Assembly: GCA_007692495.1 (NCBI GenBank)
Contig: REBZ01000125.1
Location: 1 to 64,000 of the forward strand
DNA length: 64,000 bases
Reading direction: 5' to 3'
Source: Alkalicoccus sp.
Lineage (GTDB): Bacteria; Bacillota; Bacilli; Bacillales; Salisediminibacteriaceae
Shown piece after piece: positions 1 through 64,000 of this stretch; the stretch's first letter is position 1, and each line of letters opens with the position of its first letter. The position numbers were made by a program, and so were the translations under genes. Below the pieces are notes generated by a model, which had not been told where the DNA came from, searched no databases, and saw only the letters and a program-made list of their open reading frames with translations.

Positions 1-2
1 AG

Positions 3-332
3 CAGGCTGAAAACATTACCCATGCTCTTTTTGGGCGGGGGGATATCAAATCTCTGACTGCTGAAGAAGTACTTCAAGGATTTAAAGATGTTCCTTCGCA
101 TGAAGCTTCATCGCAGGAAATCAGCCTTGTTGATCTGCTTGTGGAGGCAGAAATTGTCACGTCCAAACGTCAGGCAAGAGAGGATGTAAAAAACGGAGCG
201 GTTTATATTAATGGAGAAAGATGCCGGGAACTCGACAAAGTAGTCGGGGAGGAAGATAAGCTGGAAGGTGCGTTTACTATTATCCGCCGGGGAAAAAAGA
301 AGTTCTTCCTTATTAAATGGAAAAATGAATAA
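3..332 (+). CDS. tyrS: Tyrosyl-tRNA synthetase, C-terminal part (5' truncated by window edge)
   Basis: Open frame from the window edge reads QAENITHALFGRGDIKSLTAEEV...VDLLVEAEIVTSKRQAREDVKNGAVYINGER, typical TyrRS C-terminal linker plus S4-like domain; next to rpsD locus. Confidence 0.9.
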   Translation, partial: QAENITHALFGRGDIKSLTAEEVLQGFKDVPSHEASSQEISLVDLLVEAEIVTSKRQAREDVKNGAVYINGERCRELDKVVGEEDKLEGAFTIIRRGKKKFFLIKWKNE

Positions 333-348
333 CGCAGGAATTCATTAA

Positions 349-724
349 GGCTCTGTTAAAGCTCCGTGTTGTTTTTGAAAGTCACCTGCGGCTCTTTTTT
401 CTTCTCTTACCGGCGGAAGCCTGCCGTGGGGCTGATCTTCAGCTGTTTGGCCTGCGCTTCATCCCACCGGCGTCTCCGCCGTTACGGAGGGAAAGCCAAC
501 TCGTTATCAAAGCAAACGGTTTAAATAAGAAGATTTACTATGTAGAAAACTTCTTCCTATTACCCTGTTGCAGCCACAGGGAGGACTCCGAGGCGATCAA
601 AAACGAGGCGAAGATCCATTTAGGAAGAAATCAGCTGAGCCCGGCCCGCCCGGAAAGCGTTCCGGAAGGCGGAAGCAGGAAACCGTCTATCTATACATGA
701 AAAACACTTTATCAACAGCCTGGA
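349..724 (+). repeat. Intergenic repeat, mosaic copy 1 (family 2 fragment plus family 1 core and right end)
   Basis: GGCTCTGTTAAAGCTCC..., GGGGCTGATCTTCAGCTGTTTGGCCTGCG, AGCTGAGCCCGGCCCGCCCGGAAAGCG, ATCTATACATGAAAAACACTTTATCAACAGCCTGG. Confidence 0.85.
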
Positions 725-754
725 AAACAAGCCGCCGTCAAGGCGGCTTTGTTT
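725..754 (+). terminator. Hairpin AACAAGCCGCC/GGCGGCTTTGTT abutting right end of repeat copy
   Basis: Inverted repeat GCCGCC-gtcaa-GGCGGC followed by T-rich tract. Confidence 0.6.
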
Positions 755-1108
755 TGTGCTTGCTGATTGAGTGTTTCTGAGAGCTTCACATGTCTTTTGC
801 TTCCCGAAAGGGCTGCCGTTATTCATCATTTCAAGCCGAATATTAAACCGATTATAGAGAAACGATAACAGTTTACCTATGAATTTATAAATTTGCCCCT
901 GAAAATCAGGAATAAAAGGTGTTAACTCATAAAAAAAGGGTACACCCATAGTGACAGGGAAACGTTCCGTGCTGTTCCTTGGATGAAGGAATACATAAGA
1001 AAGGGTATATCACTATAGAGGATAGGCCATGAGGTGTAACTGGAACATTTCCCTTATAAACAAGGCTTCAAGTCTTGGGAACGAACCAATTTTTAGGGGG
1101 AATTATGA

Positions 1109-2680
1109 ATGAGCAGTGATGATTTGGGCAACAAGAAGGGAGACAGGCCGGGAGGAAGATTAATTGATTACCGCATATTAGTTCCTGCCGTCCTCATTAT
1201 GATCGCAGGCAGTGTTCCGCTCGCTGCTATGGAAAATCAGGCACTGGCTGTCCTGAATTTCACTTTTGATACTGTCCTGGACGTATTCAGCTGGGGGTAT
1301 CTCTGGTATGCAATTATTCTAGTTATAGCGGGACTGTATTTGTCGTTTTCAAAATACGGCCAGGTTGTTCTTGGAGATCCGGCAGAAAAACCCCGGTTCA
1401 CACTGTTTGAATATGCCTCGATTTTAATTGCGATGGGGGTAGGTTCCACCATTATGCGTACCGGTATGGTGGAATGGGCGTCCGTGACGGCGAACCCGCC
1501 TTTCGGAGTGGAGTCGGGTTCTTCGGAAGCGTTGATGTGGGGGAATTCCTACAGTATGTTTATGTGGAGTTTTCAAGTGTTTGCTATATTTGTTATGATT
1601 GCTCCGGCTATGGCGTATATCCTGCATGTGAAGAAGCGTCCACTGATGCGGATATCAGAAGCCTCCCGAGTTATTTTCGGTGACCGGTTTACCGACGGTC
1701 TGGGAGGGAAAATGCTGGACATTCTCTTTCTCGTGAGTATTCTTTCCGGAGCGGCTGTTACTCTTGGACTTGGGACGCCGATTGTTACTCATAACCTTTC
1801 TGCTTTGTTCGGTATGGAGGTAACGTTTACCTTAACGATTATTATTACACTTGTCTGGGTTGCGATGTTTTCCGTCAGTGCATATGTGGGTATTGATAAA
1901 GGAATCAAGCGGCTCAGTAAGTTTAATATGTACCTTGCAGGCCTTTTCGCTCTATTTATTATGATTGCAGGGCCGGGCGTCTTTATATTAAATTATTTTA
2001 CGGACAGTGTCGCTTTTCTTTTAAATAATTATATCGATATTTCTCTTTACACGGGAGCTCTTGCAGCCGGAGAAGCAGATCATATCCAGCGAAATACGGT
2101 TTTCTGGTTTGCCTACAGTGCTACATGGGCAATGCTGCACAGTGTATTTGCTGCAAAGATTTCCCAGGGAAGAACGATAAAAGAAATGATTCTGACATAT
2201 CTTCTCGCTCCAACACTTTTATCCTGGGCTGCTACCGGGGTGCTTGGAGGACTCGGTGTCCACCGGTATATTACAGGGGAAGTCGATGCTGTTGAGATCG
2301 TAGAAAATCAGGGGCCGATGCCGGCCATCCCCGAAATACTTTCTACACTGCCATTTCCGGAGATGGCGCTCGCTGTTTTTGTTATCGTAGCTATGATCTT
2401 TTTAACGACGACACTTGATTCGACGACTTATACAATTGCAGCGTACACGAGTACAAAAGATATGAGTAAATATGAGCCATCCAGAAGACTCCGTATTCTG
2501 GCAGCCGTTATTATTACGTCAATGGCCCTCGTTCTTATGAATATCGGCGGACTTGAGCCGCTGGAAGTTGTTTCAGGTCTTATGGGGCTCCCGATTATTG
2601 TTATACAGTTTATCCTCATATATGCAGCTATTAAAATGATGAATGAGGATAAAGCATGGATTAATAACGTAAGAAAATAA
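1109..2680 (+). CDS. BCCT-family (betaine/carnitine/choline-like) transporter, divergent
   Basis: 523 aa, about 12 TM segments; BCCT-like landmarks (YVGIDKGIKRLSKFNMYLA, SQGRTIKEM, TTLDSTTYTIAAYTS). Confidence 0.8.
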   Translation: MSSDDLGNKKGDRPGGRLIDYRILVPAVLIMIAGSVPLAAMENQALAVLNFTFDTVLDVFSWGYLWYAIILVIAGLYLSFSKYGQVVLGDPAEKPRFTLFEYASILIAMGVGSTIMRTGMVEWASVTANPPFGVESGSSEALMWGNSYSMFMWSFQVFAIFVMIAPAMAYILHVKKRPLMRISEASRVIFGDRFTDGLGGKMLDILFLVSILSGAAVTLGLGTPIVTHNLSALFGMEVTFTLTIIITLVWVAMFSVSAYVGIDKGIKRLSKFNMYLAGLFALFIMIAGPGVFILNYFTDSVAFLLNNYIDISLYTGALAAGEADHIQRNTVFWFAYSATWAMLHSVFAAKISQGRTIKEMILTYLLAPTLLSWAATGVLGGLGVHRYITGEVDAVEIVENQGPMPAIPEILSTLPFPEMALAVFVIVAMIFLTTTLDSTTYTIAAYTSTKDMSKYEPSRRLRILAAVIITSMALVLMNIGGLEPLEVVSGLMGLPIIVIQFILIYAAIKMMNEDKAWINNVRK

Positions 2681-2712
2681 TTGAGTGGACTTTTTAGAAG
2701 GAGGTGGCATGC

Positions 2713-2916
2713 ATGGAACATTATCCTGCACAAAGAGAAATTTACGTTAAAGGAAACCGCTACTTTGCAGTGGAAATCTGGGAAGAAGATGATGGATTCC
2801 ACGCTTACGCGGTTGAGCTTGCTGAAGAAACAAGCCGCGGGGTCTTCCGCAGGGGGGAGAAAAAAGAAGAAGCCTGCGAAAAAGCCGTCGAAACATTGTA
2901 TAAGTACAACTTTTAA
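2713..2916 (+). CDS. Small hypothetical protein (67 aa)
   Basis: ATG preceded by GGAGGTGG; MEHYPAQREIYVKGNRYFAVEIWEEDDGFHAYAVELAEETSRG...; followed by a strong terminator. Confidence 0.6.
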   Translation: MEHYPAQREIYVKGNRYFAVEIWEEDDGFHAYAVELAEETSRGVFRRGEKKEEACEKAVETLYKYNF

Positions 2917-2951
2917 TAAAGTTTTCCTCTGTTTTTCAAAAAGACTTTATT

Positions 2952-2990
2952 AAAAAACGGCCCCGGACATTATAGCCGGGGCCGTTTTTT
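2952..2990 (+). terminator. Rho-independent terminator
   Basis: AAAAAACGGCCCCGG ... CCGGGGCCGTTTTTT. Confidence 0.85.
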
Positions 2991-2992
2991 CA

Positions 2993-3427
2993 GCTTGTAG
3001 ATTAAGTTATCTCTCCAGAATAGTTATCCCAGTCATTGGATAAGCCCCTCCTTCTGGCGGAAGCTTACCGCAGGGGCTGGTCTTCAGCTGTTTGGCCTGC
3101 GCCGTGGGCTGAATGTGCTGATCCCCCCGGCCTCTCCATCAGACGTTACGGAGGAAAGTCATCTCTTTATCGAAGAAAACTTCGCTCCAATCCGGCAGGT
3201 GCAGAGCCGCAGGCCCCTTTTATCAACGTGGAGCTTTAACAGAGACACTCATTCAAAATAGCTGCACCATGGTGTGGGAAAACGACCTTCTATATCGTTG
3301 GTTTTTACATACCCTGCTTCTTCCTTCAAAGGACGCAGTCTTTTTACCGAAAGCTGCAGAAGACAGTGAGGGACTCCGGCCCGCCCGGAAGGCGGAAGCA
3401 GGGAACCGGATATCTATACATAAAAAA
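2993..3427 (+). repeat. Intergenic repeat, mosaic copy 2
   Basis: Left arm TGTAGATTAAGTTATCTCTCCAGAATAGTTATCCCAGTCATTGGATAAG, GGGGCTGGTCTTCAGCTGTTTGGCCTGCGCCGT, GAGCCGCAGG..GGAGCTTTAACAGAGAC, right end ATCTATACATAAAAAA. Confidence 0.85.
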
Positions 3428-3458
3428 GCACTGGACAGAATAAGTTCTGTCCAGTGCT
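3427..3458 (-). terminator. Rho-independent terminator of rpsD
   Basis: AGCACTGGACAGAA-taag-TTCTGTCCAGTGCT followed by T-run on the minus strand. Confidence 0.85.
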
Positions 3459-3472
3459 CTGGAAAAGAGGTA

Positions 3473-4075
3473 TTAACGGGAATACCACTCAACGATAAGC
3501 TGTTCATTGATTTCTGCAGGAAGTTCAGAACGCTCAGGAAGGCGTGTGAAAGTTCCTTCGAACTTTTCTGCATCAAATTCAAGGTAGGAAGGAACGAAGT
3601 CGTTCACTTCTACAGCTTCTTTTACAACATCCAGGCTCTGGGACTTCTCACGAAGAGAAATCTTCTGGCCGGGGACAACGCGGTAGGACGGGATGTCCAC
3701 TCGTCCGCCGTCCACAAGAACGTGGCCGTGGTTAACGAGCTGACGTGCCTGACGTCGGGTACGTGCAAGACCTAAACGGTAAACGAGATTGTCAAGGCGG
3801 GATTCAAGAAGAATCATGAAGTTCTCACCATGAATTCCGTCACGCTTTCCGGCAATTTCAAAGAGACGGTTAAACTGACGCTCTGTCATGCCGTAAAGGA
3901 AACGCAGCTTCTGCTTCTCCTGAAGCTGAAGACCGTATTCCGTCATCTTTCGTCGGGAGTTTGGACCGTGCTGACCAGGTCCGTAAGGGCGCTTTTGAAG
4001 TTCTTTTCCTGTACCGCTTAGAGAAATTCCGAGTCGGCGGGAAATCTTCCAGCTTGGTCCTGTGTATCGGGACAT
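3473..4075 (-). CDS. rpsD: 30S ribosomal protein S4
   Basis: [37 protein letters not shown]...; start set to the conserved MSRYTG rather than the upstream ORF start. Confidence 0.97.
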
Positions 4076-4260
4076 AATTATTCCTCCTAAAAAATATATA
4101 AAATTAGTGAAATAAACAGATCGTAATCCTGGTCTTTCAGACATTTCATTTTAGGCATCTTCGCCTCGACAGCTAGAGGTTACACAATACCCCTCGATCT
4201 TTGCGGGAATGAAATGAACTGCAAGCCGTTTACGCTGGCTGTCTTATTTGCACAGACTAC
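4076..4260 (-). promoter_or_regulatory. Probable rpsD (S4) 5' leader region
   Basis: About 180-nt untranslated leader between a good promoter and rpsD; S4 autoregulation is known in Bacillus. Confidence 0.45.
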
Positions 4261-4289
4261 AGTGTACCTATTCCAGACGGAGATGTCAA
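4261..4289 (-). promoter_or_regulatory. Sigma-A type promoter for rpsD
   Basis: Minus strand TTGACA-17 nt-TACACT. Confidence 0.7.
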
Positions 4290-4421
4290 GGAAGGGGTGG
4301 GAAAAGAAAGAAGCTTCCCCCGGCAAATAGAGTGGGGGAAGCTACGAAGCACTGCATTTACAGAGCAGACTCTGCTGAAGAACACCAGTCTGGGAAACTA
4401 AGTTTTTCTTCCGCTCCGCTG

Positions 4422-4910
4422 CTACAGATGTTTTTCCAGCGTACGGGCAAAATGCCTGATTCCTTCTTCGTCTTCTGAGGTGAAACGGTCTTTGTCCGGA
4501 CTGTCGATGTCCAGAACTCCAAAAAGGGATCCATCTTTAAAGAGAGGTACGACGATTTCAGAGTTGGAAGCAGCATCACAGGCAATATGTCCCGGGAAAG
4601 TGTGGACATCAGCAACCCGCATCGTTTTTTCTTCTTTGGCTGCTGTACCGCAAACCCCTCTGCCGTAGGAAATGCGCACGCAGGCAGGAAGTCCCTGAAA
4701 CGGACCGAGCACCAGCTCCTCTTCTTTCCATAAGTAGAAGCCTGTCCAGTTGACGTTTTCCAAAAACTGATGAAGAAGTGCAGAAGCGTTGCTTAAGTTT
4801 GCGGTTGTGTCAGGTTCACCATCCAGCAGTGCATCGAGCTGCTTTGCGAGAAGGCGATATCTTTCCAGTAGAGAACCTTTATAGTCTGTAGTTTCAAACA
4901 TCGTCATCAC
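4422..4910 (-). CDS. GAF domain protein, free methionine-(R)-sulfoxide reductase family (YtsP-like)
   Basis: NVNWTGFYLWKEEELVLGPFQGLPACVRISYGRGVCGTAA...VVPLFKDGSLFGVLDIDSPDKDRF typical fRMsr. Confidence 0.9.
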   Translation of the reverse strand: MMTMFETTDYKGSLLERYRLLAKQLDALLDGEPDTTANLSNASALLHQFLENVNWTGFYLWKEEELVLGPFQGLPACVRISYGRGVCGTAAKEEKTMRVADVHTFPGHIACDAASNSEIVVPLFKDGSLFGVLDIDSPDKDRFTSEDEEGIRHFARTLEKHL

Positions 4911-4949
4911 CCTTTGACAGTTATTTGCGAAAGTATAGCATAGAGGTAT

Positions 4950-5777
4950 CTATTCAGGAAAGTAATGCTTCTCTACGTATGGAGCAACCTGATCATAATG
5001 GGCACCGACGTCACGGCTCTGATGGGCATCTGATCCGAAGGTGAGAGGGATACCTCTGGCAGCGGCCTCTTTAATGAAAGGAAGCGGAGGATAGATCTCT
5101 CCACAGTGGCGCTTTCTAAGACCGGCAGTATTGATGTCGAGGGAATATCCGCCTGCTGCAGCTGTATCAAGTACCCTCCGGATCATTTCCGTGTCGTCAA
5201 AAGTCCGCGGGAAAAGTTTCTGGAATTTCCGGACGAGGGTAATATGCCCGATACGTTTTGGTTTATAGGGGCCGAGGTCCGACGTAATCGACTTACTTAC
5301 CGTCCGGTAGTAATCGGAATAAAGACGTTCCAGAGAACCGTAACATTCTTTAAGGTGCCGAAAAGAATGTTCATCAAAATCAAGACATGTGTAGCCGCTG
5401 CCATTATGAAGGAAATGTACAGACAGTACGGCATCGTCAAGCTCCGGACCGATCTCCTGAAGGAAATCTGCTGTCTGAGATTCATATCCTTCTATAAAAT
5501 CGATTTCCAGACCGGTGAAAATTTCAATGTCCTTTCTGTAGAACTGTTTTAATTTTTGTACCTCACCGATATAATAAGGAAGGTCCTTTTTTCTCATGGC
5601 ACTGTCCCGGTCCGGCACAGGGTCCTGAAACCCTGCTGGAAGAGGGGCGTGTTCAGTGAAAGTGAGCCTTTGAAAACCGTTCCGGACAGCTTCTTCAACG
5701 TAGCTCTGAAGGTTGTCCGTGCTTCCGTGGGGGCAGTAAGGGGTATGGACGTGGCCATCGTGGATCATAAATAACAT
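4950..5777 (-). CDS. hisJ: Histidinol-phosphatase, PHP family
   Basis: MIHDGHVHTPYCPHGSTDNLQSYVEEAVRNGF...TFTEHAPLP...; PHP motifs and locus synteny. Confidence 0.9.
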   Translation of the reverse strand: MLFMIHDGHVHTPYCPHGSTDNLQSYVEEAVRNGFQRLTFTEHAPLPAGFQDPVPDRDSAMRKKDLPYYIGEVQKLKQFYRKDIEIFTGLEIDFIEGYESQTADFLQEIGPELDDAVLSVHFLHNGSGYTCLDFDEHSFRHLKECYGSLERLYSDYYRTVSKSITSDLGPYKPKRIGHITLVRKFQKLFPRTFDDTEMIRRVLDTAAAGGYSLDINTAGLRKRHCGEIYPPLPFIKEAAARGIPLTFGSDAHQSRDVGAHYDQVAPYVEKHYFPE

Positions 5778-5854
5778 CCTTTCTTTTAAGAAGGTACTTA
5801 AGCAGGACAGGATTAGTGACGATGTAAAATTATTTTCGGATAAGGTTCTCCCTA

Positions 5855-6250
5855 GGGTGAAAGCTTGGTGTGGGCCAGAGGGAACTTCGCTCCAGTCCTG
5901 ACGTTCCGGACAGCCGAAAGCTTTCTCCGCGTCAGGTAGAAAGAGCTGCAGGCGCTCTCATATCAGCACAGAGCTACAACAGAGACGCTCATGCAAAATA
6001 ATTATCCTGTGGTGATTGAAAACAGCTTTCTATATCGGTGGATTTTAAACGACCTGCTTTTTCATACGAAGGAGGAAATGACTTCGTAATTTACCGGAGT
6101 ACAGGAGACATGGTGGACTCCGGAGCGAGCCAGGACGAGCTGATTCCATCCTACGGGAGGATGGAATCAGCTGAGGCCGGCCCGCCTGGAAAGCCTCCCC
6201 GTGGAGGACGTTCCTCTTATCTAAGTTTTATTTTCAAGGCAGCTGTGGTA
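5855..6250 (+). repeat. Intergenic repeat, family 2 type copy
   Basis: GAGCTACAACAGAGACGCTCATGCAAAATA..., GACTCCGGAGCGAGCCAGGACGAG, AGCTGAGGCCGGCCCGCCTGGAAAGCC, TTTTATTTTCAAGGCAGC. Confidence 0.85.
6138..6172. repeat. 15-bp perfect hairpin inside repeat copy
   Basis: AGCTGATTCCATCCT-acggg-AGGATGGAATCAGCT. Confidence 0.85.
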
Positions 6251-6421
6251 AAAAAAGAAAAAGGAATTTTGAGAAATCACATAATAAATTATTCCAATCA
6301 GCCGTTGTCATGATAAGATAGAGAATAGATTGTCTGCTTTGTGTCATTATGAACATACTACATATATTACGTCAATATCTGCAGGCTGCCGGGGGGCGGC
6401 TGCAGGTTAGAGGAGGTCCGC

Positions 6422-8110
6422 ATGAATTTTGTTATATACACAATAATCATTCTGCTTATTTTAATCGTTGCTTACGGCGCCTGGTCACGGAGACAGATTT
6501 ACCGTGATGTGGATAAACTGGGAAACCGTAAAGCTGAGCTTTTGAACAGACCAGTCGGGGAGGAGCTTGACCGGGTGAAAGCACTTAAGCTCTCCGGGGA
6601 AACCCAGGAACGTTTTGAGCAGTGGCGCGGGGAATGGGATCAGCTTGTCCGAATTCAGCTGCCGTATATTGAAGAGAAGCTGTTTGAAGTAGAGGAGCTT
6701 GCCAATAAGTATCGTTTTCCGAAAGCGCAGAGTGAAATTAAAGAAACGAAGAAAGCGCTCGATGAAATTGAAAATCATATCGACGCTCTGATTGAAGAAG
6801 TGAATGAGCTGGTCGACATTGAAGGAACCAACCGGGTGGAAAGCCGGGAACTCACAGCGGTATACGAAGAAATCCGCAGGAGGCTTCAGGTGGACCGGGA
6901 GGAACTGGACCAGGCGGCAGACACTATCGAGAACGAAATGGAAAAAGTCGACCGGAAATTTGAAGTATTTCTTCAGGAAACCGAAGAAGGCAACTACTTC
7001 AATGCCCAGGAAACACTTGCTGTCATCAGAGAAATGCTTACGAGCATGAACTACATGACAGAAGCGGTGCCTGAGCGTCTGATGTATGTACAGCGCGACC
7101 TTCCATCCCAGGTGGAGGAACTGGACAATGGTCTGGACGAAATGGCTATGAGCGGCTTCCCTGTACATTTATATTCCAGTGAGGACTTGATTGAAAATCT
7201 TAAAGAACGAGTGAAAGAAGCAGAAACCTCTCTTTTTGACCTGCAGATGGAAAAAGCGCAGGAAATTATCACGAGCGTGGAGGAAACTCTGCAGGAAATG
7301 ATGGAAAAGCTGGAACAGGAGGCGATCGTCCGCAACGAAGTGGAACAGGAGTTTTCCACTCAAAAAAGCCGTATGTACCAGGTTCCGGAACAGCTTCAGC
7401 GCCTTGTGCAGGAGCAGGAAGTGGTGAAGCTCCGATATCAGCTTCATTCGTCCTTAGAGCTGGAAGTGAACGATTTTTTTGCACGTATGAAATCCTTAAA
7501 AGCGGATTTTGCGGCTCTTGAAGATGCCGCAGCACTGAAAAGAATGACCTATACTGACGTACATAATCAGCTGGAAGTGTGGAAAGAGGAAATTACCCAG
7601 CTTGAAGCAGATATAGAACAGATGTACGCCAACTTCAACAAACTTCGCCAGGATGAACTTGATGCCGAAGATATTATTGACGAAGATGCTGAAAGAGTTA
7701 CGAAAGTCCGCCGCGCACTGAGCCGGTCTTCCCTTCCTAAAATTCCGGATATTACTTTGGAGCAGGTAAAGGAAGCAGAAAGAAAGCTGTATTATGCAGC
7801 GAAGCTCCTTGATTCGCTCCCTATCGGTATGGAAGATGTCCGTAAAGCAGTAGCAGAAGCAGATGCCCAGACTGAGAATGCCGAAGAAGCAGTTAATAAA
7901 ATGCTCGAAGATGCGAGAATGGCAGAGCGGGTGGTTCAGTACGGAAACAGGTACCGTACGCAGAATGATAAAGTAAACATTCTTCTTCTTCAGGCGGAAG
8001 ACCGGTTCCGTCAGGGATATTACGAAGAGTCCCTGGAGCTGGCTGTAGCCGGTGTGGAAAAAGTCGAGAAAAACGTTTTGGAACGTATAAAAAAAGACGA
8101 GCTCAAATAA
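6422..8110 (+). CDS. ezrA: Septation ring formation regulator EzrA
   Basis: N-terminal TM plus long coiled-coil; 562 aa; synteny upstream of cysteine desulfurase/thiI. Confidence 0.95.
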   Translation: MNFVIYTIIILLILIVAYGAWSRRQIYRDVDKLGNRKAELLNRPVGEELDRVKALKLSGETQERFEQWRGEWDQLVRIQLPYIEEKLFEVEELANKYRFPKAQSEIKETKKALDEIENHIDALIEEVNELVDIEGTNRVESRELTAVYEEIRRRLQVDREELDQAADTIENEMEKVDRKFEVFLQETEEGNYFNAQETLAVIREMLTSMNYMTEAVPERLMYVQRDLPSQVEELDNGLDEMAMSGFPVHLYSSEDLIENLKERVKEAETSLFDLQMEKAQEIITSVEETLQEMMEKLEQEAIVRNEVEQEFSTQKSRMYQVPEQLQRLVQEQEVVKLRYQLHSSLELEVNDFFARMKSLKADFAALEDAAALKRMTYTDVHNQLEVWKEEITQLEADIEQMYANFNKLRQDELDAEDIIDEDAERVTKVRRALSRSSLPKIPDITLEQVKEAERKLYYAAKLLDSLPIGMEDVRKAVAEADAQTENAEEAVNKMLEDARMAERVVQYGNRYRTQNDKVNILLLQAEDRFRQGYYEESLELAVAGVEKVEKNVLERIKKDELK

Positions 8111-8139
8111 ACGCGGAATATATTACGGACAAATATGGA

Positions 8140-8175
8140 AGGTTCAGGACAAAGCAGTCCTGAACCTTTCTTTAT
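8140..8175 (+). terminator. Rho-independent terminator of ezrA
   Basis: AAGGTTCAGGAC-aaagca-GTCCTGAACCTTtcttt. Confidence 0.8.
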
Positions 8176-8180
8176 TAATC

Positions 8181-8218
8181 GGCTCTGTTAAAGCTCCATG
8201 TTGAGAGCTGGGCTCTTT
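8181..8218 (-). repeat. Short family 2 remnant
   Basis: GGCTCTGTTAAAGCTCCATGTTGAGAGCTGGGCTCTTT, near-copy of 355-395. Confidence 0.7.
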
Positions 8219-8290
8219 CTGCTGTTCAAAAAGAGGAGAATGTGATACGATCATTCGTTGAATAGAGCTAAGAAAAGGGGCAGCGCTTCT

Positions 8291-9439
8291 ATGATTTATC
8301 TTGATAACAGTGCGACGACCAGACCTTGGAAAAGTGTGCTGGACACGTATATAAAAGTATCGGAACGTTATTTTGGCAATCCATCGTCTCTACACCCGCT
8401 CGGTGGTGAGGCCGAAAAGCTGCTTGATCAGTCAAGGGCCCAGACGGCCTCTCTTCTCGGGGTGAATAAAAAAGACATCATCTTCACCTCCGGGGCTACG
8501 GAAGCGAACAATCTGGCAGTCAAAGGGGCAGCGGAAGGACGAATGTATCAGGGCAGGCACATTATTACAACTGCAGTGGAACACCCTTCTGTTCTTGAAG
8601 CAGCGGCAAGCCTCGAACGGAGAGGGTGGGAAATTACGAGACTGAACCCGGACAGGAACGGGGAAATCACACCGGACCAGGTGGAAGAAGCACTTCGGGC
8701 CGGCACGATTCTTGTTTCGTGCATGCATGTAAACAATGAAACTGGAAGTATCCAACCGGTGGAAAAGATTGGTGAACTTTTGAAAAAGTATCCTAAAGTT
8801 CTTTTTCATGTCGATTATGTCCAGGGGATTGGAAAAGTGCCGCTTTCGATGACAGAAAGCGGCATCGACCTTTTGACACTATCCGGACATAAATTCCACT
8901 GTGTCAAGGGTACAGGTGTCCTTGCTGTCCGCAGCGGAAAGCTCGAGCCGCTCTTTCACGGAGGAACACAGGAAAGTAAACTCCGGGCGGGTACGGAAAA
9001 TACAGCGGGAGCTGCAGCACTTGCGAAAGCGATGCGCCTGCTGTTGGACGGCAGTGGGAAAGCAGCAGCCCGGATGAGATCCCTTAACCTGATGCTCGAA
9101 GAAAAGCTGAGTGAAATGAAAGGGATCGAAATTAATTCCCCGAAAAACAGGGCACCTCACATCCTTAATTTTTCAGTAGCAGGAATCAAGCCGGAAACGG
9201 CAGTTCAGGCGCTCGCTCAAAAAGAGATTTATATATCAACAACTGCAGCGTGCTCATCAAAGCAGAGTTCCGGAAGCCGGGTGCTTTATGCTATGCCGCT
9301 TCCGAGAGAAAGATCGGAAACAGCACTGAGAATTTCTTTATCTGAAGAAACAACCCGGGAAGATATCGACGCTTTTTTAATGGCGTGGCAGGAAATTTAC
9401 GAAACGACAGCAAGAAAGGGGAAGCAATATGAACTATGA
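8291..9439 (+). CDS. Cysteine desulfurase (NifS/IscS-like, thiI partner)
   Basis: MIYLDNSATTRPWKSVLDTY...LSGHKFHCVKGTGVLAV; PLP Lys motif; overlaps thiI start. Confidence 0.93.
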   Translation: MIYLDNSATTRPWKSVLDTYIKVSERYFGNPSSLHPLGGEAEKLLDQSRAQTASLLGVNKKDIIFTSGATEANNLAVKGAAEGRMYQGRHIITTAVEHPSVLEAAASLERRGWEITRLNPDRNGEITPDQVEEALRAGTILVSCMHVNNETGSIQPVEKIGELLKKYPKVLFHVDYVQGIGKVPLSMTESGIDLLTLSGHKFHCVKGTGVLAVRSGKLEPLFHGGTQESKLRAGTENTAGAAALAKAMRLLLDGSGKAAARMRSLNLMLEEKLSEMKGIEINSPKNRAPHILNFSVAGIKPETAVQALAQKEIYISTTAACSSKQSSGSRVLYAMPLPRERSETALRISLSEETTREDIDAFLMAWQEIYETTARKGKQYEL

Positions 9440-10634
9440 CCTGTTACTGATTCGTTACGCAGAGCTTTCGGTTAAAGGAAAAAACCGAAAAAAATTCGAA
9501 CGCCAGCTGCAGAATAACATTCGGGAGGCGCTCCGGGATTTTCCGGAAACAAAAGTATTCCGGACGTATGGAAGAATGTACGTGGAACTAAAGGGGGCGC
9601 CGCTTCAGGATGTAACCGAAAGACTAAGGGAGATTTTCGGCATTTCTTCTTTCAGTCCGGTAATACGGGAAAAACTTGAAGAAGAAGCGGTGATGGAGGC
9701 TGCCCACCGCGTAACCGAGGACAGCCTTCCGGATGGTGGAAGCTTTAAAGTATCCGTTCGCAGAATTAATAAGGATTTCCCGACCGGTTCCCAGGAAATG
9801 AATCAGAAAGTCGGAGGGTATGTCCTGCGCCGTATGGAAAATCTCCGGGTGGATGTCAAAAAGCCGGATGTTGAAATCAGCATAGAAATACGGGACGAGG
9901 CCGCGTACGTTTCAGGAGAAGTAATCCGGGGGGCAGGAGGGTTTCCTGTCGGAAGCGGAGGCAGGGCACTGCTTCTTCTTTCCGGAGGCATCGACAGCCC
10001 TGCAGCCGGGTGGCTTGCGATGAAGCGCGGGGTTACGATAGAAGCAATTCATTTCCACAGCCCGCCCTACACGAACGAGCGTGCTAAACAAAAAGTGGAA
10101 GAACTAGGGAATATTCTATCACGGTACGGTGGGAACATTAAGCTTCACGTCGTACCATTTACCGAAGCGCAGCTTGCTATCCATAAACAGATCCCGGATA
10201 ACTGTGAGATCACGGTAATGAGAAGGTTTATGCTGCGTATTGCGGAAGAAAAAGCGCGCAGGCGCGGCATTATGGCGCTCGTCAACGGGGAAAGTCTTGG
10301 ACAGGTGGCGAGCCAGACGATGGAAAGTATGTTTACAATCAACGAAGTCACTTCCATGCCGGTTCTCCGTCCGCTCGTTACAATGGACAAGCTGGAAGTA
10401 ATCGATATTGCCCAGAAAATAGGGACGTACGAAACTTCGATTCTTCCTTACGAAGACTGCTGCACGATATTCCTGCCCCCTGATGCCAAAACCCGTCCGA
10501 AACTCGAGAAAATTCAGTATTACGAAAGTTTTCTGGACGTGGATTACTATGTGCAGAGAGCAGTAGAAGGAATTGAAACGATCGAGCTGACAGGTGTCAG
10601 CCGGAAAACAGAAGAAATAAATGAACTGCTTTAA
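9429..10634 (+). CDS. thiI: tRNA 4-thiouridine synthetase
   Basis: MNYDLLLIRYAELSVKGKNRKKFERQL...LLLLSGGIDSPAAGWLAMKRG; PP-loop. Confidence 0.96.
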   Translation: MNYDLLLIRYAELSVKGKNRKKFERQLQNNIREALRDFPETKVFRTYGRMYVELKGAPLQDVTERLREIFGISSFSPVIREKLEEEAVMEAAHRVTEDSLPDGGSFKVSVRRINKDFPTGSQEMNQKVGGYVLRRMENLRVDVKKPDVEISIEIRDEAAYVSGEVIRGAGGFPVGSGGRALLLLSGGIDSPAAGWLAMKRGVTIEAIHFHSPPYTNERAKQKVEELGNILSRYGGNIKLHVVPFTEAQLAIHKQIPDNCEITVMRRFMLRIAEEKARRRGIMALVNGESLGQVASQTMESMFTINEVTSMPVLRPLVTMDKLEVIDIAQKIGTYETSILPYEDCCTIFLPPDAKTRPKLEKIQYYESFLDVDYYVQRAVEGIETIELTGVSRKTEEINELL

Positions 10635-10651
10635 CTTACCGATCTGTATTC

Positions 10652-10680
10652 AAAAGCTGCCCTCGAGGAGGACAGCTTTT
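10652..10680 (+). terminator. Rho-independent terminator after thiI
   Basis: AAAAGCTGcCCTCGAGGaggACAGCTTTT. Confidence 0.7.
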
Positions 10681-10752
10681 GTCAGGCTGTTTATAAAGTA
10701 TTTTTTATACATGCGTATACATTTCCCTGCTTTCGCCTCCGCAGGACGCTTT
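10681..10752 (-). repeat. Family 1 right-end remnant abutting thiI terminator
   Basis: AGGCTGTTTATAAAGTATTTTTTATACATGCGTATACATTTCCCTGCTTTCGCCT. Confidence 0.75.
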
Positions 10753-10895
10753 CTTACCCGTAGTCAATACTTTTGGTGGTTCTTTTTGAAGAAATAAGCA
10801 GAGGAGGCGGATCGGGGCGTGCTTCTCCTCCTTTTACTTGCGTCCGCTCTTTTCTCCAAGCATAATAAAAACATGGATCGAAAGGAGAGGATGAG

Positions 10896-12482
10896 ATGGG
10901 AACACTTTGGTTTGGAGGCACTGTGCGCCCCCTGACCGACAGCAGTACATTAGTATCCGCTGTGTTTACCGAGAATGGAATTATTGAGGACACAGGAACA
11001 GAGGAGGATCTGCGCTTCCGCTGGAAGGAGAAGATTACAGAAGAAATAAATCTTCAGGGAGGTACGATGTATCCCGGCTTTACAGATAGTCATTTACATA
11101 TTATCGGCCATGGTGAAAAACTGTTGAAGCTGGATGTATCGACAGTAAAAAGTATCGGGGAGCTGAAAAGGATACTTTCAGAAAAAGCCGAAAATACACC
11201 GAAAGGCGGGTGGGTGCTTGCAGAAGGATTCAACGAAAACCTGTATGAACACTGCACTGTCCCCGACCGCAGCATTCTGGATGATATTACTGTGGACCAT
11301 CCTGTTATGCTTACCCGTGTCTGCCGGCATGCGATGGTGACTAATTCCACCGGTTTAAAGCTTGCAGGGATTACAGAGAAAACGGTGGAACCGGAAGGAG
11401 GCATCATCGTTAAGGATAAAGACGGACGCCCGACTGGCTATCTCCACGACCAGGCACAGGAACTGCTGAAACCTGTGCTTCCTCCTGTAGACCGTTCCTA
11501 TGTGAAACGGGCGCTGGAAGTTGCCCTTATGGACCTTCATCAAAATGGCTTCACAGGGGGGCATACAGAAGATCTTTTTTATTACAACGCTCCGTCAGAA
11601 ACGCTTAATGTTTTTTACGAAGTAATTAATCCGCAGAACAAGTTCCGGGCAAATCTGCTTGTACACCATGAGGCGGCGGAGGAAGTTTTCAGTAATGCTG
11701 AAGAACATCCTTACGTCACATTAGGATCCGTGAAGATTTTTGCAGACGGAGCACTGGGTGGGAGGACGGCTTTTCTGCAGGAGCCGTACAGTGACGATCC
11801 TTCAACGAGAGGAGTGGCTATTCATTCCCGGGAGGAACTGGAAAGACTCACCGCAGAAGCAAGAAAATCCGGTATGCCTGTAGCTGTTCATGTGATCGGC
11901 GATGCTGCACTTGAATATGCAGTCGGAGCCTTGGAAAAATATCCAGTTCCTGAAGGGAAAAGAGACCGGCTGATTCATCTGCAGGTAACGGACCGCGGGC
12001 TTCGGAACCGTCTTCGGAAACTTCCGGTAGTACTCGATATTCAGCCCCGCTTTACAGTATCCGACTTTCCATGGGTGGAAGAACGTCTTGGGCCTGAGCG
12101 CCTGAAAGATTCTTTTGCGTGGAAAACTTTTTTGAAAGAAGGCCTGATATGTGCGGGTGGATCCGATGCACCGATAGAACCGGTTAATCCGCTTCTTGGT
12201 ATCCATGCGGCAGTAACGAGAAGAAAACCGGAAGAAAGCCACGAAGGCTATATGCCGGATGAAAAGCTCTCAGTATACGAAGCGCTGCAGTTGTTCACAT
12301 CCGGGGGAGCAAAAGCTGTCTCGGAAGAAAACATGAGCGGGCTGATCCAGAGAGGATACCGGGCCGACTTCACAGTGTTAAATACAGATTTGTTCAAAAG
12401 CGAACCTGATGAATGGCTCGACAGCTCGGTTTTGATGACCGTCGTGGATGATTTGATCGTTTTTGACCGCCGCAGCCGATAA
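10896..12482 (+). CDS. Amidohydrolase family protein (YtcJ-like)
   Basis: GGTMYPGFTDSHLHIIGHGEKLLKLDVS...AVHVIGDAALEYA...CAGGSDAPIEPVNPLLGI. Confidence 0.88.
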   Translation: MGTLWFGGTVRPLTDSSTLVSAVFTENGIIEDTGTEEDLRFRWKEKITEEINLQGGTMYPGFTDSHLHIIGHGEKLLKLDVSTVKSIGELKRILSEKAENTPKGGWVLAEGFNENLYEHCTVPDRSILDDITVDHPVMLTRVCRHAMVTNSTGLKLAGITEKTVEPEGGIIVKDKDGRPTGYLHDQAQELLKPVLPPVDRSYVKRALEVALMDLHQNGFTGGHTEDLFYYNAPSETLNVFYEVINPQNKFRANLLVHHEAAEEVFSNAEEHPYVTLGSVKIFADGALGGRTAFLQEPYSDDPSTRGVAIHSREELERLTAEARKSGMPVAVHVIGDAALEYAVGALEKYPVPEGKRDRLIHLQVTDRGLRNRLRKLPVVLDIQPRFTVSDFPWVEERLGPERLKDSFAWKTFLKEGLICAGGSDAPIEPVNPLLGIHAAVTRRKPEESHEGYMPDEKLSVYEALQLFTSGGAKAVSEENMSGLIQRGYRADFTVLNTDLFKSEPDEWLDSSVLMTVVDDLIVFDRRSR

Positions 12483-12525
12483 GAAAGGACGCCGGTTCAT
12501 AACGGCGCCCTGTCGGCAGATACTT

Positions 12526-13332
12526 CTATTCAAGAAAGCTGCGTTTCAGTTTGTTGGCAAACAGGTTATCTTTCATCTTCAATGTTTTAACAACCCGGTC
12601 GGAAACTTTCACATTGATATGGCGGCTGTGGCGTATTCCCATCGCTTCATTGTCAATACCGATGATCGGATGATCGTTCCCGTCCTGTACGACTTTCAGC
12701 GTCAGCTCCCGGCCTTTGCTGAGTACAAGGGGGGAACCGAGCGTACGGTACTGGTTGTTGTTCACAGAAGCCATTTCCGTCAGCTGCATAGCTGGGAGCT
12801 TTGGATCAACGACCGCGCCGCCGAGAGATTTATTATAAGCCGTGCTGCCTGTTGGGGTGGATACAAGCAGTCCGTCTCCACGGAATGTTTCGAAATGAAG
12901 ATTATCCAGATAAACATCGACGACAAACGTTTTAATAATGTTGGAACGTATAGTTACTTCATTAATGCAGTGGAAACTTTTCAGACCGTCAATCGTAACT
13001 TCAAGAGTGGGATAGCGGAGCACCTCGACCATATCCATATCTGACTGCATCGCAAGTTCCAGACGCGTAAGATCGCTGGTTGTGAAGTCTGTATAAAAGC
13101 CGAAATCTCCATCGTTTACACCGATATAAAGAGCATCTTCACGGAAACGTGTTTTCTGCAGAGCCTGCAGAAAAGTCCCGTCGCCTCCAAAGCTGGCAAT
13201 AATATTTGCGTCTTTTGGATCTTCGACAAGGTTAAAATCATATTTCCGGCCAATCTCACGGGCTTTTTGCACTTTTTCTTCCAGTTCGTCTGTTTTTTTG
13301 TAAAATAAATAAACATTTTTTCGGTCAGACAT
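12526..13332 (-). CDS. nadK: NAD kinase
   Basis: ANIIASFGGDGTFLQAL, TFRGDGLLVSTPTGSTAYNKSLGGAVVDP; start taken at MSDRKNVYLFY. Confidence 0.93.
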   Translation of the reverse strand: MSDRKNVYLFYKKTDELEEKVQKAREIGRKYDFNLVEDPKDANIIASFGGDGTFLQALQKTRFREDALYIGVNDGDFGFYTDFTTSDLTRLELAMQSDMDMVEVLRYPTLEVTIDGLKSFHCINEVTIRSNIIKTFVVDVYLDNLHFETFRGDGLLVSTPTGSTAYNKSLGGAVVDPKLPAMQLTEMASVNNNQYRTLGSPLVLSKGRELTLKVVQDGNDHPIIGIDNEAMGIRHSRHINVKVSDRVVKTLKMKDNLFANKLKRSFLE

Positions 13333-13448
13333 AGCGGCGTGACTCCCTTTCTGTCTCAGATTTCTTTTGGTTGAACACTCTTCTATCATATCAAATCAGG
13401 ACAGTATCCGCAGTAATATTAGCACGTACTTAAAGGAGGAAATAATTT

Positions 13449-14435
13449 ATGAACGGAAAGCGATGGATTGCTCTCGGGGCCGTGGCGCTCATAATTCTTG
13501 CGGCAGGAGCCTTCCGCTTCGGTACCGCACTATTCCAGACAGACACAGAGGAGTTTTTGGCTGGTGCCGGAGGAGAGGAAATGTCCGAACGTGTAACTGA
13601 GCAGGGAACAGACACAGGTAAAATTGCCGTAATTCACCTTGATGGTGTTATCCAGGCAGGAGGAGGCGGAGTCCTCGGCGGAGGATATGATCATCAGCTG
13701 CTGCTCGATCAATTTGATCACGCTGCCGCCGATCCGGAAGTGGAAGGAATTGTTTTCCGCGTGAATACGCCTGGTGGAGGTGTCGTAGAGAGCGATGAAA
13801 TTCACGATAAGGTGCAGGAAGTACAGGAAGAATACGGCAAAGATGTATATGTTTCAATGGGCAGTCAGGCAGCGAGCGGCGGTTACTTCGTTTCGGCACC
13901 GGCAGAAAGAATTTACGCCAACGGCCAGACGATTACCGGCTCACTCGGTGTTATCATGCAGTCGTTCAATGTGTCCGAGCTGGCTGATAACCTTGGAATA
14001 AGTGATCAGACAATCAAAAGCGGGGAATTTAAGGATATTATGTCCGCTACCCGTGAGATGACAGACGACGATGAAGAAATTCTTCAGTCGATCGTTGATG
14101 ATGCCTACTCCCGGTTCGTTGATGTGATTGAAAACGGCCGTGACCTGAGCCGGGACGAAGTGGAGAATCTGGCGGACGGCCGGATTTTCACAGGAAACCA
14201 GGCAGCAGAAAATGGGCTGGTTGACGACGTGGGCAATCTGGACGATACGATCGGGGCAATGAAAGAAGACCTCGACCGGGATCCGGATGTTGTCGAATAC
14301 GAGCGTGGGTTCAATATGGGGCAGTTTTTCGGCATGACGGCGGACACACTGCTTGAACACCGCCGTGTGGATGAATTGGCCGCCTGGCTGGAGCTCAACC
14401 AGGGACCGCAGCTTATGTACCTTTACACGGATTGA
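13449..14435 (+). CDS. sppA: Signal peptide peptidase SppA
   Basis: GIVFRVNTPGGGVVESDEIHDKV...VYVSMGSQAASGGYFVSAPAERIYANGQTITGSLGVIMQ. Confidence 0.95.
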   Translation: MNGKRWIALGAVALIILAAGAFRFGTALFQTDTEEFLAGAGGEEMSERVTEQGTDTGKIAVIHLDGVIQAGGGGVLGGGYDHQLLLDQFDHAAADPEVEGIVFRVNTPGGGVVESDEIHDKVQEVQEEYGKDVYVSMGSQAASGGYFVSAPAERIYANGQTITGSLGVIMQSFNVSELADNLGISDQTIKSGEFKDIMSATREMTDDDEEILQSIVDDAYSRFVDVIENGRDLSRDEVENLADGRIFTGNQAAENGLVDDVGNLDDTIGAMKEDLDRDPDVVEYERGFNMGQFFGMTADTLLEHRRVDELAAWLELNQGPQLMYLYTD

Positions 14436-14446
14436 GGTGAAGCAGA

Positions 14447-15004
14447 ATGACAGAAGAAACAGTTACAGAAGAAAAAGTTAATGTACAGAACGAGCCGCAG
14501 ACAGCGGTGAAAGAATATGTACGTGCCGGCTTTTGGATGAGACTCTGGGCCTACACCGTGGATATTCTTGTGACAGGGTCGCTCAGCGCAGCACTTGTCG
14601 GACTTTATTTTATGCTGACAGGGGGGGGCGATCTGAATCTCCTGACCTTTACAGCAAGCGGTCTGTTGAGCGCTTTGATAACATTCGGCTATTTTATTTT
14701 ACTGACAAAGTTTTTTGGACAGACTCTCGGAAAAATGCTTTTCGGCATTCGGGTTATCTCGAGGGAAAAAGAAGAGCTGACGTGGCTTGATGTCATTTTC
14801 AGAGAGTTTGTAGGACGCTTTCTTCATCGTTTCCTCGTTGTAACGAATATTCTTTATCTTGTCGTTGCGTTTCACCCGGAAAAACGTGGGATACACGATT
14901 TTCTTGGGAATTCGATAGCCGTTCTTGAAAAAAGGGAAACTGTTCTGATAGGGCCTAAACCGGAAGAACGCGTCCGGACAGAAGAAGACCCGGCTGTGCA
15001 GTAA
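14447..15004 (+). CDS. RDD family membrane protein (YteJ-like)
   Basis: AGFWMRLWAYTVDILVTGSLSAALVGLYF...GQTLGKMLFGIRVIS. Confidence 0.88.
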   Translation: MTEETVTEEKVNVQNEPQTAVKEYVRAGFWMRLWAYTVDILVTGSLSAALVGLYFMLTGGGDLNLLTFTASGLLSALITFGYFILLTKFFGQTLGKMLFGIRVISREKEELTWLDVIFREFVGRFLHRFLVVTNILYLVVAFHPEKRGIHDFLGNSIAVLEKRETVLIGPKPEERVRTEEDPAVQ

Positions 15005-15056
15005 AGCAGCAAAGTATGTTATGGTAAACAGAGATTTTTTAAAGGAGGCAGATAAG

Positions 15057-15554
15057 ATGAGCCAGGTAACATTTAAACAGAATCCAGTAACATTATCTGG
15101 AGAAACACAAGCAGCAGGGGACAAAGCACCATCCTTTAAAGTACTCGCTACGGATCTTTCCGAGGTGACGCTGGAAGAAGCCAAAGGTAAAAAGCTGCTG
15201 ATCAGTGTAGTACCTTCCATAGATACGGGCACTTGTGATAAACAGACGCGCCGCTTCAATGAGGAAGCAGCAGGTGTTGAAGGCGCGGAAGTGTGGACCA
15301 TCAGTGCAGACCTTCCGTTCGCACAGCGCCGCTGGTGTGCTGCTGCCGGTCTGGAGGACGCAAAAGTTTTCTCCGATCATCGAAACCTGGACTTTGGCGA
15401 AAAATTCGGGGTCGTTATTGATGAGCTGCGACTTCTTTCCCGCTCTGTATTCGTTATTAACGAGTCCGGAGAAATTACGTATTCCGAGGTCGTACCTGAA
15501 GTATCAGAGCACCCGGACTATGATAAAGCGGTAGAAGCATTAAAACAGGCGTAA
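15057..15554 (+). CDS. tpx: Thiol peroxidase
   Basis: MSQVTFKQNPVTLSGETQAAGDKAPSFKV...SVVPSIDTGTCDKQTRRFNEEA. Confidence 0.96.
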   Translation: MSQVTFKQNPVTLSGETQAAGDKAPSFKVLATDLSEVTLEEAKGKKLLISVVPSIDTGTCDKQTRRFNEEAAGVEGAEVWTISADLPFAQRRWCAAAGLEDAKVFSDHRNLDFGEKFGVVIDELRLLSRSVFVINESGEITYSEVVPEVSEHPDYDKAVEALKQA

Positions 15555-15587
15555 TGGCTGCACTTTAATAATAGAAAAACTTATATA

Positions 15588-15620
15588 AAGAAGCCGGCGG
15601 TTATTACTGCCGGCTTCTTT
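15588..15620 (+). terminator. Rho-independent terminator of tpx
   Basis: AAAGAAGCCGGC-n-GCCGGCTTCTTT. Confidence 0.85.
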
Positions 15621-15755
15621 GAGGCTGTTGATAAAGTATTTTTACGTGTATAGATATACGCGACCCTGCTCACGCCTTGGCCTTTATCGCCCAGGAGCGT
15701 CCCTGCGGGTTCAGCTTATTGTCCAGGTCTGCTGTCATAAAGTATTCCAGCCTTT
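15621..15755 (-). repeat. Family 1 truncated copy abutting tpx terminator
   Basis: AGGCTGTTGATAAAGTATTTTTACGTGTATAGATATACGCGACCCTGCTCACGCCTTGG...GGAGCGTCCCTGCGG. Confidence 0.75.
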
Positions 15756-15820
15756 CAGATGGAAGAAAAACGTGTTATCCTTTATCGTTGGAATAGACAG
15801 CAGAGAAATGAGGGATAGAG

Positions 15821-16807
15821 ATGGAAGAGTCGACAAATACAGAAAAGTATCACCACGTGCTGGATCAGGGAGCGGAACTTCTCCAAAAAGAAGAAGACAG
15901 CCTGTACCTGGAAGCTCTCGGCAGTATGGGGGAAATATTATTTCAGCAGGAAATTCCGGAAAATTTCAGCAGTGATTCAAAGAAAAAACTGGCGGAAATT
16001 ATGGAACAGCTTCCTTCTGAGGTTCACCGGGAAGAAATCCGACGTGCTTTGCAGCTCGCAGTGCTCAAAGGCATGAAGGAAGCCACACAGCCCCACCACG
16101 CCCTGACCCCGGATGCGGTGGCTCTGTTCATCGGATATTTACTGGATAAAATACTGACAAAAGAAACAGAAGATCCGCTCGTAATTTTTGACCCTGCCGC
16201 AGGAGCAGGAAATCTTATGACAGCTGCTTTGAATCAGCTTTCCAAAAACGCTCATTTTATCGGGGCGGAACCGGACGAAACGCTGCTTAAACTCGCTTAC
16301 GTCAATGCCAATCTGCAGGAACATTCAGTGGATCTGTTTCATCAGGACAGTGTCGCGTCCCCTGCAGTTGATAATCTGCATGCTGTGGTTTCTGATCTTC
16401 CGGCGGGCTATTATCCGGACGATAAAACAGCGGCAGATTTTAGGACAGCGGCAGATTCCGGACATACGTACGTCCACCATCTGCTCATTGAAAAAAGTCT
16501 GCAGCACGTACGGGAAGGCGGTTTTTTAATTTTCCTTATACCAAACGGAATGTTTCAGTCGGAACAGGCAGACAAACTGCAGGAAATGCTGAAGCAGAAA
16601 GCGGATATTTATTCGGTCCTGCAGCTGCCGCAGACAATGTTTAAGTCCAGGGAAGCGGGGAAAAGTATTCTCATACTGCGCCGCAAAAAACAGGGAATCG
16701 TTCCACCGAAGCAGGCACTGCTAGCAGAACTCCCTTCGTTTACGAGAGAAGCGGCGCTCGCCGATATGATGCAGCGAATTTCCTCGTGGTTTGATGAACA
16801 TTTATAG
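15821..16807 (+). CDS. Class I SAM-dependent DNA methyltransferase-like protein (YtxK)
   Basis: PHHALTPDAVALFIGYLLDKIL...IFDPAAGAGNLMTAALNQL; located tpx-ytxK-ackA as in B. subtilis. Confidence 0.9.
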   Translation: MEESTNTEKYHHVLDQGAELLQKEEDSLYLEALGSMGEILFQQEIPENFSSDSKKKLAEIMEQLPSEVHREEIRRALQLAVLKGMKEATQPHHALTPDAVALFIGYLLDKILTKETEDPLVIFDPAAGAGNLMTAALNQLSKNAHFIGAEPDETLLKLAYVNANLQEHSVDLFHQDSVASPAVDNLHAVVSDLPAGYYPDDKTAADFRTAADSGHTYVHHLLIEKSLQHVREGGFLIFLIPNGMFQSEQADKLQEMLKQKADIYSVLQLPQTMFKSREAGKSILILRRKKQGIVPPKQALLAELPSFTREAALADMMQRISSWFDEHL

Positions 16808-16872
16808 GAACTAAAATATTCCATCTGTTTCAAAGATTGACGTTGAATACGATTACAACATCCTTATAATTC

Positions 16873-16886
16873 TGAAAACGCTGCTA
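16873..16886 (+). promoter_or_regulatory. cre-like (CcpA) site upstream of ackA
   Basis: TGAAAACGCTGCTA versus consensus TGWAARCGYTWNCW (two mismatches). Confidence 0.35.
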
Positions 16887-17001
16887 TGCAAGGAAATTTT
16901 ATGTTTTCTGTGTTATAGTTTAATTTATAAAAATGATAATACAGATGTTGTGTACAGATGATTCATCTCAGTGCGCACAATATAAAGGAGCGGTGAACAA
17001 A

Positions 17002-18192
17002 ATGGCTAAAATAATGGCGATTAATGCCGGCAGTTCTTCACTGAAGTTTCAGCTGCTGGAAATGCCTGAAGAAAAAATCGTAACAAAGGGCCTTGTTGAA
17101 CGGATTGGAATGGACGATGCCGTTTTTGCGATTGAAGTAAATGGAGCAAAGAAAAAAGAGACTCTGGAAATCACGGACCATGCTCAGGCGGTAAAGATTC
17201 TTCTGGACAAACTGACCCGCTATCACATCATCGAGTCACTGAATGAAATAGAAGGAATCGGTCACCGGGTAGTTCATGGCGGGGAGAAATTTAACGATTC
17301 TGTATTAATTACAGACGAAGTAATTGACGGTATCGAAGAAGTTTCGGAGCTTGCTCCGCTTCATAATCCGGCTAATCTGACCGGAATCCGTGCTTTTAAG
17401 GAAGTACTGCCGGATGTTCCAGCCGTAGCAGTATTTGATACGGCATTTCACCAGACAATGCCGGAGGAGTCCTATTTGTACAGTCTTCCGTATGAGTATT
17501 ACGAAAAGTACGGTATCCGGAAGTACGGGTTCCACGGAACATCCCATAAGTATGTGTCTGAACGGGCGGCGGAGCTGTTGAACCGCCCTGTGGAAAATCT
17601 TCGTCTTATTTCATGCCACCTCGGTAACGGTGCTTCTATCGCGGCAATTGAAGGCGGAAAATCGATTGATACTTCCATGGGCTTTACACCGCTCGCCGGG
17701 GTGACGATGGGGACCCGTTCCGGAAATATCGATCCGGCCCTTATCCCATATATTATGGAGAAGGCGGACCTTACAGCAGAAGAAGTAATGGATGTGCTGA
17801 ACAAGCGGAGCGGTATGCTGGCTCTCTCCGGATTTTCCAGTGATCTCCGTGACATCGAAGAACAGGCGTCAGAAGGCAACGAACGTGCCCGTCTTGCACT
17901 GGAAGTATTCACCTCCCGCATTCATAAATATATCGGTTCCTATGCTGCCCGTATGCACGGACTGGATGCTGTCGTATTCACGGCAGGTATTGGGGAAAAC
18001 AGCGACGTGATACGTGCTCAGGTACTGAAAGGTCTTGAATTTATGGGGATCTACTGGGACCCTGCGCTTAATAAAATTCGCGGTCAGGAAGCGTTTATTA
18101 ACTATCCGCACTCCCCGGTGAAAGTAATCGTCATACCTACGAATGAAGAAGTAGTAATTGCTCGGGACACGATGCGCCTTGGCAGCCACTGA
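17002..18192 (+). CDS. ackA: Acetate kinase
   Basis: [36 protein letters not shown]...; start at RBS-proximal ATG. Confidence 0.97.
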
Positions 18193-18199
18193 TAAAAAA

Positions 18200-18340
18200 T
18201 TATGAGCTGAAAAAGTATTTTTACGTATATGTACAGTTTGTTATTGATGACTGGAGAGAAACTCGATTCCCGCTGGATAACGAAGCTTATATAACAGCCG
18301 GAATAAATGTTTTGGAACGCTCACTTAATCAGCATCCTGA
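18200..18340 (-). repeat. Family 1 internally deleted copy (left arm and right end)
   Basis: AAAAAGTATTTTTACGTATATG right end and GAAGCTTATATAACAGCCGGAATAAATGTTTTGGAACGCTCACTTAATCAGCA left arm. Confidence 0.7.
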
Positions 18341-18371
18341 AAAAAGGCCTCCTCGAAATGAGGAGGCCTTT
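18341..18371. terminator. Terminator hairpin, copy 1 of a duplicated terminator
   Basis: AAAGGCCTCCTC-gaaat-GAGGAGGCCTTT; same sequence recurs at 18728. Confidence 0.85.
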
Positions 18372-18727
18372 CCAGGCAGTAGATAAAGTGTTTTTTATGT
18401 ATAAATAGACGGTTTTCTGCTTGCGCCTTCCGGGGACGCTTTCCGGGCGGGCCGGCCTCAGCTAATTTCTTCCGCCCGCAGGTTGGAAGAAACGGATCTT
18501 CGCCTCGTCCTTGATCGCCCCGGAGTCGTCCCTGCGGCTGCAGCAGGGAAATAAGAAAAAGTATTTTACCATCCCCCCTTTATTGAAGCCGTTTTCTTCG
18601 ATAAAGAGATAGTTTTCCCTCCGTAACGGCGCAGGCCATACAGCTGAAGATCAGCCCCGCGTAGGGAAGAAGCTTATACACTGACTGGAATAAATATTCT
18701 GGACCGATCATTTAATCAACAAACTGA
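18372..18727 (-). repeat. Family 1 reference full-length copy
   Basis: Reverse strand: TTGTTGATTAAATGATCGG...GGGGCTGATCTTCAGCTGTATGGCCTGCGCCGTTACGGAGGGAAA...CTGCTGCAGCCGCAGGGACGACTCCGGGGCGATCAAGGACGAGGCGAAGATCCG...AGCTGAGGCCGGCCCGCCCGGAAAGCGTCCCCGGAAGGCGCAAGCAG... Confidence 0.9.
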
Positions 18728-18756
18728 AAAGGCCTCCTCGAAATGAGGAGGCCTTT
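18728..18756. terminator. Terminator hairpin, copy 2 of a duplicated terminator
   Basis: AAAGGCCTCCTC-gaaat-GAGGAGGCCTTT, identical to 18343-18371; probably serves usp on the minus strand. Confidence 0.85.
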
Positions 18757-18793
18757 CTGTGATACAAAACGAATTATTTACCCGGTCCTGCTG

Positions 18794-19264
18794 TTAAGCG
18801 TCGTTGCCTTCTCCCGGCTGTTCTGTTTCAGTACGGACAATCAGAACGTCACAGGCAGCGTGGCGTGTGATGTGCTCGGAAACACTTCCGATGAGGAAAC
18901 GTTCTACAGCGTTAAGACCCGTGGCGCCGGTTACAATTAAATCCACGTTATGTTTTTTAGCAACGTCCTTTGCAATTTTCACTTTCGGAGAACCGTAATC
19001 AAGTACGAGCGTGACATCTGTAACACCTTCTTTTTCAGCAAGACCTTTATACTCATTGAGCATATCTTTGGCATACTGCTCTGCCTCTGAAAAAATTGTT
19101 CTGTCGTAATGTTCTACTGATGCGAAAGTACGGGTGTCGACAATGTGGGTTAAAAGCAGCTTAGCTTCATGGTCTTTTGCCATAAGGGCAGCTTTTCGGA
19201 ATGCTCTTTTTGCTTCATCGGAACCATCAACTGCAACTAGAATTGTGTTATAACGAATAGACAA
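18794..19264 (-). CDS. Universal stress protein (UspA family)
   Basis: YNTILVAVDGSDEAKRAFRKAALMAK...DLIVTGATGLNAVERFLIGSVSEHITRHAACDVLIVR. Confidence 0.94.
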   Translation of the reverse strand: MSIRYNTILVAVDGSDEAKRAFRKAALMAKDHEAKLLLTHIVDTRTFASVEHYDRTIFSEAEQYAKDMLNEYKGLAEKEGVTDVTLVLDYGSPKVKIAKDVAKKHNVDLIVTGATGLNAVERFLIGSVSEHITRHAACDVLIVRTETEQPGEGNDA

Positions 19265-19445
19265 GACGATCTCCTCCCCATAATTACGATTGGATCTCCT
19301 AAAGGTATAATTAGAAAATCCTTCTGCATACTATTATCCCATAATTATGAAAATTAAACTAGTGTTATTTTCCAGCTCAAAGTATATCAGTTGAGAACGA
19401 AGGCTCTTTATATCACAATATATATCAGGAAGCTAACTTGTAAAG

Positions 19446-20219
19446 GTGGGAATGTCCGTGCGCCATGCGATTATCACAGCCGGGACAAAAGGGTTGGGAA
19501 AAAAAGTGACAGATGCACTCCTGGATAGAGGGTATTCTGTAACAGTCAACTACCGGTCCGATGAAAAAACAAAAGATGAAAGAAAAGAGGAATGGGCCTT
19601 TTTCGAAGACAGAGTGCAGTTTGTGCAGGGGGACGTTCAGAACAAAAGAGATCTGGAGCGTCTGACTGAAGCGGCGATTTCACGTTTCGGCAGAATCGAT
19701 CTGCTGATTCTTAATGCCGGACCTTACATTTTTGAGAGGAAGGCGCTTGCTGACTATGAGGAGGCAGAATGGCACAGTATGATTAATGGCAATTTAAATG
19801 CCGCTTTTTATATGCTTAAACTTGTAGTTCCTATTATGCGTAAACAACAGTTCGGCCGTATTGTGACGTTTGGTTTTCAGGGAGCTGACCATTCGCCGGG
19901 ATGGCTCTTCAGGGCTGCGTTTGCCGCTTCCAAGGCAGGGCTTGCTTCTTTGACGAAGTCTGTGTCCATTGAAGAAGCTCCAAACGGAATTACAGCGAAT
20001 ATGGTATGCCCGGGTGAGATTCTCGGAGAGATGAAAGAAGGGAGCATAGCAGATTCCAAAAAGCTTCCTGATGAACGCACACCGGTGGGGAGATCCGGGA
20101 CGGGGGAGGATATTGCAAGGACTGTGCTCTTTCTTACAGCTGATGACGCTGATATGATCACAGGAAGTGTCGTGGAAGTTACTGGAGGAATGGACGTTCT
20201 TCACAAACACCGTTCCTGA
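19446..20219 (+). CDS. SDR family oxidoreductase (YtkK-like)
   Basis: Rossmann ITAGTKGLGKKVTDALL; NAGPYIFERKAL; C-terminal ITGSVVEVTGGMDVLH. Confidence 0.88.
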   Translation: MGMSVRHAIITAGTKGLGKKVTDALLDRGYSVTVNYRSDEKTKDERKEEWAFFEDRVQFVQGDVQNKRDLERLTEAAISRFGRIDLLILNAGPYIFERKALADYEEAEWHSMINGNLNAAFYMLKLVVPIMRKQQFGRIVTFGFQGADHSPGWLFRAAFAASKAGLASLTKSVSIEEAPNGITANMVCPGEILGEMKEGSIADSKKLPDERTPVGRSGTGEDIARTVLFLTADDADMITGSVVEVTGGMDVLHKHRS

Positions 20220-20265
20220 TTCAGCACTCTCTTAAATTAGTGAAAGAGAGTGCTGACGGTACAAT

Positions 20266-20319
20266 AAAAAAGTCCCTCTGCAGAATGAGAGCTTGCTTCA
20301 TTCAGCGGGGGACTTTTTA
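20266..20319. terminator. Bidirectional terminator
   Basis: AAAAAGTCCC...GGGGGACTTTTT long imperfect stem between convergent genes. Confidence 0.75.
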
Positions 20320-20347
20320 AGTCTGTTGCCTGGACGTATACGGTTTC

Positions 20348-21448
20348 TTATTTTTCGGAAGGGATGACCTGGAGCTCTTTTGAAAAAGTGGTTAAAATAT
20401 GACTGCCATCTACTGTTACATGCAGATCATCCTCGATTCTTACACCGAAATGTCCCGGGAGGTAAATTCCCGGCTCAATGGTAAAAGCCATTCCTTCTTC
20501 CAGAATGCGGGTATTTTCTTCGTTCATCGACGGCAGCTCGTGAACCTCTATACCGATGCCGTGACCGATCCGATGCGGGAAGTAATCGCCAAACCCAGCC
20601 TGTTCGATCACTCCCCGGGCAGCTTTGTCGAGATTTCCTGCAGCAGTACCGGGTTTCACAAGAGCAAGGGCTGCCTCCTGTGCCTCAAGCACAGTGTTGT
20701 ATACGGTCCGCTGTTTTTCTGTCACGTGATCGAAAAAGACCGTTCTTGTAATATCGGAGGCATACCCGTTCCGGATGACGCCGAGATCAAAAAGGACGCT
20801 GTCTCCTTTTTGAAGTGTTCTGGAGCCTGGATTTCCGTGTGGATCGCCGCCTTTTTCACCGAATAATACCATCGTCGAAAAAGACATCTCCCTGATACCG
20901 CGGCGCTTCATTTCATATTCCACGGCTGCTACAACTTCCATTTCCGTGACGCCTTCCTTCAGGTGGGCAATGCCGGTTTCGATTCCGATGTCAGCAAAAG
21001 CAGCAGCTTCCTGCATAATGTGCAGTTCATCCGGATCTTTGATAAGTCGCTGCTCCAGTAAAAGGGCGTCTGCCTGGGCAAATTCTGCCTGTGGGACAGT
21101 TTCTTTCCACTTTTCCAGCCGAGCCCAGGAAATGGAGGATTCCAGAGCGATTTTGCGTGTAGGAATACTGGCTTCCTGAAGATACTCTCCAATTTTCACC
21201 CACGGATCTTCGGAGTCGGTATACCCGATTACTGGACCGTCCGTAAACACTTCTTTGATTTGATTAACTTCCATTGAAGGACAAACGACGGCAGTCCCTC
21301 CGTTTTTGAAAACAAGGGCTCCGAGCAGTCTTTCGTGGGGGTCGGCATCAAAGCCTGTCAAATAAAACACGTTGGGCCGTGTCTGGACCATTAAAATATC
21401 CCAGTCAGCGGCATTCATATACTCCTGAATTGATTGTATGCGGGGCAT
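20348..21448 (-). CDS. M24 family Xaa-Pro dipeptidase/aminopeptidase
   Basis: DSVLFDLGVIRNGYASDITRTVFF...HRIGHGIGIEVHELPSMNEENTRILEEGMAFTIEPGIYLPGHFGVRIEDD. Confidence 0.93.
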   Translation of the reverse strand: MPRIQSIQEYMNAADWDILMVQTRPNVFYLTGFDADPHERLLGALVFKNGGTAVVCPSMEVNQIKEVFTDGPVIGYTDSEDPWVKIGEYLQEASIPTRKIALESSISWARLEKWKETVPQAEFAQADALLLEQRLIKDPDELHIMQEAAAFADIGIETGIAHLKEGVTEMEVVAAVEYEMKRRGIREMSFSTMVLFGEKGGDPHGNPGSRTLQKGDSVLFDLGVIRNGYASDITRTVFFDHVTEKQRTVYNTVLEAQEAALALVKPGTAAGNLDKAARGVIEQAGFGDYFPHRIGHGIGIEVHELPSMNEENTRILEEGMAFTIEPGIYLPGHFGVRIEDDLHVTVDGSHILTTFSKELQVIPSEK

Positions 21449-21566
21449 TGATAAACTCCTTTCAGATTGGCAGTTACGGCTATCATATCATAAACCTATG
21501 CATATCTGACCGGGAAACAGGGTAAGGGAAATTGTGAATATTATTTACAGAAGGAGTGGGAAATTC

Positions 21567-22250
21567 ATGAAAGTATCTTATCACGGACATTCTGTCGTTA
21601 AAATCGAAACAAATGGTACGAATATTTTTATTGATCCTTTTATAACAGGCAACGAAACAACCGACTTGAAAGCGGATGACACAAAAGCTGATGTGATTCT
21701 TCTTACACATGGACACAATGATCATGTCGGCGATACGGTGGAAATGGCGAAGCGGAACGATGCACTCGTCGTAGCACCTTTCGAACTGGCCACATACCTA
21801 GGATTCCAGGGAGTGAATGCTCACCCGATGCATATCGGTGGAAAACACGAATTTGCTTTTGGACGTGTGGAGCTGACTCAGGCATTTCACGGTTCTGCCT
21901 ACACAGAAGAGGAAAACCAGCGCATCGTGTATACAGGCATGCCTGCCGGTATTGTCTTCTCAGCAGAAGGAAAAACAATTTATCATGCCGGAGACACCGG
22001 CCTGTTCTCCGATTTGAAGCTGATCGGCGAGAAGCATAATATTGATCTTGCATTTCTCCCGATCGGGGATAACTTCACGATGGGGCCTGAAGACGCCGCT
22101 CTCGCCGCAGAATGGGTGAAAGCAGATAAAGTTGTGCCGATCCATTTCAATACGTTCCCTGTCATTGAACAGGATCCACAGGCTTTTGTTGATTCACTTG
22201 AAAACACCGAGGGTATCGCTATGAAAGCTGGAGATGAACTGGAATTATAA
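21567..22250 (+). CDS. UPF0173 metal-dependent hydrolase (YtkL)
   Basis: [29 protein letters not shown]...[21 protein letters not shown]. Confidence 0.93.
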
Positions 22251-22258
22251 GAATATGA

Positions 22259-22288
22259 AAAAGCTTCCCGGGCCCGGGAAGCTTTTTT
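22259..22288. terminator. Perfect 30-nt palindromic bidirectional terminator
   Basis: AAAAAGCTTCCCGGGCCCGGGAAGCTTTTT. Confidence 0.8.
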
Positions 22289-22292
22289 CAGA

Positions 22293-22976
22293 TCAGGGCA
22301 TAGGATCATTCGGGAACGGGGAGGTATTGTTCTCAAGGGAGTACAGTACTTCTTCGCTGTATCTATGGGCTGCGGAAACTGTTTCATCTTCCTCATCCGC
22401 ATATTTTTCCTGAAGGACCGGGTACAGCTCCTCCCAGATGACCGTGCGTGCGACATGGTCTCTGTCAAATTCCATAAAAAACTCTTCAAGCGTCATATCA
22501 AGGCCGTCAGCCATACCACGTATGGAAGCCGGCGTATTTGTTTCGTACAGCTCGATCTGGTAGGAGGCTTCTTCTTCGATCATTTCTTCGGATACTTCCA
22601 CTCCGTAATATTCTTTTGCATAGGAACGCCATTCTTTTTCAAACCGCATACGTTCCCTTGCTAGCTCGAGAATATCATCTGTAGTCCAGTTTTCGTTATA
22701 TTCGTGCATCTGAATATAATATCGGATGAACCATTTCTCCAGGTTCTCCCGCTCATAAGTAAATAAAGGTGCTGCATCCTGAAACACGTCACGTGCTTCT
22801 TCTGTCATGGAGGCGTAATGATCAGCCGTAAAACTGACTTCCTGTTCCCCGAAAATCAGTTCCACGGTGTCATCTTCATCTGCGTTCACTGGTTCGGATG
22901 GATCTTCCCCGCTGCAGGCGGCAGCAAATAGGAAAGCGGAAAAAGCAGTCAGCAGGAGCAGGCGCGGCTGGGGCAT
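22293..22976 (-). CDS. Putative lipoprotein with SurA_N-like segment, no PPIase domain apparent
   Basis: Signal peptide with lipobox FAAAC-SGED; helical acidic protein with YGVEVSEEMIEEEA. Confidence 0.7.
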   Translation of the reverse strand: MPQPRLLLLTAFSAFLFAAACSGEDPSEPVNADEDDTVELIFGEQEVSFTADHYASMTEEARDVFQDAAPLFTYERENLEKWFIRYYIQMHEYNENWTTDDILELARERMRFEKEWRSYAKEYYGVEVSEEMIEEEASYQIELYETNTPASIRGMADGLDMTLEEFFMEFDRDHVARTVIWEELYPVLQEKYADEEDETVSAAHRYSEEVLYSLENNTSPFPNDPMP

Positions 22977-23221
22977 AATACTAACCCTCCTGTCATCGTG
23001 TATTTATATTTAATCATTATACCCTTTTTAGAGTGCAAATATCGGCAAATATATAATTGATTGTAAAAATCTCAATTTTTCTGTGCTGACTGTCGGCATC
23101 CGCGAACTGGAAGGGAGACGGAAGCTACTTGAAGTATGCGTTTCAACCCCTTATACTTGTGTTAGTACAGAAGGCTGTAGGAACACTAAACAGTTTATGA
23201 AAAAGGATGTGTCGCCTTACT

Positions 23222-24529
23222 ATGACAAAGCACGAGCAGATATTACAGTTTATAAGATCTCTGGAAGTAGGGTATAAAATATCCGTCCGGCACATAGCGA
23301 AAGAACTTCACGTGAGTGAAGGAACGGCTTACCGTGCTATCAAAGATGCAGAAAATCAAGGACTCGTCAGTACGATAGAACGGGTGGGTACGATCCGGAT
23401 AGAAAAGAAGCAGAAAGATAACATCGAAAAACTGACATTTGCGGAAGTAGTGAAAATTGTAGAGGGAACCGTACTCGGCGGACGTAATGGATTATATAAA
23501 ACATTGAATAAATTTGTTATCGGGGCAATGAAGGCGGAAGCGATGATGCGTTACGTGGAAGCCGGAAACCTGCTTATCGTTGGAAACCGGGAGCAGGTGC
23601 ACCGGATGGCTCTGGAGGAAGGCTCAGCCGTGCTCATCACCGGCGGATTTGATGCCAGGGAGGAAGTAAAGCAGCTGGCGGACGAAAGAAACCTTCCCGT
23701 TATTTCAACCTCCTACGATACTTTTACAGTGGCCACGATGATTAACAGGGCGATTTATGACCAGCTGATTAAAAAAGAAATAATATCGGTGGAAGATATT
23801 TTAATTCCTTTAGACCGGACGGATCATCTGACGACAAACAACACCGTTGAAAAATACCAGTCGCTGAATCATCAGACCGGGCACAGCCGTTATCCTGTGA
23901 TGGATGAGGGCGGGAAGCTGCAGGGGATGGTGACAGCAAAAGATGTGATGGGCTCCAGCCCATTTACAGAAATTGAAAAAGTGATGACGAAACATCCAAT
24001 AACGGTTACAAGGCAGACGTCTGTTGCTTCCGCTGCCCATATGATGGTATGGGAAGGTATTGAGATGCTCCCGGTTATCGATTCGTCCCGGCAGCTTATC
24101 GGTGTCATCAGCCGGCAGGATGTGCTGAAAGCTCTGCAGATGATTCAGCGTCAGCCTCATATCGGTGACACGATTGAAGATCTTGTGACTCGTCATCTCG
24201 AAGACAAATCGGAAGGACGCAAAGCACATTACCAGCTGGAAGTAACTCCGCAGATGACAAGCCATCTAGGAACAATCTCTTACGGGGTAGTGACGACTAT
24301 CGTAACAGAATCCGCGAGCCGGGTACTCCGGAAATATAAAAAAGGGGATTTGGTGGTGGAAAATCTCACTCTCTTCTTCATGAAGCCGGTACAGATTGAC
24401 GCTCTTATTCATATTTATCCCCACGTCCTGGAAGTAGGGCGTAAATTCGGTAAAGTAGACGTAGAACTTTACTATGATGACCAGATCGTAGGCAAAGCAA
24501 TGCTTATGGCCCAGCTGATTGACCGGTAA
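23222..24529 (+). CDS. DRTGG/CBS/thioesterase-like regulatory protein (YtoI)
   Basis: MTKHEQILQFIRSLEVGYKISVRHIAKELHVSEGTAYRAIKDAENQGLVSTIERVGTIRIE; two CBS repeats; hot-dog-like C-terminus. Confidence 0.92.
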   Translation: MTKHEQILQFIRSLEVGYKISVRHIAKELHVSEGTAYRAIKDAENQGLVSTIERVGTIRIEKKQKDNIEKLTFAEVVKIVEGTVLGGRNGLYKTLNKFVIGAMKAEAMMRYVEAGNLLIVGNREQVHRMALEEGSAVLITGGFDAREEVKQLADERNLPVISTSYDTFTVATMINRAIYDQLIKKEIISVEDILIPLDRTDHLTTNNTVEKYQSLNHQTGHSRYPVMDEGGKLQGMVTAKDVMGSSPFTEIEKVMTKHPITVTRQTSVASAAHMMVWEGIEMLPVIDSSRQLIGVISRQDVLKALQMIQRQPHIGDTIEDLVTRHLEDKSEGRKAHYQLEVTPQMTSHLGTISYGVVTTIVTESASRVLRKYKKGDLVVENLTLFFMKPVQIDALIHIYPHVLEVGRKFGKVDVELYYDDQIVGKAMLMAQLIDR

Positions 24530-24640
24530 CCTCCGAGGGTGAATTATTTTAAGCATGGGGGCTGCGTCGGGGAGTGCAGGAAATACGTATTCAACCGATA
24601 GAATAATGATCCCGGGAAGACGACTTAATGAATACATTCA

Positions 24641-24675
24641 GGCCCGTCACCTGAAAGTGACGGGCCGGGTACTAT
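24641..24675. terminator. Terminator hairpin
   Basis: GGCCCGTCAC-ctgaaa-GTGACGGGCC, then T-rich; at the 3' end of the minus-strand ytpI. Confidence 0.6.
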
Positions 24676-24968
24676 TTTTCTTTTCTTTCCTGGAGAGCGA
24701 GTGGCTTGAAATGCTGATGACGCCTTATGCCGAAGTACAGGTTTACGCCTCCGAGCACGAGGAATATAAGGCCGACGACTGCGGCGGTAGTCGTCTGAAG
24801 ATTAATATAGCTGTTCACGCCGAACGTAATGATAAGAATGCTCAGGGCTATCGTTGCCTTTGCGCTGTAAAGCTCTCTCTCTCCGGGACCTTTTGTCCGG
24901 AGCTGAAGCACCTTGAAGTAAACGAACAGGACGAGGGAGCCGACTAAAAATACTGGGAAAATAACCAT
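24672..24968 (-). CDS. YtpI-like small membrane protein
   Basis: 98 aa, three hydrophobic segments, located between ytoI and nrnA as in B. subtilis. Confidence 0.8.
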   Translation of the reverse strand: MVIFPVFLVGSLVLFVYFKVLQLRTKGPGERELYSAKATIALSILIITFGVNSYINLQTTTAAVVGLIFLVLGGVNLYFGIRRHQHFKPLALQERKEK

Positions 24969-25060
24969 TATGTATACTCCTTTATAATTGATAGATCACG
25001 GTCTAATTGTAGCGGAGTCTGTATCAAGGTGCAACTGAAGGAATTAATGGAGGGGAAAGA

Positions 25061-26008
25061 ATGTCAGATAAAATAATGGAGAACATATGGAAGGCGGTCT
25101 CCGATTTTGAAACAATAATAATTCACCGTCACGTGCGTCCTGATCCGGACGCTGTAGGCTCGCAGGCCGCTCTGAAAGAAATGATCACTGCCACCTGGCC
25201 TGAGAAAAAGGTGCTGCTCGCAGGAGAAACTCAGCAGTCCCTGACTTTCCTGGCAGAGATGGATTCTCTGCAGGCGGCCGATTACGAAGAAGCTCTCGTC
25301 ATTGTATGCGATACAGCAAATACTGCAAGAGTCGATGGGGAAGAATGGGCCAAAGGCAAAAAGCTGATTAAAATTGATCACCACCCGGAAGTGGAGCGTT
25401 ATGGCAATTTTCAGTGGGTGATGACGGAGGCCAGTTCGACATGTGAGATGCTTTTTCTTCTCGCTGAACAGCTTGACGTGCCGCTTACTGACGAGGCGGC
25501 AAGGCTTTTATACGCTGGACTCGTAGCTGATACTGGAAGGTTTCGGTTCCCCAATACTACGCCGGCTTCGTTCTCTTGTGCCGGTAAGCTCATAGGCTAT
25601 AACTTCGATCGAAGCAGCCTTCTGAATAAAATGGAGGAAAAGTCGCAGGAAATTCTCCGTCTGGAAGGCTATGTACTTTCCACGGTGGAAGTAAGTGCCA
25701 ATGGCGCAGCACAGGTTATTCTTACGGAAGAAACACTCCGAAGCTTTTCTGTTACAGCAGAAGATACAGCAGCGGTAGTGAACAGTTTTTCTACTTTAAA
25801 GGGCTTGAAAGCCTGGGTCTTTTTTGTGGAGGAACCGGATATCATCCGTGTACGTATGCGTTCCAAAAAGCCGGAAATTCATGAGCTTGCAGCGGATCAC
25901 CAGGGCGGGGGCCACCCGATGGCCTCCGGGGCTAAAGCAGAAAGCTGGAAAGAAACCGAGGAGATTTTTCAAAAGCTTGATATTCTCTGCCGAGAAACTT
26001 CTTTGTAG
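25061..26008 (+). CDS. nrnA: Bifunctional oligoribonuclease/pAp phosphatase (DHH family)
   Basis: IIIHRHVRPDPDAVGSQAALKEMI...VIVCDTANTARVDG...KIDHHPE...GGGHPMASGA. Confidence 0.95.
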   Translation: MSDKIMENIWKAVSDFETIIIHRHVRPDPDAVGSQAALKEMITATWPEKKVLLAGETQQSLTFLAEMDSLQAADYEEALVIVCDTANTARVDGEEWAKGKKLIKIDHHPEVERYGNFQWVMTEASSTCEMLFLLAEQLDVPLTDEAARLLYAGLVADTGRFRFPNTTPASFSCAGKLIGYNFDRSSLLNKMEEKSQEILRLEGYVLSTVEVSANGAAQVILTEETLRSFSVTAEDTAAVVNSFSTLKGLKAWVFFVEEPDIIRVRMRSKKPEIHELAADHQGGGHPMASGAKAESWKETEEIFQKLDILCRETSL

Positions 26009-26103
26009 ATGTTTTTTGAAAAATCATGTGGAACACCTCCCTGCGGCTGGATGGGCAGAAATATTCACAGCTCCTGAGAAAACAATTTAAATTATTGTAC
26101 TGA

Positions 26104-26137
26104 GAGCCTGTCAGGCAGCACTTGACAGGCTCTTTTT
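26104..26137 (+). terminator. Rho-independent terminator of nrnA
   Basis: GAGCCTGTCA-n-TGACAGGCTCtttttc. Confidence 0.8.
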
Positions 26138-26225
26138 CTACAGGTGAAAAGGGTGTTTGTTTTTCTGCGGTGTGCTTGCATTTCATTTATTTAACCGGGA
26201 GAATATAAAAAGAAGTACATAGTTA

Positions 26226-26239
26226 GGAACGTTTGTTCG
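26226..26239 (+). promoter_or_regulatory. LexA/SOS-box-like sequence upstream of dnaE
   Basis: GGAACGTTTGTTCG contains GAAC-N4-GTTC, the Gram-positive SOS box core. Confidence 0.55.
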
Positions 26240-26269
26240 TGTTATGATGAAGGGAAAGGAGGGGGAGTT

Positions 26270-29200
26270 ATGGGATTCGTGCATTTAAATGTCGAAAGTG
26301 AATTCAGCATGCTTGAAAGCGGGGCCAGAATATCTTCTCTCGTAAGGAAAGCATCCGAACTTGGGGCCGGCTCGCTGGCATTGACAGACCGGCACGCCAT
26401 GCACGGGGCTGTGCCTTTTTACGAAGCGTGTATGGCAGCCGGAATAAAGCCGATTATCGGGGTGAAACTCGCGTTCCGGGTAAGGGAACAGGAATTTGAA
26501 CTGATTCTTCTCGCAGAGAACAACAACGGCTATCAGTCTCTTCTTGCTCTCCTTACTCAAATGGAACTGCGTCGGGAGAGAGAAGCGTTTATTACACTTG
26601 AGGACCTGAAGCTTCTTTCGAATGTTTTTGTCATTGAACCGATGTACCGGGGGCCGCTTCAGACGCTGCTTCTTGAAAAGGATCTGTATGCAGCGGAAGA
26701 AATTCATGAATCACTGAAAGAAGCTCTTCCGGACCGTGTATTTATAGAAGTACAGAATCATTTCCACCGGGAGGAAAGAGAAATACTCCTGGCTTTAAAA
26801 AGCTGGCTCCAGGGGAAGGACGAGCAGCTGACCGCTTCGAATAAAGTGCTTGCTGTAGAAAAGGAAGAAACCGAAGTATGCGATCTGCTTCATTCGATAA
26901 AAGCAGGGATTCCTCTGGCCGATACGAGTCACGGGAGGTCGTCGGAATATTATTTGAAAAGCGAAGACGAAATGAAAATGGCGCTTGAGGGATGGAGTGG
27001 AGCTTTGGAAACAGCAGAGAAGCTCGCCTCCCGCTGCAGCTGGAAGCTTTCTCTCGGAGGAATGGTACTTCCGGAATACGCAGAAGCTGAGGATGCCGTC
27101 CTTCTTCTCCGGCGCTGGTGTCATAAAGGGGCTTATGAGCGTTACGGCTCCCCGGATCAGGAAGTATGGAAGCGACTGGAGCACGAGCTGTCGGTCATTG
27201 AGTCCATGCAGTTTGCGGATTACTTTTTAATTGTCGCCGACTTTATGCAGTTTGCCCATAATGAAGGCATTACAACCGGACCGGGACGAGGGTCGGCCGC
27301 CGGTTCGCTTGTAGCATACGTCCTGCGGATTACTGATGTCGATCCACTGGCCTACCAGCTGCTGTTCGAAAGATTTTTAAATCCGGAGAGGGTGACGATG
27401 CCGGATATTGATATAGATTTTGCGGATGCGGACAGAGACAAAGTTATTCACTACGTCGCAGAAAGGTACGGTCCAAAGCACGTCGCCCAGATTGTTACGT
27501 TCGGAACGTTCGCAGCGAAAGCAGCAGTCCGGGATACCGGAAAAGCTCTTGGAGTGGATTCATATGAGCTGGACCGGATGGCAAAGCTTATTCCCTCCAG
27601 GCCCGGAACAAAAATCAGCGATGCGGAAAAAAACAGTGCTTTTACATCGTTTATCGGAAAAAAAGAAGAGCTGAAAGAAGTGGTGCGGTGCGCCAAAATG
27701 ATCGAAGGACTTCCGCGGCACAGTTCTGTTCACGCAGCAGGAATTGTTATCAGCAGAGACCCTCTTCCGGAAATTGTGCCTCTTCAGCAGGGTAATGACG
27801 GAATGCTTCTTACGCAGTATCCAATGGGGGACCTTGAAAAACTCGGACTGCTGAAAATGGATTTTCTTGGACTTCGCAATTTGACACTTATCGACAGAAT
27901 TACGAAACTGGCCGGTATCAGAGCGGGTGATATCCCAGAAGAAGATCACAGAGTGTTTGAACTGCTCAGCCGGGGGGATACGTCCGGAATTTTTCAGCTT
28001 GAGTCCCAGGGAATGCAGAAGGTTCTGAAACAGCTTCAACCGACGGCTTTTGAAGATATTGTAGCAGTCAACGCCCTCTACCGTCCGGGACCGATGGAGT
28101 TCATTCCTGACTATATAGCGAGAAAGCACGGGAAAAAGAAAGTGGAATACGTCCACCCTGTGCTCGAACCGATCCTGAAACACACGCACGGAGTTATGAT
28201 TTATCAGGAGCAGATTATGCAGACAGCAGCGGCGATGGCAGGCTTCAGTCTTGGTGAAGCTGATATTCTGCGCCGGGCAGTAAGCAAAAAAAAGCGCGAG
28301 GATTTGGAAAATGGCAGAATACAGTTTGTAAATGGTGCTGTAGGACGGGGATATGGCAGAGAAGAATCAGAAAAAGTATACGATCAGATTGTAAGCTTCG
28401 CCGATTACGGTTTTAACCGGAGCCATGCTGTTGCCTACAGCATGATTACTTACAGACTGGCCTATTTAAAAGCTGTCTTTCCTGAAGCGTTTTATACCGG
28501 AATGATGGAAAGTGCAGTTCATGACCAGGAGAAACTGGCCGGGATCATCCACGAAGCCCGCCTTCACGGACTGAAAATCCTGCCGCCTTCTGTACAGAAA
28601 AGCAGAAGCGCTTTTTCACTTGAAGAAAACGGGATACGTCTCGGGCTGACGTCCATTCGCCATATAAATGAGCGGACAGCACAGGCTGTTGCTGATGCAG
28701 GAGGTGCCGGAGGATTCCGCGATGTATTCGAACTTGCTTCCAGACTTCCGAAACATCTGCGCTCCCGAAAAACGCTGGAGGCACTGACACTGAGCGGAGC
28801 GATGGACAGCTTCGGTAAAAACCGGGCCGAGCTTCTTGCGACGCTGGACCGGGCCCTCGAGTACGCCGGGCAGGAGGACCTGAAGCTGGAAAGAGGGGAG
28901 GAACTTTTTCCGGATGAACAGACTGTACCTGAATATGCGTATGCAAGACCGCTGCAGCGGGAAGAGGAGCTGCGGCTGGAAAAAGAAATGCTCGGATTTT
29001 ATTTGAGCGGCCATCCACTGGAGGAAGCGGAAGAACTCCTGAAAAAATACAACCGTCTGACGATAGGTGAAGCATTAAAGCTTTCCGGAAGGGAAAAAGT
29101 CCGGCTTGCCGGTCTGATAACAGATGTCCGGAGTGTACAGACAAAGAAGGGTGATCAGATGGCTTTCCTGCAGCTGGAGGATGAAAGCGGCTCGGTTCCT

Positions 29201-29602
29201 GTCACTATTTTCCCGAAAGTGTACAAAGAGTTTCAGCTGCAGCTCGTGAAAAACGAAAAGCTGTTTATGGAAGGATATATGGAGGAATATGAAGGAGAGC
29301 AGAAAGTTATCATGGAAAAAGCTGTGCTTTTATCTTCGCTCCAATCCCGGGAGGAAGCGCAGCAGGCAGAGGTGCTCTATCTTTACCTTTCTCTTGAGGC
29401 AGAGCGGAAGCATCTTGGAGAAGTCAAAAAAATACTCGAAAATACCCCGGGCGAAGTTCCGGTCGTGCTGAAATACGGAGCGTCAAACAAAATTGTAAGG
29501 CTCTCCGAAATGTGGAATGTTTCCGTTTCAAAGCCTTTTCTTTCGAAGCTTGAAGCCATTCTCGGAAAAAATCACGTATTTTTAAGAAAGCCGAGGGTGT
29601 AA
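26270..29602 (+). CDS. dnaE: DNA polymerase III alpha subunit DnaE
   Basis: 1110 aa; FVHLNVESEFSMLESGARIS PHP domain; MPDIDIDFADADRDKVIHYV; GPGRGSAAGSLVAYVL. Confidence 0.97.
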   Translation: MGFVHLNVESEFSMLESGARISSLVRKASELGAGSLALTDRHAMHGAVPFYEACMAAGIKPIIGVKLAFRVREQEFELILLAENNNGYQSLLALLTQMELRREREAFITLEDLKLLSNVFVIEPMYRGPLQTLLLEKDLYAAEEIHESLKEALPDRVFIEVQNHFHREEREILLALKSWLQGKDEQLTASNKVLAVEKEETEVCDLLHSIKAGIPLADTSHGRSSEYYLKSEDEMKMALEGWSGALETAEKLASRCSWKLSLGGMVLPEYAEAEDAVLLLRRWCHKGAYERYGSPDQEVWKRLEHELSVIESMQFADYFLIVADFMQFAHNEGITTGPGRGSAAGSLVAYVLRITDVDPLAYQLLFERFLNPERVTMPDIDIDFADADRDKVIHYVAERYGPKHVAQIVTFGTFAAKAAVRDTGKALGVDSYELDRMAKLIPSRPGTKISDAEKNSAFTSFIGKKEELKEVVRCAKMIEGLPRHSSVHAAGIVISRDPLPEIVPLQQGNDGMLLTQYPMGDLEKLGLLKMDFLGLRNLTLIDRITKLAGIRAGDIPEEDHRVFELLSRGDTSGIFQLESQGMQKVLKQLQPTAFEDIVAVNALYRPGPMEFIPDYIARKHGKKKVEYVHPVLEPILKHTHGVMIYQEQIMQTAAAMAGFSLGEADILRRAVSKKKREDLENGRIQFVNGAVGRGYGREESEKVYDQIVSFADYGFNRSHAVAYSMITYRLAYLKAVFPEAFYTGMMESAVHDQEKLAGIIHEARLHGLKILPPSVQKSRSAFSLEENGIRLGLTSIRHINERTAQAVADAGGAGGFRDVFELASRLPKHLRSRKTLEALTLSGAMDSFGKNRAELLATLDRALEYAGQEDLKLERGEELFPDEQTVPEYAYARPLQREEELRLEKEMLGFYLSGHPLEEAEELLKKYNRLTIGEALKLSGREKVRLAGLITDVRSVQTKKGDQMAFLQLEDESGSVPVTIFPKVYKEFQLQLVKNEKLFMEGYMEEYEGEQKVIMEKAVLLSSLQSREEAQQAEVLYLYLSLEAERKHLGEVKKILENTPGEVPVVLKYGASNKIVRLSEMWNVSVSKPFLSKLEAILGKNHVFLRKPRV

Positions 29603-29680
29603 CATCCGCTTGTTTTTGGTATAATAATGAATGGCAGAGGGGTGGTCTGACCACCTCTAAATCGTAAAACTTAGAGGAGA

Positions 29681-30931
29681 GTGGCTGGAGTGGCGACATT
29701 AAGAGAAGAAGCATTACACATGCACCGAGTGAAAAAAGGGAAAATTGAAACGAAACCGAAAGTTCCGGTTCGTAATGCTGACGACCTGTCTTTAGCCTAT
29801 TCCCCGGGAGTAGCAGAACCATGCAAAGCTATTTTTGAAGACCCGAAAACTGTGTATGATTATACAGTGAAAGGAAACATGGTAGCAGTAGTTTCAGATG
29901 GCACTGCCGTACTAGGGCTTGGGAATATCGGTCCGGAAGCAGCAATGCCGGTTATGGAAGGAAAGGCCGTCCTTTTTAAATCCTTTGCAGGTGTGGATGC
30001 ATTTCCTATCTGCTTAAATACAAATGATGTCGACGAGATCGTTAACACGGTGAAGTTGATGGAGCCGACTTTCGGCGGCGTGAATTTGGAAGATATTGCG
30101 GCACCGCGCTGCTTTGAAATCGAAGAGCGCCTGAAGCGTGAAATGAATATTCCTGTTTTTCACGATGACCAGCATGGTACAGCAATCGTTACTGCGGCCG
30201 GTCTCGTAAATGCGCTGAAACTCAGCGGCAAACTGATGAAAGATATCCGCGTAGTTATAAACGGAGCCGGAGCAGCAGGGATTGCAATAATGAAGCTTCT
30301 CAAGAGCATGGGCTGCAAAAGTATCATTCTCTGTGACTCCAAAGGTGCGATTTATGAAGGCCGTCCATATGGAATGAACGACCTGAAGCATGAAATTGCC
30401 CAGGTGACAAACTCGGAGAAACTGGAAGGAAAGCTTTCCGAAGTGATTAAAGAATCGGATGTCTTCATCGGAGTTTCCGTAGAGGGAGCTTTGAACGAAG
30501 AAATGGTTGAAAGTATGAATAATGATCCGATCATCTTTGCGATGGCGAACCCGATCCCGGAAATCATGCCTGATAAAGCAAAGAAAGCAGGGGCAAGCGT
30601 AATTGGAACCGGCCGTTCGGACTTTCCAAATCAGGTGAACAATGTTCTTGCTTTCCCGGGCATTTTCCGCGGGGCGCTGGATGTCTATGCCACGCATATT
30701 AACGAAGAGATGAAAGTAGCCGCAGTAGAGGCTATTGCTGAACTTGTAGGCAGCGATAATTTGAACGCGGATTACGTCATTCCAGCTCCATTTGATAAAA
30801 GGGTCGCTCCTGCTGTAGCAAAAGCTGTAGCAAAAGCCGCCATGGAAACAGGGGTGGCACGTCGTCAGGTGGACGCTGAAGAAGTAGCAGAGCGGACGCG
30901 TCAGATGACAATGATTGAAGATGATGCATAG
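29681..30931 (+). CDS. NAD(P)-dependent malic enzyme (YtsJ-like)
   Basis: LREEALHMHRVKKGKIETKPKVPVRNADDLSLAYSPGVAEPCKAI...VFHDDQHGTAIVTAAG. Confidence 0.94.
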   Translation: MAGVATLREEALHMHRVKKGKIETKPKVPVRNADDLSLAYSPGVAEPCKAIFEDPKTVYDYTVKGNMVAVVSDGTAVLGLGNIGPEAAMPVMEGKAVLFKSFAGVDAFPICLNTNDVDEIVNTVKLMEPTFGGVNLEDIAAPRCFEIEERLKREMNIPVFHDDQHGTAIVTAAGLVNALKLSGKLMKDIRVVINGAGAAGIAIMKLLKSMGCKSIILCDSKGAIYEGRPYGMNDLKHEIAQVTNSEKLEGKLSEVIKESDVFIGVSVEGALNEEMVESMNNDPIIFAMANPIPEIMPDKAKKAGASVIGTGRSDFPNQVNNVLAFPGIFRGALDVYATHINEEMKVAAVEAIAELVGSDNLNADYVIPAPFDKRVAPAVAKAVAKAAMETGVARRQVDAEEVAERTRQMTMIEDDA

Positions 30932-31072
30932 AAGCGGATGCAGTAAGCTGTCCTTACTTTACCGGGAGGGACAGCTTATTTAGCAGATAATCCGGCGGCA
31001 GGAAGCGGGAATGATCCCCTGTACTTCTGCCGCCGCTGGAGTTTCCAGGGGTAAAGGAGTGAACAGGCCCGC

Positions 31073-31735
31073 ATGGCCCAAACATCAAAAGTATATGTGC
31101 GAATTCTTCAGCATATCGAAGAACTGATTACAGCAGGAGAGCTTAAGGCGGGAGATAAACTGCCTTCCGAACGGGATCTGGCCGAAAAGCTCGGAGTAGG
31201 CCGTTCGTCTGTCAGAGAAGCGCTCCGTGCTCTGGAACTGCTGGATTTGATTGAAACACGTAAAGGAGAAGGAACATTTATTCAAAAGGCGGGAAGTCAC
31301 CGGCTGGCAGAAATACTGGCCGGTTTTTTTCTGAAAGATGCCAAAGCCCGGCAGGACCTTGCAGAAACGAGGAAAACTCTGGAAGCAGATGCAGTGCGCC
31401 TTGCATGCACGAGGGCGGATGAAGAGCAGCTGGAGCGCCTTAAATTTCTGCTGGAACAGTCAAAACAGCGCTGGAGTGACGGGGTCATTCCTGTGGATGA
31501 AGACATTCAGTTCCATAAAACGCTCATGCAGATGAGTCAGAACAAACTGATGCTAAATATATGGCGGCCACTGGTGGAGTACAGCCGTGCAGCTTTAATC
31601 GAATCCCTGTCCCGGGAAGGACGAATGGATCACGCATGGCATGAACATGAAGCCGTATATCAGGCCATAGCAGCCGGTGATGAAAAAGCGGCGGTAAGAG
31701 CTATTACACTCCATCTTGATAACAGTATTTTTTAA
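31073..31735 (+). CDS. FadR/GntR family transcriptional regulator
   Basis: Winged HTH DKLPSERDLAEKLGVGRSSVREALRALELLDLIETRKGEGTFI plus FCD-like C-terminus. Confidence 0.92.
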   Translation: MAQTSKVYVRILQHIEELITAGELKAGDKLPSERDLAEKLGVGRSSVREALRALELLDLIETRKGEGTFIQKAGSHRLAEILAGFFLKDAKARQDLAETRKTLEADAVRLACTRADEEQLERLKFLLEQSKQRWSDGVIPVDEDIQFHKTLMQMSQNKLMLNIWRPLVEYSRAALIESLSREGRMDHAWHEHEAVYQAIAAGDEKAAVRAITLHLDNSIF

Positions 31736-31829
31736 CACGTCTGCATAACTTCAGACGGGCTGAGCACAGTTTAACTTGTCGACGGAGCATGCTGCAGTGA
31801 ACATCCGCGAAGAATGGAGGATAAAATAT

Positions 31830-32687
31830 ATGATTCGAGATCTTTTTTCAAAAAAAAGAAGACAGGCAAAAATACCACGCGATGAAGCAAAAAAAGAAGT
31901 CCCGGAAGGAATTATGGCCAAATGTCCGGAGTGTAAATCTATATGCTACATAAAAGAGCTCCGGAAAAATGATATGGTGTGTGAGCAGTGCGGATACCAT
32001 CATCGGCTGACTGCCGGTGAACGTCTGCACTGTACAATAGATGAGGACTCTTTTCAGGAGATTAATGCAGGCATGATTTCCAAAGATCCTCTGAACTTCC
32101 CGGAATACGAGGAGAAATCCAGGATAGACAGGGAAAAAACGGGGCTCAGTGAAGCGATAGTCACCGGAACCGCAAGCATTGGCGGATATCCCGTCGTCAT
32201 TGCAGTAATGGATGCCAGTTTCCGCATGGGAAGTATGGGTTCGGTTGTAGGTGAAAAAATTGTCCGGGCCGTTAATCGGGCGATAGAGGACAAAACACCT
32301 TTCATCCTGTTTTCCGCTTCCGGCGGAGCGAGAATGCAGGAAGGAGTAGTCAGTCTGATGCAGATGGCAAAAACAAGTACTGCTCTCCGAAAACTGCATG
32401 AAGAAAATCTTCTTTTTATCAGTGTGATGACTCATCCGACGACAGGCGGTGTGTCAGCCAGTTTCGCCTCTCTGGGGGATGTCAACCTGGCAGAGCCGGG
32501 TGCACTGATCGGCTTTGCCGGCCGCCGCATTATTGAGCAGACGATTCGTCAGAAGCTGCCGGATAACTTCCAGACAGCCGAGTTTCTTCTGGAACACGGA
32601 CAGCTTGATCAGGTAATCCACCGTCATCATATGAAAAATACATTAACAACGCTGACTGCCCTGCATCAGCCGCAGGAGGAGGACTAA
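31830..32687 (+). CDS. accD: Acetyl-CoA carboxylase carboxyltransferase beta subunit
   Basis: Zn finger [52 protein letters not shown]. Confidence 0.96.
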
Positions 32688-32690
32688 CTA

Positions 32691-33668
32691 ATGCCCGAGC
32701 AGCTGCCATTTGAAAAACCAGTGATTGAGCTGCGTTCAAAAATCACTGAACTAAAAGAATTTACCGATGAAAAAGGAATCGACCTTTCCGGAGAAATTAC
32801 TAAGCTGGAAGCCAGGCTGGAACAGCTCGAAGAAGATATATACGGCAATATGAAACCTTGGGACCGTGTTCAGCTGGCCCGGCATTCCCAACGGCCCACT
32901 ACAAAAGATTATATCCATCATCTGTTTACCGATTTCTTTGAAATGCACGGAGACCGGCTTTACGGAGATGATGCGGCGATTGTCGGCGGACCGGCCTTTT
33001 TCGAAGGGACCCCGGTTACTGTTATAGGTCATCAGAGAGGGAAAGATACAAAGGAAAATCTTTTCCGCAATTTTGGTATGCCTCATCCGGAAGGCTACCG
33101 GAAAGCACTCCGGCTGATGAAACAGGCCGAAAAATTTTCCAGGCCGATTATCTGTTTTATCGATACAAAAGGTGCCTATCCCGGCAAGGCAGCAGAAGAA
33201 CGGGGCCAGAGTGAAGCTATAGCAAGAAACCTTATTGAAATGGCAGGTCTTCGAACCCCCGTCATCTGTGTAGTTATCGGGGAAGGGGGAAGTGGCGGAG
33301 CCTTGGCGCTCGGTGTCGGGGACCGCATTTATATGCTCGAAAACTCCACCTATTCTGTTATTTCACCGGAAGGTGCTGCGTCTATTCTCTGGAAGGACGC
33401 GGGCGAAGCAAGGGCTGCCGCGGAAACAATGAAAATTACGGCGCCTGACCTTTTTGAACTTGGAATTATCGATGCGGTCATTCCGGAAGTGAGGGGAGGG
33501 GCAAACCGCGATGTCATCACCCAGGCGGAAAATATCCGTGAGTATCTGGAAGAAGCAATCCATTCTTTGAAAAAGAAGGATAAAGAGGATCTCGTCCAGG
33601 AAAGATATGAAAAATTTAATCGCATCGGAGAGTATACGTATGTAAACGATGCCAATACTGAAGAATAG
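32691..33668 (+). CDS. accA: Acetyl-CoA carboxylase carboxyltransferase alpha subunit
   Basis: [46 protein letters not shown]. Confidence 0.97.
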
Positions 33669-33790
33669 GGATTTTTGTCGAAACACCGTCACTGTAAGGG
33701 TTTGCAGGTCGTCTGATGTCTATTGTGTTTAAAATTTGAAAGTGTTATTTTAAACTCATGTAACAATTTGATGCCATAAATACGAGGTGA

Positions 33791-34759
<969 letters not shown>

Positions 34760-34773
34760 GAATAAGATTGCTT

Positions 34774-34808
34774 AAGCTGGGACCCCAACTAACCGGTCCC
34801 GGCTTTTG
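34774..34808 (+). terminator. Terminator-like hairpin between pfkA and pyk
   Basis: AAGCtGGGACC-n-GGTCCCgGCTTtt. Confidence 0.6.
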
Positions 34809-34850
34809 TGCCGAATACAGACCGACAGAACATAAAGGAGGAAATTACTA

Positions 34851-36605
34851 ATGAGAAAGACTAAGATCGTATGTACGATAGGCCCGGCGAGTGAATCGAG
34901 GGAAAAGCTTTCTGAACTGATTGACGCCGGCATGAACGTGGCCCGACTGAATTTTTCCCACGGTGATCACGAAGAGCATGGGGCGCGCATAAAAACTATC
35001 CGGGAAGCAGCTTCAGAAGCCGGAAAAACGATTGCTCTGCTTCTTGACACGAAAGGACCGGAAATCCGGACACAAACATTGGAAGGCGGAGAAGTCGAGC
35101 TTAAAAAAGGCAGCGCCCTCCGTGTTTCCATGAAAGAAGTTACAGGAAACAAAGATATTATTTCCGTAACGTATCCGGACCTGATCAACGACGTGGAGCC
35201 AGGGGCCAAACTTCTTCTGGACGACGGGCTGATTGAGCTTCTCGTAACAGATAAAGCGGATGGGGAACTGATAACAGAAGTGTTGAACAACGGAACGCTC
35301 AAAAATAAAAAGGGTGTTAACGTGCCAAACGTCAGCGTTAACCTTCCCGGTATCACGGAAAAAGATGCTGATGATATAGTGTTCGGAATCGAGCAGGATG
35401 TCGATTTTATTGCTGCTTCTTTCGTCCGACGGGCTTCTGACGTGCTGGAAATTCGTGAACTGCTGGAAAATCACGGAGCGGAGCACATTCAGATTATCCC
35501 TAAAATTGAAAACCAGGAAGGTGTCGACAACATCGAAGAAATTCTTCAAGTTTCCGACGGCCTGATGGTAGCACGTGGAGATCTTGGAGTGGAAATTCCT
35601 GCAGAAGAAGTTCCACTTGTGCAGAAAGATCTGATCAAACGATGCAACCGGCTCGGCAAGCCGGTAATCACTGCTACGCAAATGCTGGATTCCATGCAGC
35701 GCAACCCCCGTCCGACAAGAGCTGAAGCCTCAGACGTCGCTAATGCTATTCTGGATGGCACAGATGCTATTATGCTTTCGGGTGAAACAGCAGCAGGGAG
35801 CTATCCGACAGAATCGGTACAAACGATGCAGAGCATTGCACTGCGTGCAGAAACAGCGATGAAGCACAGAGACGTTCTCCGGCGTATTTCTGAGGAAAAC
35901 GAGCATACTATTACCGAAGCCATCAGTCAGTCTGTTACACACACGGCAATGAACCTGAAAGCTTCCGCTATTCTTACCGCAACGCAGAGCGGTCATACGG
36001 CACGCATGATTTCCAAGTACCGTCCGGAATCAGTTATTATCGCCGTGACGAGTAATGCACGCGTAAGCCGCTCTCTTTGCCTCGTTTGGGGTGTTCATGC
36101 CCAGGTAGGAAGTGACCTTAACTCCACGGACGAAATGCTCCAGCTTTCAGTTGATGAAGCGCTCAAATCCGGCTACGTAAAAAATGGAGATCTCGTCGTT
36201 ATTACTGCCGGTGTACCGGTCGGAGAACGTGGAACCACCAACCTGCTGAAAGTGCACGTCATCGGTGAAGTGATTGCCCAGGGACAGGGAATCGGCCGTA
36301 AAGTAGTGAAGGGGAATGTCGTTACAGCAGATTCAAGTAAAGAGGCGCTTGAAAAAACGAAGCAGGGCGATATTCTTGTAACAAACAATACAGACCGTGA
36401 TATGATCGATGCATTCGAAAAAGCCGGTGCAGTCGTTACAGAACAGGGAGGACTTACTTCCCATGCTGCAGTCGTTGGTCTGAACCTGGGAATTCCGGTT
36501 GTTGTCGGGGTGGAAGATGCCCGCATCAAGTTTACCGACGGAGAAGAAGTAACAGTCGACGGTACGCAAGGAAAGATTTACAAAGGTTCTGCAAGTATTC
36601 TATAA
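34851..36605 (+). CDS. pyk: Pyruvate kinase with C-terminal PEP-utilising domain
   Basis: [64 protein letters not shown]. Confidence 0.98.
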
Positions 36606-36622
36606 TAAAGATAGAGATGACC

Positions 36623-36662
36623 GGCGTGAGAAAGAGAAATCTCTTTTTCACGCCTTTTTTTC
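36623..36662 (+). terminator. Rho-independent terminator of pyk
   Basis: GGCGTGAgaaAGAG-aaat-CTCTttTTCACGCCttttttt. Confidence 0.85.
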
Positions 36663-36788
36663 AGGCAGATGCAGCTGTAAAAAGCCGCAGGCATGAGTAA
36701 AACAACGTCAGCCACTGTCAGAATCTTTAATAAAGCAAACAACCCATTTTTTCACGGACCGAAGTCATGTAATAAAGGGGAGAGATAG

Positions 36789-37199
36789 ATGAAAAAGCTT
36801 CTGATTCTGCTGCTTATTGTCGTACCGGCACTGGAAATAGCCGTTATACTACTGTCCTGGAACACGATAGGACTGGCGCTTACCGTGCTGTTAATCATTC
36901 TGACCGGGCTGCTTGGAGCGTGGCTCGCCAGAAGAGAAGGTCTGCAGGCCATCCGGCGTGCCCAGCTGAAAACTTCGCAGGGACAGGTCCCCGGGGAGGA
37001 AATACTCGACGGTGTCTGCATTTTAATCGGTGGTGTCGTACTGTTAACCCCGGGATTTATTACCGATGCCCTCGGTTTTCTGCTGCTTATTCCCGGAACG
37101 AGGCAGATGTTCAAGAAACTGCTGCAGCGGGCGTATGAAAAGATGGTTTACTCCGGAAACGTCTACATCGTCGACCATCAGTCAGGAAGAAGATACTAA
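36789..37199 (+). CDS. fxsA: FxsA family membrane protein
   Basis: LLGAWLARREGLQAIRRAQLKTSQGQVPGEEILDGVCILIGGVVLLTPGFITDALGFLLLIP. Confidence 0.92.
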   Translation: MKKLLILLLIVVPALEIAVILLSWNTIGLALTVLLIILTGLLGAWLARREGLQAIRRAQLKTSQGQVPGEEILDGVCILIGGVVLLTPGFITDALGFLLLIPGTRQMFKKLLQRAYEKMVYSGNVYIVDHQSGRRY

Positions 37200-37233
37200 A
37201 ACCTGGATTTGGAGAGTATGATCCGGAGCCGGA

Positions 37234-37262
37234 AAGCCTGTCAGATAAACTGGCAGGCTTTT
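37234..37262 (+). terminator. Rho-independent terminator of fxsA
   Basis: AAGCCTGtCAG-ataaa-CTGgCAGGCTTtt; repeat left arm starts immediately after. Confidence 0.75.
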
Positions 37263-37265
37263 CCA

Positions 37266-37727
37266 TCTTGTTGATTGAATGATCGTTTTAGAATATTTAT
37301 TCCAGTCAGTGTATAGACTCCTTCTCTTACCGCGGGGTTGGTCTTCAGCTGTATGGTCTGCGCCGTGCGAGAATCCATTTTGGCGGACTGTTCTTCCGCC
37401 AAAATCAGCCGGGAACAAGCCCTCGGGTAAGCCCCGCCGAGAGTGCAGCAGCGTTATGTCCATCTCATAAATGAGCTATCTTCAAGGCAGCCTCTCGAAA
37501 AAAACGGCTTCAATAAGGAAATTTATCATGGTAAAAAACTTCTTCTATTTCCTTGCTGCAGCCGCAGGGGCGACTCCGGGGCGACCAAGGACGAGACGAA
37601 GATCCAATTCTTCCAACCTGCGGGCGAAAGAAATTAGCTGAGCCCGGCCCGCCCGTAAAGCGTCCCGGAAGGGGGAAGCAGGAAACCGTATATCTATACA
37701 CCAAAAACACTTTATCAACAGCCTGGG
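37266..37727 (+). repeat. Family 1 full-length copy
   Basis: CTTGTTGATTGAATGATCG..GAATATTTATTCCAGTCAGTGTATAGACTCC, GGGGTTGGTCTTCAGCTGTATGGTCTGCGCCGT, CTTGCTGCAGCCGCAGGGGCGACTCCGGGGCGACCAAGGACGAG, ...ACACTTTATCAACAGCCTGG. Confidence 0.9.
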
Positions 37728-37728
37728 G

Positions 37729-37757
37729 AAATCCTGTCAGACAAGATGACAGGATTT
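37729..37757 (+). terminator. Terminator hairpin abutting right end of repeat copy
   Basis: AAATCCTGTCA-gacaaga-TGACAGGATTTT. Confidence 0.75.
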
Positions 37758-37879
37758 TCTATCTTGCTGGCGGTATTCTTGCGCTGGAATATTTTCTTGA
37801 TTGGATACGCCTCTCCAGCTTCCGATGTTTTCAGGGACAACAACTTTTTCAATGGAAAGTAATGAAAGGAATGGGAAAG

Positions 37880-38350
37880 ATGAATCAGCCGATTATGTTT
37901 ATGCTGCTTCTGCTCGCAGTCGGTTATTTTGCAAAAAACCAGACGTTGATGATTGCAGTCGCTGTTTTACTGCTTATATATTATTCGGGAACCGGCAGTA
38001 CCGTGCTCCCGTTTATTCAGTCAAAAGGTATTCAAATAGGCGTGACGATCATTACCATCGCCGTACTGGTTCCCATCGTAACGGGGGAGATAGGACTGAA
38101 GGATCTCCAGGCGGCCATGGGGTCATCTTATGCCTGGATAGCTCTTGGAGCCGGGATTTTTGTCGCGGTAATTGCAGCGAACGGTATCCATCTTCTGCAG
38201 AATGATCCACATATTACTGTAGCTCTCGTTGCCGGAACTATTCTCGCAGTAGCAGTTTTTGGAGGAGTCGCTGTCGGCCCCGTTATTGGAGCAGGGATAG
38301 CCTACCTTGCTATGAAAATTGTGGAATTTTTCTCCCCGCTGGGCGGATGA
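37880..38350 (+). CDS. DUF441/UPF0756 membrane protein (YtwI-like)
   Basis: MNQPIMFMLLLLAVGYFAKNQTLMIAVAVLLLIYYSG...; the longer upstream ORF extension lies in repeat sequence. Confidence 0.9.
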   Translation: MNQPIMFMLLLLAVGYFAKNQTLMIAVAVLLLIYYSGTGSTVLPFIQSKGIQIGVTIITIAVLVPIVTGEIGLKDLQAAMGSSYAWIALGAGIFVAVIAANGIHLLQNDPHITVALVAGTILAVAVFGGVAVGPVIGAGIAYLAMKIVEFFSPLGG

Positions 38351-38620
38351 GCTCTGCGGGGAGCGTTTTTATGAGGAAAAAGATTGAATCTTCTTTGGAT
38401 TTCTAAATTTTACCGTTCACAAAAATTCAAATAATGGTATAATAGGAAGCGTGACATCAATACATAGAAAATCATTCGCTGGTTTTCTGCGGTTAGCATT
38501 TTTCGTAACCGCTTTCTAAATGGTCGGGTTTGCCGTATGGTCTGTTCATCACATCACAATCAGCGGAGACCCGGGTATAACGGGCTTGACCCGCATTTCT
38601 GTTTGTAAAGGAGAGATAGC

Positions 38621-39736
38621 ATGAGTACGACGAAAGGTTTAGAAGGTGTCGTTGCAGCACAGTCAAGCGTAAGCTCCATCATCGATGATGTACTGACTTA
38701 CCAGGGGTACAATATCGATGATCTCGCAGATAACGCAACATTTGAGGAAGTTATTTACCTTCTGTGGAACGGCCGCCTTCCGAATAAAGAAGAGCTGGAA
38801 GCCTTCACAAAAGAACTTGCCCAGGCGAGCACGGTCCCTGATGCTGTAGTTGAACAGATGAAAACGTATCCAATCGAAAAGATCCATCCAATGGCTGCGC
38901 TTCGTACAGCTGTATCAAACCTTGCACTGTTTGATGAAGAAGCGGATGAGATGAGTGAAGAAGCCAACTACCGTAAAGCTGTGAAGCTTCAGGCACAGAT
39001 TCCTACGATCGTCACTGCCTTTGCCCGTATCCGTCAGGGGAAAGATCCAGTTTCTCCAAAAGAAAATTTGAGCTTTGCAGCCAACTTTCTTTATATGCTT
39101 ACAGGAGAAGAGCCGGATGAAATTTCCGAAAAAGCTTTTAACAAAGCGCTTGTACTTCATGCAGACCATGAACTGAATGCTTCTACATTCACAGCCCGTG
39201 TTTGTGTTGCCACGCTCTCTGATGTTTATTCCGGCATTACATCAGCAATCGGTGCTCTTAAAGGGCCCCTTCACGGTGGTGCCAACGAGCGTGTTATGGC
39301 TATGCTCAGCGAAATCGGAGAAGCTGACAAAGCAGAACAATATATTAAAGATGCTTTTGCCCGCAAAGAAAAGATTATGGGCTTTGGACACCGTGTTTAT
39401 AAAGCGGGAGATCCACGTGCCAAGCACCTGCGCGAAATGTCCCGCCAGCTCACAGAAATTACAGGAGAGTCCAAGTGGTACGACATGAGCATCAAAATTG
39501 ATGAATATGTGTCCTCGGAAAAAGGGCTTCTTCCAAACGTGGATTTCTATTCCGCATCTGTTTACCACAGTCTTGGTATCGAGCATGATATTTTCACGCC
39601 GATTTTTGCAGTGAGCCGTGTCTCAGGCTGGCTCGCCCACATTCTTGAGCAGTACGCGGATAACCGTCTGATCCGGCCGCGTGCGGAATACACAGGTCCT
39701 GAAAAGCAGGAATGGATCCCGCTTGAAAAGCGGTAA
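38621..39736 (+). CDS. citZ: Citrate synthase
   Basis: LPNKEELEAFTKELAQ...SAIGALKGPLHGGANERVMAML...IMGFGHRVYKAGDPRAKHL. Confidence 0.97.
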   Translation: MSTTKGLEGVVAAQSSVSSIIDDVLTYQGYNIDDLADNATFEEVIYLLWNGRLPNKEELEAFTKELAQASTVPDAVVEQMKTYPIEKIHPMAALRTAVSNLALFDEEADEMSEEANYRKAVKLQAQIPTIVTAFARIRQGKDPVSPKENLSFAANFLYMLTGEEPDEISEKAFNKALVLHADHELNASTFTARVCVATLSDVYSGITSAIGALKGPLHGGANERVMAMLSEIGEADKAEQYIKDAFARKEKIMGFGHRVYKAGDPRAKHLREMSRQLTEITGESKWYDMSIKIDEYVSSEKGLLPNVDFYSASVYHSLGIEHDIFTPIFAVSRVSGWLAHILEQYADNRLIRPRAEYTGPEKQEWIPLEKR

Positions 39737-39757
39737 CAGCAGATGATAAAGTACAAA

Positions 39758-39788
39758 GGAGCTGCGGGAGTCTGCAGCTCCGCCTTTT
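39758..39788 (+). terminator. Hairpin terminator/attenuator between citZ and icd
   Basis: GGAGCTGC-gggagtct-GCAGCTCCgcctttt. Confidence 0.65.
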
Positions 39789-39838
39789 GATGTACTTATG
39801 TGAAGCAACGAACTATATTTCTAGGAGGTTTTTGTTTT

Positions 39839-41107
39839 ATGTCAGGTGAAAAAATTACAGTAACTAATGGTGAACTGCACGTCCCTAACAAACCGATTAT
39901 TCCTTATATCGAAGGTGACGGTATTGGACCGGATATCTGGAAGGCTTCTTCCAGAGTAATTGAAGCAGCAGTAGACAAAGCATACAACGGTGAGAAAGCT
40001 ATCGAGTGGAAAGAAGTACTTGCCGGCCAGAAAGCCCACGATAAGACAGGCGAGTGGCTCCCGGCAGAAACTCTTGATACGATCCGTGAGTATATGATCG
40101 CCATCAAAGGTCCTCTTACAACGCCGATCGGCGGCGGTTTCCGCTCCCTTAACGTAGCACTCCGTCAGGATCTTGACCTGTATGCGTGTCTTCGTCCTGT
40201 ACGGTGGTACGAAGGTGTTCCATCCCCTGTAAAACGCCCGGAAGATACGGATATGGTTATTTTCCGTGAAAACTCCGAGGACATTTACGCTGGAATTGAA
40301 TTCCAGGAAGGGACGCAGGAAGTGAAAAAAGTAGTAGACTTCCTTCAGAATGAAATGGGTGCTGACAAAATCCGCTTCCCGGAAACTTCCGGTATCGGTA
40401 TCAAGCCTGTCTCCCGTGAAGGTACAGAGCGTCTTGTACGTTCTGCTATTCAGTACGCGCTTGACGAAGGCCGTAAAAACGTTACCCTCGTTCATAAAGG
40501 AAACATCATGAAATTCACGGAAGGTGCTTTCAAAAACTGGGGCTACGAGCTTGCTGAACGTGAATTCGGAGATAAAGTGTTTACGTGGGCAGAATACGAC
40601 CGCATTGTAGACGACCAGGGCAAAGAAGCAGCCAACGCTGCACAGGATAAAGCAGAATCCGAAGGTAAAATCATCGTAAAAGACTCCATTGCAGATATTT
40701 TCCTTCAGCAGATTCTTACACGTCCGAAAGAATTTGACGTTGTGGCAACAATGAACCTGAACGGTGACTACGTGTCCGATGCTCTCGCTGCACAGGTGGG
40801 CGGAATTGGTATTGCTCCAGGTGCCAACATCAACTACGACACTGGCCACGCCATTTTCGAAGCAACTCACGGTACAGCACCTAAGTACGCAGGTCAGGAT
40901 AAAGTAAATCCTTCTTCCGTTCTTCTGTCCGGAGTGCTTATGCTCCGCCACCTCGGCTGGGGAGAAGCTGCAGATATGATTGAAAATGCGATGGATAAAA
41001 CTATTGCTGAAAAAACAGTAACTTATGACTTCGCACGTCTTATGGACGGTGCAACGGAAGTGAAATGTTCTGAATTCGGTGATGCACTGATTCGCAACCT
41101 CGGTTAA
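39839..41107 (+). CDS. icd: NADP-dependent isocitrate dehydrogenase
   Basis: [37 protein letters not shown]; start after CTAGGAGG. Confidence 0.97.
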
Positions 41108-41151
41108 TTAATAAAGCTTTCACTTAATCCGGCAAAGGAGTGTAGTCTGAT

Positions 41152-42090
41152 ATGTCAGCAATTAAACGCAGAAAAATAACAGTGGTCGGCGGCGGATTTA
41201 CCGGAACAACAACAGCGCTTATGGCAGCCCAGAAGGAACTTGGGGATGTTGTGCTTGTTGATATTCCGGACAATGAAGATCCGACAAAAGGCAAGGCGCT
41301 GGATATGCTGGAAGCGGGCCCGGTTCAGGGTTTTGATTCCAACATTACCGGAACGTCCGATTATGCAGATACCGCCGGCTCTGATGTTGTCGTCATTACT
41401 GCAGGTATTCCGCGGAAACCGGGGATGAGCCGGGACGATCTTATAAGCACAAACGCCGGAATTATGAGAAGCGTGACAAAAGCAATTGTCAAACACTCTC
41501 CGGACTGCTTTATTATCGTTCTGACCAACCCGGTGGATGCGATGACGTATGCTGTTTATCAGGAATCCGGATTTCCGAAAGAAAGAGTCATCGGCCAATC
41601 CGGTGTGCTGGACACAGCCCGTTTTAACACGTTCATTGCCCAGGAACTGAACGTATCGGTGGAAGATGTACGGGGATTTGTACTCGGCGGCCACGGCGAC
41701 GATATGGTGCCGATGCTCCGCTACAGTTCCGCAGGCGGTATTCCTGTGGAGAAGCTTATTTCGGAAGACCGGCTGCAGGAAATTGTGGAACGGACGCGTA
41801 AAGGCGGCGGTGAAATCGTCGGCCTTCTCGGCTCCGGCAGTGCCTACTACGCCCCGGCAGCTTCCATTGTTCAGATGGTGGAGGCTATTGTGAAAGATAA
41901 AAAACGTATTCTTCCGGCGATTGCCTATCTGGAGGGAGAATATGGGTACAGTGACATGTATCTTGGAGTGCCGACAGTTATCGGTGGCAGTGGAATTGAG
42001 AAAGTACTGCAGATCGATCTGACGGAAGAAGAAAAAAACCAGCTGGATAAATCAGCAGACTCCGTAAAAAAAGTGATGCAGGCCCTGTAA
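41152..42090 (+). CDS. mdh: Malate dehydrogenase
   Basis: [45 protein letters not shown]. Confidence 0.97.
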
Positions 42091-42103
42091 AATATAAGAG
42101 AGG

Positions 42104-42136
42104 GAAGAGCTGGGAGTTTTCTCAGCTCTTCTCTTT
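42104..42136 (+). terminator. Terminator of citZ-icd-mdh cluster
   Basis: AAGAGCTGgGAg-n-CTCAGCTCTTctcttt. Confidence 0.65.
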
Positions 42137-42178
42137 ATATAGTAGTGAAAGCGGTTTCTTTTGAAGGAGGAGATATTT

Positions 42179-42658
42179 TTGTTTTCCAAACGTAAAAAAG
42201 TCGGCAAAACAATGAAAGAAATACAGCCCGGAGATATATACAGCCGGGAATATCAGATTACAGACAAGGAAATTCTTTTGTATCTCGGATTCAGTGACGA
42301 CGCTAACCCGGCTTATATTCAGCATGATTATGCATCGAGGACCCCTTATAAACGTCCGATGGTACCGCAGCTGATGCTGACCGGATTTCTTACGACAGCT
42401 GTTTCCATGCATCTTCCGGGACCGGGTTCAGTAATTAAGGAGCAGGCTGTTCAGTTTGAGAAGCCTGTATACCACTACAGTAAAGTCAGAATGGAAATGC
42501 AGGTTACAAAAGTCGACAGAGAAAAAGAAGAAGTTACACTGGAAGCCGAGATGACTGACGAGCTTGGAGACCGGGTAGTAACTGCACAGATCGTCGTTTT
42601 CCCGCCGTATCCGTGGAAGCCGGTGACACAGGATGAAGGAACCTTCGAAAACTTTTAA
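42179..42658 (+). CDS. MaoC-like hot-dog dehydratase domain protein; likely TTG start
   Basis: MKEIQPGDIYSREYQITDKEILLYLGFSDDANPAYIQHDYASRTPYKRPMVPQLM; GGAGG at 42166 gives good spacing to TTG 42179. Confidence 0.8.
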   Translation: MFSKRKKVGKTMKEIQPGDIYSREYQITDKEILLYLGFSDDANPAYIQHDYASRTPYKRPMVPQLMLTGFLTTAVSMHLPGPGSVIKEQAVQFEKPVYHYSKVRMEMQVTKVDREKEEVTLEAEMTDELGDRVVTAQIVVFPPYPWKPVTQDEGTFENF

Positions 42659-42744
42659 TAATACATCGGAGGAAATTTGAAAAAATCAAAACCGCATAAA
42701 ACGGAGCCGGTCAGTAAAATCTGGAGACCAGTTCGGTACGGACT

Positions 42745-42780
42745 AAGCCTGTTCAGACAATTATTCGTCTGAACAGGCTT
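42745..42780. terminator. Strong hairpin, terminator-like, at left border of a repeat copy
   Basis: AAGCCTGTTCAGAC-n-GTCTGAACAGGCTT. Confidence 0.6.
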
Positions 42781-43350
42781 CAGTTTGTTGAACATACCTA
42801 TGTTTATTTAAATGCTATGTTAAAGTTCGCTGTTGCCGGAGAAAAACTTCGCTTTCAACCGGCAGGCTGCGCCCTGCGGGATCTTCCAATCTCCTTCCGT
42901 AAAATCAGTGACAAGGTGACTTTTCGAGACGCCTGCGGAAAAAGAAAACGGGAAGATCCTCCCGGACGTCAGGGAAGCCGCGTGCGCGGCAAGCGAAGAA
43001 AAAAGCCGCAGGCACTCCAAAAACAACCCGGAGCTTTAACAGAGACACTTAGGCAGCATCCCTGCACCATGAGGGATGAAAAGGCCCTTTTATCGTCAGG
43101 TAACCCCCTCTGTCTAAACAGGTGGAACGAAACCTTTTTAAACAGGAGATGCTGCCTTGTCTTTTGTACCGTAAGCTGTAGTGGACATGGGCGACTCAGG
43201 AGCGGTTAAGGTCGAGTCGAAGATCCATTCCGACAGACCAAAGGAGGGCGGAATTAGCTGAGGCCGGCCTGCTCGGAAAGCCTCCCCATGGAAACGAAAG
43301 CGGCCGGTTATGACTTATCTGCTTTATTTTCAAGGAAGCCTATTAAAAAG
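42781..43350 (+). repeat. Family 2 long copy
   Basis: CAGTTTGTTGAACATACC..., GCCGCAGGCACTCC..CCGGAGCTTTAACAGAGACAC, GACTCAGGAGCGGTTAAGGTCGAGTCGAAGATCCATTCCGAC..GGCGGAATTAGCTGAGGCCGGCCTGCTCGGAAAGCC, TTTATTTTCAAGGAAGC. Confidence 0.85.
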
Positions 43351-43640
43351 AGAGAAAATTGTTTTTAGTTACAGAACCGCCGCCTTTCTGCATATAAGAC
43401 GAAATGTAGTTCTTCAGTAACAGCTGTAAATATTAAAGAAGAGTAACAGATCTGAAATATTTAAAAATGTCGGAACATTCCCTTGAAGGCCTTTACACAG
43501 GAACAGTGCTTTTTACCCGAAGAATATTATCAGTCCTATAGTGTTGCCTTACTTTAAAAATGTAGTAATATGAAAGAGAGAAACAGCCCATATTACCCAG
43601 CCGGATGTACCGGCCTGAATTGCTGCAGGGAGGAATAAAC

Positions 43641-44357
43641 ATGGTACAGAAACTTTTAGTAGTAGATGATGAAGAATCAATTCTGACACTTCTTCAATTT
43701 AATCTCGAACAGGGAGGATTTGAAGTCGTTTCGGCTGCGGATGGGAAAACAGGTCTGGACAGGGCACTGGAAGAAAAATTTGATTTAATCATTCTTGATC
43801 TGATGCTTCCGGAAATGGATGGCCTCGAAGTCTGCAAATCACTGCGCCAGAACCGGATCACTACACCTATTCTCATGCTTACTGCAAAGGACGATGAATT
43901 TGACAAAGTGCTTGGTCTGGAACTTGGGGCAGATGATTATCTGACAAAACCTTTCAGTCCGAGAGAAGTGGTGGCGCGCGTGCGGGCGATTCTGCGCCGG
44001 ACCCAGCGCGCTGAACCGGAAGAAAACAAGGAAAAACCAATGAATAAAATCGTTATCGGCGATGTGGATATATACCCTGACAACTACGAAGTGTATTTGA
44101 AGGGGGAGGCTCTGGAGCTGACACCGAAGGAATTTGAGCTGCTTTTGTACCTGGTAAAGAATAAGGGCCGGGTACTTACAAGGGATCAGCTGTTGAACTC
44201 GGTCTGGAACTACGAATTTGTCGGAGACACACGTATCGTAGATGTGCATATCAGTCATCTTCGTGAAAAAATTGAACCGATGACGAGAAAACCTGTGTAC
44301 ATTAAAACTGTGCGGGGACTTGGGTATAAGATGGAGGATCCGGGGAAGGATGAATAG
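43641..44357 (+). CDS. phoP: Phosphate response regulator PhoP
   Basis: MVQKLLVVDDEESILTLLQFNLEQGGFEV...; OmpR/PhoB family; followed by overlapping histidine kinase. Confidence 0.95.
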   Translation: MVQKLLVVDDEESILTLLQFNLEQGGFEVVSAADGKTGLDRALEEKFDLIILDLMLPEMDGLEVCKSLRQNRITTPILMLTAKDDEFDKVLGLELGADDYLTKPFSPREVVARVRAILRRTQRAEPEENKEKPMNKIVIGDVDIYPDNYEVYLKGEALELTPKEFELLLYLVKNKGRVLTRDQLLNSVWNYEFVGDTRIVDVHISHLREKIEPMTRKPVYIKTVRGLGYKMEDPGKDE

Positions 44358-46128
44358 TTACCGCTTTCGTCTGATCTTCCCGCTTTCACTTATAGTTCTG
44401 CTTGTTCTGGCGAGTCTGGGGGCAGTTCTCGGACCTTTTATACAGGATTTTTATCAGGATCAGATGAATGAACGGATAGAAAAAGAAGCTTCCGTCGTCG
44501 CATATTCTCTGGAGCAGGCAGATACAGCCGACCAGCTGGCCGTTGAAGAAACAGTGGATGAACTGGCAGAGCGGCTGGATGCCCGTATAACGATTATTGC
44601 AGAAGACGGCGAAGTGATAGCTGAAAGTGATGCGGATATTGAAGAAATGGATAATCATCTGAACCGTCCGGAGATTCAGGGGGCAGGAGACAACGGAAAT
44701 CCTTTTGTCGTGCGTTTCAGCAGCACAGTGGACAGAGAGCTGCTCTACTATGCTGAGCCGCTTGTTATCGGGGGAGAAGAAGAAGGTTTTCTACGGCTTG
44801 GACTGGAAATGAGCGAACTGAACGACGTGTACCAGAATGTATGGATTCTACTGTTCGTTTCGTTTCTGCTCGCGTTTATTATCATTCTGGCGTTTATTAC
44901 GAAACTGACAAACGAAATGATAAAACCGATTGAAGATGCGAGAAGAGTTGCCAATGAGCTTGCGCGCGGGAACTTTCAGGCGAGGACGTACGAAGCTCTC
45001 GATGCAGAGACAGGGGAACTGAACAGGTCAATTAATGTACTGGCAGAAAATCTCAATCAAGTAACAAAAACATATGAAAGTCAGCAGGAGCGTCTGGAAA
45101 CATTGATTGAGAATATGGGGAGCGGATTGATTCTTATTAATGAAAAGGGTGATATTACCCTGATGAATCGTTCGTCGTCGGCTATTTTCGAAGCTGACAC
45201 AGATAAATGGCTCAATAAAACGTATTATGATGTGATAGAAAACAAAAAAATAATCCGGTTTGTACAGGAACTGTTTTTAACAGAAAAACCTTTGAGAAAG
45301 CAAATACGATGGTCGGAAGGTATATACATCCGCCACTTCGATGTTCACGGGGCTCCGATTATCGGACAGGATAACAAACTCAAAGGCATCGTTCTCGTGT
45401 TTCATGATATTACGGAGCTTAAAAAACTGGAACAGGCCCGGAAGGATTTCGTGGCAAATGTTTCCCACGAACTGAAAACCCCGGTCACTTCCTTAAAAGG
45501 TTTTACAGAAACGCTTCTTGATGGAGCGATGAATGACGAAGAACTGCGGGAGAAGTTTTTGACCATTATTGCAAGAGAATCAAGCCGTCTGGAAGAACTG
45601 ATAACGGATCTTCTGGAGCTCTCGCGGATCGAAGGGGAGCATTTTCAGCTTGACTGGCAGGAAGTGAATCTTTCAGAGCTTGCTGCAGAAGCAGTGACGA
45701 TGCTTTCTGAAAAAGCCGCGGCGAAGAAGATGGACCTGAAGACGAAAGTTGATGGGGATGTCGTCATTCCGGGGGACCCTGCCCGCCTGAAACAGGTAAT
45801 GATAAATTTAATCAACAATGCAGTTGTCTATACCCCGGCAGGAGGGGAAGTTATTGTGAGGATCCGGGGACAGAAAGAAAATGTGATTATGGAAGTATCG
45901 GACACTGGAATAGGCATTTCCAAAAAAGAAATACCAAGAATATTTGAGCGGTTTTACCGGGTGGACCGGGCAAGAAGCCGTAACTCCGGAGGCACCGGTC
46001 TGGGGCTCGCGATTGTAAAACATCTGGCAGAAGCTCACCACGCTAATTTGTCTGTGGATAGCAGGCCGGGAAAAGGAACGACATTCCGGATCGAATTTCT
46101 TAGATTTCCTTTTGGGGATGAAGGATAA
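44350..46128 (+). CDS. phoR: Phosphate sensor histidine kinase PhoR
   Basis: HAMP, PAS, FVANVSHELKTPVTSLKGFTETLLDGA, NLINNAVVYTPAGG, DTGIGI, GGTGLGLAIVKH. Confidence 0.95.
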   Translation: MNSYRFRLIFPLSLIVLLVLASLGAVLGPFIQDFYQDQMNERIEKEASVVAYSLEQADTADQLAVEETVDELAERLDARITIIAEDGEVIAESDADIEEMDNHLNRPEIQGAGDNGNPFVVRFSSTVDRELLYYAEPLVIGGEEEGFLRLGLEMSELNDVYQNVWILLFVSFLLAFIIILAFITKLTNEMIKPIEDARRVANELARGNFQARTYEALDAETGELNRSINVLAENLNQVTKTYESQQERLETLIENMGSGLILINEKGDITLMNRSSSAIFEADTDKWLNKTYYDVIENKKIIRFVQELFLTEKPLRKQIRWSEGIYIRHFDVHGAPIIGQDNKLKGIVLVFHDITELKKLEQARKDFVANVSHELKTPVTSLKGFTETLLDGAMNDEELREKFLTIIARESSRLEELITDLLELSRIEGEHFQLDWQEVNLSELAAEAVTMLSEKAAAKKMDLKTKVDGDVVIPGDPARLKQVMINLINNAVVYTPAGGEVIVRIRGQKENVIMEVSDTGIGISKKEIPRIFERFYRVDRARSRNSGGTGLGLAIVKHLAEAHHANLSVDSRPGKGTTFRIEFLRFPFGDEG

Positions 46129-46242
46129 TTTACACTTTCTTAATATGTACGTTAATCTTTCTCAACAATTGCAGAGTAATATTTATAGTGTAAACCGGGT
46201 GCAGCCCGATCAGTCCCCCGGGCTGTGCTTCCCCCTTTTGAT

Positions 46243-46279
46243 AAGAACGCCCGCTTCCCCTGAGCGGCGTTCTTTTTTT
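46243..46279 (+). terminator. Rho-independent terminator of phoPR
   Basis: AAGAACGCCcGCT-tcccctg-AGCgGCGTTCTTttttt. Confidence 0.85.
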
Positions 46280-46317
46280 ATGTACCCGGGTAAGTGAGAA
46301 TATTACTGCAGTAAGAA

Positions 46318-46505
46318 ATGCCTTCGTATTTTTACCGGGAGCTGCTGGAGACATGGATGACTACGGAACGATCAAGGCAGAGCCCCACTTTGACCGACAA
46401 AAGAAGGGCAGAATCAGCTGAGACCGGCCCGTCCGGAAAGCTTTTCCATGGAAACGAAGGAGGACGTGACTCTTCTTTACGTTTTATTTTCAAGCCAGAT
46501 AATTT
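46318..46505 (+). repeat. Family 2 right-half copy
   Basis: TTTTTACCGGGAGCTGCTGGAGACATGGATGACTACGGAACGATCAAGGCAGAGCC..AGCTGAGACCGGCCCGTCCGGAAAGC..GTTTTATTTTCAAGCCAG. Confidence 0.8.
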
Positions 46506-46658
46506 TTTTTCATAACTCCAGCCTTAATTTCTCATATTCTTCCCTGCTTCTTTTCATGATATACTAGACGGCAGAGCAGGAAGAAAGATACAAAAAAACA
46601 GATGATTTTCACCCCGGCACGGGGAATCCATACTATTTTTTACGGAGGTTTAATCAGG

Positions 46659-47573
46659 ATGCAGTCATTCTTCAGTAAATCAGAGCTTAACAACCTCACG
46701 ATGAAAGGCCGGGAATCGTTCGTTTCTTCCCGGAAGGACAAAAAGGAAGAAGAGGAAACAGGAACAGTTTCCACCGAGCTTTCCTTCCCGCCTTCCTGGA
46801 ATATTTCCGGTGAAGAAAAAGAAGCTTTTCAAAAACTTCATGAGCAGTGTGCCCCGATGACCTCGGGACAGGCAGCTATCTCAGGTATTCACATGAAAAA
46901 AAACGAAGCAGGAGATTATGCTTTCCTTGTTTTTATCCGCCACACGATGGAGAAAAAATTAAAAATGAACAAAGTAACCCTTTCTATCTTCGACGAGCAG
47001 GACGAAGTGTTGGGGCGAAAGACTTTTCAGCTGGAAGATTTCGGGGAGGTCCCGCCGAACGGCTGCAGACCATGGGAATTTTTATTCAGTGAAAAAGACC
47101 TTTTTACCGAAAAAATTCCGGAAGAAGGATGGAAGCTTGTTTTCCAGTTGAGTCCTGTGTCGAAAACCCATTCGCTCGAGCTGACAAAATCGTGGAGAAA
47201 AAGACTGCCTCAGGAACAGCAGCGCCGCCTTAGGAAAATGGTGGAAAAAGTAGGGCCTCCGCGTCCGGGCCAGGTGAACTTTCTAGGGTTGAGTGCAAAA
47301 ATGGTGGAGGCGCGGGAAGAGCTTCACATTTCACTTCTCATCAGGAACGGCGGTGAGAAAACGATCAATCTTGAAAAACTCCCGCTTGTTGTGGAGGACG
47401 CTTCGGGCGAAGTGATTGCCAGCGGAATATTTACACTTGATCCAAAGCTTCAGGTAAAAGCGCACACAAGTACACCATGGAACTTCGTTTTTCCAAAATC
47501 AATGATAAAAAAATCGGAGCCCGATCTTTCGAAATGGAGAGCTTATCCGCCGAAGAAAAAGAAAAAACAATAA
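46659..47573 (+). CDS. SLAP-repeat protein (accessory Sec S-layer assembly protein-like)
   Basis: Two related about 110-aa units, each with a conserved middle (MTSGQAAISGIHMKKNEAGDYAFLVFIRH / PRPGQVNFLGLSAKMVEAREELHISLLIRN) and end (PWEFLFSEK / PWNFVFPKS). Confidence 0.75.
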   Translation: MQSFFSKSELNNLTMKGRESFVSSRKDKKEEEETGTVSTELSFPPSWNISGEEKEAFQKLHEQCAPMTSGQAAISGIHMKKNEAGDYAFLVFIRHTMEKKLKMNKVTLSIFDEQDEVLGRKTFQLEDFGEVPPNGCRPWEFLFSEKDLFTEKIPEEGWKLVFQLSPVSKTHSLELTKSWRKRLPQEQQRRLRKMVEKVGPPRPGQVNFLGLSAKMVEAREELHISLLIRNGGEKTINLEKLPLVVEDASGEVIASGIFTLDPKLQVKAHTSTPWNFVFPKSMIKKSEPDLSKWRAYPPKKKKKQ

Positions 47574-47652
47574 CCGGGGATGAAAGTCTGCGGGATATAC
47601 ACATGACATATGTATAGTATTGTGCCGGTATGAAAACTACATTAACACGCTT

Positions 47653-47683
47653 AAAAGCCTGTCAGGCATGTTGACAGGCTTTT
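47653..47683 (+). terminator. Rho-independent terminator
   Basis: AAAAGCCTGTCA-ggcatgt-TGACAGGCTTTT. Confidence 0.8.
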
Positions 47684-47804
47684 AAGCTTCTTTTTGTGCA
47701 GTGGCGCAGCAGGTCTGTTCATGCTCGATAAAGGGGACTGCATGCCACAATGAAGGATTCATGATAAAATAAAGACAGTAATTTTATGAATCGGGGTGTT
47801 TAGC

Positions 47805-50438
47805 TTGACTAAAAAACTAGTACTCGTGGACGGAAACAGTATTGCCTACCGGGCTTTCTTTGCGCTTCCGCTGCTGAACAATGAAAAAGGAGTATATACA
47901 AACGCGGTATACGGCTTTACAACAATGCTTTTAAAAGTACTTGAAGAAGAGCAGCCGACGCATATGCTGGTAGCTTTTGATGCCGGGAAGACTACGTTCC
48001 GTCACGATACCTTCAAAGAATATAAAGGGACGAGACAGAAAACACCTCCGGAGCTCGCTGAACAGCTTCCGTTGATGAGAGATCTCCTGAAAGCATTTAA
48101 TATATCCTACGAAGAAGTGGACAATTATGAAGCGGATGATATTATCGGTACACTGGCCGGACGTGCAGCAGATACCGGGTGGGAAGTGAAAATTTTCACC
48201 GGTGACAAGGATCTTCTGCAGCTGATCGGGGAGAATACGGAAGTCGCTTTGACAAGGAAAGGAATAACTAACGTAGATACATACGATCTGAAGGCGCTTA
48301 ATGAAAAATACGGACTGAAGCCGGAGCAGATTATTGATTTAAAAGGGCTGATGGGTGACAGCTCTGATAATATTCCAGGGGTGCCCGGAGTCGGAGAAAA
48401 AACAGCATTGAAGCTTCTTTCCGCCCACGGTTCACTGGAAGGCGTATATGAAAACATTGAGGCTGTTTCTGGAAAGAAGATGAAAGAAAAACTTATTGAA
48501 AATGAAGAACAGGCGAAGATGAGTAAGAAGCTTGCGACAATTTTAACGGAGGTGCCGCTTGCTTTAAAGCCGGATGAGGTACCGCTTGGAGAGAAGGATA
48601 CAGAAGGAGTTCTTAAGCTGTTCCGGGAGCTCGAATTTCAGTCACTGATCGACCGGGTGGATCCGCACGGAAAAGCCGGTGGAGAAGAGGAGCTGGACGG
48701 GATCGATGTACAGGTGGTGGAAAAACTGGATGAGTCGATGCTGCTTTCCCCTTCCGCTCTCGTCATCGAATCCCTCGAGGAAAATTATCATACAGCAGAA
48801 GTAATTGGTGCCGCCATTGCCAACGAAAATGGCGTGTTCTATCTGTCTCCGGCTCTTTTGTGGAGCAGCCCGGAGTTTAAAAAGTGGGCAGCGGATGAAA
48901 AACAGGAAAAAATAGTTTTTAATGCAAAACGGGCAGTCGTAGGACTTGCCTGGAAAGATATTCACCTGGAAGGTGTCACATTCGATGCACAGATGGCTTC
49001 CTATCTGATTGATCCCGGCGCCTCTTCCCATGAGATGGCAGATATTGCTGAACGGAAAAAAGGCAGGCAGGTACAGAGGGACGAAGCAGTCTACGGACGC
49101 GGTAAAAAGCAGCAGGTCCCTGAGGAAGAAGCGCTCGCCCAGCATTTAGGGCGCAAAGCAGCAGCTGTTCTTGATGTAAAACCGGATCTGGAAAAAGACC
49201 TGAAAGAAAATAAGCAGCTGGAACTATTAACAGAACTGGAAATGCCTCTTACTGTAATTTTAGGAAGAATGGAACGGCATGGTGTAGCAGTAGATAAAGA
49301 AGAACTGGCAAAACTTGGTGAAAGCCTGACAGAGAGACTTACAGAAATTGAGAAGAGAATTCACGATCTTTCGGGCACCGATTTTAATATTAATTCCCCA
49401 AAACAGCTTGGTGAAGTGCTATTTGAAAAAATGCAGCTGCCGGCACTCAAAAAAACGAAAACCGGCTATTCTACGTCAGCAGATGTGCTGGAAAAACTTC
49501 AGAACAAGCATGAAATCATTCCGGAGATCCTTCACTACAGGCAGCTCAGCAAGCTGAATTCCACGTATATTGAAGGATTGATTAAAGCAATTCATAAAAA
49601 AACAGGAAAGATTCATACCCGCTTTAATCAGGCGCTGACGCAGACGGGAAGACTGAGCTCAACAGAACCGAACCTTCAGAACATTCCGATCCGGCTGGAA
49701 GAAGGCCGGCGCATTCGGCACGCTTTTATTCCTTCGGAAGAGAATTCCTTTATTCTGGCGGCCGATTATTCCCAGATAGAGCTGCGGGTACTGGCGCATA
49801 TTTCACAGGATGAAAACCTCCTGGAAGCATTCCGCCACGATATGGATATTCACACGAAAACAGCGATGGACGTTTTTGAAGTGGACAAAGAGGAAGTTAC
49901 TTCTCAGATGAGGCGTCAGGCAAAAGCTGTAAACTTCGGAATTGTTTACGGAATCAGTGATTATGGGCTCTCCCAAAGTCTCGGAATTACGCGTAAGGAG
50001 GCGCAGTCGTTTATTGATAAATATCTGGAAAGCTATCCAGGCGTCCGGGATTACATGGATTCCATTAAGGAAGAGGCCCGCCAAAAAGGGTATGTAACAA
50101 CTATTATGAACCGCCGCCGCTTTCTGCCGGAAATAACGAGCCGGAATTTCAACCAGCGGACCTTCGGGGAACGAACGGCTATGAATACACCGATACAGGG
50201 AAGTGCAGCGGACATAATCAAAAAAGCGATGGTTGATATGGATTATGCGATGCAGAAAGCCGGGGTGGAATCAGTGATGCTTCTGCAGGTTCACGATGAG
50301 CTGATTTTTGAAGTGCCGGAAAAAGAAATAAAGCAGATGTCCAGGCTTGCCGCGGAAGTGATGGAAAACACCGTGGATCTTGATGTGCCGCTTAAAGCGG
50401 ATGTCGATTACGGGAAGACCTGGTACGATGCGAAATAA
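47805..50438 (+). CDS. polA: DNA polymerase I
   Basis: KKLVLVDGNSIAYRAFFALPLL...; DYSQIELRVLAHIS; LQVHDELIFEVP; TTG (47805) or upstream GTG start. Confidence 0.97.
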   Translation: MTKKLVLVDGNSIAYRAFFALPLLNNEKGVYTNAVYGFTTMLLKVLEEEQPTHMLVAFDAGKTTFRHDTFKEYKGTRQKTPPELAEQLPLMRDLLKAFNISYEEVDNYEADDIIGTLAGRAADTGWEVKIFTGDKDLLQLIGENTEVALTRKGITNVDTYDLKALNEKYGLKPEQIIDLKGLMGDSSDNIPGVPGVGEKTALKLLSAHGSLEGVYENIEAVSGKKMKEKLIENEEQAKMSKKLATILTEVPLALKPDEVPLGEKDTEGVLKLFRELEFQSLIDRVDPHGKAGGEEELDGIDVQVVEKLDESMLLSPSALVIESLEENYHTAEVIGAAIANENGVFYLSPALLWSSPEFKKWAADEKQEKIVFNAKRAVVGLAWKDIHLEGVTFDAQMASYLIDPGASSHEMADIAERKKGRQVQRDEAVYGRGKKQQVPEEEALAQHLGRKAAAVLDVKPDLEKDLKENKQLELLTELEMPLTVILGRMERHGVAVDKEELAKLGESLTERLTEIEKRIHDLSGTDFNINSPKQLGEVLFEKMQLPALKKTKTGYSTSADVLEKLQNKHEIIPEILHYRQLSKLNSTYIEGLIKAIHKKTGKIHTRFNQALTQTGRLSSTEPNLQNIPIRLEEGRRIRHAFIPSEENSFILAADYSQIELRVLAHISQDENLLEAFRHDMDIHTKTAMDVFEVDKEEVTSQMRRQAKAVNFGIVYGISDYGLSQSLGITRKEAQSFIDKYLESYPGVRDYMDSIKEEARQKGYVTTIMNRRRFLPEITSRNFNQRTFGERTAMNTPIQGSAADIIKKAMVDMDYAMQKAGVESVMLLQVHDELIFEVPEKEIKQMSRLAAEVMENTVDLDVPLKADVDYGKTWYDAK

Positions 50439-50452
50439 TCTGGAGGGTCACG

Positions 50453-51289
50453 ATGCCGGAACTGCCGGAAGTAGAAACAGTAAAAAACACATTAAATGAA
50501 CAAATAACCGGCCGGACAATAGCGGAGGTGGTCATTACGCTTCCAAGAATCATTCAGCTGCCGGATGACATTGAGGAATTCCGCATGAGACTGACTGGTC
50601 AGACATTCGAAAAAGTAGAACGGCGCGGAAAATTTCTGCGTTTTCTTCTTAACGAAGATGTTATGATCTCCCATCTCCGTATGGAAGGAAAATACGGGAT
50701 GTTTTCACAGGGAGAGCCCGTCGGCAAACATACGCATGTCAGATTTATTTTTACTGATGGGATGGAGCTTAGATATACAGATGTCAGGCAGTTTGGTACA
50801 ATGCACATTTTCACGAGAGGCACAGAGTTTAATCATCTCCCGCTGAAGCAGCTCGGGCCTGAACCGCTGGAAAAAGCGTTCACCCCGGAAGTGCTGAAAT
50901 CACGACTTTCTTCTGTGAGAGCTGTTAAAACGCAGCTCCTTGACCAGACGAAAATTGTCGGGCTCGGAAATATATATGTGGACGAAGCGCTGTTCCTCGC
51001 CGGTATTCATCCGGGGAAGCCTGCTCACAAAATTACGGATGAAGAAACAGTCCGCCTTCATAAAGCTGTTCAGACAACGCTTCAAAAAGCAATTGAAGCA
51101 GGCGGCTCGTCTGTCAGAAGCTATGTCAGCAGTGAAGGGAAATCCGGCAGCTTCCAGGAGCAGCTATATGTCTACGGCCGCCGGGGGGAGGCTTGCAGAG
51201 AATGTGGGACGGAGATTATTCGTTTTACAGTAGGTGGAAGAGGCACGCACATTTGTCCTTCATGCCAGCAGCATAAAGAGGAGGAATAG
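50453..51289 (+). CDS. mutM: Formamidopyrimidine-DNA glycosylase
   Basis: MPELPEVETVKNTLNEQITGRTI; C-terminal zinc finger CRECGTEIIRFTVGGRGTHICPSCQ. Confidence 0.97.
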   Translation: MPELPEVETVKNTLNEQITGRTIAEVVITLPRIIQLPDDIEEFRMRLTGQTFEKVERRGKFLRFLLNEDVMISHLRMEGKYGMFSQGEPVGKHTHVRFIFTDGMELRYTDVRQFGTMHIFTRGTEFNHLPLKQLGPEPLEKAFTPEVLKSRLSSVRAVKTQLLDQTKIVGLGNIYVDEALFLAGIHPGKPAHKITDEETVRLHKAVQTTLQKAIEAGGSSVRSYVSSEGKSGSFQEQLYVYGRRGEACRECGTEIIRFTVGGRGTHICPSCQQHKEEE

Positions 51290-51291
51290 TC

Positions 51292-51891
51292 ATGAAGCTT
51301 GGACTGACAGGAAGTATTGCTACAGGTAAAAGTACCGTTTCCCAGATGTTTAAAGATGAAGGCTGTCCGGTTATTGACGCCGATCTTATTGCAAGAGAAG
51401 TTGTTGAACCGGGGACACCGGTGCTGGAAGAAATTGTCCGTCATTTCGGGCAGCATATTCTGCATGAGGACGGTACATTAAACCGTAAAAGGCTGGGAGA
51501 AATTGTTTTTGAACACCCGGAAGAACGGGAAAAACTGAACAGCATGGTCCATCCGGCAGTAAGAATGGAAATGAAAGAGCGTTCGGAGGCAGCGGAAGCA
51601 GCGAAAGAACCGCTCATCATTCTTGATATTCCGCTGCTCATAGAAAATGATCTCTATTATCTCGTAGATGAAGTGCTGGTAGTATACGTTCCGGACGAAG
51701 TTCAGAAAGAGCGTCTGATCACAAGAAACGGCTATACGGAGGAAGAGGCCGATCAGCGGATCGCCTCCCAGATGCCGATTGAAAAAAAACGAAAAGAAGC
51801 GGATTATATTATAGATAATTCCGGAACGCTGGAAGATACTAGAGTTCAGGTGAAAGAGCTTGTCCGCAGGTTCGTACCGGAAAAACATTAA
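51292..51891 (+). CDS. coaE: Dephospho-CoA kinase
   Basis: MKLGLTGSIATGKSTVSQMFKDEGCPVIDADLIAREVV. Confidence 0.97.
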   Translation: MKLGLTGSIATGKSTVSQMFKDEGCPVIDADLIAREVVEPGTPVLEEIVRHFGQHILHEDGTLNRKRLGEIVFEHPEEREKLNSMVHPAVRMEMKERSEAAEAAKEPLIILDIPLLIENDLYYLVDEVLVVYVPDEVQKERLITRNGYTEEEADQRIASQMPIEKKRKEADYIIDNSGTLEDTRVQVKELVRRFVPEKH

Positions 51892-51924
51892 AACGCAGAA
51901 TAAATAAAAAAAACCTCTAAATTA

Positions 51925-51978
51925 TAAAAACACCTCCCATGATTTATGGTCCTGCGCGGGCTGCCGGGAGGTGTTTTT
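51925..51978 (+). terminator. Terminator-like inverted repeat after coaE
   Basis: AAAACACCTCCC-n-GGGAGGTGTTTTT. Confidence 0.65.
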
Positions 51979-52123
51979 ACTATGCTTTTTTGCTGTTCGT
52001 GAAACGGAAAAAAAGTCCCGAAAAACTGAAACATAAAATAACGGAAATTTCAGAAAAGTCCTGGTGGTACAGGGACCAGATATGGGAAAATTCCCCGTCC
52101 TGTTTTACAAATTTATATAGTCA

Positions 52124-52180
52124 TTCACAAAATAAATGTGTTATACTATATCTGTGAAAACGCTTATATAATATAACACA
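52124..52180 (+). promoter_or_regulatory. gapB control region: two CcpN-like sites in inverted orientation and one cre-like site
   Basis: TGTGTTATACT (52137-52147, +) and reverse complement TGTGTTATATT (52170-52180, -) match TRTGHYATAYW; TGAAAACGCTTATA (52155-52168) is one mismatch from cre consensus. Confidence 0.6.
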
Positions 52181-52199
52181 ATAGCATGGAGGGGTACTC

Positions 52200-53228
52200 A
52201 TGATACGAGTAGCAATTAATGGGTTCGGAAGAATTGGACGAATGGTGTTCCGTAAAGCAATGATGGATGAAAAGGTGGAAATTGCCGCAATTAATGCCGG
52301 TTATCCTGCAGAGACACTTGCACACCTTGTAAATTACGATACAGTTCACGGCACATACCAAAAAAGAGTGGAGGCAGAAAACGGCCGTCTGATTGTGGAC
52401 GGTAAAAAGGTGGAGCTCGTGAATTACCGTGATCCGGAACAGCTCCCATGGAAAGACCTTAACATTGATATCGTTCTGGAAGCGACAGGGAAATTCCGTG
52501 AAAAAGAAGAGGCAGCCAAACATATTACAGCCGGCGCCAAGAAAGTCATCATCACAGCACCAGGAAAAAATGAAGATGTGACGATCGTTTACGGCGTCAA
52601 TGAAAAAGATTACGACCACCGGAATCACGACGTTATTTCCAATGCTTCCTGTACTACGAACTGCCTTGCCCCGGTAGTGAAAGTACTTCAGGAAGAACTC
52701 GGAATCGAATCGGGAATGATGACTACTGTACACTCCTACACAGGAGATCAGCGGAACATCGACAACCCTCATAAAGATCTCCGCCGGGCCCGGGCCTGTG
52801 CCCAGTCCATCATTCCTACTACTACAGGTGCAGCCAAAGCTATTTCTGCAGTTATTCCGGAAATGAAAGGGAAGCTTCACGGACTCGCCCTCCGCGTTCC
52901 GACACCGAATGTTTCTCTCGTGGACCTCGTAGTGGATGTGGAAAAAGATACGACGGTAGAAGAAGTGAATGAAGTACTGAAAACGGCTGGAAAGAAAAAC
53001 ATGGAAGGGATTATCGGCTACACGGACGATCCGCTTGTATCAGTAGACTTCAACGGAGACGAGCGTTCGGCTATTATTGACGGCCAGTCTACGATGGTTA
53101 TTAACGACCGGCAGGTAAAAGTGCTTGCGTGGTACGATAACGAGTGGGGCTATTCCTGCCGCCTTCTGGATCTCGTATACCATGTAGGAAGCTTCATCCA
53201 GGCTGATCAGAATACGTACGCCTCCTGA
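52200..53228 (+). CDS. gapB: Glyceraldehyde-3-phosphate dehydrogenase (gluconeogenic GapB type)
   Basis: MIRVAINGFGRIGRMVFRKAM...SNASCTTNCLAPVVKVLQEELGI; upstream of speD. Confidence 0.94.
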   Translation: MIRVAINGFGRIGRMVFRKAMMDEKVEIAAINAGYPAETLAHLVNYDTVHGTYQKRVEAENGRLIVDGKKVELVNYRDPEQLPWKDLNIDIVLEATGKFREKEEAAKHITAGAKKVIITAPGKNEDVTIVYGVNEKDYDHRNHDVISNASCTTNCLAPVVKVLQEELGIESGMMTTVHSYTGDQRNIDNPHKDLRRARACAQSIIPTTTGAAKAISAVIPEMKGKLHGLALRVPTPNVSLVDLVVDVEKDTTVEEVNEVLKTAGKKNMEGIIGYTDDPLVSVDFNGDERSAIIDGQSTMVINDRQVKVLAWYDNEWGYSCRLLDLVYHVGSFIQADQNTYAS

Positions 53229-53242
53229 TAATAAGGAGCACG

Positions 53243-53268
53243 GCCCGCCGGTCCCCCGGCGGGCTTTT
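53243..53268 (+). terminator. Rho-independent terminator of gapB
   Basis: GCCCGCCGG-tccc-CCGGCGGGCtttt. Confidence 0.85.
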
Positions 53269-53459
53269 GTTGTTATTGGGCGATACTGTAAAAAAAGATT
53301 GCATTCTTTCCTTAAAGCCAGTATACTAACCTTCGTAATGTTTCCGTGATTATGTAAAGGGTTAGGACCTCTCAGGACTAACTTTCCCCCCAGTAATCGC
53401 ACGCTGTTGACAGCAGGAGATGTAATTTTGATTTTGAACATTAAAAGGGGGAATCCCAG

Positions 53460-53852
53460 ATGGATACTATGGGAAGACATGTTATTGCAGAACTTTGGCA
53501 GTGCAGCATGGAGAAATTGAATGATATTACATTAATTGAACGTGTTTTTGTTGATGCCGCCCTGGAGGCAGGAGCAGAAGTCCGTGAAGTAGCTTTTCAT
53601 AAATTTGCACCTCAGGGAGTAAGTGGAGTAGTCATTATCAGTGAATCACATTTGACGATTCACAGTTTTCCGGAACACGGCTACGCGAGTATTGATGTTT
53701 ACACGTGCGGTGACCGGATTGACCCGAATGTTGCCTCTGATTATATTGCCCGCGCCCTGGAAGCAGGTAAAGCAGAAGTTGTAGAAATCCCCCGGGGTAT
53801 CGGACCGATTGAAGTGAACCGTAAAAAAACAGAAGCAGCCTATACGAAATAA
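53460..53852 (+). CDS. speD: S-adenosylmethionine decarboxylase proenzyme
   Basis: [25 protein letters not shown] contains the conserved cleavage Ser region. Confidence 0.96.
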
Positions 53853-53859
53853 ACGTGCC

Positions 53860-53892
53860 CTCCCTTCCGCATGCGGAAAGGGAGTTTTTTTG
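53860..53892 (+). terminator. Rho-independent terminator of speD
   Basis: CTCCCTTCCGC-AT-GCGGAAAGGGAGttttttt. Confidence 0.85.
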
Positions 53893-53959
53893 GAGGTACA
53901 TATCACTGAACAACCGTATGCTGTCAAGCACTAGTAAAAAGACTATAATTTTCAGCGGT

Positions 53960-54130
53960 GTTAAAGCATGATTGATTCTTGGGGAAAGCTTCGCTTCCGC
54001 TCTGATGTGGAGGATATGTGCAGTATCCTCGAGCATATGCACTGCGGGAAAGCCGGCGGCTTTCTCAGCGGCAGGTGGAAAGAGCCGCCGGTATCCTTCT
54101 CTCAACACGGAGTTTTAACGGAGCCTGCCT
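53960..54130 (+). repeat. Family 2 left-half copy
   Basis: GGGGAAAGCTTCGCTTCCGCTC...AGAGCCGCCGG..CTCTCAACACGGAGTTTTAACGGAGCC. Confidence 0.7.
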
Positions 54131-54193
54131 GAAGTGTCTGATTGAAGTATGGACTGTTTCTTGCTATGCTTAAAGAAGATGAGGTGGATACAG

Positions 54194-54595
54194 ATGGGAT
54201 TTATGCAGAATGTAAAAAAGGTATTCAGTACAAAAACAGAAACAAGTGAAAAACATGAGGATAAAACACTTCAGACCCATTATTATAAAGCCATGAGAGA
54301 GAAAGTATTTGCTGAGCTTGAAACAATGTTTTCGAAGAAACAGGGATTTGATATCAGCTCCGTTTCGGATGAACATGGGGAAATGATCGTGCACGTTAAA
54401 AGCGGAAAAAAAGCTTTTATGGTAATAACGGTCATCATGGTACGGCCATACCGTACTGCCGTTGATTTTTCGGTTCATACGGAGACTGTCCTGTTCAGTG
54501 ATTTCGGTTTCAGTGCCAAGCTTATACGAAGCTTATACAAAGAGCTAAATGAAAGGCTCACCTTTGCCGGGACTGGACTCGGTGATGAGAGCTGA
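54194..54595 (+). CDS. Hypothetical cytosolic protein
   Basis: 134 aa; MGFMQNVKKVFSTKTETSEKHEDKTLQTHYYKAMREKVFAEL...; RBS GATGAGGTGG upstream. Confidence 0.65.
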   Translation: MGFMQNVKKVFSTKTETSEKHEDKTLQTHYYKAMREKVFAELETMFSKKQGFDISSVSDEHGEMIVHVKSGKKAFMVITVIMVRPYRTAVDFSVHTETVLFSDFGFSAKLIRSLYKELNERLTFAGTGLGDES

Positions 54596-54621
54596 GCCGG
54601 TAAACCAGGGAGGAAGCGACA

Positions 54622-55083
54622 ATGAGATGTCCGCACTGTGACCATAACGGCACTAAAGTACTTGATTCGCGGCCCAGTGATGAAGGGCGCGCCATCCGCC
54701 GCCGCAGAGAGTGTGAATCGTGCGGCTACAGATATACAACGTTCGAGCGGGTAGAAAAGTCCCCGCTTATTGTCGTCAAAAAAGACGGTAACCGGGAAGA
54801 ATTCAGCCGGGAAAAACTACTGCGGGGACTTGTGCGTGCCTGTGAAAAAAGACCGGTCCCTGTAGAAAGCCTGGAAAAACTGACGGCTGATGTTGAAAAG
54901 GAGATGCGGAACCGTGGACAATCGGAAGTAAACAGCAACGATATCGGCGAATATGTTATGAAGCATCTTGCAGACATAGATGATGTAGCTTACGTACGCT
55001 TTGCTTCCGTCTACCGACAGTTTAAAGATATTAATGTATTTGTCGATGAACTGAAAGACCTCATCAACCGGAACGGCTCCTGA
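54622..55083 (+). CDS. nrdR: Transcriptional repressor NrdR
   Basis: [45 protein letters not shown]. Confidence 0.98.
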
Positions 55084-55302
55084 TTGATCGACACCTGATT
55101 TTTTCTTTGTTGTCAGCTGTGTTCTCCTGCTAAAACTTTGGTTCGTGGAAGCAGCCGGCCCGAACCGGTATCAGGAAATGAAGCGGACTGTAACAGAGAT
55201 AAAAAAAGCACAGAGATACTCGTGCTGAACAAAAAAGAGAGCAGATCCGGGGCTGTCCCAGCAATTGTGCCGGGACAGTCCTTTTTATGGGGAGGGAGAA
55301 AG

Positions 55303-56685
55303 ATGCAGTGGCAGGAAATTGTACCGGCAACTCCGTTTACAGCTTTTACGTGTGGAGATTTTTCGGCAGATAGAGCGGATACAATGACGATGCTGTATCA
55401 GCCTCTCATTGGTCCTGTAGCATACAGCCTCTACATGACACTGATGACGGAAATAAACAGGCAACCCGACAAAAAAATAACTGGAACACATAAACAGTGG
55501 ATGACGCAGAGCGGCCAGCAGCTTCCGATGCTTTTTAAAGAGCGCCAGAAGCTGGAGGCACTAGGTTTGCTTGAAACCTATCAGGAAAACGCGGAAGACC
55601 CTGCTATGTATTATGAGCTTCTTATGCCGCTTCAGCCGAAAGAGTTTTTTCAGGATGAGCTTCTAAGTGTGTATTTATATAACCGGATCGGAAGCAAAGA
55701 GCGTTACCGGGAGCTTCGACGATGCTTTCTGCGGGAAGCCGTGGAGTTGGAAAACCTGAAAAAGACGACGAAAGGATTCAGCGAAGTGTTCACGTCAGTC
55801 CACCCTTCGGAAATGAAAAGTACTTCCCGGGAAATGGATAATATTATTGCTGTTTCCTCTGATATCCAGGGAGTAGAGAAAGAGGCGGAGTATTCTTTGG
55901 AAGAGGCAGTTCCGCTGGAAGAAATCACAGCGCACCTTCCATCGTTTGTGAACCGTGAGGAGCTTTATAAACCGGAAAACAAAAAGCTTATTCAGCAGAT
56001 TGCTTTTTTATACAGCTTCACCTACGAGGAGCTGGCACACATTATCCAGGAAGCTATGCTCCACACTGATTATATGGACAGCAAAAAAATCCGGGAAGCA
56101 GCAAAAAGGAAATACCGTCTTCAGGAAGGCGGGAAGCCGCCGATGCTCGGTATGCGTACTCAGCCTCCCGGTCTTCTCAGCGTAAAAGGGGAACCTCAGA
56201 CAGAGGAAGAAGCCCAGATGAAATACTTCGACACCACCTCCCCCGTGGAGTACCTTCATGCTCTAAGCGGAGGAGCAAAAGTGTTCGAAGGGGATATAGC
56301 AATTATCGAGGAACTGATGAACGACTATAACCTCCCATCCGGGGTCGTGAACGTTCTCATCGATTATTTGTATCTCGTTAACAACGGAAAGCTTGCGAAG
56401 CAGCTTGCCTTTAAAATTGCAACCCAGTGGAAGCGGAAGAAAATTTCCACTGTCGCCCAGGCAATGGAAATTGCCAAGCAGGAACACGAAGAACGCCGGA
56501 ATTTTCAGACGAAAAAAACGAAGCCTGCCAGAGAAAAATCAACAGAGCCTGTGCCTAAGTGGATGAAAGACCAGGAAGAAAACAAAAAAAGCGGGGAAGC
56601 AGAGCCGGAAGATGTTTTGAAAGCGAAGCAGGAAGCGGCTAAATACCGGGAACTGCTTCGCAGGAAGAAAGAAAAGAAAGGATGA
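55303..56685 (+). CDS. dnaB: Replication initiation and membrane attachment protein DnaB
   Basis: Located nrdR-dnaB-dnaI; MQWQEIVPATPFTAFTCGDFSADRADTMTMLYQPLIGPVAYSLYMTLM. Confidence 0.93.
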   Translation: MQWQEIVPATPFTAFTCGDFSADRADTMTMLYQPLIGPVAYSLYMTLMTEINRQPDKKITGTHKQWMTQSGQQLPMLFKERQKLEALGLLETYQENAEDPAMYYELLMPLQPKEFFQDELLSVYLYNRIGSKERYRELRRCFLREAVELENLKKTTKGFSEVFTSVHPSEMKSTSREMDNIIAVSSDIQGVEKEAEYSLEEAVPLEEITAHLPSFVNREELYKPENKKLIQQIAFLYSFTYEELAHIIQEAMLHTDYMDSKKIREAAKRKYRLQEGGKPPMLGMRTQPPGLLSVKGEPQTEEEAQMKYFDTTSPVEYLHALSGGAKVFEGDIAIIEELMNDYNLPSGVVNVLIDYLYLVNNGKLAKQLAFKIATQWKRKKISTVAQAMEIAKQEHEERRNFQTKKTKPAREKSTEPVPKWMKDQEENKKSGEAEPEDVLKAKQEAAKYRELLRRKKEKKG

Positions 56686-56691
56686 TCCGGC

Positions 56692-57630
56692 ATGGATCCA
56701 ATTGAGCAGGCATTAAAACGGTTTGCAGGAGGAAGATTCGAGCAGCAGCTTCAGAAGCTCCGGCAGGAAGTAATGGCCGACAGGAGAATTCAGGATTTTA
56801 TGAAAGACCATCCGGAGGTCGGTGCGGAAGCACTGGAAATCGGATTAAATGAACTTTACCAGTACAAAGAGCAGTGGAAAAACTGTGATAACTGTCCAGG
56901 ACTCGAAGCATGTCCAAATCTGATGCAGGGATATCAGCCGAAGCTGGAAGTGCAGCGGGGCTACATTAATATGAGCTACCATGCCTGTCCTTTGAAGCGG
57001 AAGGATGACGAAAGAAAACGGCACGCTTCCTTCATGAAAAGTCTGTATCTGCCAAAAGAGATGCTGTCAGTCACTTTCGATGATTTCAAGGAGGACCATC
57101 CGTCCAGAATCAATGCCTTTGCAAAAGCTCTCGAGTTCTGTTCGTCTGTCGATCCCGGTCAGAACGGGCACGGGTTATACATTCACGGACCGTTCGGAGT
57201 CGGAAAGACATTTCTTGTCAGTGCGATTGCCAATGAGCTTGCCGACCAGGAAATCGAGACGATGCTCGTATACACTCCGGATTTTCTTCGGGAGCTGAAA
57301 GCAGGAATCTCCGACGGCTCCTACCAGGAAAAACTCGACAACGTAAAGCGGGCCCCTGTGCTGATTCTTGACGATATCGGAGCCGAAACAATGACCCCGT
57401 GGGTACGTGATGAAGTTCTTGGGGCGCTCCTGCAGTTCCGGATGATGGAAAAGCTGCCTACCGTGTTTACATCGAATTTCGATCTGGAGGAGCTGGAGCT
57501 TCATCTGGCAACAACTCAGCGCGGCGGGACAGAAAAAATCGACCAGCTGAAAGCAAAACGCATCATGGAACGAATTCAGTATTTAAATTTTCCACTTTCC
57601 ATGGAAGGGGACAACAAAAGAAAAGCATAA
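56692..57630 (+). CDS. dnaI: Primosomal protein DnaI (helicase loader)
   Basis: Cys/His N-terminal CDNCPGLEACPNLMQGY; GPFGVGKTFLVSAIANELADQ Walker A. Confidence 0.96.
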   Translation: MDPIEQALKRFAGGRFEQQLQKLRQEVMADRRIQDFMKDHPEVGAEALEIGLNELYQYKEQWKNCDNCPGLEACPNLMQGYQPKLEVQRGYINMSYHACPLKRKDDERKRHASFMKSLYLPKEMLSVTFDDFKEDHPSRINAFAKALEFCSSVDPGQNGHGLYIHGPFGVGKTFLVSAIANELADQEIETMLVYTPDFLRELKAGISDGSYQEKLDNVKRAPVLILDDIGAETMTPWVRDEVLGALLQFRMMEKLPTVFTSNFDLEELELHLATTQRGGTEKIDQLKAKRIMERIQYLNFPLSMEGDNKRKA

Positions 57631-57638
57631 TGAAAGAC

Positions 57639-57670
57639 ATGCCTCCATCAGCTGCTGATGGAGGAGGCAT
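57639..57670. other. Strong hairpin without clear U-tract after dnaI
   Basis: ATGCCTCCATCAGC-t-GCTGATGGAGGaGGCAT. Confidence 0.6.
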
Positions 57671-57787
57671 CTGCCATTGAATATTTCCGTCCGCGATTCA
57701 AAAGCGCAGTTTCTTTTGCCGGAAAGAGCAATTGTGATACGATGGAACAAGAGAATTGCTACAATTCGTGAATGGAGGACATAAATT

Positions 57788-58894
57788 ATGAGTATTGATG
57801 ATATTCTTGCAAGGGCCCGGAATGGGGAGCGCATTACGACAGAAGATGCGATACGTTTGTACGAAAGCGATGAAGTGGAAAAAATGGGGGAAGTTGCCAA
57901 CGAAAAAATGCTGCAGTGGCATCCGAAGCCGGAAACGACATTTGTTATCGGCAGAAACGTGAACTACACGAATTTCTGTGATACATACTGCCGCTTCTGT
58001 GCCTTCTACCGGCCGCCGAACTCCAAGGACGGCTATACGCTGGAAGATGAGGAGATTTTTAATAAAATTCAGGAAACAAAAGATGTAAACGGAACGGAAA
58101 TACTGATGCAGGGTGGAACCAATCCGAACCTGCCGTTCAGCTACTATACGGACCTGCTCCGGGAAATCAAAAAACGTTTCGATATTACGATGCATGCTTT
58201 TTCTCCTGCGGAAATTTATAAAATGGTGGATGTGTCGGGTCTTTCTCTTGAAGAAGTGCTCAAACAGCTCAAAGAAGCAGGTCTTGATTCCGTACCCGGC
58301 GGGGGAGCGGAAATCCTTGATAACAGAACCCGCCGCCGTATCAGCCGTCTGAAAGGCACGTGGGAAGAGTGGATCGACTGTATGAAAGCTGTAAAACGTG
58401 CGGGCATGCACGGTACCGCGACGATGGTTATCGGATTCGGGGAGACGATGGAAGAGCGTGCCCTTCACCTTCAGCGTGTAAGGGATGCCCAGGACGATTC
58501 AGACTGCTTCCTAGCCTTTATTTCCTGGACGTTCCAGCCGGAAAACACGAATATGAAAGGGGTAAAAATAACTCCCCGGGAATATTTGAAGAACCTGGCT
58601 ATTTCGCGTATTTTCCTCGATAATGTTCCGAACTTCCAGTCATCCTGGGTAACGATGGGGCCGGAAGTCGGCAAAACATCCCTTTCCTACGGCTGTAACG
58701 ATTTTGGCAGTACGATGATTGAGGAAAATGTTGTTTCCGCTGCTGGGGCAACGTATAAAGTGGATACAAATCTGATTCTCCGTCTCATCCGGGAAGCAGG
58801 TAAAACACCGATTCAGCGCAATACAAAATACGAACACCTTCACGTCTTTAAAGAAGGTGAAAAAGTCGAAAAAGACTTTATTATGCAGAATTAA
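57788..58894 (+). CDS. mqnC: Cyclic dehypoxanthine futalosine synthase (radical SAM)
   Basis: GRNVNYTNFCDTYCRFCAFYRPPNSKDGYTL with CxxxCxxC; ILMQGGTNPNLPFSYYTDLLREIKKRF; GLDSVPGGGAEILDNRTRR. Confidence 0.9.
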   Translation: MSIDDILARARNGERITTEDAIRLYESDEVEKMGEVANEKMLQWHPKPETTFVIGRNVNYTNFCDTYCRFCAFYRPPNSKDGYTLEDEEIFNKIQETKDVNGTEILMQGGTNPNLPFSYYTDLLREIKKRFDITMHAFSPAEIYKMVDVSGLSLEEVLKQLKEAGLDSVPGGGAEILDNRTRRRISRLKGTWEEWIDCMKAVKRAGMHGTATMVIGFGETMEERALHLQRVRDAQDDSDCFLAFISWTFQPENTNMKGVKITPREYLKNLAISRIFLDNVPNFQSSWVTMGPEVGKTSLSYGCNDFGSTMIEENVVSAAGATYKVDTNLILRLIREAGKTPIQRNTKYEHLHVFKEGEKVEKDFIMQN

Positions 58895-58900
58895 ATCAGC

Positions 58901-58929
58901 TTGATTTTTTTCCGGTTCAAGGATATAAT
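58901..58929 (+). promoter_or_regulatory. Sigma-A promoter of thrS leader
   Basis: TTGATT-17 nt-TATAAT. Confidence 0.7.
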
Positions 58930-58935
58930 ATGCTC

Positions 58936-59190
58936 CAGAAGAACGACGACAGGCTGTGAAGAGGACACGGGGACAGAAAATGGGCATAACAGAGAGGGAG
59001 GCATTCTGCTGCGAGCTTCCTATGCACCGTTCTGTACCTACCACCTTGAAGCTTCGCTTTTGAACGATAAGTAGAAAGCGACGGATCCGCCGTTACCGGA
59101 TTAATGAAGCGGGCTTAACGTCCGGAATCAGGGTGGAACCACGATCAGACACTCGTCCCTTGCGCAGGCAGGGACGGGTGTCTTTTTTCT
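58936..59190 (+). promoter_or_regulatory. T-box riboswitch upstream of thrS
   Basis: T-box motif AGGGTGGAACCACG (59130-59143) and terminator AGACACTCGTCCCT-n-AGGGACGGGTGTCTtttttt (59147-59188). Confidence 0.95.
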
Positions 59191-59229
59191 GCCCGCTGTT
59201 TTTATTACTTTTTACGAGGAGGCAATATT

Positions 59230-61164
59230 ATGTCACAAATTACACTGACTTTTCCCGATGGAGCCAAAAAAGAATTCGAAGCCGGCGTAACAACCGAAGA
59301 AATAGCCCAGTCCATTTCACCGGGTCTTAAAAAAAACGCACTTGCCGGCAAACTGGACGGGGAGCATATTGATCTCCGGCAGCCGATTGAATCGGACGGA
59401 ATCGTGGAAATTATTACGTACAACTCGGAAGACGGGCTGCACATTCTCCGTCACAGCACGGCTCATCTGATGGCCCAGGCGGTAAAACGGCTCTATACGA
59501 ACGTGAAACTCGGAGTCGGGCCGCCTATTGAAGAAGGTTTTTACTATGATATCGATATGGAGGAGACGCTCACTCAGGAGGACCTCCCGAAGATAGAAAA
59601 GGAAATGAAAAAAATCATCGATGAAAACCTGGAAATCGAGCGGGAGGAAGTAAGCCGAGAAGAAGCAATCGAGAGGTATAAGGAGATCGGGGACGATCTG
59701 AAGCTGGAGCTTCTCGAAGAAATTCCGGAAGGGGAGAAAATTTCGATCTACAAGCAGGGCGAATTTTTTGATCTCTGCCGCGGAGTGCATGTTCCGCAGA
59801 CGAGCAAGCTGAAAAAATTCAAACTGATGTCGATTAACGGTGCCTACTGGCGCGGGGACAGCAATAACAAGATGCTGCAGCGCATTTACGGCACAGCGTT
59901 TCCGAAGCAGCAGGAGCTGGAGGACCATCTGCATCTTCTCGAAGAAAGAAAAGAACGGGACCACCGGAAGCTCGGTAAGGAACTCGGTATATTTGCCCTG
60001 AATCAAAAAGTAGGGCAGGGACTCCCGCTCTGGCTGCCGAACGGAGCGACCGTCCGTCGTATCGTCGAGCGCTACATTGTGGATATTGAAGAGCGCCTCG
60101 GCTACCAGCACGTGTATACACCGGTTCTTGGGAGCGTGGATTTGTATAAAACGTCCGGACACTGGGATCATTACCAGGAGGACATGTTCCCGGTGATGGA
60201 AATGGATAATGAAGACCTCGTGCTCCGTCCGATGAACTGTCCCCACCATATGATGGTGTATAAAAACGAAAAGCACAGCTACCGCAACCTTCCGCTCCGT
60301 ATTGCCGAGCTCGGTACGATGCACCGGCACGAAATGTCCGGAGCGCTCGCCGGTCTTCAGCGCGTGCGTGCGATGACACTGAACGACGCGCACATTTTCT
60401 GCCGGCCGGATCAGCTGAAGGAAGAATTTATCCGCGTTGTGGAACTGATCCAGGCTGTCTACAAGGACTTCGGCATCGACGACTATTATTTCCGTCTTTC
60501 CTACAGGGACAAAGAAAATAAAGAAAAGTACGTCGATAACGATGAAATGTGGGTAAAAGCACAGGATATGCTCAAGGAAGCTGTCGACGATATGGGAGTG
60601 GAGTACGTGGAAGCAGAAGGCGAAGCTGCCTTTTACGGACCTAAGCTCGACGTGCAGGTGAAAACAGCTCTCGGCAAAGATGAAACACTTTCCACAGTCC
60701 AGCTCGACTTCCATCTGCCGGAGCGGTTTGATCTCACTTATACAGGAGAAGACGGCAAGGACCACCGCCCGGTCGTTATTCACCGCGGTGTTGTTTCCAC
60801 GATGGAGCGTTTCATTGCCTTCCTGATTGAAGAGTATAAAGGAGCCTTCCCGACATGGCTTGCACCGGTGCAGGTGAAAGCGATCCCTGTCAGTGACGTG
60901 CATCTCGATTACGTAAAGAAAGTGGAGGATAAGCTCCGCAGGGCAGGAGTCCGCGTCGAAATTGACACACGAAGTGAAAAGCTCGGCTATAAAATCCGGG
61001 AAGCCCAGATGAAAAAGATTCCTTATCTGCTCGTCCTCGGCGACAAGGAAATTGAAGCAGAAGGCGTTAACGTACGCCGTTACGGCCAGCAGGAAACAGA
61101 AGAAATGAGCCTGGAGAAATTTGTGGAACACATGAAGCAGGCGGTGGAATCAAAGGCCGATTAA
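59230..61164 (+). CDS. thrS: Threonyl-tRNA synthetase
   Basis: TGS domain, [29 protein letters not shown], class II motifs. Confidence 0.98.
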
Positions 61165-61174
61165 CGAATAAACA

Positions 61175-61225
61175 AAGCTGTCCTTATCGATATTTGTTAT
61201 CGATGGAGGGCAGCTTTGTTTACGA
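61175..61225 (+). terminator. Terminator-like hairpin after thrS
   Basis: AAAGCTGTCCttATCGAT-n-ATCGATggaGGGCAGCTTTgttt. Confidence 0.65.
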
Positions 61226-61243
61226 GGGTTTAAATTAAAGAAC

Positions 61244-61303
61244 GGAGCAGGAACGCCTTACCCGCTGATCCCATAAGAGTCTCGCGGCCGCCGTTCCTGC
61301 TCC
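61244..61303. repeat. Inverted repeat with 12-bp arms and 36-nt spacer
   Basis: GGAGCAGGAACG ... CGTTCCTGCTCC. Confidence 0.7.
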
Positions 61304-61503
61304 TTCTGTTTTTAGCACAAGAAGAATTTTATAGTAGGTTCTATCAGCGTTAGAATCATTTCAAAGCACCTGTGTCTAAAAGGTTTTCAGCTTCTCTACA
61401 GGGCAAGCCGACGGGCTTCAGCTGAGCAGCACTAACCACTAACAGGCCTTTTTTTTATGGAACACCGCGGTTTATGTTTCTCCAGCAAGTAAAAATTAAA
61501 GCA

Positions 61504-61532
61504 TTGACACGGTATAGGCTGTCTGGTATATT
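61504..61532 (+). promoter_or_regulatory. Sigma-A promoter of infC-rpmI-rplT
   Basis: TTGACA-17 nt-TATATT. Confidence 0.75.
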
Positions 61533-61539
61533 GAGTTGG

Positions 61540-61738
61540 TGAACATTATACGGAAATCAAAGCAAGAAGAAGCGCCCGCTTCTCACCTGATTCGCCAAAA
61601 CGCGTACAGGTTACTGATTCGGCAACGATGGCAGAAGTGTGGGCGGTTTATACCCCCGCACTTTTTTTGTTGGCGCAGAAAAGCGCCGGCAGGCAAATAT
61701 CTTGCTTTGCTCCGCAATAATCATGGAGGTGGCTCAAT
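61540..61738 (+). promoter_or_regulatory. L20-type autoregulatory leader of infC operon
   Basis: Structured about 200-nt leader with attenuator AAGTGTGGGcGG-ttta-taCCCCCGCACTTttttt (61635-61668), followed by GGCGC-n-GCGCC; operon context. Confidence 0.75.
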
Positions 61739-62260
61739 ATTAGTAAAGATATGTTCGTAAACGAAAACATTCGTGCCCGCGAAGTTCGACTGATTGGTGC
61801 TGACGGCGATCAAATCGGCGTAAAAACCAAGCAGGAAGCATTAGACATGGCCCGCAATGCTGACCTGGATCTGGTAATGGTTGCGCCGAACGCTAAACCG
61901 CCCGTATGTCGTATTATGGACTACGGAAAGTACCGTTTTGAACAGCAGAAGAAAGAAAAAGACGCCCGTAAGAAGCAGAAAATCATTAACCTTAAAGAAG
62001 TACGGCTCAGCCCGAACATTGAAGAACATGATTTCAACACAAAGCTTCGCAACGCGCGTAAATTCCTTACTAAAGGAGATAAAGTAAAAGCAGCGATCCG
62101 TTTCCGCGGACGTGCGATTACCCACTCTGAACTCGGACGTGACGTGCTGATGCGCCTCGCAGAAGAGTGTAAAGATGTCTCCACAATTGAATCAAAACCT
62201 AAGATGGAAGGGCGCAGCATGTTCCTCATTCTTGCGCCGAACGCAGAAAACGAAAAATAA
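61739..62260 (+). CDS. infC: Translation initiation factor IF-3, ATT start codon
   Basis: GGAGGTGGCTCAAT-ATT AGT AAA GAT ATG TTC GTA AAC GAA; in-frame ATT with ideal [24 protein letters not shown]. Confidence 0.93.
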
Positions 62261-62338
62261 AGACCGTACTTCACCATACGGCCAGCTATTATATTCACCG
62301 ACAACAACAATTAATTATGCACAGGAAGGATGTTCAAC

Positions 62339-62530
62339 ATGCCAAAAATGAAGACGCACAGCGGTGCATCAAAACGTTTTAAGAGAACAGGTACAGGCAA
62401 GCTTAAGCGCGGCCACGGCTACACAAGCCACCTCGCTGCGAACAAGTCCCAGAAGCAGAAGCGTAAACTGCGCAAATCTTCTCTTGTAGCTAAAGGCGAT
62501 CAGAAGCGCATCAACGACATGGTTCAGTAA
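62339..62530 (+). CDS. rpmI: 50S ribosomal protein L35
   Basis: [46 protein letters not shown]. Confidence 0.98.
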
Positions 62531-62576
62531 TCAACCGGCAAGCTTTTATAAATAAAACATTAGAGGAGGGATTACG

Positions 62577-62933
62577 ATGGCTCGAGTAAAAGGCGGATAT
62601 ACAGCCCGTCGTCGTCGTAAAAGAGTATTAAAATTAGCGAAAGGTTATACAGGTTCCAAACACCGTCTGTTCCGTACAGCGAAGGACCAGGTAATGAAGT
62701 CCCACTTGTACGCGTACCGCGACCGCCGTCAGAAAAAGCGTGATTTCCGTAAGCTGTGGATTACGCGAATCAACGCTGCGGCCCGCATTAACGGCCTTTC
62801 CTACAATCGTCTGATGCACGGACTTAAGACAGCCGGCATCGACATGAACCGCAAGATGCTTGCTGATCTTGCTGTAAACGACGAAAAAGGTTTCGCTGAT
62901 CTTGCTGCGAAAGCAAAAGAAAACCTTAAGTAA
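62577..62933 (+). CDS. rplT: 50S ribosomal protein L20
   Basis: [42 protein letters not shown]. Confidence 0.98.
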
Positions 62934-62943
62934 ATAATGCAAT

Positions 62944-62988
62944 GGGGCAGCTTCCGGACACTGGATGATCCGGAAGGGCCCTTTTTTC
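62944..62988 (+). terminator. Terminator after rplT
   Basis: GGGcagCTTCCGGA-n-TCCGGAAGggCCCtttttt. Confidence 0.8.
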
Positions 62989-63008
62989 ATGCAGAGGAGC
63001 CGGGGAAA

Positions 63009-63266
63009 ATGGAACTGTTCTATATATGGTGTGCCATCAATGCCGCCGGCAGCTTTATTTTTTACATAGATAAACAGAAAGCTGTTAAAAGAAAAAGAAG
63101 AATATCTGAAAGATCACTGCTGACGTGGGCTTTTTTAGGTGCCGCACCGTCTATGCTCGTCGTTTCCCGGCTGATCCGCCACAAAACGAGGGTTTTAAAA
63201 TTTCGGATAGCTCTGCCGCTGCTGGCGGGAATGCAGGCAGCCGGTATTATATATTGGATTTATTAA
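63009..63266 (+). CDS. DUF1294 family membrane protein (YsdA-like)
   Basis: MELFYIWCAINAAGSFIFYIDKQKAVKRKRRISERSLLTWAFLGAAPSMLV; downstream of rplT. Confidence 0.85.
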   Translation: MELFYIWCAINAAGSFIFYIDKQKAVKRKRRISERSLLTWAFLGAAPSMLVVSRLIRHKTRVLKFRIALPLLAGMQAAGIIYWIY

Positions 63267-63281
63267 GGAGGAGGAAAGCTG

Positions 63282-63842
63282 ATGGAAAATGTGCAGGATA
63301 CTATATTTGAAGCAATTGAATATGCAGGCTGGCTGGCTCCGCTCATATTTATCATACTGCACCTTATCCGGCCGCTTATTTTCCTTCCGGTAGTGCTTGT
63401 CTGTATGGCAGGAGGGTACTTTTTCGGTTTTTTCGCGGGAAGTATTTATTCACTTATTGGGCTGAGTCTGATGTGTGCCATATTCTACGGGATCGTAAAC
63501 TATTTCCCTAAATTCCGGGACAGGGTGGCACGTCTGAAGAAAAAAGTGTTTAACGACCGGGAAATGACTCCCGGACAGATTGTAATCCTTCGCATGATGC
63601 CGTTCATTCATTTTCATCTTTTATCATTGTATATTATGGAAATGACTACGGATTTTCAGCGTTACATGTATTTTTCCATTATTGGTGTCATCGGTCCGGC
63701 AGTAGTATTCACCGGGTTTGGTCATATGCTGGTGGAGCTTGCGTGGGGCTACGCGCTGCTGCTCATCGGAATGATGGGAGCCGTGTTTGTTATTCTCGGG
63801 CGAAAAGAAGGTCCGGTTAAAACCGTAGAGGAAAAAGCATAA
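63282..63842 (+). CDS. TVP38/TMEM64 (DedA-like) membrane protein
   Basis: PLIFLPVVLVCMAGGYFFGFFAGSIYSLIGLSLMCAIFYGIVNYF...ILRMMPFIHFHLLSLY. Confidence 0.85.
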   Translation: MENVQDTIFEAIEYAGWLAPLIFIILHLIRPLIFLPVVLVCMAGGYFFGFFAGSIYSLIGLSLMCAIFYGIVNYFPKFRDRVARLKKKVFNDREMTPGQIVILRMMPFIHFHLLSLYIMEMTTDFQRYMYFSIIGVIGPAVVFTGFGHMLVELAWGYALLLIGMMGAVFVILGRKEGPVKTVEEKA

Positions 63843-63914
63843 AAAAACTCCGGCTGTAGGTGACGGATTTCTTCTGCTTAGGAAGAGATCAGTTTCAGCC
63901 GGAGTTTTTTATTT
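63842..63914. terminator. Bidirectional terminator between convergent genes
   Basis: AAAAAAACTCCGGCTG ... CAGCCGGAGTTTTTTA. Confidence 0.75.
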
Positions 63915-64000
63915 TTTCTGTTCATCAAGCCGTCTCATTAAATCAGCGATCGGGAGTGACCATTGAATAGAAGCTTTAGGATAACGTACGGTCAGCTCCT
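63909..64000 (-). CDS. C-terminal fragment of a minus-strand gene in the ysdB position (partial)
   Basis: Minus frame reads ...ELTVRYPKASIQWSLPIADLMRRLDEQKK*; truncated by window edge. Confidence 0.55.
   Translation of the reverse strand, partial: ELTVRYPKASIQWSLPIADLMRRLDEQKK

What the first reader, a model, noticed from the sequence alone, without database searches (positions are those of the whole stretch)
18372..18727. Dispersed, structured intergenic repeat (family 1), best copies at 18.4 kb and 37.3 kb
The about 350-bp sequence at 18372-18727 (minus orientation) recurs nearly block for block at 37266-37727 (plus), and in part at 400-724, 2993-3427, 10681-10752, 15621-15755 and 18200-18340. 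Conserved blocks: GGGGCTGATCTTCAGCTGTATGGCCTGCGCCGTTACGGAGGGAAA; CTGCTGCAGCCGCAGGGACGACTCCGGGGCGATCAAGGACGAGGCGAAGATCC; AGCTGAGGCCGGCCCGCCCGGAAAGCGTCCCCGGAAGGCGGAAGCAG; ATCTATACATAAAAAACACTTTATCAACAGCCTGG. ORFs in the copies differ from copy to copy, so it does not look protein coding. No transposase is present, so spread would need a trans-acting source. Bacillaceae are known to carry intergenic repeats; I cannot tell whether this family is already catalogued.
Basis: seen in the sequence. Interest (0 to 1): 0.72.

Follow-up and report, generated by a model that had tools for sequence, protein, structure and literature searches.

The report
Mobile repeat that duplicates gene terminators
The repeat is a small non-coding jumping element, present at about 80 places per genome, that inserts exactly at the stop signals of transcription (terminators) and copies the whole signal so that one stands on each side, which probably makes the insertion harmless to the neighbouring gene.

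Summary
The repeat is a MITE-like element, typically 350-460 bp, with imperfect terminal inverted repeats (CAGnnTGTTGATnAAGT). It has about 80 right ends in the window's genome (genus Alkalicoccus) and 83 and 56 in two sister species. Of 41 two-ended copies, 21 have such a direct repeat, against 11 of 1640 mismatched pairs. Sister species carry the same sites empty, with one terminator, so the terminator is the target-site duplication (29-37 bp). The duplication is centred on the terminator's dyad and its length follows the hairpin's. Several orthologous terminators were hit independently in two species, once in demonstrably opposite orientations. A sister species carries a coding element with matching ends and perfect 30- and 33-bp terminator duplications; it is the probable helper, but its interior is unassembled and its transposase family unknown. 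Similar elements occur in Caloramator and Paenibacillus. Closest known: IS1272 (IS1182 family), which targets terminator hairpins but deletes them. Whole stem-loop duplication was proposed on paper; I found no published example, but paper access was limited. New variant of a known kind.

The parts
18373..18726 (-). full element copy (354 bp), left end at 18726, right end at 18373
18342..18372 (.). terminator, one copy of the 31-bp target duplication GAAAGGCCTCCTCATTTCGAGGAGGCCTTTT (31/31 identical)
18727..18757 (.). terminator, second copy of the 31-bp duplication
18206..18341 (-). second, internally deleted element abutting the other side of the 18342-18372 terminator
37264..37725 (+). full element copy (462 bp); site is empty in sister species G001
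37231..37263 (.). terminator, left copy of the duplication (27/33 identical to the right copy)
37727..37759 (.). terminator, right copy, diverged with paired changes that keep the stem
425..722 (+). element with decayed left end; G001 has another subfamily in opposite orientation at the same orthologous terminator
723..755 (.). terminator abutting the right end of the 0.4-kb copy
2952..2990 (.). terminator abutting the left end of the 3-kb copy
2991..3432 (+). element copy, rearranged inside; G001 has a different subfamily left end at the same orthologous terminator
10651..10681 (.). terminator abutting the 10.7-kb remnant (single and without element in G001)
10683..10759 (-). right-end remnant of an element, absent from G001
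15587..15620 (.). terminator abutting the 15.6-kb remnant
15621..15755 (-). right-end remnant of an element

Best explanation
The repeat is a non-autonomous transposable element (MITE) mobilised in trans by an insertion sequence with matching ends. The transposase uses the intrinsic terminator of a gene as its target, most likely as an extruded hairpin or cruciform, because target sequences are unrelated but all are palindromes of terminator type. The two strand-transfer points lie at the two feet of the palindrome, so gap repair copies the entire hairpin with its A- and T-tracts to both sides. The host gene keeps its terminator, and the element ends up between two terminators, transcriptionally insulated. 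Shown: the ends, the duplication, the empty sites, the dyad centring, repeated hits of the same terminator, and a coding element with matching ends and the same target. Inferred: recognition of the hairpin rather than of linear DNA, the strand chemistry, transcriptional insulation, and that the coding element is the helper.
For: Direct repeats of at least 18 nt abut both ends in 21/41 two-ended copies (median 32 nt, 92.7% identical) against 11/1640 mismatched flank pairs; a hairpin with stem of at least 8 abuts at least one end in 38/41, against 78/4000 random positions. Empty orthologous sites have one terminator: window 37 kb in G001; L055 in G007 and G000 (33/34 bp); L016 in G007 and G001 (30 bp); L123 and L120 in G007 (29 and 31 bp). 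The duplication is centred on the dyad (offset 0 in 9 of 10, 1 in the tenth), length 30-37 bp, r=0.91 with hairpin length; shorter terminators in Caloramator and Paenibacillus give shorter duplications of roughly 23-26 bp. Orthologous terminators carry different subfamilies in G000 and G001: opposite orientations at window 0.4 kb, a different left end at 2.9 kb, and a different subfamily at L119/L108a. In G001 four right ends and two left ends of a longer coding element each follow a terminator, and two complete sites have perfect 30- and 33-bp terminator duplications.
Against: The interior of the coding element is not in the held assembly, so its transposase family and catalytic type are unknown and helper activity is inferred from matching ends and shared target. 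About half of the two-ended copies no longer show the duplication; decay is the likely but unproven reason. The length correlation rests on ten cases of similar size, and the dyad length was measured on the same sequence that defines the duplication.
Confidence: 0.85

Rival explanations
1. Fixed-stagger transposition: an ordinary DDE transposase with an unusually long, fixed stagger of about 33 bp that prefers terminators for their A- and T-tracts; the hairpin itself is not measured.
For: Most Alkalicoccus duplications lie within 30-37 bp, and most have A-tract/T-tract borders.
Against: Length follows the hairpin (r=0.91) and falls to roughly 23-26 bp with the shorter terminators of Caloramator and Paenibacillus; centring on the dyad is exact in 9 of 10.
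Confidence: 0.2
2. The element did not duplicate the terminator; it inserted between, or recombined into, pre-existing tandem terminators.
For: Tandem terminators exist in bacteria in general, and two window copies (18.2 and 18.4 kb) share a middle terminator.
Against: Sister species have one terminator at the empty site at five loci; young copies have 100% identical terminators on both sides.
Confidence: 0.03
3. It is an RNA-mobilised element (for example reverse-transcribed, as group IIC introns are mobilised next to terminators) whose transcript is ended by the terminator.
For: Structured conserved cores and terminator-adjacent insertion; some copies are truncated at one end.
Against: Inverted terminal repeats at both ends, truncation on either side, precise two-sided duplication, insertion in both orientations, and a coding element with DNA-transposon architecture and matching ends.
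Confidence: 0.05
4. It is primarily a host regulatory RNA or attenuator conserved for function.
For: Each copy holds two structured cores (GAAGATCC-hairpin-AGCTGA) on opposite strands with paired changes.
Against: Presence/absence between species 91-92% alike, both orientations at one terminator, frequent truncation, and no fixed gene context.
Confidence: 0.04

Closest known systems
IS1272 / TnSha1 (IS1182 family), staphylococci (PMC4923244, PMC5678879)
   Same: Targets terminator and other hairpins of unrelated sequence; hits the same terminator repeatedly and in both orientations; structure-like target.
   Different: IS1272 deletes or replaces the stem-loop and makes no target duplication; here the whole stem-loop is duplicated. 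PMC5678879 draws this outcome only as hypothetical pathway b. Relation of ends and transposase not established.
Bacterial MITEs in general (review PMC10969869), e.g. RUP and BOX of pneumococcus (PMC3049150)
   Same: Small, non-coding, terminal inverted repeats, intergenic, structured, many copies, mobilised in trans.
   Different: None in the papers read is described as duplicating a terminator.
SPRITE of Streptococcus pneumoniae (PMC3049150)
   Same: Dispersed repeat associated with terminator-like hairpins at gene 3' ends.
   Different: There the repeat itself is terminator-like and no empty sites were found; here the terminator is host sequence and differs at every locus.
IS5-family elements with ends CAGGCTGTTGAAAAAGT in Gram-negatives (L186, L167, L209; family named from own reading of the protein)
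   Same: Nearly the same terminal word.
   Different: Their target context is CTAG/TTAG-like, not a terminator.
CRISPR spacer integration by Cas1-Cas2 (own knowledge, analogy only)
   Same: Staggered attack at the two borders of a palindromic unit of about 30 bp duplicates the whole unit.
   Different: No relation in sequence or genes is claimed.

Membership tests
MITE (non-autonomous DNA transposon) | short, no transposase gene | tested here: met
   150-760 bp between ends, mostly 340-460; no conserved ORF
MITE (non-autonomous DNA transposon) | terminal inverted repeats | tested here: met
   imperfect, CAGnnTGTTGATnAAGT at both ends
MITE (non-autonomous DNA transposon) | target-site duplication with empty orthologous sites | tested here: met
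MITE (non-autonomous DNA transposon) | autonomous element with the same ends | tested here: inconclusive
   coding element with matching ends and same target in G001, interior missing
IS1182 family / IS1272-type stem-loop targeting | insertion at hairpins or terminators of unrelated sequence | tested here: met
IS1182 family / IS1272-type stem-loop targeting | stem-loop deleted or replaced, no duplication (IS1272) | tested here: not met
   stem-loop duplicated
IS1182 family / IS1272-type stem-loop targeting | IS1182 transposase (PF13751 and relatives) | tested here: inconclusive
   two assembled PF13751 elements in G001 have other ends (GGGGCTGTC); helper peptides match no family
IS5-family elements with the same terminal word | CTAR-type target | tested here: not met
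   terminator target instead
Rfam-listed RNA family | covariance-model match above gathering score | tested here: not met
Group IIC intron | reverse transcriptase or intron with no target duplication | tested here: not met
   non-coding copies; target duplicated

The most novel reading that the evidence does not exclude
A transposition system whose target is defined by DNA secondary structure: the transposase attacks at the two feet of an extruded terminator hairpin and duplicates the entire hairpin, whatever its sequence or length, making a self-insulating insertion. This would be a natural example of the whole-stem-loop duplication pathway that was only drawn as a possibility for IS1272, used by a class of elements spread over Bacilli and Clostridia.
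Probability: 0.55. Interest if true: 0.82.

Novelty: new variant of a known kind. Interest (0 to 1): 0.73.

Why it matters
Target duplications are normally short and of fixed length; here the duplicated unit is a complete functional signal apparently chosen by shape. It would explain how a repeat can reach about 80 copies in a 2.7-Mb genome with little damage: the gene keeps its terminator and the element is fenced off by a second one. It also offers a test of structure-directed transposition, because the target can be redesigned at will, and a natural clock, since the two terminator copies start identical and diverge with paired changes.

Tried and rejected
PF13751 and PF01609 transposases in the genus as helper: assembled copies have other ends. 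Search for an intact helper by its ends and its end peptides in genus, family, order, plasmids and viral contigs: only the G001 contig ends, and no family match for the 33-residue peptide. The scan of genome contigs with CAGGCTGTTGAAAAAGT hit mostly elements with CTAG-like targets in Gram-negatives; these were set apart. RNA-alone explanation rejected because of empty sites. Pre-existing double terminators rejected for the same reason. Literature searches for terminator duplication by insertion gave no earlier case in the open library; the main IS review was not held, so ISfinder entries with long palindromic duplications, which I recall for the IS1182 family, could not be checked.

Full report
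Observation. In the window's own genome (G000, 2.74 Mb, 220 contigs, 81% complete) the 451-bp query gives 54 matching pieces with only 40 of 192 candidates scored. The 20-nt right end with up to 3 mismatches occurs 80, 83 and 56 times in G000, G001 and G007, against 0, 1 and 0 for the reversed-pattern control. Copies occur in six other members of the genus and hardly elsewhere in the family. The genus is Alkalicoccus: a contig of relative G006 has the same length (180033) as NODE_5 of Alkalicoccus luteus H11, which the scan of named genomes returned.

Anatomy. An alignment of 15 copies gives the left end CAGCTTGTTGATTAAGTTATCG..., the right end ...AAAAACACTTTATCAACAGCCTG (imperfect inverted repeats), and conserved inner blocks. 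The elements hold two structured cores, inverted versions of one motif, GAAGATCC-hairpin-AGCTGA, one near each end. In the right-end core 842 of 870 cells pair, with changes on both sides at several pairs. The copies hold no common reading frame. No Rfam family matches.

The terminator. Outside each end stands an intrinsic terminator, and where both sides are intact it is the same terminator, different at every locus. In G001 a young subfamily of about 412 bp shows perfect cases, such as AAAACAGGTGCGGCTCTCTGCCGCACCTGTTTT on both sides of L119. Among 41 unique two-ended copies, 21 have a direct repeat of at least 18 nt abutting both ends, against 11 of 1640 mismatched pairs. Hairpins abut the left end in 32, the right end in 28 and at least one end in 38 of 41, against 78 of 4000 random positions. 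All family-1 insertion sites in the window abut a terminator. A small sample of flanking genes gives 6 convergent, 5 tandem and 1 divergent, as expected for terminators.

Empty sites. G001 is 91% identical to G000 over 10.9 kb and collinear with the window. At window 37 kb, G001 has one terminator and no element. A search with joined flanks found further empty sites: L055 empty in G007 and G000, L016 empty in G007 and G001, L123 and L120 empty in G007, with 29-34 bp shared between left and right flanks on the empty site. L124 is also unoccupied in G000, but its terminator there differs too much to measure the duplication. The terminator is therefore the target-site duplication.

Geometry. In the ten copies whose duplication could be delimited, it is centred on the terminator's dyad (offset 0 in nine, 1 in one), is 30-37 bp long, and its length follows the hairpin (r=0.91). 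Similar elements in Caloramator proteoclasticus (281-282 bp, two copies) and Paenibacillus plantiphilus (322 bp) have the end CAGGCTGTTGAAAAAGT and duplicate shorter terminators of roughly 23-26 bp. A. luteus elements of 508-718 bp have duplications of 31-37 bp.

Repeated use of the same target. At the orthologous terminator at window 0.4 kb, G000 and G001 carry different subfamilies in opposite orientations; at 2.9 kb they carry different left ends. The G001 site of L119 is, by its flanking sequence, the orthologue of G000 L108a, with another subfamily. This fits a palindromic target.

Helper. Ends of G001 contigs show a longer element: CAGGCTGTTGAAAAAGTCGCC... followed by an open frame starting MMGHWQDRRHVS, and CAGAGTGTTGATTAACTG... 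preceded by a coding end SLSLFGWFKLFRKKPTAFLHKKRTKRRPEPCIW. Four right ends follow four different terminators. The two left ends follow terminators identical to two of these, giving duplications of 30 and 33 bp without mismatch. Its interior is not in the held assembly, and searches for relatives found none, so its family is unknown and helper function is inference. No match to this end was found in G000, a genome only 81% complete.

How it works. Best supported is trans-mobilised DNA transposition in which the two 3' ends of the element join at the two feet of the terminator palindrome and repair duplicates the palindrome. Direct recognition of an extruded hairpin is inferred from unrelated target sequences, exact centring and length following the hairpin. 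A fixed stagger of about 33 bp remains a rival (0.2).

Comparison. IS1272 and TnSha1 (IS1182 family) insert into terminator hairpins, repeatedly and in both orientations, but delete the stem-loop (PMC4923244, PMC5678879). [quoted passage not shown] The present element behaves as that alternative. It is a MITE by all features tested except that the helper is only partly read. It is not filed in IS1182, because the deletion feature of IS1272 is not met and the transposase is unread. From memory, ISfinder lists long direct repeats for some IS1182 members, so parts of this may be known there; I could not check.

Limits. Draft assemblies break at these repeats. The genomes of the survey are unnamed except through matching contigs. 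About half of the two-ended copies show no duplication any more, most with one terminator left.

Noticed in passing
window 6116-6243, 43186-43338, 46358-46500 (and G001 insertions near 24.5 and 26.1 kb): A second repeat family shares the GAAGATCC/AGCTGAGGCC core with family 1 but has other ends (GAGCTTTAACAGAGACACTCAT......TTTTATTTTCAAGGCAG) and no clear terminator duplication; the core seems to be a module used by several elements.
   Followed up: partly
L217 (Bacillus sp. EAC) and L066 (G002): Core-like sequences (CTTTCCG..GGGC..GCCTCAGC / GATCTTC) recur outside Alkalicoccus-type elements; the dispersed GC-rich repeats of other Bacillaceae may be relatives with the same terminator target.
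   Followed up: no
L161-L279 (genome-contig scan): The terminal word CAGGCTGTTGAAAAAGT is shared by IS5-like elements with CTAG/TTAG-like context in Nitrospirae, Planctomycetota and Proteobacteria (TA just before the end in 75 of about 120 hits), a striking sharing of ends between elements with different targets.
   Followed up: partly
window 18206-18757: Two elements share one terminator in tandem (element-terminator-element-terminator); also seen in L103 and L126, so arrays can grow by repeated insertion at the same terminator.
   Followed up: partly
L139 1-130 (G001): The coding element has a terminator-like palindrome (AAAAAGTCGCCCGCGGGCGGCTTTTTT) just inside its end, before its gene, perhaps blocking outside transcription.
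   Followed up: no
L005, L008, window 37231-37263 against 37727-37759: The two terminator copies of older insertions diverge with paired changes that keep both stems, suggesting both stay functional.
   Followed up: partly
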